Made by a program: the position numbers and the translations under genes. The notes under the pieces were generated by a model. That model searched no databases. It worked only from the letters and a program-made list of their open reading frames with translations, and had not been told where the DNA came from. Below are positions 1 through 33,993 of a DNA stretch of 33,993 nucleotides, in pieces; position 1 is the first letter of the stretch, and every line of letters starts with the position of its first letter. Origin of the DNA: Bacteriovoracia bacterium (GTDB lineage: Bacteria; Bdellovibrionota; Bacteriovoracia; Bacteriovoracales; Bacteriovoracaceae); the NCBI GenBank assembly GCA_030426585.1, contig JAUHYH010000005.1, positions 1-33,993 on the forward strand, written 5' to 3'.

Positions 1-835
1 CTCTATGCAGAAAGGGTGCGCTTGTAAAGATAATGATGCCTAGCCAAACAAGGATATAGGCCCAAATTTGATAAGGTTCAAATTGCTCATCATACCAAAA
101 TCGTCCTACTAAGAATTGTCCAAGAGGAGCGATGTATTGCATGGTACCCAAGCTAGAGAGAGGAATTTCCTGAGCGGCCTTAGCAAAATAATGAAGGGGA
201 AGATAAGTGAAAAAGCCAATCAGGCTAAATACAACCCAACTTTCATTGGATAACCCCGAGAGAGAGGAATCGACAGAAACAAGATAGAGAAGACAAAAGG
301 GAAGCAAGATTAAGGTTTCAAAGAAAAGCGTGACTTGAGGGATGAGCTTAATTTGCTTTTTTATAAGTCCGTAGATCGCAAAGGTAAGTGCAAGAGAAAG
401 GCTTAGCCAAGGGACTCCTGCTTTTAAAGTAAGAATTAAAACAGCGATCAAAAAACATACAAGAGAAAGGTATCGAATCGAAGAGATTGATTCTTTAAGC
501 CAAATGATTCCTATGAAGAAGGTAAAAAGGGGACCCATGAAATATCCAAGACTCCCTTGGAGAACCTGAGATGAGTTCACTGCATAAACGAAAAGAATCC
601 AATTGATTCCAATAAGGAAGCTTGCGAGGGCGAGCTGTTTTAAAGGTTTTGATTGAGGCTTTATTTGCCAAAATTTCTTCTGGGCCAATAAAATAATCAC
701 AACACTTAGAAAAGTTAAAATAATTCTCCAAGCAATGAGTTCTGTTGCGGGAATGACCTTTAGTTGTTTCCAAAAGATTGGAGAGATTCCCCATAAGCCA
801 AAAGCGATTAAGGCATAGGATATCCCCTTAGACAT
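1..835 (-). CDS. rarD: EamA/RarD-family DMT transporter (3' end cut by window edge)
   Basis: My reverse-strand translation from ATG at 835 gives MSKGISYALIAFGLWGISPIFWKQLKVIPATELIAWRI..., a RarD-like N-terminus and multi-spanning hydrophobic protein; open to the window edge. Not in the ORF track because no stop is inside the window. Confidence 0.85.
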   Translation of the reverse strand, partial: MSKGISYALIAFGLWGISPIFWKQLKVIPATELIAWRIILTFLSVVIILLAQKKFWQIKPQSKPLKQLALASFLIGINWILFVYAVNSSQVLQGSLGYFMGPLFTFFIGIIWLKESISSIRYLSLVCFLIAVLILTLKAGVPWLSLSLALTFAIYGLIKKQIKLIPQVTLFFETLILLPFCLLYLVSVDSSLSGLSNESWVVFSLIGFFTYLPLHYFAKAAQEIPLSSLGTMQYIAPLGQFLVGRFWYDEQFEPYQIWAYILVWLGIIIFTSAPFLHR

Positions 836-1807
836 TTAAACCTCGGGAAGTAGGTAAGAGGAATCGAGGTTAATTGAAAAAGAAACCATTTGATTGGGTT
901 TTAAGGCCTTATAAGAAGTGCCTATGAAGGTTCTTTCATCTACTTTTAAAACATTTAAATAGCGTCCATAGTCATAATAAGATTCAATAACCTTTGCTTT
1001 AAAATCACCTTCGCCACAAGAGAAAGGTTCTAACACGAGAAGCCCTTCGCTATCGAGTTCTTGATCAAGAGGGATTTTACCGAATAAAGTTTCATTGGTT
1101 TTTGGTTGAACAACGATAAGGTTTTTCTTACCTACAAATTTAGCAACAAATTGATTTTTGGGTGTTTCAATTAAATCTCGGGGAATTCCCACTTGTTGGA
1201 TTCTTCCGTAGTTAAGAAGAACAAGCTCATCACAAAAACGAATGGTTTCTTCCAAGAGTTGGGTAGCCCAAATAAGAGTGATCTTTTTTTCAATACTAAT
1301 TCTCTTTAAAGTTTGGAGCATGTTCTGGCGATTTTGCCAGTCAAGACCATTAAAAGCTTCATCCAGTAGGATTAATTTCGGGTCATTCATAAGAAGTCCC
1401 GCCATCCATAAACGTTGACCTTCGCCTCGAGAAATTTGATTAATATTTTGTTGGATAATATGAGTGATTTCAAAATCACTTAAAAGATCTCGCGCCTTAT
1501 TGATAGCCTCATATTCTTCGGTTTCTTCTTTGGTATAAAGCTCAACTAAGTATTCTTGAACATTGGTATTTTCATCTCCCAAGGTGAGTTGGTTTGAAAA
1601 AACAATATCTGAAAGAGGAGGGAGTTCTAAAGTTCCTTCTTGGGGCCTTATTTCGCCGGTTAAAACTTTTAATAGAGTCGACTTTCCTGAACCACTAGGA
1701 CCAATCAACCCAATAAATCGCCCTTTGGAAATTTCAAGGTTGATTTTACTCACTCCAGCCGGTGAACGAGGGTCATAAAGAAATTGGGCATTATTAAGCT
1801 GAATCAT
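836..1807 (-). CDS. ABC transporter ATP-binding protein
   Basis: Walker A GPSGSGKST, signature-like ISRGEGQR, Walker B LILLDEAFNGLD; C-terminal extension of about 100 aa. Confidence 0.88.
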   Translation of the reverse strand: MIQLNNAQFLYDPRSPAGVSKINLEISKGRFIGLIGPSGSGKSTLLKVLTGEIRPQEGTLELPPLSDIVFSNQLTLGDENTNVQEYLVELYTKEETEEYEAINKARDLLSDFEITHIIQQNINQISRGEGQRLWMAGLLMNDPKLILLDEAFNGLDWQNRQNMLQTLKRISIEKKITLIWATQLLEETIRFCDELVLLNYGRIQQVGIPRDLIETPKNQFVAKFVGKKNLIVVQPKTNETLFGKIPLDQELDSEGLLVLEPFSCGEGDFKAKVIESYYDYGRYLNVLKVDERTFIGTSYKALKPNQMVSFSINLDSSYLLPEV

Positions 1808-2256
1808 CTTTTCGTAATCATCCCTAAACCGATTATGAGAAAAAAGACTCCAGACAATCGTAAAGAATTAACAGGACTTTGAGGGATTCCGAAAAGGCCA
1901 TAATGATCAATAACCAAAGACATGATGAGTTGTCCGGTTACAAAACTTCCAAGAAGTATCGTGGCTCCAATCTTTCCAATAAGAAGAATCGATGTGATGA
2001 CAAAGCAAGAACCAAGCAACCCTCCTAAGAAATACCATAACGGGGCTTGTTTCAAACCTTGTAATGAGAAACTTTGCTTCGTTGCGAGTGAGGCAATGAG
2101 ACAAATCAAAGTTCCGACAAGAAAAGATATAAAAGCGCTTTGAAAAGGATGGTTTAAAACTTCTGCAAGTTTAGAATTGATTACACCCTGAACAGGCATA
2201 AGTGTTCCAACAAGAACAGCAATGAAAACAAGAACAGAAATATTAGCAAGGTTCAT
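1804..2256 (-). CDS. DMT-family transporter, DUF606/YdcZ type
   Basis: 150 aa, four to five hydrophobic segments, GTLMPVQGVINSKLAEVLNHPFQSAFISFLVGT typical of DUF606 half-transporters; 4-nt overlap with the ABC ATPase start. Confidence 0.8.
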   Translation of the reverse strand: MNLANISVLVFIAVLVGTLMPVQGVINSKLAEVLNHPFQSAFISFLVGTLICLIASLATKQSFSLQGLKQAPLWYFLGGLLGSCFVITSILLIGKIGATILLGSFVTGQLIMSLVIDHYGLFGIPQSPVNSLRLSGVFFLIIGLGMITKR

Positions 2257-2258
2257 TT

Positions 2259-2483
2259 TTAAGGGAGAAAAGTGTCCTGAGTTAAAGAGCTCACTTTTTC
2301 TTTAAAGTCACTGAAAGCCACTTCGTCAGTTGTGATTCCAAGCTCTGCTTTAATCACTTCCTTTTTGATCCCTGTAACTTGTTCCAATAGATCTAAGGAA
2401 ATGGGCTGGTTATTTTGAGCGTTCGCAGAGTTCAGAAGTTCATCAATCACTAGAGTTGCCTTTGCTGAGGTTAATTTCCTCAC
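2259..2483 (-). CDS. small hypothetical protein (74 aa)
   Basis: ORF abutting the next gene in the same orientation; no family recognised. Confidence 0.5.
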   Translation of the reverse strand: MRKLTSAKATLVIDELLNSANAQNNQPISLDLLEQVTGIKKEVIKAELGITTDEVAFSDFKEKVSSLTQDTFLP

Positions 2484-2546
2484 CTTAAATCACATTCCCC
2501 TGGTTAAAGCAAGAAACAGTTCTGAGTTTTTCCCTACTGTGTAGTG

Positions 2547-4046
2547 TTACCTTAACCCTGGAATTTCATCGAGTGATGAGCTCGTGTCTTTTGTTTCGAG
2601 GCTTGCGAGCGCATGAACGGTAGAGTCAATCATCGAAACACCAGCTGGACGGAAATTTCCAGATGATTTAACGCCTCCGAAAGGAAGCTTCGCATTTGCG
2701 CCTACAGTCGATCGGTTCCAATTAAAAATTCCAACATCAAGCTCTTGGCAGCAATATTTATAGTGGGCTGCGTTGTTAGTGAAGAGAGCGCCGGCCAAAC
2801 CATATTCAGTAGAGTTGGCAATTTGAACGGCCTCTTCAAGATCATTATAGGGGATAAGTGTGCAGTGAGGAGCGAAGACTTCATCGAGGACAAAGCTATG
2901 TTTCCCTGGATCAAATGAAGAGATTTCATGAATCGCAGGAGTGTAATAGTAACCTTCAAATTTTGTTGAAACTTTTTCAAAAGGAAGGATACTTGTCGCA
3001 CCCTGCTGCTCCATATTTTTTACATAATCATGATAAAGTTTCCCCGCGTGTTCATCAATCACGGGACCCATAAAAGGCATCTGTTCAAACTCGATGGGAT
3101 GATCAACAATGATTCTCTGACTTAAACTTTTAAACTTCTCTGCGAATTCTTGATAAATTTTTTGATGCACAAGAATCGTTCCAGTAGAAGTACAGCGTTG
3201 TCCTGAAGTGAGAAAACAAGCTTTAATCAGTTCACTGAGGGCATGCTCGAGGGGAGCATCTTCGTGAATAATGGAACTGTTTTTGCCTCCAAGTTCTAAA
3301 GCAACAAGCTTATCAAGTGAGTGAACAGTGGCTTCCTTTATTTTGAGACCAACATTTTTAGAACCCGTGAAGAAAATACCTTTGATTTTTGGATGAGTGA
3401 TAAGAGCTTGCGCCACATCACCGCCTCCAATCACAAAATTCACAACTCCTTTTGGAAATCCTGAATTGGCTAAACATTCAAACATAAGTTGAGAAGAGTA
3501 GAGCGTTTTCTCTGAAGGTTTAAAGATAATGCTATTCCCCATCAGAAGAGCACTGATAATTTGTCCATTAGCGAGGTGGCAAGGAAAGTTAAAAGGGCCA
3601 ATAACAAAACAAGCCCCCAAGGGTTTATAGAGAATATGCCCCTCAATATTGGGCATGATTTCGGGATAGTTTTTATTTTTGACTCGAGGAAGTGAATGGT
3701 TAATCGTGACACTGACTTTATTAGCGAGAGCCGCTGCTTCTGTCTTCGCTTCCCAGAGGGGTTTTCCAACTTCTAGAGCAATAGCAATAGCGATATCATC
3801 TTCTCGCTTTTTAACTTCTTCTTGAAACTTTACGAGGCAGACTTTTCTTTCTTCAAGAGACATTCTTTTCCAAGTATGAAATCCAGAGTTGGCAGATTCC
3901 GCAATTTCTTCGCAGACTTTAGGATCATAAGAAGTTTCCCATAAAAGGTCTTGAAGGTTCGCAGGGCTATACTTTTTTAAGCTTTGACTTCCTTCTGATG
4001 CATGAAACTGTCCATTGTAATAATGACCTTTAAGCTGGTATCTCAT
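2547..4046 (-). CDS. astD: aldehyde dehydrogenase, succinylglutamate-semialdehyde dehydrogenase (AstD)-like
   Basis: GPFNFPCHLANG, ALELGGKNS, catalytic GQRCTST, C-terminal VGIFNWNRSTVGANAKLPFGGVKSSGNFRPAG resembling AstD. Exact substrate not provable here. Confidence 0.8.
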   Translation of the reverse strand: MRYQLKGHYYNGQFHASEGSQSLKKYSPANLQDLLWETSYDPKVCEEIAESANSGFHTWKRMSLEERKVCLVKFQEEVKKREDDIAIAIALEVGKPLWEAKTEAAALANKVSVTINHSLPRVKNKNYPEIMPNIEGHILYKPLGACFVIGPFNFPCHLANGQIISALLMGNSIIFKPSEKTLYSSQLMFECLANSGFPKGVVNFVIGGGDVAQALITHPKIKGIFFTGSKNVGLKIKEATVHSLDKLVALELGGKNSSIIHEDAPLEHALSELIKACFLTSGQRCTSTGTILVHQKIYQEFAEKFKSLSQRIIVDHPIEFEQMPFMGPVIDEHAGKLYHDYVKNMEQQGATSILPFEKVSTKFEGYYYTPAIHEISSFDPGKHSFVLDEVFAPHCTLIPYNDLEEAVQIANSTEYGLAGALFTNNAAHYKYCCQELDVGIFNWNRSTVGANAKLPFGGVKSSGNFRPAGVSMIDSTVHALASLETKDTSSSLDEIPGLR

Positions 4047-4648
4047 GAATATTTCTCCAAAATTTGATTTTTTAAAGTGAAAAGTTTGTTCGTAAATTCT
4101 TCTTTGGTGCCGTTGTTCTCAATAATGTAATCCGAGTACTTAGCCTTCGTCTCCCAAGGTAATTGCGCTTGAACAATCCTGATTGCCTCTTGTTCTCTAA
4201 CCTGGCTTCTTTCTCTTAAGCGTTTGATTTGAATGTCATGATCACAGGTGATGAGTACAATCGTGTCAAAGAGATCTTGTTTCTTTTTTTCAAAAAGTAA
4301 GGGGATTTCATAAAAAAGAAATTCAGGTAAAGCTTCAGGCAGGAGTTCTCTAAATTCTGATTCCATCTGAGGATAAAAAAAGTTTTCTAATTCTTCGAGT
4401 AATTTGGCATCTTGAAAGGCTTCTTGACTTAATTTTTTAAAGTTCAATTGATCTGCCTCAACAAACTCAGGAAACTTCTCTTTGAACCATTCAAGCGTTT
4501 CTTCCCTCTGGTAAAGAGTTTTAATAATAGAGTCAGCAGAGATAACAAGAAAACCTTGGTCTTGAAAGTATTGAGAGGCAGTGGATTTTCCTGAAGCCAC
4601 ACCGCCTGTTATTCCTATAATGGGGCAGTCTAAATTATAAAGTCTCAT
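4043..4648 (-). CDS. coaE: dephospho-CoA kinase
   Basis: Walker A GITGGVASGKST, FLFYEIPLLFE, DYIIENNGT. The annotated ORF start at 4723 lies deep in mazG; internal ATG (MRLYNLDCPIIGITGG) at 4648 preferred. Confidence 0.9.
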   Translation of the reverse strand: MRLYNLDCPIIGITGGVASGKSTASQYFQDQGFLVISADSIIKTLYQREETLEWFKEKFPEFVEADQLNFKKLSQEAFQDAKLLEELENFFYPQMESEFRELLPEALPEFLFYEIPLLFEKKKQDLFDTIVLITCDHDIQIKRLRERSQVREQEAIRIVQAQLPWETKAKYSDYIIENNGTKEEFTNKLFTLKNQILEKYS

Positions 4649-5438
4649 CTTGTTTAACCTTCTTCCAGTATTCTTCTTTTTCATTTCGGGAGAGTTTATT
4701 GAAGTCTCTTCCTTCTTCTTCAACTTTTTGGATAAGTTTTTGGAACCTATTTAAAAACTTTTTATTCGCCTTATGGAGAACAACTTCAGGTTCGTAACCT
4801 AAGTGTCTGGAAAGTTGGGCTGCTGTAAAAAGAAAATCTCCCAATTCTTCTTCTACCTTATTTTCAAAAAGGTTATTTTTACTCGCTTGAGATTTCTTAG
4901 CCTCTTTTAACTCTGAAAACTCTTCTTCAACTTTTTGGTAAACTTCATGAGCGGTTTCCCAGTCGAAATCAATCTTATTTGATTTTTTACCAATCTTATT
5001 GGCGGCCATGAGTGAGGGGTTATTAAGGTCTTTCTCTGGAAAGTACTTTTGCTCTTTCTTCCCCTCTGCTTTTTTTATTTTTCCCCATTGTTCGTGAAGG
5101 TCGTTCATACTGGGTTTTTTACCTGATTCATTATTAAAAACATGAGGGTGGCGGCGAACCATTTTTTCAGCAAGAGTGTTACAGACATCTTCGATTGAAA
5201 ACTGACCCTCTTCAGACTTTATTTGAGCATGGAGTAAGATCTGAAGTAGCACATCCCCAAGTTCCTCTTTGATATGAGGACCATCATTTTTAAGCAAAGC
5301 TTGTAATAGCTCATAAGACTCTTCAATCAGATAGGGAGTGAGAGTTTCATGAGTCTGCTCTAAGTCCCAAGGGCAGCCCCCATTTGGGTCTCTAAGCTTG
5401 GCGATGATATCTTTGACGTTATCAAAATAGTGTTGCAT
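4635..5438 (-). CDS. mazG: MazG nucleoside triphosphate pyrophosphohydrolase
   Basis: LRDPNGGCPWDLEQTHETLTPYLIEESYEL, EELGDVLLQILLHAQI, KMVRRHPHVF. Confidence 0.93.
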   Translation of the reverse strand: MQHYFDNVKDIIAKLRDPNGGCPWDLEQTHETLTPYLIEESYELLQALLKNDGPHIKEELGDVLLQILLHAQIKSEEGQFSIEDVCNTLAEKMVRRHPHVFNNESGKKPSMNDLHEQWGKIKKAEGKKEQKYFPEKDLNNPSLMAANKIGKKSNKIDFDWETAHEVYQKVEEEFSELKEAKKSQASKNNLFENKVEEELGDFLFTAAQLSRHLGYEPEVVLHKANKKFLNRFQKLIQKVEEEGRDFNKLSRNEKEEYWKKVKQDETL

Positions 5439-5465
5439 CTTCTCGTCAGTATAACGAGGATTACT

Positions 5466-5981
5466 ATGAATTCACAATTTGACTTAGAGATTTCTGGCTT
5501 ACAGTTGACGACTGAGCTTTTGGGGAAAGACCCTAGTGTAACTAAAAATCTCTTAGTTTCAGCTAGTGACTTTTTCCTCAAGGATTATTTCTCTTCTTTA
5601 GATGAAGAGCACCGCTTCACATGTCACTTAAAAATTGTAGACTCTGAAGAAATTCAAACTTTAAATCGAGAGTATCGAGATAAAGATAAAGCTACCGATG
5701 TTTTGAGTTTTCCTGTGATGGACGATCTTCGCAATCAACCGGAGCTTCTTAGGAGTTTTAAAGAAATTGAGCTAGGAGATGTCTTCATTTGTTGGGATGT
5801 TTTAGTGGCCCAAGCAACAGAGTTTGAGCTGCAAAACTGGGAAGAGCTGCTTCATCTCTATATCCATGGATTCCTCCATTTGACAGGTTTTGATCACGAA
5901 ATCAGTGCTAGTGAACAAAAATTGATGGAAGACTGGGAAAATAAAATCTTACAGCATAGCTCTGACTTATTAAGTCATTGA
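5466..5981 (+). CDS. ybeY: YbeY endoribonuclease / rRNA maturation factor
   Basis: DKATDVLSFP, metal-binding HGFLHLTGFDHE. ATG at 5466 has SD-like GAGGA upstream; the ORF-track start at 5430 would overlap the mazG start. Confidence 0.93.
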   Translation: MNSQFDLEISGLQLTTELLGKDPSVTKNLLVSASDFFLKDYFSSLDEEHRFTCHLKIVDSEEIQTLNREYRDKDKATDVLSFPVMDDLRNQPELLRSFKEIELGDVFICWDVLVAQATEFELQNWEELLHLYIHGFLHLTGFDHEISASEQKLMEDWENKILQHSSDLLSH

Positions 5982-6095
5982 AATTATTGATAAATTTAGG
6001 GTTCATTTAGACTATCCGCACCGTGGAAAAGGTGCATAATTTCCCCTGTTCTAAGGCCTGATGGTAGAATAAATGTAGGAAATTCAAGTACCTGC

Positions 6096-7460
6096 ATGCT
6101 TGAGGGGGGAGTTATTAAGCTGGCAGTTCAGGATCTAGGGAAGGTCCATCTTTTATTCACACTAATTTTTAGCACTTCATTACTTGCAAGGCCTGTTAAA
6201 AGGCATACGACAAACTTTGCTTTTAGGCATAACGATTCGCTTGGTCAGATTGGCGAGATCGACGGTAACAAGTGGTGGGCTGATCTCAATTATTCTTATT
6301 ACTACCGACAGCCTTTCGTTGATCGTGAAGCTAAAGTTGAAATTGAAACTCGCTATAATGATGCAAACTTTCTTCAATACTCCGTTAAAGAACTCAGTAT
6401 GACTCATTTGTGGAATCAGGCAGAGCTTAGTTATGGGCGGATTATGATTGATTGGGTTGAGATTGATAAAGTTTGGGGGTTGGGAAAAATTAATAACCGA
6501 GTGAACTTTGATTTTTTTCGACCAGGGCAAGAGGGGTTAGTTGGGCTTCGTTATAAATACCAAATTTCAAAAAATTTCATGATTGATTTTTATGGCTCAC
6601 CCATATTTGTCCCTGAACTTAATCCTCCTCTAAACATCGATTCAGATAAAGGGACGATTACTTCTAAAAGCCCCTGGGCCCAAGTTCCCGATGCAACCGC
6701 AGATATTAATGGAACGAGCTCAGTTAACCTTTTTTATGATGTAAATATGCCTGATACGGCTGATATTGTTTTTAATGAGTCTTATGGGATCAACTTTCGC
6801 TATTCTCCTAAAGAGGATCTTCACATCACGAGTTTCTTTTTGAGAAAGCCCGAGAATAAACTTTCAAACTCTGCGACGGTTGAATATGTTCCCGCTGCAG
6901 ATCGAGCGGAAGTTAATGTTAACCCGCAACTTTTTTATCATACGCTTTATGGTGCCCAAATTACTTGGGAGCCCAATCGTTCCTGGAAACTCTATGCCAG
7001 TTATTACACTTCAATTCCTGGTGATAAGCCCGCGGATGATACTACGATTATCAACAATGATATTGGGGTTGGTATCGCGATTGAAAAATTCCAAGAACGA
7101 TACTTTGGGACCGGTTTTCATTATACCGGGGAGAACATGCGAGGAGGCTTTAGTTTCCTTAATCGTGTAAGTGATTTTGAAAAGAGCAGTATTTTGACTC
7201 AGATTCCAAGATGGAGTCAGGCCGTGAATGCTGTTTTTGAATATGTTTATAGTCAGACGATACAGGTCTCTTTTGATCTGAAGTATGACACTTTGACCTT
7301 TGATCGATTGTATAGTTTTTCAGTCGTGTATAAGCCAGATTACCAGTGGGATTTCGAGATTGGCGCTGACATTATCGGAACTCCAGACATCGGAGACGGC
7401 TATTGGGTGGTGTTTAGGGACAATGACTCACTCTTTGCCCAGATGAGGTATTTATTTTAG
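6096..7460 (+). CDS. predicted outer-membrane beta-barrel protein, unknown function
   Basis: N-terminal hydrophobic signal (HLLFTLIFSTSLLA), many alternating Tyr/aromatic strands, C-terminal ...LFAQMRYLF ending in Phe as in barrel proteins. Start codon uncertain: SD-like GAGGGGGGAG lies just downstream of ATG 6096. Confidence 0.75.
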   Translation: MLEGGVIKLAVQDLGKVHLLFTLIFSTSLLARPVKRHTTNFAFRHNDSLGQIGEIDGNKWWADLNYSYYYRQPFVDREAKVEIETRYNDANFLQYSVKELSMTHLWNQAELSYGRIMIDWVEIDKVWGLGKINNRVNFDFFRPGQEGLVGLRYKYQISKNFMIDFYGSPIFVPELNPPLNIDSDKGTITSKSPWAQVPDATADINGTSSVNLFYDVNMPDTADIVFNESYGINFRYSPKEDLHITSFFLRKPENKLSNSATVEYVPAADRAEVNVNPQLFYHTLYGAQITWEPNRSWKLYASYYTSIPGDKPADDTTIINNDIGVGIAIEKFQERYFGTGFHYTGENMRGGFSFLNRVSDFEKSSILTQIPRWSQAVNAVFEYVYSQTIQVSFDLKYDTLTFDRLYSFSVVYKPDYQWDFEIGADIIGTPDIGDGYWVVFRDNDSLFAQMRYLF

Positions 7461-7490
7461 AAGGATGCAGGAAGCATCGATAAGGTAACC

Positions 7491-10022
7491 ATGGAACGGA
7501 TTTTTGTAATTATCTCAATGCTTGCGCTAGTGCTTTCAGGTTGTGGAGACTTGAATGACGGGAAGGCGATGAACCCTGATAGGGTAATTGCGGAACTTCA
7601 AGCGACAAACTGTGAAGTGAATACAAAGAATCTCGAAAAAATTCTCAGCGAACCCATTCCAAACGAAATTAACTGTATCTACGATCAACTTAACGTCTTG
7701 ATGAAGTTGGTCCGTACAGAGAGACCGGAGCTTGGTGGAAAAAATATCACGCGTGCGACATTGGAAACTTTTATTCGGAAGTATGTTCCCAATGCTGTAG
7801 AGGCGCTCGATTATTTCGATATGTTTTTTACACTAAATGGATTTATTTTTGGTGTGGCCGACGACATTCTTATTCAAGAAGACTTCAGACGTCTTAGAGA
7901 TTTTCTTCTTATGATGAATCGTGAAGTTTCTGAAATCTATCCTTATTTAGAGAAACTTGGAGATGATGAAAGAATAGGAATCAAGTTTCATCAAAACATT
8001 AAAGAGCAAAAAATCATTAAAACCTTCGACTATATTGTTAATGGCGCTCGAACTAAGGATGGAGAAGATATTTCCCTACTGGGGCTCCTTGAAGTTCGTC
8101 CCACAACTCAACGAAGTATGGATATCACTCGACTGGTAGGTTTCTTTGAAAATGATGATAACGGTGAAACGATTGAAGAAATTAAAGCATTCGTTTTTCT
8201 AAAGAGAGTGATTTTTGGCGGATCCAAAAATATTATTAACAATACTGAGTTTGCGAACTTCTTGAGAAACCAATTAAAAAGTTTTTTAAGCTCTTTTTAT
8301 GATGTTTACAGACATCCCAATCTTTCTTTTGATAGTGAGTCCAAGCGATATGAACTCTATGGTGAAAACATTGAAAATATTAAGAATCTTATCTTTAATG
8401 CTGGTGAAGAGTCTCTCGTCGATTTCTCTGATCTCTTCAATCTTCTCAATATCTACCGAGAAGACATTTTGGGTAAGTATAGTGAACTCGATTTCCACAC
8501 CCTTGGTTTAGAAGTTTTAAGAATTAAACAAATTCTCATAGGTCAATCGAAAGAAAATCTCAAGGAGATTTTTACTTACCAAGACTTTCAAACTCTTCTT
8601 TTAGAGGGGAGTAAAGTCGTAGAGAGAAGTCGGGTTAACTCAATCATTTTTAATGAAAACAGAGATTACCTTTTAAATGAAAAAGGTAAAATCGTTGATG
8701 ACAGAATGATTAGGACGAGTGTCAATCGTAGTAGCGATGACTTTCTATCCTTTATGAACACAATCAAGAGATATCGCTATTTCAAAGGAAATAATGAACT
8801 GCCTTTTTACGGGGATGACATCCATCGAAACATAGAAACGATTAACTTGATTGGTGCTTTAGATTATGCCGCTGATAAAATTTATCGCTTCTATGAGAAT
8901 GAGTATCCTTGTCATTCTTCGGAAGTGTTTGACGTTTGGAACTTTAAGCCAACTCAAATTCATAGTGATCATCGTTGTAAAGGAACCGAAGATAATAATG
9001 CAACTCTTAATGCGGGACAGTTAATCTTTGTAGTTCAGGAATTTAGAAAAATTCTTTATGAAACAAAAATTATCGGTGAAACGCGTGAAGATAAGGCTGG
9101 GGAAAATGTGATGAACATTCCCGATCTTTTTATGGAGACAGGAAATGATGATGGGTTCTCTGAGCCTACAGAATTTATAGAATTCGTTTTAAGTCTTTTT
9201 GATAGTATGGGTGTTCGTAAGAAGGTGATGCCAATAATACAAGAAAACTGCCCCGTGGTGGATGAACTCCCTGAGTTTGGTGGAGAGCGCTTTTTAACAA
9301 AATGTGTGCGTGATCAATTTTATGGAACTTTATCAAAGAGTTTCGAGGACGAAGGTAAGATTTTTCGTTATTTTGATTCATTGCCTAAATTCGAAGAAAA
9401 ATATTTGGATTGGAAAAGTTACGATGATGCGGATCGAAGACTTCGCCGATACACTCTTTTACTAGAGGGTTTTACCAAAGTTTGTGCTCCTTATGACAAT
9501 ATTCCTTATAGCGAAGCAGATATTATGGGGCTTTATACGAGTATTTTTACCGTAGAGTCTACTTTTAATAAGTTTGATCTCAATGGTGATAATAAGATTG
9601 ATAAACACGAATCAAAAAAGGCCTACCAGCATTTTGAAAGAGGATTGAAATCCATTCTTGATACGATGATAAATGGGATTAAACTGGGGTTCTTGTCTAA
9701 GAACTTCTTTAAGTTTCTCGTTGATAAAAAAAGGGCTCCACTTTCATCGAGTGCATTTTTTAAAGATGTTGGTGATGTGTTGAATGTTCTTTTGATTTAC
9801 AACTTTAAACCTTTCCCTGAAATTGATCGTGAAAAAATCATTACTGTTCTTACGACTCTGCAAGATACCGGTGAGCCAAAGAGGAAAAAGAGACTCGGTG
9901 ATGCCTACGAAGATAAAGAAACTTTCTGTGGTCGGACAAACAATACAACGACTTTTGAGAGAAATGAGTGGAAGTGTTACGTTGAAGGCAAGCAAGATGC
10001 TTGCGAAATCCTTGAACCTTAA
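7491..10022 (+). CDS. large lipoprotein with EF-hand-like Ca2+-binding loops (paralog 1)
   Basis: Lipobox LALVLSGC; canonical EF-hand loop DLNGDNKIDKHE (9576-9611) plus a degenerate one (GNDDGFSEPTEF); collinear similarity to the next CDS. Confidence 0.8.
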   Translation: MERIFVIISMLALVLSGCGDLNDGKAMNPDRVIAELQATNCEVNTKNLEKILSEPIPNEINCIYDQLNVLMKLVRTERPELGGKNITRATLETFIRKYVPNAVEALDYFDMFFTLNGFIFGVADDILIQEDFRRLRDFLLMMNREVSEIYPYLEKLGDDERIGIKFHQNIKEQKIIKTFDYIVNGARTKDGEDISLLGLLEVRPTTQRSMDITRLVGFFENDDNGETIEEIKAFVFLKRVIFGGSKNIINNTEFANFLRNQLKSFLSSFYDVYRHPNLSFDSESKRYELYGENIENIKNLIFNAGEESLVDFSDLFNLLNIYREDILGKYSELDFHTLGLEVLRIKQILIGQSKENLKEIFTYQDFQTLLLEGSKVVERSRVNSIIFNENRDYLLNEKGKIVDDRMIRTSVNRSSDDFLSFMNTIKRYRYFKGNNELPFYGDDIHRNIETINLIGALDYAADKIYRFYENEYPCHSSEVFDVWNFKPTQIHSDHRCKGTEDNNATLNAGQLIFVVQEFRKILYETKIIGETREDKAGENVMNIPDLFMETGNDDGFSEPTEFIEFVLSLFDSMGVRKKVMPIIQENCPVVDELPEFGGERFLTKCVRDQFYGTLSKSFEDEGKIFRYFDSLPKFEEKYLDWKSYDDADRRLRRYTLLLEGFTKVCAPYDNIPYSEADIMGLYTSIFTVESTFNKFDLNGDNKIDKHESKKAYQHFERGLKSILDTMINGIKLGFLSKNFFKFLVDKKRAPLSSSAFFKDVGDVLNVLLIYNFKPFPEIDREKIITVLTTLQDTGEPKRKKRLGDAYEDKETFCGRTNNTTTFERNEWKCYVEGKQDACEILEP

Positions 10023-10184
10023 GTTTAAGGATTTGAAATGACTCGTTTTGCTATTTTCGCCCTCTCAAAAAAAACTTTAAAATTCCTATAAAAACTACAC
10101 GCTTTTTTCTAGTTATTTCAATAGCTTGGGTCTACTGAAGCGCCCCCTTGAGTGATCCCCTCAAGTGTTGCTAATATACCGCAA

Positions 10185-12911
10185 ATGATGTTTTTAAGGG
10201 GATTCACTACCATTGGCCTATTATGCTGTCTGTTTTTACAGGGGTGTAGTGATATCAATGATGGTAAGGCCAAGGGAACTGGGCAAAATCCAGGTTTTCC
10301 AGAATGTGATGTTAACTCAGCAAACTTTGAACTTCTTTTAGAAAAGCCCATCCGTTCAGATATTGAATGTGCCTATGAGAAAATAAACTGGCTTGTTAAT
10401 AATGTTCGTGAAGAGCAAGAAGAGAAGGGAAATACCAACATCCTCTCTAAAGAAAATCTTAAGCTTTCCATTGAAAATCGTGAGCCTGAAGCGAGAAAAG
10501 TTTTAGAATACTTAGATCTTTTCTTCGACCTCAACCGTTTCGTCCTTGGTTCAGAAGAAGGGCTTATTATTGAAGATGACTTTCGGGCCTTGAGAGATTT
10601 TCTAATTGTGTTTAACGGAGAGTTTTCTAAGATCTATAAGCATTTCGCTGCTGAAACTCGAAATAATGAAACTCTTTATAACATCCATTATAATTCTCTG
10701 AATGAAATCCTTTCAACTCTTCGTTATATTATCCTTGAAGCAAAAACCGCAGACGGAGAAGACATCTCGCTTAAAGGGCTTTTGAGCCGGCACACTGATA
10801 CAAACCGCGAGATTAATCTTTCTGAACTATTCGACTTATTAAAGGTTGAAGAAGAAGGGAAGTCTTGGCTCTTCTTGAAAAAACTTATTATCGGTGGAGA
10901 TTCAAACGTTATCACCAATACTGAGTTCCTTGAGTTCTTAGAAAAAGAAATCGAAGATGAGAGTGGCAAAAAGGTTGGGGTTGAGAATAAAATTCTTAAA
11001 GTGGTCGAGGTTGGATACAATCTCTATCGACAATTAAAGCTTCGTTTTGATACTCCTCAAAAGCGTTATTCTTTTCAAAATGCAAACTACGAACTCGCTA
11101 AAGAGTTAATTTACAGAGAGTGTATAAAGAATTGTAAGAGTTCTGTACTGGAACGGAGAGTTTATAAAGAAGAGTCTCTGGTAAATATGATGGAGATTGC
11201 TCGTTGGATAAATTACTTCTTTGCAGAGGATTTAAAATTCAGTGGCAAAACTATTAATCTTTTGAATTACGATTGGGAAATTGGAAGGATTAAAGAAATT
11301 TTCCTTGGAAATAATTCAAATGAAATTACATATAAAGATGTCGAAAAGTTGTTTGACCTGCTTTCAGAAATAACAGATATCGGAGACGACTTCTCTGTTC
11401 TATTCACTCACAATCAAGACCTTATGCTTGATAAACAGCAGCGAATTACCGAAAAAACTCCGATTAAAAACCTTGTGAAGAAACAAAAGAGTCTCTTGAA
11501 GGACTCAGATAATTATAATCTTTTTAAATATGTTCTTAAAACATTCAGATATTTTGAAGGGCAGAACAGAATACCGATTTATAGTTCTGAATACCATAGA
11601 GATAATAAGAGCATTGTTTTTTATGGACAGTTTGAGCACCTTTTAAGAAAAGTCGCGAAATTCTATGAGCGACAATACCCTTGTGATAAACGAAAAATCT
11701 ATTACATCTATAATTTCGAAACAGGAAAGAAAGAGCCAGAGAAGCTTTTCCACGACTATTATTGTGATGTTGGCTGGCGAAAGAGAAAAGAGGATTATGC
11801 GGGTAATGTCGATTTAGGGCAGCTTTATCTCATTATTCTAGAGTTTAGACAGCTTTTCAGAGAAGCCGGGATTATCGAGAAAGGTAAAGAGGACAGCTCG
11901 GCTGAAAATGCTTTAACAATTCCAGATCTCTTCATTTATTCGGCGAATGATGATGGTAAGATCCAAGTCAGTGAACTTCTTGAATTCTTTTTTGGAATTT
12001 TTAGTGCTGTTGAAATTAAAGACGATATCGTTTCTCAATTGAGAGTAAACTCTGACCAGAATGTGCCTAAGGATGTTTATTTTGCTAAAGCTGATTGTCA
12101 GATTGTGGATATCTATAAAGGAGAGCCTCGGTATGATACGAAGTGTATCCGAGATCATTTCTATTTCTTTTTAAGACAAAAAAATGCAAAACATAATGAT
12201 ACGCATTTTAAGTATTTACCAAACCTAGAGAAGTTCTATGATAAATATCGATCGGTAGATCCCAATGATACTTCACTAACAAAAGAGTTGAGAAGATACA
12301 CTTTATTACTCGAGGGTTATACCAAGTCCTGTGCTTACGATAATGTCCCTTACAGTGAGAGTGATATCATGGCGGTTTATACGGGTATGTTTAGTATTGA
12401 ATCGACAATGGGAAAATTTGATCTCAATGGGGATAATATCCTTAATGAGTATACCAATGATGCTGGCGAGAAAATTAATGAAGTAGAGCTTGCGTACCAG
12501 AACCATTTTAAGCCAGGCCTTTGGGCGATAGTCCAGGATTTCATCAAAGGCGAGGCTGAAGAACAAGACAACTTTAAGCCTTATGATCCCTCCAAGGATC
12601 CTTGGATTGTTAGACAAGTTTTTCAGTATCTTGCAAAACACAAGTCACTACCCGATGAGTTCACCTGGAAAACACTTGTTAAAGGGGTTGGAGTCGTAAC
12701 TGGGGGCTTTCCTTCAATTGGGCGTGATGGGATTGCTAGTATTCTTGTTGTTCTCCAGAATCTAACTGAGCCTAAAAGAAAAATCCGCTACGAGAGAGCT
12801 GGGAAGCGTTATTTCACACCTGAAGAGAAATGTATGAAGGAATTGCCTCCGGGTGAGACAAAACTCATTAGAAAACAGCAAGATTGTCTTGTGGATGGTA
12901 ACTGTTCTTAG
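10185..12911 (+). CDS. large lipoprotein with EF-hand-like Ca2+-binding loops (paralog 2)
   Basis: From ATG 10185: MMFLRGFTTIGLLCCLFLQGC lipobox; DLNGDN loop from 12420 and SANDDGKIQVSE; collinear with the previous CDS. The ORF track starts at GTG 10152, but ATG 10185 gives a cleaner signal peptide. Confidence 0.8.
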   Translation: MMFLRGFTTIGLLCCLFLQGCSDINDGKAKGTGQNPGFPECDVNSANFELLLEKPIRSDIECAYEKINWLVNNVREEQEEKGNTNILSKENLKLSIENREPEARKVLEYLDLFFDLNRFVLGSEEGLIIEDDFRALRDFLIVFNGEFSKIYKHFAAETRNNETLYNIHYNSLNEILSTLRYIILEAKTADGEDISLKGLLSRHTDTNREINLSELFDLLKVEEEGKSWLFLKKLIIGGDSNVITNTEFLEFLEKEIEDESGKKVGVENKILKVVEVGYNLYRQLKLRFDTPQKRYSFQNANYELAKELIYRECIKNCKSSVLERRVYKEESLVNMMEIARWINYFFAEDLKFSGKTINLLNYDWEIGRIKEIFLGNNSNEITYKDVEKLFDLLSEITDIGDDFSVLFTHNQDLMLDKQQRITEKTPIKNLVKKQKSLLKDSDNYNLFKYVLKTFRYFEGQNRIPIYSSEYHRDNKSIVFYGQFEHLLRKVAKFYERQYPCDKRKIYYIYNFETGKKEPEKLFHDYYCDVGWRKRKEDYAGNVDLGQLYLIILEFRQLFREAGIIEKGKEDSSAENALTIPDLFIYSANDDGKIQVSELLEFFFGIFSAVEIKDDIVSQLRVNSDQNVPKDVYFAKADCQIVDIYKGEPRYDTKCIRDHFYFFLRQKNAKHNDTHFKYLPNLEKFYDKYRSVDPNDTSLTKELRRYTLLLEGYTKSCAYDNVPYSESDIMAVYTGMFSIESTMGKFDLNGDNILNEYTNDAGEKINEVELAYQNHFKPGLWAIVQDFIKGEAEEQDNFKPYDPSKDPWIVRQVFQYLAKHKSLPDEFTWKTLVKGVGVVTGGFPSIGRDGIASILVVLQNLTEPKRKIRYERAGKRYFTPEEKCMKELPPGETKLIRKQQDCLVDGNCS

Positions 12912-12947
12912 CTTTTCGATACCTTTTTTTCCTGATATTTTGATGTC

Positions 12948-14073
12948 ATGTCTAGTTCAATAGAGCTTTTAAAAGAGCAATCAAACGTTCTTAAAGAATA
13001 CAAAGAGACTCTCGATAAAATTCGGAGGTCACTTTGACATTGAAAAGAAATCCCAGCGTCTAAAAGAGATTGAAGCTCTCGAAACTGATCCTAGTTTTTG
13101 GGACGATAATAATGCAGCTTCAAAGATTCAAAAAGAAAAGTCTCTGCTCCTTAATGTGATAAATTCCTTTGCTCAACTCAATGACAAGTTTGATGAGTTT
13201 GATATTCTTCAAGAATACGCAAAAGAAGGGGATGAAAGTTCTGCACAAGAAGCACTCATGTTACTTGAAAAGATAAGCCCAGAGCTTGCGGCTCAAGAAC
13301 AGAAAGCTTTTCTCTCTGAAGAAACCGATGGGAATAATGCAATCGTCTCTATCAACGCAGGAGCCGGGGGGACCGAGTCATGTGATTGGGCCTCAATGCT
13401 TCAGCGTATGTTGATGAGATGGGCAGAGAAAAACAAATTTAAAACGAAACTTTATGATTTTCAGGATGGTGATTCAGCTGGAATAAAGTCTTGTACTTTC
13501 TCTGTCGAAGGGGACTTTGCTTACGGGCTTTTGAAATCTGAGACCGGTATTCATCGATTAGTGAGAATTTCACCTTTTGACTCCAATGCAAGAAGGCATA
13601 CTTCTTTTGCGTCTGTTTTTGTTTCTCCTGAAATTGATGATGATATAGAAATTGATATTCCTGATAGTGACATTCGTATTGATGTTTATCGTTCTGGTGG
13701 GGCTGGTGGCCAATCTGTTAATACCACTGACTCTGCGGTACGAATTACTCACAACCCAACAGGGATCGTTGTTACCTGTCAGAATGAACGTTCTCAACAT
13801 CAAAACAAAGCGACAGCTTTAAAAATTCTTCGTTCTCGGCTCTATGAAAAAGCGATGGAAGAGAAAAAAGCGGAACAACAAAAAGTAGAAGACAGTAAAA
13901 AAGAAATTGGCTGGGGATCTCAAATCCGCTCCTATGTTCTTCATCCTTACAAGATGGTTAAAGACCATCGAACCAATGAAGAGATGGGATCCGCTGAACG
14001 AGTATTAGATGGTGATATTGATCCTTTTATCAGGGCGTACCTCCAGTGGAGAACGACAGGGGGGACTGAATGA
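12948..14073 (+). CDS. prfB: peptide chain release factor 2, with programmed +1 frameshift; join(12948..13034,13036..14073)
   Basis: ATG 12948 reads MSSSIELLKEQSNVLKEYKETLDKIRRSL then in-frame TGA at 13035-13037; +1 frame continues DIEKKSQRLKEIEALETDPSFWDD... into the 13156 ORF. GGQ region SGGAGGQSVNTTDSAVRITH and SPF anticodon motif present. Confidence 0.95.
13024..13038 (+). promoter_or_regulatory. prfB: prfB programmed +1 frameshift site (internal SD-like GGAGG, CTT TGA C)
   Basis: GGAGGTCACTTTGAC matches the classic prfB layout: SD-like element, 3-nt spacer, CUU UGA C slip/stop context. Confidence 0.95.
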
Positions 14074-15257
14074 ACCTCTCCTTTTGGGCGCTTTTAAAAA
14101 TTTTACTAGAAGGGAAAAACACTCTGGTTTTTCTATTTTTTACAATTCTTGGTCTTTCTTTTTCTATGGGGGTTATCCTTTGTAACTTTGGTTTGATGGA
14201 TGGCTACGAAGTTCTATTGAAAAAAGGATTGAGAAAGAACTCCTCGGATCTAGAAGTTACATCCCAGTTTGGTTTCTTTTCTATTAATAAGAGTTTTAGA
14301 GAGTCTATAGATCAAGAGAAGATAAAAAAGTTTGCAGGTGTTATCAGAACAGAAGGTTTTTTAATTGCGAACCAAAAGAGTAAAGGTGTTCTTGTTAATG
14401 GTATAGATTCCGAAGAATTCAAAACAGTTTCAGCCCTGGACTTCGAGTTTAAAATTGAAGATGGAATTGTTATTGGAACAGCTCTTGCTAAGGAGCTCAA
14501 CGTTCAAGAGGGAGATGATGTCGTTCTCGCTTTTACGAGAGGAAATCAAAACATTGATGACCTGCCATACCTGAATAGTGTTAGAGTCGAAAAAGTTATT
14601 TCTCATGGAATTTATAAAAAAGACTTAAGAGTTGTTTATATGCCGAGAACACAACTTGAAAAATTTGCAAACACAGAAGATCGGGTGAATACAGTATTGA
14701 TTAAACTCGAGGATGTTTCTGAGACTGAGCTTAAAAAAGTTCAAGCTCGTCTTGAAACGAGCCTTGGTTATGGTTTTCTTGTAAAGCCTTATTGGAGTGG
14801 TTTTAAAACGTTAATTGATGCAGTTAAAGTTGAGAAATTTTCAATCACAATTATCCTTCAATTGATTATTGTGATTGGTCTTTTTAATATTGTGGCGTTT
14901 ATTAATTTTAACACAATTAAAAAGTCTCAAGAATTTTTTATGTTAAGGGCCTTAGGAGTAAGTGCTAAAGCGATTCATCAATTTTGGGTTGGGCTAATTA
15001 TTCTCATTTGGTTGAGCTCTTGTGTACTTTCATTACTGATGACTTTTTTTATAGATAATGTTGTCCTCAAGCTTCCCTTCTTAAAGCTTCCAGGAAGTAT
15101 CTATGAGTTAGATTATCTTTCTTTATACCTAAAGCCTTCAGGGGTTTTTATTGTCTTTGCTCTGACTTTTCTTTGGTCTCTTGGAGTGATTCTCTTTATA
15201 CTATGGCGTGAGAGAAGAAAAAGTATTCTTGCGGGATTAAGACAAAGGTTTGCATGA
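14070..15257 (+). CDS. lolC: LolC/LolE-type ABC transporter permease (lipoprotein release)
   Basis: N-terminal TM segment, large periplasmic domain, three C-terminal TM segments; directly followed by LolD-like ATPase with a 4-nt overlap. LolC vs LolE not distinguishable. Confidence 0.8.
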   Translation: MNLSFWALLKILLEGKNTLVFLFFTILGLSFSMGVILCNFGLMDGYEVLLKKGLRKNSSDLEVTSQFGFFSINKSFRESIDQEKIKKFAGVIRTEGFLIANQKSKGVLVNGIDSEEFKTVSALDFEFKIEDGIVIGTALAKELNVQEGDDVVLAFTRGNQNIDDLPYLNSVRVEKVISHGIYKKDLRVVYMPRTQLEKFANTEDRVNTVLIKLEDVSETELKKVQARLETSLGYGFLVKPYWSGFKTLIDAVKVEKFSITIILQLIIVIGLFNIVAFINFNTIKKSQEFFMLRALGVSAKAIHQFWVGLIILIWLSSCVLSLLMTFFIDNVVLKLPFLKLPGSIYELDYLSLYLKPSGVFIVFALTFLWSLGVILFILWRERRKSILAGLRQRFA

Positions 15258-15907
15258 TCCAGGTTATTGACTTAAGAAAATCATACTCAGAAGTAGAGGT
15301 ATTAAAGGGGATTAATCTTCAGCTTGAAGACAAAAGCCAGTCGGTAATCCTAGGAAGTTCAGGCTCTGGTAAGTCGACACTTCTTTACCTGGTTGGAGGG
15401 CTTGAAACTCCAACATCGGGAAAAATTTCAGTTGGGGGAAAGGATTATTCAAAGCTTTCAGATGGAGAACTTTCTGAATTTAGAAACAATCAAATAGGAT
15501 TTGTTTTTCAGTTTCACTTTTTATTATCGAGTTTAACTTGTGAACAAAATATATTGCTCCCTGTTAAAATAGCTGGAAGGAAACAAAAACCATTTATTGA
15601 GCTTACTGAAATGCTGGCCAAATACTTAGGAGTAACTCATTGCCTCAAAAAATACCCCTATCAAATCTCAGGAGGAGAGCAGCAAAGGGTTAATATTATT
15701 AGGGCCTTGATTTTAAAGCCTAAGCTACTACTCTGTGATGAGCCTACTGGAAATCTCGATTCTAAAAACTCTGAGAAAGTAATTGGCCTTCTTAAAGAGC
15801 TTGCGAGTGAGCTTGGCTCTACTTTGGTTGTTGTTACCCATGACCTCAAAATAGCATCACAATTTCCTTACAAAATAACCATTGAAGATGGTCAACTAAT
15901 TCGCTAA
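15254..15907 (+). CDS. lolD: LolD-like ABC transporter ATP-binding protein
   Basis: Walker A GSSGSGKST, IGFVFQFHFLL, signature ISGGEQQRV, Walker B LLLCDEPTGNLD. Confidence 0.9.
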   Translation: MIQVIDLRKSYSEVEVLKGINLQLEDKSQSVILGSSGSGKSTLLYLVGGLETPTSGKISVGGKDYSKLSDGELSEFRNNQIGFVFQFHFLLSSLTCEQNILLPVKIAGRKQKPFIELTEMLAKYLGVTHCLKKYPYQISGGEQQRVNIIRALILKPKLLLCDEPTGNLDSKNSEKVIGLLKELASELGSTLVVVTHDLKIASQFPYKITIEDGQLIR

Positions 15908-15942
15908 AATTTTTTGATATCGACGTCTTTGCACAAAGCAGT

Positions 15943-18246
15943 ATGTACATGAAGTTATTGGTATTTTGTGTTTTGATGGGCGCCTATTCCCTGCCGATCT
16001 GGGCGCAAGGAAAAAACGGAATCGGCCCCGAAAAAACACTCTTTAAAATTCAAAAAATTAAGATCGAAGGATTGAGAAAAATAGAGCCGGAGGCCATCCT
16101 CGATAAGATCAAGTCATCACCGGGTCGGCGAATTACGAACTACCAGCTTCGTTCAGACATTAAAAAGATTTATGAAATGCAATTTTTTGAAAGCGTTGAA
16201 GCCCACCAACAAGGTGAGACGCTTGTTTTTAAGATTAAAGAAAAGCCAATCGTAAAAAAGATTTTCATCGAAGGTAATGATGAGATTGGTGATGATGAGC
16301 TGAAGGAACAAATTTCTCTTAAAGAGTTCAATATAATTAATGTTAGCAACCTTAAAAATGACGTTGTTACAATTCAAAAAATGTATGAAGAGAAAGGTTA
16401 TTATCTTTCTCAAGTTGATTACGAAATTAAACCCGTAAATAATGAAACGGTTGTTGTTACTTTTAGTATCAAAGAGTTTGATAAGGTTAAAGTTAAAAAA
16501 GTCACTTTCCTTGGGAACAAAGATCTTCCAGATGATGAACTTAAAAACTTCATGATGACTCAAGAGGATTCTACTTTCTCAGGTCTTTCAGACTCAGGGA
16601 GTTTTAAAGAGTTTAACTTTCAGGCTGATATTGAGCGACTTTCTTATTATTATCGAACCAAAGGTTACTTACAGGTTAACGTCGGGAACCCCGTTATTAC
16701 GGTTTCTGAGGATCGGAAGTGGATTTTCATCACTCTCAATATTACGGAAGGACCTCAATACGAAGTTCGCGAGATTAACTATCGTGGAGATCTCCTTTTT
16801 ACGGAAAGTGAATTAGCTGAGAAAACAAGCCTTAAAACGGGAGAGACCTATTCAGAAGAAAGCCTTCGGAAGGATATTCAAAACCTCACCGAAATGTACC
16901 AAGATCTTGGTTATGCTTTCGTAAACGTTCTTCGAACATTAACTCCTGTTGAGGAAGACGGTAAGAACAAAGTTGATATCAATTTCTCATTTGAGAAAGG
17001 TAAGATTGCCTATTTTGGTAATATCAATGTGCGAGGAAATACTAAGACTCGTGATAAGGTTGTTCGTCGAGAGTTACGAATCCTTGAAGGGATGAAGTTC
17101 TCAGGATCTAAGCTTAGAATCTCAAAAGAAAATGTTAATCGATTAGGATTTTTTGAACCGGGTAGTGTTGTCTTCAATACGGTTTCAAGAAAAAACCGAG
17201 ATAATATTCTTGATGTTAATATCTCTGTAAAAGAACGTCAGACCGGACAAATTTCCATTGGGGCTGGTTACTCGACGGGGACGAGAGGGTTTTTACAAGC
17301 TTCAATCCGTCAGAATAACTTTAGAGGTTTAGGACAGAACTTAAATTTCAACTTAAGCTTTTCTGATGTTGAGCAAAACTACAGCCTTGGTTTAACTGAG
17401 CCTTATTTTAATGATACCCAATTCACCGTTGGAGGGCTTGTTTATCGTAACCGCTCAACGCTTGTTGAAGATTATACCTTTGTAAAAGAAGGAGGAGAGG
17501 TTCGAGTCGGTTATCCGATTTTTGAATACACTCGTCTCTTTGTTACTTACGGTCTTGAAGAAACAGAAGTTAAAAATGCTCCCAACCCATCAATTGTTGA
17601 AGAAGATGAGAATGGGATTGCTTCAGGGGTTGAAGTTTCCCTCGTTACTGATAAAAGAAATAACGCATTTGAGCCGACAGATGGATACTATACTCGGTTT
17701 GCCGTTGAATATGTTGGGCTTGGGTTTGATCAAAGGTGGTTAAGCACTCAAATCGACGGAAGGATCTACCAGCCTATTTGGAATGATCTTATCTTTCGTT
17801 CACGTTTAAGAGTTTCTCAGCTTTTTGAAACATCCGAAAATCGAAATATTCCAAGAACAGAAAAATACCAAATGGGTGGAGCTCGGAACCTAAGAGGTTA
17901 TGTTATTGGTGATATTGGACCTCAAAGAGAGTTTACTGACCCGGCAACATCTCAGCCTCGTCTTTATAATGTTGGTGGACTTCATTCAGTGCTTGGAACG
18001 ATTGAGCTTGAACATCCTCTCGTTAGAGAAGCGGGTCTTAAGTGGGCCGTCTTCTATGACTTTGGGAATGTTTTTGAGGATTATATTGGTAAAGATGGTG
18101 ACTATAGTATGAAACAGGACTGGGGGTTTGGAGTGAGATGGTTCTCTCCAATCGGAGTTCTACGATTTGAGTTTGGTTATCCAATCAATCGTGAAGATGG
18201 AATCTCTGCCAATCAGTTCTTTTTTGATATTGGACAAATATTTTAG
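15943..18246 (+). CDS. bamA: outer membrane protein assembly factor BamA
   Basis: Signal peptide, repeated POTRA domains, barrel with MGGARNLRGY motif, C-terminal Phe. Confidence 0.95.
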   Translation: MYMKLLVFCVLMGAYSLPIWAQGKNGIGPEKTLFKIQKIKIEGLRKIEPEAILDKIKSSPGRRITNYQLRSDIKKIYEMQFFESVEAHQQGETLVFKIKEKPIVKKIFIEGNDEIGDDELKEQISLKEFNIINVSNLKNDVVTIQKMYEEKGYYLSQVDYEIKPVNNETVVVTFSIKEFDKVKVKKVTFLGNKDLPDDELKNFMMTQEDSTFSGLSDSGSFKEFNFQADIERLSYYYRTKGYLQVNVGNPVITVSEDRKWIFITLNITEGPQYEVREINYRGDLLFTESELAEKTSLKTGETYSEESLRKDIQNLTEMYQDLGYAFVNVLRTLTPVEEDGKNKVDINFSFEKGKIAYFGNINVRGNTKTRDKVVRRELRILEGMKFSGSKLRISKENVNRLGFFEPGSVVFNTVSRKNRDNILDVNISVKERQTGQISIGAGYSTGTRGFLQASIRQNNFRGLGQNLNFNLSFSDVEQNYSLGLTEPYFNDTQFTVGGLVYRNRSTLVEDYTFVKEGGEVRVGYPIFEYTRLFVTYGLEETEVKNAPNPSIVEEDENGIASGVEVSLVTDKRNNAFEPTDGYYTRFAVEYVGLGFDQRWLSTQIDGRIYQPIWNDLIFRSRLRVSQLFETSENRNIPRTEKYQMGGARNLRGYVIGDIGPQREFTDPATSQPRLYNVGGLHSVLGTIELEHPLVREAGLKWAVFYDFGNVFEDYIGKDGDYSMKQDWGFGVRWFSPIGVLRFEFGYPINREDGISANQFFFDIGQIF

Positions 18247-18260
18247 AATCGGAGGATACG

Positions 18261-18770
18261 ATGAAGAAAATTTTAATAGGAATACTTTTGCTTTCAAGTG
18301 CAGCTGTTTTCTCAGCTGATTCAGTGACAATTGGAGTGATTAATATACAGCAAGTTCTTGACTCAATTAAAGAAGGGAAGAGGGTAACTTCTAAGCTTAA
18401 AAAGTCGTTTGATAACAAGAAAAAGACAATCAAAAAGGAAGAAGAAAAGCTTAAGAAGAAAAGAGATGATCTTATGAAACAAGCTTCCCTTCTAAGCGCT
18501 GAAGCACGAGGGAAGAAAGAACGTGAACTTCAAGCTGATTTCATGAAACTTCAGCAGCAAACGATGGGTTATCAAAAAGAGATTCAGAAGCAAGAAGCTG
18601 AATTAAAAAAGCCAATCCTTGAAAAAATTAAAAAGATCGTTGATCAAGTTTCTCAAAAATCTGGTGTTGATTTCACGGTTGAAGTGAGTGCTTCTCCGGT
18701 TGTTTTTGCAAAATCTAAAAAAGACCTAACTGAAGAAGTCATTAAAATTTACGATTCAAAATATAAGTAG
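18261..18770 (+). CDS. skp: OmpH/Skp family periplasmic chaperone
   Basis: Signal peptide, IGVINIQQVLDS..., long Lys/Glu-rich coiled coil; immediately after bamA. Confidence 0.88.
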   Translation: MKKILIGILLLSSAAVFSADSVTIGVINIQQVLDSIKEGKRVTSKLKKSFDNKKKTIKKEEEKLKKKRDDLMKQASLLSAEARGKKERELQADFMKLQQQTMGYQKEIQKQEAELKKPILEKIKKIVDQVSQKSGVDFTVEVSASPVVFAKSKKDLTEEVIKIYDSKYK

Positions 18771-19777
18771 TGAACTTAAAAGACCTCAAATCAATTAAGC
18801 TTGAACAGGGGAAGGCTCTTATGGCCAACTCTGTTTCACTACCGAAGGAGCCCCAGAATGGGTCTCTTTGCTTTGTGAAATCAAAAAGATTTCTAAAAGA
18901 GTTATTTGAGGGTATTGAAAGAAATCAGGCTAAAGACCTTGGCCTGATTGTGCCAGAAGATCTTTGGAGTGCTGAAAAGAAAAATCTTTCCGCTCATAAA
19001 TCATTTACTTGGGTCGCGACAACAAAAAACTTTGATCAAGCCATGATCGATGTATCGAAGGTTTTTTATGATCAGAAGTTTGAAGGTATTCAACATTTAG
19101 TTGATGGGCGACAACTAGGAACTTGTGAAATCGATCCTAGTGCTGAAATTTCTCAAAATGTTTTTCTAGGGGATAATGTAAAGATCGCTGAAGGTGTAAA
19201 GCTTTATCCAGGTTGTGTGGTTGGCTCTAATGTTTCAATTGGAGCAGGAACAATCCTCTTTCCTAATGTCACAATTTATTCCTTTACGAAGATTGGTTCT
19301 CAATGTCGAATTCATTCAGGAGTCGTGATTGGGGGAGATGGTTTTGGTTATAATTTCATTGAAGGTATGCATAAAAAGGTTTGGCATTTTGGTGGAGTTG
19401 AAATTGGAAATGATGTAGAGATTGGAGCTAATACGACAATTGATATGGGGACCTTTACTCCGACAAAAATTGGAGAGGGTTCTAAACTCGATGATCAAGT
19501 TATGATTGCTCACAATGTTCAACTTGGAAGAGGGGTTGTCATTTGCGGGCATACGGGATGTGCCGGAAGTTCAGTCATCGGTGATTTTACTTTTATTAGT
19601 GGAAATTGCTCTATTTCAAATGACACAAAGGTTGGTTCTGGTTGTCAGGTTGCAGGAGCAACGATTGTGACCAAGGACATTCCTGATGGGCAAACAGTTG
19701 CGGGTTATCCTGCCACTGATATAAAAGAATGGCGCCGAAGTATTATTCACTTTCAAAAACAAGGCCAAAGGTCGTAG
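18770..19777 (+). CDS. lpxD: UDP-3-O-acylglucosamine N-acyltransferase
   Basis: Left-handed beta-helix hexapeptide repeats, HSGVVIGGDGFGYNF, IGANTTIDMG; GTG start overlapping the ompH stop. Confidence 0.92.
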   Translation: MNLKDLKSIKLEQGKALMANSVSLPKEPQNGSLCFVKSKRFLKELFEGIERNQAKDLGLIVPEDLWSAEKKNLSAHKSFTWVATTKNFDQAMIDVSKVFYDQKFEGIQHLVDGRQLGTCEIDPSAEISQNVFLGDNVKIAEGVKLYPGCVVGSNVSIGAGTILFPNVTIYSFTKIGSQCRIHSGVVIGGDGFGYNFIEGMHKKVWHFGGVEIGNDVEIGANTTIDMGTFTPTKIGEGSKLDDQVMIAHNVQLGRGVVICGHTGCAGSSVIGDFTFISGNCSISNDTKVGSGCQVAGATIVTKDIPDGQTVAGYPATDIKEWRRSIIHFQKQGQRS

Positions 19778-20284
19778 ATGCTCTATAATAAAGCCGCTGT
19801 CCTCGATTTTCTTCCCCATCGACCTCCCTTTCTTTTTGTGGACTCTATTGAAGAGGTCCACCTAACAGAGGGTTGGGGGGAATCAATTTCTAATATAAAT
19901 TCGAAGAGTTTTGTTGGTTCGTATGCAGTCGGTGACTTTAAAATACGGCCTGATCTTGAAATTTTAAAAGGCCATTTCCCGGGGAATCCAATTTTACCAG
20001 GCGTGGTACAAGTGGAAATGGGTGCTCAGGTTTGCCCTTTTATTTTTATGAATGCTTTTGAAGATCAAATGTCTGACTATGTTTTAGATGTCTCTCTACT
20101 TGGTGTAGATAAGACTCGCTTTCGAAAACCAATTGTACCTGGAATGAATATTCGTTTTCGGGGGAAACTAATCAAAACTCGAGGGCCTTATATGACTTTT
20201 GAGTGTGAGATGGAATGTGCAGGAGAGATCGTTTCCTCTTCTGAAGTTTTTGCATTGTTAAATTTTAATAAGAAAGAGGGGTAA
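19778..20284 (+). CDS. fabZ: (3R)-hydroxyacyl-ACP dehydratase FabZ-like
   Basis: HRPPFLFVDSIEEV and GHFPGNPILPGVVQVEMGAQ; located between lpxD and lpxA. Confidence 0.87.
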   Translation: MLYNKAAVLDFLPHRPPFLFVDSIEEVHLTEGWGESISNINSKSFVGSYAVGDFKIRPDLEILKGHFPGNPILPGVVQVEMGAQVCPFIFMNAFEDQMSDYVLDVSLLGVDKTRFRKPIVPGMNIRFRGKLIKTRGPYMTFECEMECAGEIVSSSEVFALLNFNKKEG

Positions 20285-20287
20285 TTC

Positions 20288-21079
20288 ATGGCGAATAATA
20301 TTCATACAAGTGCTGTCGTTGAGTCAGGAGCTGAGATTGCTGATAACGTTCAAGTTGGTGCTTTCTGTTATATTGGTCCAAAGGTAAAAATTGGAGAAGG
20401 TACTATTTTACTCCCTCATACTGTAGTTGATGGGAATACAACAATTGGAAAAAATAATCATTTTTCACCTCATTGTAGTATTGGTTCTTATCCTCAAGAT
20501 ATTTCCTATAAAGGAGAAGATACCAAGGTTATTATTGGTGACAATAATATCTTCAGAGAGTTTGTTTCTGTTAACAAAGGAACTCTTAAACAAGACCAAG
20601 TAACAATTATTGGAAATGATAATATGTTTATGGCCTATGCTCATATTGGTCACGATGTTGTTATTGAAAATAGAGTAAGGCTGGTGAACGCTAGTAACCT
20701 TGGTGGGCACGTTCGAATTGGAGAGGGAGCAATTTTAAGTGGAGCGACCAACGTGTCTCAATTTGTAACAGTTGGTAAAGGTGCTTTTATAGGTGGTGAA
20801 ACGGCTATTGATAGAGATATCCCATGCTATTGTACGGCGCTTGGGAACCGAGCTCGGTTAAAAGGTGTTAATATTATAGGTTTAAAGAGACAAGGGTATG
20901 ATAAAACAGTAATTTCAGAGGTCGTGGATTTCTATCGAAGTATGGAAGCCTCAGCCTTGTCACCACGTTCTTTTGTTGATTCTCAGGAAACAATTGATGA
21001 ATATGGAGGCAACCCTATTATTGATGAGATGATGAAGTTTATTCGTGAGAGTCGAATTGGTATCCCTTCTTTTATGTAG
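20288..21079 (+). CDS. lpxA: UDP-N-acetylglucosamine acyltransferase
   Basis: Hexapeptide repeats, SVNKGT, MAYAHIGHDVVI, VNIIGLKRQG. Confidence 0.94.
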   Translation: MANNIHTSAVVESGAEIADNVQVGAFCYIGPKVKIGEGTILLPHTVVDGNTTIGKNNHFSPHCSIGSYPQDISYKGEDTKVIIGDNNIFREFVSVNKGTLKQDQVTIIGNDNMFMAYAHIGHDVVIENRVRLVNASNLGGHVRIGEGAILSGATNVSQFVTVGKGAFIGGETAIDRDIPCYCTALGNRARLKGVNIIGLKRQGYDKTVISEVVDFYRSMEASALSPRSFVDSQETIDEYGGNPIIDEMMKFIRESRIGIPSFM

Positions 21080-21085
21080 TTAATT

Positions 21086-21973
21086 ATGAATAAAGTTAAA
21101 GTCGCTCTTATTGGTTATGGTCACCTAGGTAAATGGCATGCTCAAAAAGCTGAAGCTCTCAACTTTTCAGAGCTTGTTGGAATTGCCGATTTAAGTGATG
21201 AGCAATTAAGCATGGCCAAAGAAAATCATCCAGACGTCATTCTCACTAAAGACTTTAAAGAGCTTTATTCAAAAGTGGATGCTTTTGTTATTGTGACAAC
21301 GACATCAAGTCATCACTTTCTTTTAAAAGAAGTTGTTCAAGCGGGAAAGCATGTTTTTTGCGAAAAGCCGCTTTGCCAGACCTATGAGCAGGCAAAAGAA
21401 ATCCTCGGGATGAAGCAAGATAAAGTCTATATGACGGGGCATAGTGAAAGATGTCACGAAGTATGGCAAAGTAAAATGTTTAATTTAGATGGCGCCTTAG
21501 ATGTACACTTTAAAAGAGTCACCCCTTTTAAAGGAAGGGCAGCTGATGTTGATGTGCTCCAAGATCTTACTATTCACGATATTGATCTCGCCACGTATCT
21601 TCTCAATGAAGATATTGAGTCAATTGTAGTAGAAAAGATGGAAAAGAGTGTTACTGAATATACTGATACTCTTGAGGCCGTTGCGACAATGCAATCGGGT
21701 CGCAAGGTTAGATTTACGACGGATCGAAATCATGATCATGAAGAGCGTTCTGTTCATATTAGAGGGGCCCACGATATTTATATTGATCTTATGAATACGA
21801 AAATAAGAGTTGATGGAGAGGAAAGTGATTATAATAAAAGAGATCACCTCTTGATTGAACATGAATCTTTTTACAAAGCAATATTGACCGGGAGTGATCC
21901 TCTCACAAGCTTTGAAGAAGGTGCTCAAGCTCTTAAGAATTTAGAAATGATCTATAAGGCTTCTCAAAAATGA
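21086..21973 (+). CDS. Gfo/Idh/MocA family NAD(P)-dependent oxidoreductase
   Basis: N-terminal Rossmann IGYGHLGKWHAQKA, HVFCEKPLCQT (EKP motif), DLTIHDIDLATYL. Confidence 0.9.
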   Translation: MNKVKVALIGYGHLGKWHAQKAEALNFSELVGIADLSDEQLSMAKENHPDVILTKDFKELYSKVDAFVIVTTTSSHHFLLKEVVQAGKHVFCEKPLCQTYEQAKEILGMKQDKVYMTGHSERCHEVWQSKMFNLDGALDVHFKRVTPFKGRAADVDVLQDLTIHDIDLATYLLNEDIESIVVEKMEKSVTEYTDTLEAVATMQSGRKVRFTTDRNHDHEERSVHIRGAHDIYIDLMNTKIRVDGEESDYNKRDHLLIEHESFYKAILTGSDPLTSFEEGAQALKNLEMIYKASQK

Positions 21974-23082
21974 TGAAAGAGTCATGCCTGATTATTGCGG
22001 GGGAGAAGTCAGGTGAAGAACATGCAGAGACCTTTTTACCTCAAGTATTAGAGGCATTCCCTGAAATGAACTTTTTTGGAGTTGGAGGAGATTATTTCCG
22101 AAAACTTGGAGTTGAAGTTCTTTATGATCTCAAAGATTTTTCAACATTTGGTTACTCTGAAGCTCTTTTGAAAATTAAATTCTATTTTGATGCTCGAAGA
22201 CGCTTGGTCGAAGAGGTAAAAAAAAGAAAAACAAAATTTGCTATACTGATAGATTTTCAGAGTTTTAATCTAAGCCTTGCTAAAAAGCTGAAGAAAGAAG
22301 GCGTTGAGATTTTATATTACGTTGCTCCTCAAGCCTGGGCATGGAAAGAGTATCGTGCGAAGTCATTGGCAAAAGCAACCTCTAGTTTGTACTGCATTCT
22401 ACCATTTGAAAAAAAATGGTTCGGAGAAAGAGGAGTTCATAATATTGTGACGGTAAAACATCCGGTTTATCGCCAGTATCGTGACAAATTAACGAAAGCT
22501 GCTAAAGATTCAAAAAATATCCTTTTTTTACCAGGGTCCAGAGATAGTGAAGTTAAATTTCATCTTCCCGTTTTTGCTGAAGTGATTAAAATGATAAAGG
22601 ACATGGGTTATCAGTTTCATTTGGTAAAGACAGAAAGTGCAAAACAGAAATTCTACGAACCCTATGACCATCTTTTTGATAAAGTGTATGCTTCAACAGA
22701 GTTAGAGAGTGCATTGAAAAGTAGCTGTTTAGCTGTCGCTTCAAGTGGAACGGTGACTCTTACTTGTGGCCTTTTCGGTGTTCCTACAATTGTTTGTTAT
22801 CAAGTTTCAGAGTTTAATAAATTTATCAATTACACTTTTATCAACTATGATAAGTTTGTGAGCCTGCCAAACGTCATCTTTAACCAAGAGGTCTTCCCTG
22901 AGCTATTAGGAGAGAGGTTTAGACCGTATTACCTGCTAAAGAAAATTAAAAGATTCCTTCAGACAGATACTTATGAAAAAGTTCAAAAAAAGTTAGAAGA
23001 ATTAAAAGCAATGTTTGAAAGCGCAGAAGATAGTGCTGCCCCTCATATGATCCAGTCAATGAAAGAGAGACTAAATAAGTGA
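21970..23082 (+). CDS. lpxB: lipid-A-disaccharide synthase
   Basis: IIAGEKSGEEHAE, YYVAPQAWAWKEYRAK, LPGSRDSEV, SSGTVTLTCGLFGVPTIVCYQVS. Confidence 0.94.
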   Translation: MMKESCLIIAGEKSGEEHAETFLPQVLEAFPEMNFFGVGGDYFRKLGVEVLYDLKDFSTFGYSEALLKIKFYFDARRRLVEEVKKRKTKFAILIDFQSFNLSLAKKLKKEGVEILYYVAPQAWAWKEYRAKSLAKATSSLYCILPFEKKWFGERGVHNIVTVKHPVYRQYRDKLTKAAKDSKNILFLPGSRDSEVKFHLPVFAEVIKMIKDMGYQFHLVKTESAKQKFYEPYDHLFDKVYASTELESALKSSCLAVASSGTVTLTCGLFGVPTIVCYQVSEFNKFINYTFINYDKFVSLPNVIFNQEVFPELLGERFRPYYLLKKIKRFLQTDTYEKVQKKLEELKAMFESAEDSAAPHMIQSMKERLNK

Positions 23083-24134
23083 AAGGGTTTTTTTCTTTTT
23101 TCTTAACACCTTTAAGTCAACTGTGGGCGGGTGTCTACTCCTTAAGAAGAACCCTTTATCGTTGGAGATTTTTGAGCTCTCATAAAGTAAAAGTCCCTGT
23201 CATTTCAATTGGTAATATTGCTTTTGGCGGTACTGGAAAAACCCCCCTAGTCATTTGGTTAGCTGAGTATCTGAACAAACATGACAAAACAGTTCTTGTG
23301 TTAACGAGAGGTTATAAAGGAAAACTTGAGGGAGGGGCAGGTATTTTGCGATCAGAAGATCGCTTTAAATCAGATGCCTCACATTTTGGAGATGAGCCTT
23401 TATTAATCTCACATAAAATTTCAAAAGGGGCAGTGGTTGTAGGCAAAGACCGCTATCAAAATCTTTTGAGATATTTTGAGTCAGTTCAGCCAGACGTTGT
23501 TTTACTTGATGATGGTTTTCAACATCTCAAACTTCAACGTGACCTTGATATCGTGTTAATTGATTCGACATTGCCTCTATCGCAATTTGAAACCGCCCCC
23601 CGAGGATACCTCAGAGAAGGGGTGTCAGCATTGAAAGAAGCGGAAGTCATACTTTTTACCCGTGAGAATCAAGCCTCAACAAACCAAAAATCAGAAGTTA
23701 AAAAATTCTTAGAAAACTCTGCTAGTAAGCAAGTCACCTGGGGAGGGATTTCCTATGGTTTTGAAGGTTTTTATAGTTTTGCTCATACTAAACAAGAACT
23801 AAACTCAACAAATGAAATAGAGTGTCTCGCGGTAACGGGAATCGCAAACCCTCAGTCTTTCTTTAGGTTGTTAAAGGAGCAAGGGCTCAAGGTTTTAGAA
23901 GAAGTGACCTTTCCTGATCATTATCCTTATGATGATGATCGAATCGAAAAAATTCTAGAGAAGTGCACTCAGGAAAAATATTTTCTCATATGCACAGAAA
24001 AAGATATGGTTAAAATTAGAAGGAAAGTGAATTCTAATCTATTATTGTACGTAAAGATTGGTGTACAGTTTTCCCATGGAGAGGAACCATTAAGAAAAAA
24101 AATCGATCAATTATGCGGTATTTCCCCGTCTTAG
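23079..24134 (+). CDS. lpxK: tetraacyldisaccharide 4'-kinase
   Basis: SIGNIAFGGTGKTPL P-loop, LTRGYKGK, GDEPLLIS, VVLLDDGFQHLKLQRDLDIVLID. Confidence 0.94.
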   Translation: MKGFFSFFLTPLSQLWAGVYSLRRTLYRWRFLSSHKVKVPVISIGNIAFGGTGKTPLVIWLAEYLNKHDKTVLVLTRGYKGKLEGGAGILRSEDRFKSDASHFGDEPLLISHKISKGAVVVGKDRYQNLLRYFESVQPDVVLLDDGFQHLKLQRDLDIVLIDSTLPLSQFETAPRGYLREGVSALKEAEVILFTRENQASTNQKSEVKKFLENSASKQVTWGGISYGFEGFYSFAHTKQELNSTNEIECLAVTGIANPQSFFRLLKEQGLKVLEEVTFPDHYPYDDDRIEKILEKCTQEKYFLICTEKDMVKIRRKVNSNLLLYVKIGVQFSHGEEPLRKKIDQLCGISPS

Positions 24135-25159
24135 TCCTCGTACTATCGTGTTCATCCTCTGAGGTTGAAAAAGGAACCATGGGAGATCACAAGCCTGCTG
24201 AAATAAAAGAAATTGAAGACCATCTAAAAGACAAGTTTAAGACTGTTCGGAAAGAAGAGCCTGAGAAACCTAAAGTTGAAACAAAGGTCGTAAATGTCTC
24301 TGCAAAAAAAGAAACTAAAAAAGAAAAGAAGAAAGAAGCTGAAGAAGAGATTGTTATAGTTAAAAACCCAGAGGTTCAGCTGCCAGCAACTAAACAGCTC
24401 TCAAAAGATGATAAGAAATCTAAGAATTTCTGGAAACTTTTTAATCCTAAATATATTTTTATTGGTGAAGAAACTGTTTTGAATGCAACTTATCTTGGAG
24501 TTCATGCAGGTGATGTTTCTGTTCGAGTTAAAGAAAATGCTAAAGTTGGTGAAGAGGATGTGTATTATTTTTATGCGAGAGCCACTTCAGCGAAATTTTA
24601 TAAATGGGTCTATCAAATTGATGATGTCGTAGAGTCTTTTGTCAAAGTGAAAGACTTTGTTCCTTTGAAGTATTCAATCTCTCAAAAAGAGTCAAAGAAG
24701 ATGGTCGATCATATTGAACTTTATGATCGTGAAAAACTAATGACCTACTTCCGCTATAAGAAAATAAAAGGGGAGGAAGTCACTTATAAAAAAGAAGATG
24801 TTTCAATCCCTTATTTTTCTCAGGATTTCTTGTCAGCCTTTTTCTTTATTAGAGGTATGCCACTAAGGCCAGGGGATGTTTATCTGATCCCGACAACGAC
24901 CAAGGGTAAGACTTGGACGATGAGAACTGAAGTTGTTAAGAGAGAGAAAATTCGCCTGACTGCTCATGGTCACTTTAAGGCCATCAAAATGAAAATTATT
25001 ACTAAGTATGATGGTGAAATTGCGAAAGAAGGGGATATGTACGTTTGGATCTCAAATGATAAATATCGAAGAATCCTAAAATTTCAATCAGACTTTAAGA
25101 TTGGAGCCGTCACGGGAGAGCTCCAATCTTATTCGATTCAGGGCAAGAAAATTCTCTAA
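24113..25159 (+). CDS. DUF3108-like lipoprotein
   Basis: Short signal with lipobox VLVLSC, Lys/Glu-rich linker, then FIGEETVLNATYLGVHAGDVSVRV...YFYARATSAKFYKWVYQIDDVVESFVK resembling DUF3108; overlaps lpxK by 22 nt. Confidence 0.72.
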   Translation: MRYFPVLVLVLSCSSSEVEKGTMGDHKPAEIKEIEDHLKDKFKTVRKEEPEKPKVETKVVNVSAKKETKKEKKKEAEEEIVIVKNPEVQLPATKQLSKDDKKSKNFWKLFNPKYIFIGEETVLNATYLGVHAGDVSVRVKENAKVGEEDVYYFYARATSAKFYKWVYQIDDVVESFVKVKDFVPLKYSISQKESKKMVDHIELYDREKLMTYFRYKKIKGEEVTYKKEDVSIPYFSQDFLSAFFFIRGMPLRPGDVYLIPTTTKGKTWTMRTEVVKREKIRLTAHGHFKAIKMKIITKYDGEIAKEGDMYVWISNDKYRRILKFQSDFKIGAVTGELQSYSIQGKKIL

Positions 25160-25629
25160 AGAATATCTTGGCAATTCGGAAGTTTATCTGCTGAAATGAT
25201 CCCAAAGTTTGGGAGCTTAGGATTATTCAAGCTCGGATCAATTTGAGAAAGAAGTTCCTCTCTTTCAGAAATCGTAGTTGCCTTTGCTGCTCTTCTTTTT
25301 AAGTCCAGATTCTCAGGATGAATCTTCGATGGAAGATTTACGTAGACATCGTATCTCTTACTAAAACCAGAATCATGGAAAAGTCGCACACTGTAATGAA
25401 CCAAATCGCCTAGGATATAAAAGTCCCAGTATGGAACTCTATAACTCACACTAAAGGGAGCTTTTTTTAATCCCTTTCTTGTCTCAGGAATCGAGTATCC
25501 TTTACTCTCTAGGATTTCAAGAACTTCAGGATCCATTTTACTTCTTTTAGTAAAATTGTAACTCAATGAACATTGAGAGTAAGTATTAAAGCTTGTGAGT
25601 AAAATCGTAGTAAATAATAATTTTTTCAT
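25156..25629 (-). CDS. secreted hypothetical protein
   Basis: 157 aa with signal peptide MKKLLFTTILLTSFNTYSQC; no family recognised. Confidence 0.65.
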   Translation of the reverse strand: MKKLLFTTILLTSFNTYSQCSLSYNFTKRSKMDPEVLEILESKGYSIPETRKGLKKAPFSVSYRVPYWDFYILGDLVHYSVRLFHDSGFSKRYDVYVNLPSKIHPENLDLKRRAAKATTISEREELLSQIDPSLNNPKLPNFGIISADKLPNCQDIL

Positions 25630-25641
25630 TTTTTCCTTTTT

Positions 25642-26124
25642 TTAAAAATTTCCCCATTCGTCACCAGTTCCCCAGTCACCGTCGTCATTATCCCAGTCGT
25701 CGCCCCAGTCACTGTCATCATCAGCCCAGTCATCATTACTTGAGTGAAAAGTTTCGCAAACAACAGGTGTACTTAAAGTAGAGCCTGCTTTGACAAGAAT
25801 CTTCCCTTTTAATTGGATACCAGGAGGGTTTGAAAAGTCATCATCAGCTTGAAGAATAACCGTTAAGCTCTTGCCATCTGAATTCTTAAAGTTTGTGACT
25901 GAGAAAAAGAGACCAAAATCATTTTCAAAATCGACATAACGATTTGGGATCATAGCGACAACATCAGTCCATTTACCGTTTCTCATTTCAAAAAGAAAAT
26001 CTTTATCTCTTGGAGTGATAATAAATGATTGATAACCTTCGGAGTCTTTACAAACAACTCGGTCAAGCGCCATCGATGCATTCGATAAACTGATTAAAAC
26101 GACTAAAAACAATAGTTTTTTCAT
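25642..26124 (-). CDS. secreted hypothetical protein with Asp/Trp-rich C-terminal tail
   Basis: 160 aa, signal peptide MKKLLFLVVLISLSNASMA; tail DDWADDDSDWGDDWDNDDGDWGTGDEWGNF. Confidence 0.7.
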   Translation of the reverse strand: MKKLLFLVVLISLSNASMALDRVVCKDSEGYQSFIITPRDKDFLFEMRNGKWTDVVAMIPNRYVDFENDFGLFFSVTNFKNSDGKSLTVILQADDDFSNPPGIQLKGKILVKAGSTLSTPVVCETFHSSNDDWADDDSDWGDDWDNDDGDWGTGDEWGNF

Positions 26125-26276
26125 GAGGTCTCCTCTTTTAATTAAGCTAAATTTAAGCCCTTACTATCAAAAAACCGGAGTCGGCTAAAGGTTTCTGTAA
26201 TTTTTACTCCAACCTTCCTATAATAGTGTATTAATGACTATGGCTTTTAAATGAGGACCTTCTGATAAACTATATA

Positions 26277-27110
26277 TTGCTCTTTATTGCAGCTATCTTT
26301 TGGGGTTTGGGCTTTATTGGGACGAGATGGACCTTTGAAGCCTTCGACCCCTTATGGGCCCATGCGATTCGTTTTTTTATTTCAGGAGGGATTGTTCTTC
26401 CTCTTATTATTATCAACCGTAAGAGACTCCATTATAAAGAAGCTTTTATCGCTTCTCTCTTTCTAGGGGGAGGTCTTATCCTTCAAACTTATGGGTTGAA
26501 CTTAACAACGGTTGCAAAGAGTGGGTTTCTCACAACTTTTTATGTAATCTTTACTCCTATCATTCTAGGAGTGGTCAACAAAGTTCGTTACCCTCTCATC
26601 TTTTGGTTTTCAGTTTTTCTCGCCATGGTTGGTATGGCCATGCTTTGTGAACTGAGTATTCATCATTTGAATCTTGGAGATTGGCTCACGATTTTATGTG
26701 CCCTGATTTTTTCTTTCCACATTATCTACGTTGATAAAAAGGCAAAACAGGTTGATCCTTTTCTCTTTAATGCCCTCCAATGTTTATACATGGGATTATG
26801 GGGGGGGGCTGTCGCTTTTATTGGGGAAGGGGTTCCTGCTCCGGTTGAAGTAACAAGTCAGCTGGTGTGGGGATTTGTTATTGTCTCCATTTTCTCAGCT
26901 CTTATCGCTTTCACCATTCAAGTTAAGGCTCAGAAAACCATCCCTCCACACGTGGTGGGAGTCACTTTTCTTTTGGAATCTCCGTTTGCAGCGATCTTTG
27001 GCTATTGGTTTTTTAATGAAAAGCTCTCTCTACTCTCAATTTCAGGGGCTATAGTGGTTTTTCTCGCTCTTTGTCTCCTTATATGGAGCCAGCGAGGAGA
27101 AAGCTCTTGA
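26277..27110 (+). CDS. EamA-family DMT transporter
   Basis: About 10 TM segments, AAIFWGLGFIGTRWTFEAFDPLWAHAIRFFISG; ORF-track start is TTG, and a start a few codons upstream (CTG 26262 or ATA 26265) is possible. Confidence 0.85.
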   Translation: MLFIAAIFWGLGFIGTRWTFEAFDPLWAHAIRFFISGGIVLPLIIINRKRLHYKEAFIASLFLGGGLILQTYGLNLTTVAKSGFLTTFYVIFTPIILGVVNKVRYPLIFWFSVFLAMVGMAMLCELSIHHLNLGDWLTILCALIFSFHIIYVDKKAKQVDPFLFNALQCLYMGLWGGAVAFIGEGVPAPVEVTSQLVWGFVIVSIFSALIAFTIQVKAQKTIPPHVVGVTFLLESPFAAIFGYWFFNEKLSLLSISGAIVVFLALCLLIWSQRGESS

Positions 27111-27207
27111 CTCATTGGACCATCATCACTATTCTGCCAACTCATTTCCAGTAGGAAATCTAATGACACTGAAGCTGCTCCTGCAGTCTTCAAAAAGAGG
27201 TAATCAA

Positions 27208-28935
27208 ATGACAAAAGGAACTATCCCGAGCTGGGTTGAACAGTTCGACGTTGTCACAACTTTCGACGACGACAAAGACAACACAAAGGACATCGACGCG
27301 TTTTTAGGCGACGTAGGTGCTCCGAAAGAATTCACCGAAGGTGAAGTCTTTAAAGGACTCGTTGTAGGAATCAACGATGACTTTGTAACGATTGATATCG
27401 GTTACAAACAAGAAGGACTTGTATTCGCTAAAGAATTCAAGAATTACGATGGAACGTTAAAAGTAAAACAAGGCGATGAGATTGATGTTTATGTTGAAAA
27501 ACTAGAATCAGCTCTTGGAAACCTTGTTCTTTCTAAAGATAAAGCTGAAATTCTTCAAGCATGGGATCGAATCTCTGAAGCTTGTGAAAATGGTAACCCT
27601 GTTAAAGGGACTGTTATGGCCAAGGTTAAAGGTGGTCTTTCAGTTGATATCGGCGTTAAGGCCTTCTTGCCAGGTTCGCAAGTTGACCTTAGAGCTGTGA
27701 AGAACCTTGATAAGTACATTGGTAAAACAATGGAATTCAAAGTGATTAAGTTCAATAAGAAAAGAGGGAACATCGTTCTTTCTAGAAGAGCGATCCTCTC
27801 TGATGAGAGAGATAAGCTAAGAGGTGAAACTCTTGGTCAGATCCAAGAAGGAATGATTGTTAAAGGGATCGTTAAAAACATCACTGATTATGGTGTGTTT
27901 ATTGATCTTGGTGGTGTTGATGGACTTCTTCACATCACTGATATGTCTTGGGGCCGTGTAAAACACCCAAGCAACATCCTTTCTGTTGGTGATGAAATTG
28001 ATGTTAAAATCTTGAAGTACGATTCAAACAAAGAAAGAGTCTCACTTGGTCTTAAGCAAGTTCAGCCTAACCCATGGGAAAGTGCTCATGAGAAATATAC
28101 TGTTGGATCTAAAGTTGCTGGTGAAGTTGTCAGCATTAAAGATTACGGTGTTTTCCTAGAACTTGATGATGGAATTGAAGGTCTGATCCATGTCTCAGAA
28201 ATGAGCTGGACTCAAAAGCCTAAAAACCCATCTAAAGAATATGCTGTTGGTGACAGAGTTGAAGCGGTTGTTGTTGAAGTTGATGTTGAAAACAAGAGAA
28301 TCTCTCTTGGGGTTAAACAACTTCTTCCTAACCCTTGGGATGGAATCGAAGCGAAGTACTCTGTCGGTATGACAGTTGAAGGTAAAGTTAAGTCTATCGT
28401 AGACTTCGGAGCTTTCGTTGACCTTGGAGAAGAGGTTGATGCCCTTATCCACGTTTCAGATATTTCTTGGACAAAGAAAAACATCAACGCAAATGAATTC
28501 TTCAACGAAGGTGACACTGTTAAAGGTGTGATCCTTACAGTTGATAGCGAAAACCAAAAATTCTGTATCGGTATCAAGCAACTTGAGGAAGATCCTTGGA
28601 AGAGAATCGATGAAAGACTTCCTGTTGGTTCACAAGTTGAAGGTGAAGTTGTGAGAGTGACTGAATTTGGTGCTTTCGTAGAACTTGAAACAGGAATTGA
28701 AGGAATGATTCACATTTCTGAACTTTCTGAAGAAAGAGTTGAAAAAGCGACTGACGTTATCAATAAAGGTGATACGGTTAAGCCGGTTGTTATCAGTATT
28801 GATAAAGAAGCGAAAAAAATCGCTCTTTCACTTAAAGCTGCCTCTGGAGACATGGGAAGCTACAAGCCTGAGAAAGTTGAAGCAGCCACTCTGGCCGATA
28901 AACTTCAAGGCTTCAGTCTTAATAACGACGAGTAA
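27208..28935 (+). CDS. rpsA: 30S ribosomal protein S1
   Basis: Six S1 domains (e.g. GVFIDLGGVDGLLHITDMSWGRVKHP). Start at MTKGTIPSW (27208) with AGAGG upstream preferred over 27115. Confidence 0.96.
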   Translation: MTKGTIPSWVEQFDVVTTFDDDKDNTKDIDAFLGDVGAPKEFTEGEVFKGLVVGINDDFVTIDIGYKQEGLVFAKEFKNYDGTLKVKQGDEIDVYVEKLESALGNLVLSKDKAEILQAWDRISEACENGNPVKGTVMAKVKGGLSVDIGVKAFLPGSQVDLRAVKNLDKYIGKTMEFKVIKFNKKRGNIVLSRRAILSDERDKLRGETLGQIQEGMIVKGIVKNITDYGVFIDLGGVDGLLHITDMSWGRVKHPSNILSVGDEIDVKILKYDSNKERVSLGLKQVQPNPWESAHEKYTVGSKVAGEVVSIKDYGVFLELDDGIEGLIHVSEMSWTQKPKNPSKEYAVGDRVEAVVVEVDVENKRISLGVKQLLPNPWDGIEAKYSVGMTVEGKVKSIVDFGAFVDLGEEVDALIHVSDISWTKKNINANEFFNEGDTVKGVILTVDSENQKFCIGIKQLEEDPWKRIDERLPVGSQVEGEVVRVTEFGAFVELETGIEGMIHISELSEERVEKATDVINKGDTVKPVVISIDKEAKKIALSLKAASGDMGSYKPEKVEAATLADKLQGFSLNNDE

Positions 28936-28948
28936 TCGTTCTTATATG

Positions 28949-28976
28949 GCCCCGGCTTTGTCCGGGGCTTTTTTTT
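28949..28976 (+). terminator. rho-independent terminator of rpsA
   Basis: GCCCCGG-CTTTGT-CCGGGGC followed by T8. Confidence 0.93.
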
Positions 28977-28988
28977 AGGAGTTTATTC

Positions 28989-29348
28989 ATGAAAAAAATT
29001 ATTTTCATCTTATCAATTCTAGTGAGTTCAAATGTTCTTGCGATTGGATTAACTTGTGATATTTCAATCCGAGACAATGGGGTAATCACTAAGACATCAA
29101 ATGTTGAATTTTCATTTGATAAAGAGATTACAGAGACATTTAGTCTCGAGGATTTCAAACTTGTTGTTACTTATAATGGAGACAAAGAGCCTGAGTCTGA
29201 TTTATCCATGAACCTTTACACAGTTGAAGTCGTGAATGGGGATGCCATTTCTCATGCTGTTTATAATTCAAAGGATCTTTTTATTATGACAGGTCTAATG
29301 GTTAAGAATCAGAACTTCAGTGTTTTATGTAATTTCAAAAGAAATTAA
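28989..29348 (+). CDS. small secreted hypothetical protein
   Basis: 119 aa, signal peptide MKKIIFILSILVSSNVLA; flanked by terminators. Confidence 0.7.
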   Translation: MKKIIFILSILVSSNVLAIGLTCDISIRDNGVITKTSNVEFSFDKEITETFSLEDFKLVVTYNGDKEPESDLSMNLYTVEVVNGDAISHAVYNSKDLFIMTGLMVKNQNFSVLCNFKRN

Positions 29349-29372
29349 TCACTCTATGAAGTGGTTTATCTG

Positions 29373-29399
29373 GCCCCTACTCCGGTAGGGGCTTTTTTT
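29373..29399 (+). terminator. rho-independent terminator
   Basis: GCCCCTAC-TCCG-GTAGGGGC followed by T7. Confidence 0.93.
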
Positions 29400-29408
29400 G
29401 GAGAAAAA

Positions 29409-29732
29409 ATGAAATTTCTAACAATTATTGTGCTGGTCTTACTTTCTGCAAAGTCTTTTGCAAATGAAAACTATGATCAAGCCGTAAAGGCAATTGAACT
29501 TGGCTATGATGCTAAATGTGAAAATGCTTTGGTCTATGAACCATCAAGTAAATCTTCGGACACTCTTTATGTAATCAAATGTACTAAAAACGATTCTGTT
29601 GCGACTTTACCCATCATTCGATTGGAATTCTGGATTCGAAAAAATGGAACTATCAGCCCTGTCACTTATAAACAGTGTCGAACACTGGTAGTGACTGAAA
29701 GTTTTTGGAAAAAAACGGCTCGCTGTCGATAA
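29409..29732 (+). CDS. small secreted hypothetical protein
   Basis: MKFLTIIVLVLLSAKSFANENYDQAV from ATG 29409 with GGAG upstream; the ORF-track start at 29361 would run through the terminator. Confidence 0.68.
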   Translation: MKFLTIIVLVLLSAKSFANENYDQAVKAIELGYDAKCENALVYEPSSKSSDTLYVIKCTKNDSVATLPIIRLEFWIRKNGTISPVTYKQCRTLVVTESFWKKTARCR

Positions 29733-29750
29733 ACGAACTTGTCTTAATAT

Positions 29751-29780
29751 GGCTCCTAACTTTAATAGGGGCCTTTTTTT
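29751..29780 (+). terminator. rho-independent terminator
   Basis: GGCTCCTA-loop-TAGGGGCC (one G:T pair) followed by T7. Confidence 0.88.
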
Positions 29781-29852
29781 GTAAAAATTTCAAAAATCTA
29801 GTACCGCTCTTGAATAGTGATAGGATCTTTACATTAAATTGAGGAGGATTTT

Positions 29853-30293
29853 ATGAGATTTATAATCACTGTATTGGCTTTCTTATCAATCATAAATTCA
29901 AATGCGAAAGCTTCTGAATATATTTTATGTTCAGGATCTCATTATTTTGGAGCTATTGGCTGGGAGTATATTGCAGTTGTCATTAAGAAGATGAATGACG
30001 GACGTTATTTAGGAACAAGAAATAACGGTCGTAAAAAGAATATGTATAAACTAGAGTTTTTACCGATTACTGAATTTAAAGTATCAGAGAATGGAACTGT
30101 ATTCACTGGAAAGTTTGATGCAAAAATAACTTGGGTCAGGCTCGATCTAAATGATAGATATGGCGAACAAGGCAGTTCTTTGGAACAAGATGACTATCCA
30201 CCTATTTATGATGTTAATTGTTTTAGTTCTGTTGAAGAGGCATGGTTTAGTACAGATGATGAAAATGTGAGAAAACTCATTGAAATGAACTAA
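29853..30293 (+). CDS. small secreted hypothetical protein
   Basis: 146 aa, signal peptide MRFIITVLAFLSIINSNAKA, GAGGAGG SD upstream. Confidence 0.72.
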   Translation: MRFIITVLAFLSIINSNAKASEYILCSGSHYFGAIGWEYIAVVIKKMNDGRYLGTRNNGRKKNMYKLEFLPITEFKVSENGTVFTGKFDAKITWVRLDLNDRYGEQGSSLEQDDYPPIYDVNCFSSVEEAWFSTDDENVRKLIEMN

Positions 30294-30297
30294 TTAT

Positions 30298-30325
30298 AAG
30301 CCCCTCAATCGAGGGGCTTTTTTTT
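30298..30325 (+). terminator. rho-independent terminator
   Basis: AAGCCCCTC-AATC-GAGGGGCTT with T-tract. Confidence 0.93.
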
Positions 30326-30352
30326 GTCCTGATTTCTGATATCATTTTTTCC

Positions 30353-30688
30353 ATGAGTGACGAGAACGACCACGACGGGGGAGAACCCGGCGAAAAAACT
30401 GACATAATGACTTTGCCAAAAACCAAGGTTCAACAACCTCGGATGTACAAAGTCATTATGCATAATGATGACTACACAACAATGGATTTTGTTGTGCATG
30501 TTTTAAAACGCTTCTTTAAAAAGAACGACACTGAATCACATTCTATAATGCTTAAAATACATAATGATGGTCAGGCCATCTGTGGAATATTCACATTTGA
30601 GATAGCAGAGTCAAAAGTAATGAAGGTAAACCGGTATGCCAGAGAAAAAGGGCACCCTTTAAAAACCTCCACAGAACCAGCTGATTAA
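30353..30688 (+). CDS. clpS: ATP-dependent Clp protease adaptor ClpS
   Basis: YKVIMHNDDYTTMDFVVHVLKRFF, ICGIFTFEIAESKVMKVNRYAREKGHPLK. Confidence 0.95.
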   Translation: MSDENDHDGGEPGEKTDIMTLPKTKVQQPRMYKVIMHNDDYTTMDFVVHVLKRFFKKNDTESHSIMLKIHNDGQAICGIFTFEIAESKVMKVNRYAREKGHPLKTSTEPAD

Positions 30689-30768
30689 CTAACTCCTTGA
30701 AATTAGACTAAATACAGACACCCTACCATTGACTCTTATAAAAGTGATACCATATTAGAAGCAGAGGT

Positions 30769-33084
30769 ATGTCTATGATTAGCAGCGATTTAGAAGTCAT
30801 TTTTAACAAATCCATAAAACTAGCGAATGAAAAGAAACATGAGTTTTTAACACTGGAAAATGTTCTCTTGGGAATGTTGACTGATCCAGCTGTCGCTCAG
30901 TGTTTGTCAGAAATTGGAGCAGATATTGATCGCCTAGAATCAGAACTCACTGACTTTATGAATGAAGATAAAAACTTCTCCATTCTTTCTGATGAAGAAG
31001 TTGAAGACTTGAATAAAAACCAATTTGTGAATGATCATCTTCGTAAAGTTGCTGAAGAAAATGGCGTTCGTTATCAACCCGAAATTAGCATGGCCCTTCA
31101 GAGAGTTATTCAAAGGGCGGCACTTCATGTTCAATCCTCTGGAAAAAAATCAATTCAGCCTATTAACTTATTAGTAGCAATGTTTAGTGAGAAAGAATCT
31201 CATGCTGTGTATTTTTTAGAAAAAGAAGGAGTGACTCGCATCCAAGTCGTTGAAAAAGTTGCTCATGGATTTGATAAGGCTTCCAACAAGCAGATCGAAG
31301 GTGGCTTTGATCCTCTTAAGAAAGAGGAGAAATTCGAAAAAGCGTTGGCTGAGTTCACAGTGAATCTCACGAAGCAAGCGGCTGAGGGGAAAATTGATCC
31401 TATTATTGGGCGAGAGACTGAAATTAGAAGGATGGTTCAAATTTTAAGTCGTCGTAGAAAAACGGCACTCGCTGAAGGTCTTGCTCTTAAGATTTATGAA
31501 GGCGATGTTCCTGAGCAACTCAAAGATACTGAAATTTTTGCCCTTGATATGGCATCACTTCTAGCGGGAACCAAATTTCGAGGAGACTTCGAAGAGAGAT
31601 TAAAAGTTGTCGTTCAAGCACTCAAAGGTGACCAAGGAAGTAAGAAAATTCTCTTTATTGATGAAATCCACACCATTATTGGGGCAGGATCGACCAGTGG
31701 GGGAAGCTTAGATGCTTCTAATTTGCTGAAGCCGGCACTTAGCAAAGGTGAACTCCGATGTATCGGCAGTACAACCTATGATGAATTCAGGAAATTCTTT
31801 GAGAAAGACCAGGCATTAACTCGAAGATTTCAAAAAGTGGACGTGGATGAACCTTCAAAAGAAGATACTTTAAAGATTCTCGAAGGACTTAAGTCTAAAT
31901 TTGAGGATCATCATGGTGTGAAATACTCTTCAGAGGTCCTGAAAACAGCAGTGGAACTTTCCACAAAACACCTTCACGAACGTAAGCACCCAGATAGGGC
32001 CATAGACGTTATTGATGAAGTTGGGGCTTACCTAACTCTTTTGCCTGCTGATAAGAAGCGTACAGAGGTAACAACGGGCGATGTTGAGCACATTATTTCG
32101 ATGATGGCGCGAATTCCGGAAAAATCAGTCTCTGTTCATGAAAAAGATAAGCTTAAAAACCTCGAAAGAGATCTTAAGTTACTGATATATGGACAAGATA
32201 ATGCAGTTGAGAAAGTATCGAATGCAATCATCTTATCAAGATCTGGTTTGAGGGATGAGAACAAACCCATTTCTTCTTTCCTCTTTACTGGTCCAACCGG
32301 TGTTGGGAAAACGGAACTTGCCAAACAACTGAGTCATATTCTTGGTCTTCACTTTGAAAGAGTTGATATGTCTGAATATATGGAGAAGCATTCAGTGGCA
32401 AAATTAATTGGCGCTCCTCCAGGTTACGTGGGATTCGACCAAGGAGGGATCCTCACTGAGAACATTAACAAGCATCCTTACTGTGTTCTCCTTCTTGATG
32501 AGATTGAAAAGGCTCACCCTGATATTTTTAATATCCTTCTTCAGGTTATGGACCACGGAAAACTTACTGACTCGAATGGAAGAACCACTGATTTTAGAAA
32601 TGTTGTTCTTATTATGACCAGTAACGCTGGTGCAAAGGAATACGAATCAGGAAGTATTGGTCTCAGCGAAGGCTCAGCAGAAGTGAACACTGTTAAGCGA
32701 GATCAAGCTATAAAGCGGTATTTCACGCCTGAATTCAGAAATAGAATTGATTCTATTATTAACTTCAACAAGCTTGAGAAGAACAATATCGATAATGTTG
32801 TAAAAAAATTCCTTATGGAAGTAGAGAACCAATTGCTAGAAAAAGGTTATGACCTTGAGATTGATAAAGCGGTTGTTGCTTGGATTGCTAAGGAAGGATT
32901 TGATTCCAAACTAGGTGCAAGGCCTCTCGCGAGAGTGATAAGTGAGAAGATTAAGAAACCTTTAGCGAATGAATTACTCTTCGGTAACTTCGAAAAAGGT
33001 GGAAAAATTCTCGTGAAACTAGAAAAAGATGAAATTAAATTTGAATTTAAAGAACAAAAAACACGAGAAAGCGTCAAAAACTAA
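30769..33084 (+). CDS. clpA: ClpA-type AAA+ unfoldase lacking the NBD1 Walker A segment
   Basis: ClpA N-domain, NBD1 Walker B ILFIDEIHTIIGAG and ALTRRFQK, NBD2 Walker A GPTGVGKT (32290-32313), LLLDEIEKAHPDIFN, IGL-type loop GSIGLSEG. NBD1 reads RRRKTALAEGLA with no GxxGxGKT. Confidence 0.93.
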   Translation: MSMISSDLEVIFNKSIKLANEKKHEFLTLENVLLGMLTDPAVAQCLSEIGADIDRLESELTDFMNEDKNFSILSDEEVEDLNKNQFVNDHLRKVAEENGVRYQPEISMALQRVIQRAALHVQSSGKKSIQPINLLVAMFSEKESHAVYFLEKEGVTRIQVVEKVAHGFDKASNKQIEGGFDPLKKEEKFEKALAEFTVNLTKQAAEGKIDPIIGRETEIRRMVQILSRRRKTALAEGLALKIYEGDVPEQLKDTEIFALDMASLLAGTKFRGDFEERLKVVVQALKGDQGSKKILFIDEIHTIIGAGSTSGGSLDASNLLKPALSKGELRCIGSTTYDEFRKFFEKDQALTRRFQKVDVDEPSKEDTLKILEGLKSKFEDHHGVKYSSEVLKTAVELSTKHLHERKHPDRAIDVIDEVGAYLTLLPADKKRTEVTTGDVEHIISMMARIPEKSVSVHEKDKLKNLERDLKLLIYGQDNAVEKVSNAIILSRSGLRDENKPISSFLFTGPTGVGKTELAKQLSHILGLHFERVDMSEYMEKHSVAKLIGAPPGYVGFDQGGILTENINKHPYCVLLLDEIEKAHPDIFNILLQVMDHGKLTDSNGRTTDFRNVVLIMTSNAGAKEYESGSIGLSEGSAEVNTVKRDQAIKRYFTPEFRNRIDSIINFNKLEKNNIDNVVKKFLMEVENQLLEKGYDLEIDKAVVAWIAKEGFDSKLGARPLARVISEKIKKPLANELLFGNFEKGGKILVKLEKDEIKFEFKEQKTRESVKN

Positions 33085-33088
33085 CCAC

Positions 33089-33272
33089 TTTTTTAAGCTT
33101 TCTAACTCATTTTTGTAACTTTTGTTCTGTTTTTTAGAAAAATTGCGGAGTTTTTTTTAATTTTCACAAGTTTTTTGCTGTTTTTTCCTTAAATTTGAAA
33201 AATTGTAAAAAAAATTTTCAATCTTCCGATCATTAAAAAAAAGTAAAAAAACACTAAAAAAATTGTTTTTTT
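33089..33272. promoter_or_regulatory. phased A/T-tract region, predicted intrinsically curved DNA
   Basis: T-runs beginning at about 33110, 33120, 33130, 33151, 33161, 33171, 33181 and A-runs at about 33235, 33245, 33256: near-helical-repeat spacing. Confidence 0.75.
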
Positions 33273-33275
33273 CCA

Positions 33276-33304
33276 TTGCACTAAAATAAAATTGTGTTTA
33301 TGCT
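33276..33304 (+). promoter_or_regulatory. putative sigma70-type promoter of the histone-like gene
   Basis: TTGCAC - 17 nt - TATGCT, directly upstream of SD GGGAGGAAG and ATG 33341. Confidence 0.5.
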
Positions 33305-33340
33305 TTTTGTATACCAAATATTTTTATTGGGAGGAAGATT

Positions 33341-33658
33341 ATGGCAGTAAAAAGAAAAAAGAAAGCTACTACAAAAAAGAAGACTTCTAAGAAGAAGGCA
33401 ACTAAAAGAAAAGTAGCTAAGAAAAAGAAAAAAGTAGCTAAGAAGAAAAAAGCTACGAAAAAGAAAAAGAAAGTAGCTAAGAAGAAAAAAGCTACTAAGA
33501 AGAAAGCTACTAAGAAAAAGAAAGCTACTAAGAAAAAGAAAGCGACTAAGAAGAAGGCTACTAAGAAAAAGCGTAAAGCTAAGAAGAAGTCTACTAAGAA
33601 AAAAGCCGCTAAGAAAAAGCCAGCTAAAAGAAAAAAAGCTGCTAAGAAAAAGAAGTAA
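33341..33658 (+). CDS. lysine-rich histone H1-like DNA-binding protein
   Basis: 105 aa, about 60% Lys, with KKATKKK/KKVAKKK repeats; strong SD. Confidence 0.85.
   Translation: MAVKRKKKATTKKKTSKKKATKRKVAKKKKKVAKKKKATKKKKKVAKKKKATKKKATKKKKATKKKKATKKKATKKKRKAKKKSTKKKAAKKKPAKRKKAAKKKK
33356..33650 (+). repeat. degenerate tandem coding repeats (AAGAAAAAGAAAGCTACT-like units)
   Basis: Repeated GCTACTAAGAAAAAGAAA / GTAGCTAAGAAGAAAAAA units within the histone-like gene. Confidence 0.8.
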
Positions 33659-33684
33659 TCTAGATTATTCTAGTATCTTTAATG

Positions 33685-33713
33685 AGGGGACCTATCAGGT
33701 CCCCTTTTTTTTT
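33685..33713 (+). terminator. rho-independent terminator of the histone-like gene
   Basis: AGGGGACCT-ATC-AGGTCCCCT followed by T-tract. Confidence 0.94.
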
Positions 33714-33739
33714 GCTCTAAATCCCCGTAAGATCTAAAT

Positions 33740-33993
33740 ATGTTTGCAAGATTATTCTGGAAAGGCCTTGTCGTTATTCTCCCGATCTCCATGTCGATTG
33801 CTCTACTATTTTGGATTACTGTTAAAATAGAGGGTTTGCTTGGGGGGTTTTTGCAATCGGTCATAGGAGAGCAGAATTATATACCTGGCTTCGGAATTGT
33901 TGTTTCTTTCATCCTTATCATTCTAACGGGCTCTCTTGTGAGTAATTATATTACTCGTCGTTTTGTTCAGTATTTCCTCGATCAGTTTGGACG
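33740..33993 (+). CDS. DUF502-family membrane protein (3' truncated by window)
   Basis: My translation from ATG 33740: MFARLFWKGLVVILPISMSIALLFWITVKIEGLLGGFLQSVIGEQNYIPGFGIVVSFILIILTGSLVSNYITRRFVQYFLDQFG; matches the DUF502 N-terminal pattern. Confidence 0.75.
   Translation, partial: MFARLFWKGLVVILPISMSIALLFWITVKIEGLLGGFLQSVIGEQNYIPGFGIVVSFILIILTGSLVSNYITRRFVQYFLDQFG

Follow-up and report, generated by a model that had tools for sequence, protein, structure and literature searches.

Predicted intrinsic curvature upstream of a conserved promoter for a lysine-rich, H1-like protein in a Bacteriovoracia bacterium

The intergenic region between clpA and the gene of a lysine-rich, H1-like protein in a Bacteriovoracia bacterium is rich in runs of A and T, which raises the question of whether these runs curve the DNA and whether such a curve may serve the gene behind it. 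The window analysed here (33,993 nucleotides, to which all coordinates refer) is the entire contig C54 of a draft genome of 2.65 Mb (287 contigs, about 91% complete), hereafter the host genome. The closest named relative of its ClpA outside this genome belongs to a Bacteriovoracaceae MAG (68% identity). The gene order is clpS (30353), clpA, a 256-bp intergenic region of 22% GC, the H1-like gene and an intrinsic terminator, and the features of the locus are the following:

30769-33084, plus strand: clpA, upstream neighbour of the predicted curve, with its last 41 bp inside it (Pfam/NCBIfam search and curvature models)
33044-33272, no strand: predicted intrinsically curved segment with A/T tracts in helical phase (first rank in the genome sample, tract-preserving shuffles, three wedge models)
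33089-33186, no strand: array of eight T-runs, about 10 or 20 bp apart (phasing of T-runs only, p ~0.003)
33235-33272, no strand: A8-A7-A7-T7 array adjoining the -35 hexamer, its T7 end matching the T-run conserved in relatives directly 5' of the -35
33276-33304, plus strand: putative extended promoter TTGCAC-N17-TATGCT (conserved including the spacer; unique in the host genome at up to 3 mismatches)
33329-33335, plus strand: putative ribosome-binding site GGGAGGA (sequence reading; conserved in relatives)
33341-33658, plus strand: H1-like gene, lysine-rich product of 105 aa, 61% Lys (composition)
33684-33713, plus strand: predicted intrinsic terminator of the H1-like gene (terminator scan)

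A truncated ORF 3' of the H1-like gene (33740-33991) encodes a membrane protein; the fragment matched nothing in Pfam or NCBIfam, and the protein is perhaps DUF502-like. An Rfam scan for leader RNAs and sRNAs gave sub-threshold matches only, all of them near the 3' end of the H1-like gene and its terminator.

The T-runs (T5 at 33110, T4 at 33120, T6 at 33130, T8 at 33151, T4 at 33161, T6 at 33171 and T6 at 33181) and A-runs (A8 at 33235, A7 at 33245 and A7 at 33256, then T7 at 33266) listed in a first-pass annotation of this DNA were all found in place, and further runs are present at 33089 (T6), 33138 (A5), 33198 (A5) and 33207 (A8). The GC content of the tract segment is 20%, compared with 38% window-wide. 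A/T tracts of at least four nucleotides recur in 10-11 bp phase beyond chance, as had been claimed for a spacing of about 10 bp: the periodogram of A/T-tract words peaks at 10.56 bp (p = 0.028 for 33089-33272 and 0.0045 for 33044-33272), and the T-runs taken alone are phased with the p-value given above. The crudest phasing test (resultant over the centres of all tracts, with any period of 9.5-11.5 bp allowed) gave weaker values (p = 0.12 and 0.05), because the A5 at 33138 and the A5 and A8 at 33198 and 33207 are out of phase.

Helix paths were predicted with three published dinucleotide wedge sets (Bolshoy, De Santis and AA-wedge), whose controls behaved as expected (a phased A6N4 array was strongly bent, a mixed sequence much straighter); curvature was measured as the ratio of end-to-end distance to contour length. 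For 33089-33272 this ratio is 0.41, 0.54 and 0.42, respectively. As few as 0-1 of 1000 dinucleotide shuffles were as compact (mean ratio 0.86-0.90), and 2-3 of 1000 shuffles in which all A/T tracts were kept and only re-ordered (mean ratio 0.82-0.87; p ~0.002). With all three models, the predicted path over 33044-33272 is a near-planar curve of about 240-330 degrees. The strongest arc, almost planar, spans 33044-33227 (ratio 0.17 with Bolshoy, 0.36 with De Santis) and extends to 33272, while the A-run part alone (33190-33275) has a predicted bend of about 75-88 degrees. Insertion in silico of 5 bp at 33143 raised the arc ratio from 0.17 to 0.74 and insertion of 10 bp to 0.32; insertions at 33190 or 33225 had a far smaller effect. 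Since a half turn at 33143 destroys the curve and a full turn does not, the curve would be made by the phasing of the T-run half and not by AT content. Prediction thus bears out the suggestion of intrinsically bent DNA, with strong net curvature under several models. The segment originally proposed, 33089-33272, does lie inside the curve, although the latter begins farther upstream, at 33044, within clpA.

Because the site had been picked by eye, its rank within the genome is the fairest test of significance. In the 382 kb sampled (14% of the host genome), the clpA/H1-like site was the top-ranked curved site at both segment lengths and with all models (ratio 0.436 vs 0.668 for the runner-up at 120 bp, and 0.167 vs 0.531 at 184 bp). 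The genes beside the second-ranking curved sites showed no common theme, and no H1-like gene was seen among them. The host genome also carries other lysine-rich H1-like genes (L002, L004 and L005 on contigs C76, C176 and C87), and no comparable curve was found near these paralogues (120-bp ratio of at least 0.80).

The promoter assigned earlier to the H1-like gene is present with exact hexamers, and comparison with relatives shows it to be strikingly conserved. Of the 129 genomes of the Bacteriovoracaceae-like family, 125 yielded a ClpA; the DNA 3' of clpA was read in about 110 loci, and in 78 of these an H1-like gene follows. In 77 of the 78 loci with this gene order the ungapped motif T5-7-R-TTTGCG-TTAAAAYAAAAWTNTG-TTTATNCT (52 bits over 48 columns) lies 57-94 bp 5' of the start codon, and a near-invariant T-run abuts the -35 in each of the 77. 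Hexamers with a spacing of about 17 bp, constant in 77 relatives, point to a sigma-70-type promoter; a generic consensus promoter scan did not list it. Its -10 (TATNCT) is unusual in that the fifth position is a near-invariant C. Conservation covers 30-36 bp, and its extension to the spacer hints that the element is not just a plain sigma-70 promoter; the spacer is possibly bound by a regulator. A regulon sharing the motif was ruled out, as the host genome holds a single site and the relatives searched hold at most one per genome; the reversed control pattern gave no sites in the genomes searched. In some g16 genomes (loci L318 and L320; genomes G043 and G045) the motif lies about 3 kb 3' of clpA, and other DNA has therefore come between them.

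Is the curve as well conserved as the promoter? Curvature was tested against tract-preserving shuffles in the 74 intergenic regions of sufficient length. It was significant (p < 0.05) in 23% (Bolshoy) and 19% (De Santis) of these loci, with a mean z of -0.7 to -0.9; other intergenic regions of four genomes, delimited by mechanical gene calls, gave 5-10% at p < 0.05 and a mean z of about 0. Both models found curvature in 16 of the 74 loci, including the host and its sister genus g28. The other 58 have no significant curvature, yet keep promoter and gene, and curvature is therefore not needed for retention of the H1-like gene. On the ClpA tree the curved state is clustered (2 of 500 label shuffles were as low) and requires at least 6 changes, so curvature has been gained or lost repeatedly. 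The host and g28 form one supported curved clade, in which the host and all four g28 loci read are curved, two of the latter with short contig ends. Their intergenic DNA is 52-60% identical to that of the host, which is little for AT-rich DNA, so here shape appears to have been kept better than sequence. Three relatives (G069, G033 and G107, of g28, g13 and g39) were chosen because their locus was already known to be curved; with every model, no other 120-bp segment in the 253-400 kb sampled from them was as curved as the clpA/H1-like intergenic region, and at 184 bp this region also came first, except in G033 under De Santis. Including the host, the four genomes in which the locus ranks first represent different genera. 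The curve lies 5' of the conserved promoter in every curved relative, at 60-423 bp from curve centre to -35, and the phase of the tracts relative to the -35 is random (Rayleigh p ~0.4). In genus g13 (L177 and L166), a palindrome, CTTTAATT...AATTAAAG, lies between curve and promoter and is a possible operator.

The gene product had been described as lysine-rich and H1-like. It matches no family in Pfam or NCBIfam, and resembles the H1-like bacterial proteins Hc2 of Chlamydia and AlgP of Pseudomonas, which are lysine-rich and repetitive, with Hc2 variable in length (PMC2848022, PMC9239181), by composition only; a nucleoid role is inferred from the same composition. The host encodes three genes of the HU/IHF family, and no H-NS homologue (PF00816) was detected in the approximately 91% complete assembly, which leaves HU/IHF or the H1-like protein itself as candidate binders of the curve. 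The idea that the H1-like protein binds the curve or regulates its own gene there fits the pattern.

We propose, with about an even chance of being right, that the region between clpA and the H1-like gene is a two-part cis-regulatory region. One part would be the strongly conserved core promoter. The other, the A/T-tract curve 5' of it, would act through its shape and not its sequence: an abundant nucleoid protein (of the HU/IHF family, or the H1-like protein) would preferentially wrap or nucleate there, and its binding may modulate transcription of the H1-like gene in the manner of curved DNA at hns-type promoters.

Among known systems, the locus comes nearest to the curved, autoregulated promoter of the hns/stpA type; the kind of element is already known, and the locus is a new case of it. 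In E. coli, H-NS has a preference for intrinsically curved DNA and acts as repressor of its own gene, and the hns and stpA promoters have AT-rich upstream DNA and show negative auto- and cross-regulation (PMC2814080, PMC4390576). The present locus likewise has AT-rich DNA, predicted to be curved, 5' of a gene for a putatively abundant DNA-binding protein. Unlike in E. coli, the product belongs to a different family and H-NS itself was not detected. Autoregulation at the H1-like gene would be a reasonable analogy. In Synechocystis, helically phased A-tracts lie 5' of promoters genome-wide, in phase with the start site (PMC9825172); here phased A-tracts also precede a promoter, but at a single outstanding locus. 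Among the papers searched, none dealt with DNA curvature in Bdellovibrio.

Three other explanations were weighed against the proposed nucleoid-protein site. Low-GC intergenic DNA may simply drift towards long A/T runs, and their phasing would then be an accident of the lineage without function. The absence of curvature from most relatives and the repeated changes on the ClpA tree would agree with this, as would the finding that bacterial chromosomes commonly show A-tract periodicity (PMC3940949). However, tract-preserving shuffles rarely reach the observed curvature, other AT-rich intergenic regions are mostly straight, and all five species of the host and g28 are curved despite their diverged sequence, so we consider a by-product unlikely, though far from negligible. 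An UP-like activator, in which a curve on the correct face would put RNA polymerase in reach of upstream DNA (alpha-CTD contacts, wrapping), had also been suggested in the first-pass annotation. It would account for the T-run abutting the -35 in relatives and for the A-run array that ends at the -35 in the host, and it has a precedent in sabA of H. pylori, a T-tract/UP-like promoter in which a T-run meets the -35 and the A-boxes are helically phased (PMC4081817). At the present locus, unlike at sabA, the strongest arc is farther 5', and neither the distance to the -35 nor the helical phase is conserved among curved relatives. A rotation-dependent mechanism is therefore weakened and appears distinctly improbable, and a distance-tolerant site, i.e. 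nucleoid-protein wrapping or nucleation or a positioned supercoil apex, is favoured.

The curve could instead belong to chromosome architecture or to the end of clpA (as a supercoil apex, as insulation from the H1-like gene, or in pausing or termination) and have no part in H1 regulation. In its favour, the arc of several relatives sits near the end of clpA and at a distance from the H1 promoter; both g13 loci read fully have a terminator-like hairpin between clpA and the arc, and the scan of the host gave no intrinsic terminator for clpA. Against this stands the single strongly conserved promoter of the intergenic region, with the curve 5' of it in every curved relative; we regard this explanation as quite doubtful. 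A bolder form of the proposed nucleoid-protein site, for which we see a small chance, is that extreme curvature has been repeatedly selected, whatever its sequence and position, at this one locus of the Bacteriovoracaceae-like family as a shape sensor: by condensing on the curve, the H1-like protein (or HU) would tune its own synthesis to the degree of nucleoid compaction, e.g. between growing and compacted cells.

Many promoters are preceded by curved DNA. What sets this locus apart is that one intergenic region ranks first for predicted curvature in four sampled genomes of different genera while sequence and spacing are free to change, which, if true, would make it a clean case of selection on DNA shape. 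These observations suggest that the gene of a DNA-packing protein is controlled by a shape-based element, and the curve together with the conserved single-copy promoter would provide a first regulatory handle on H1-like proteins, which have been little studied, in a lineage related to predatory bacteria.
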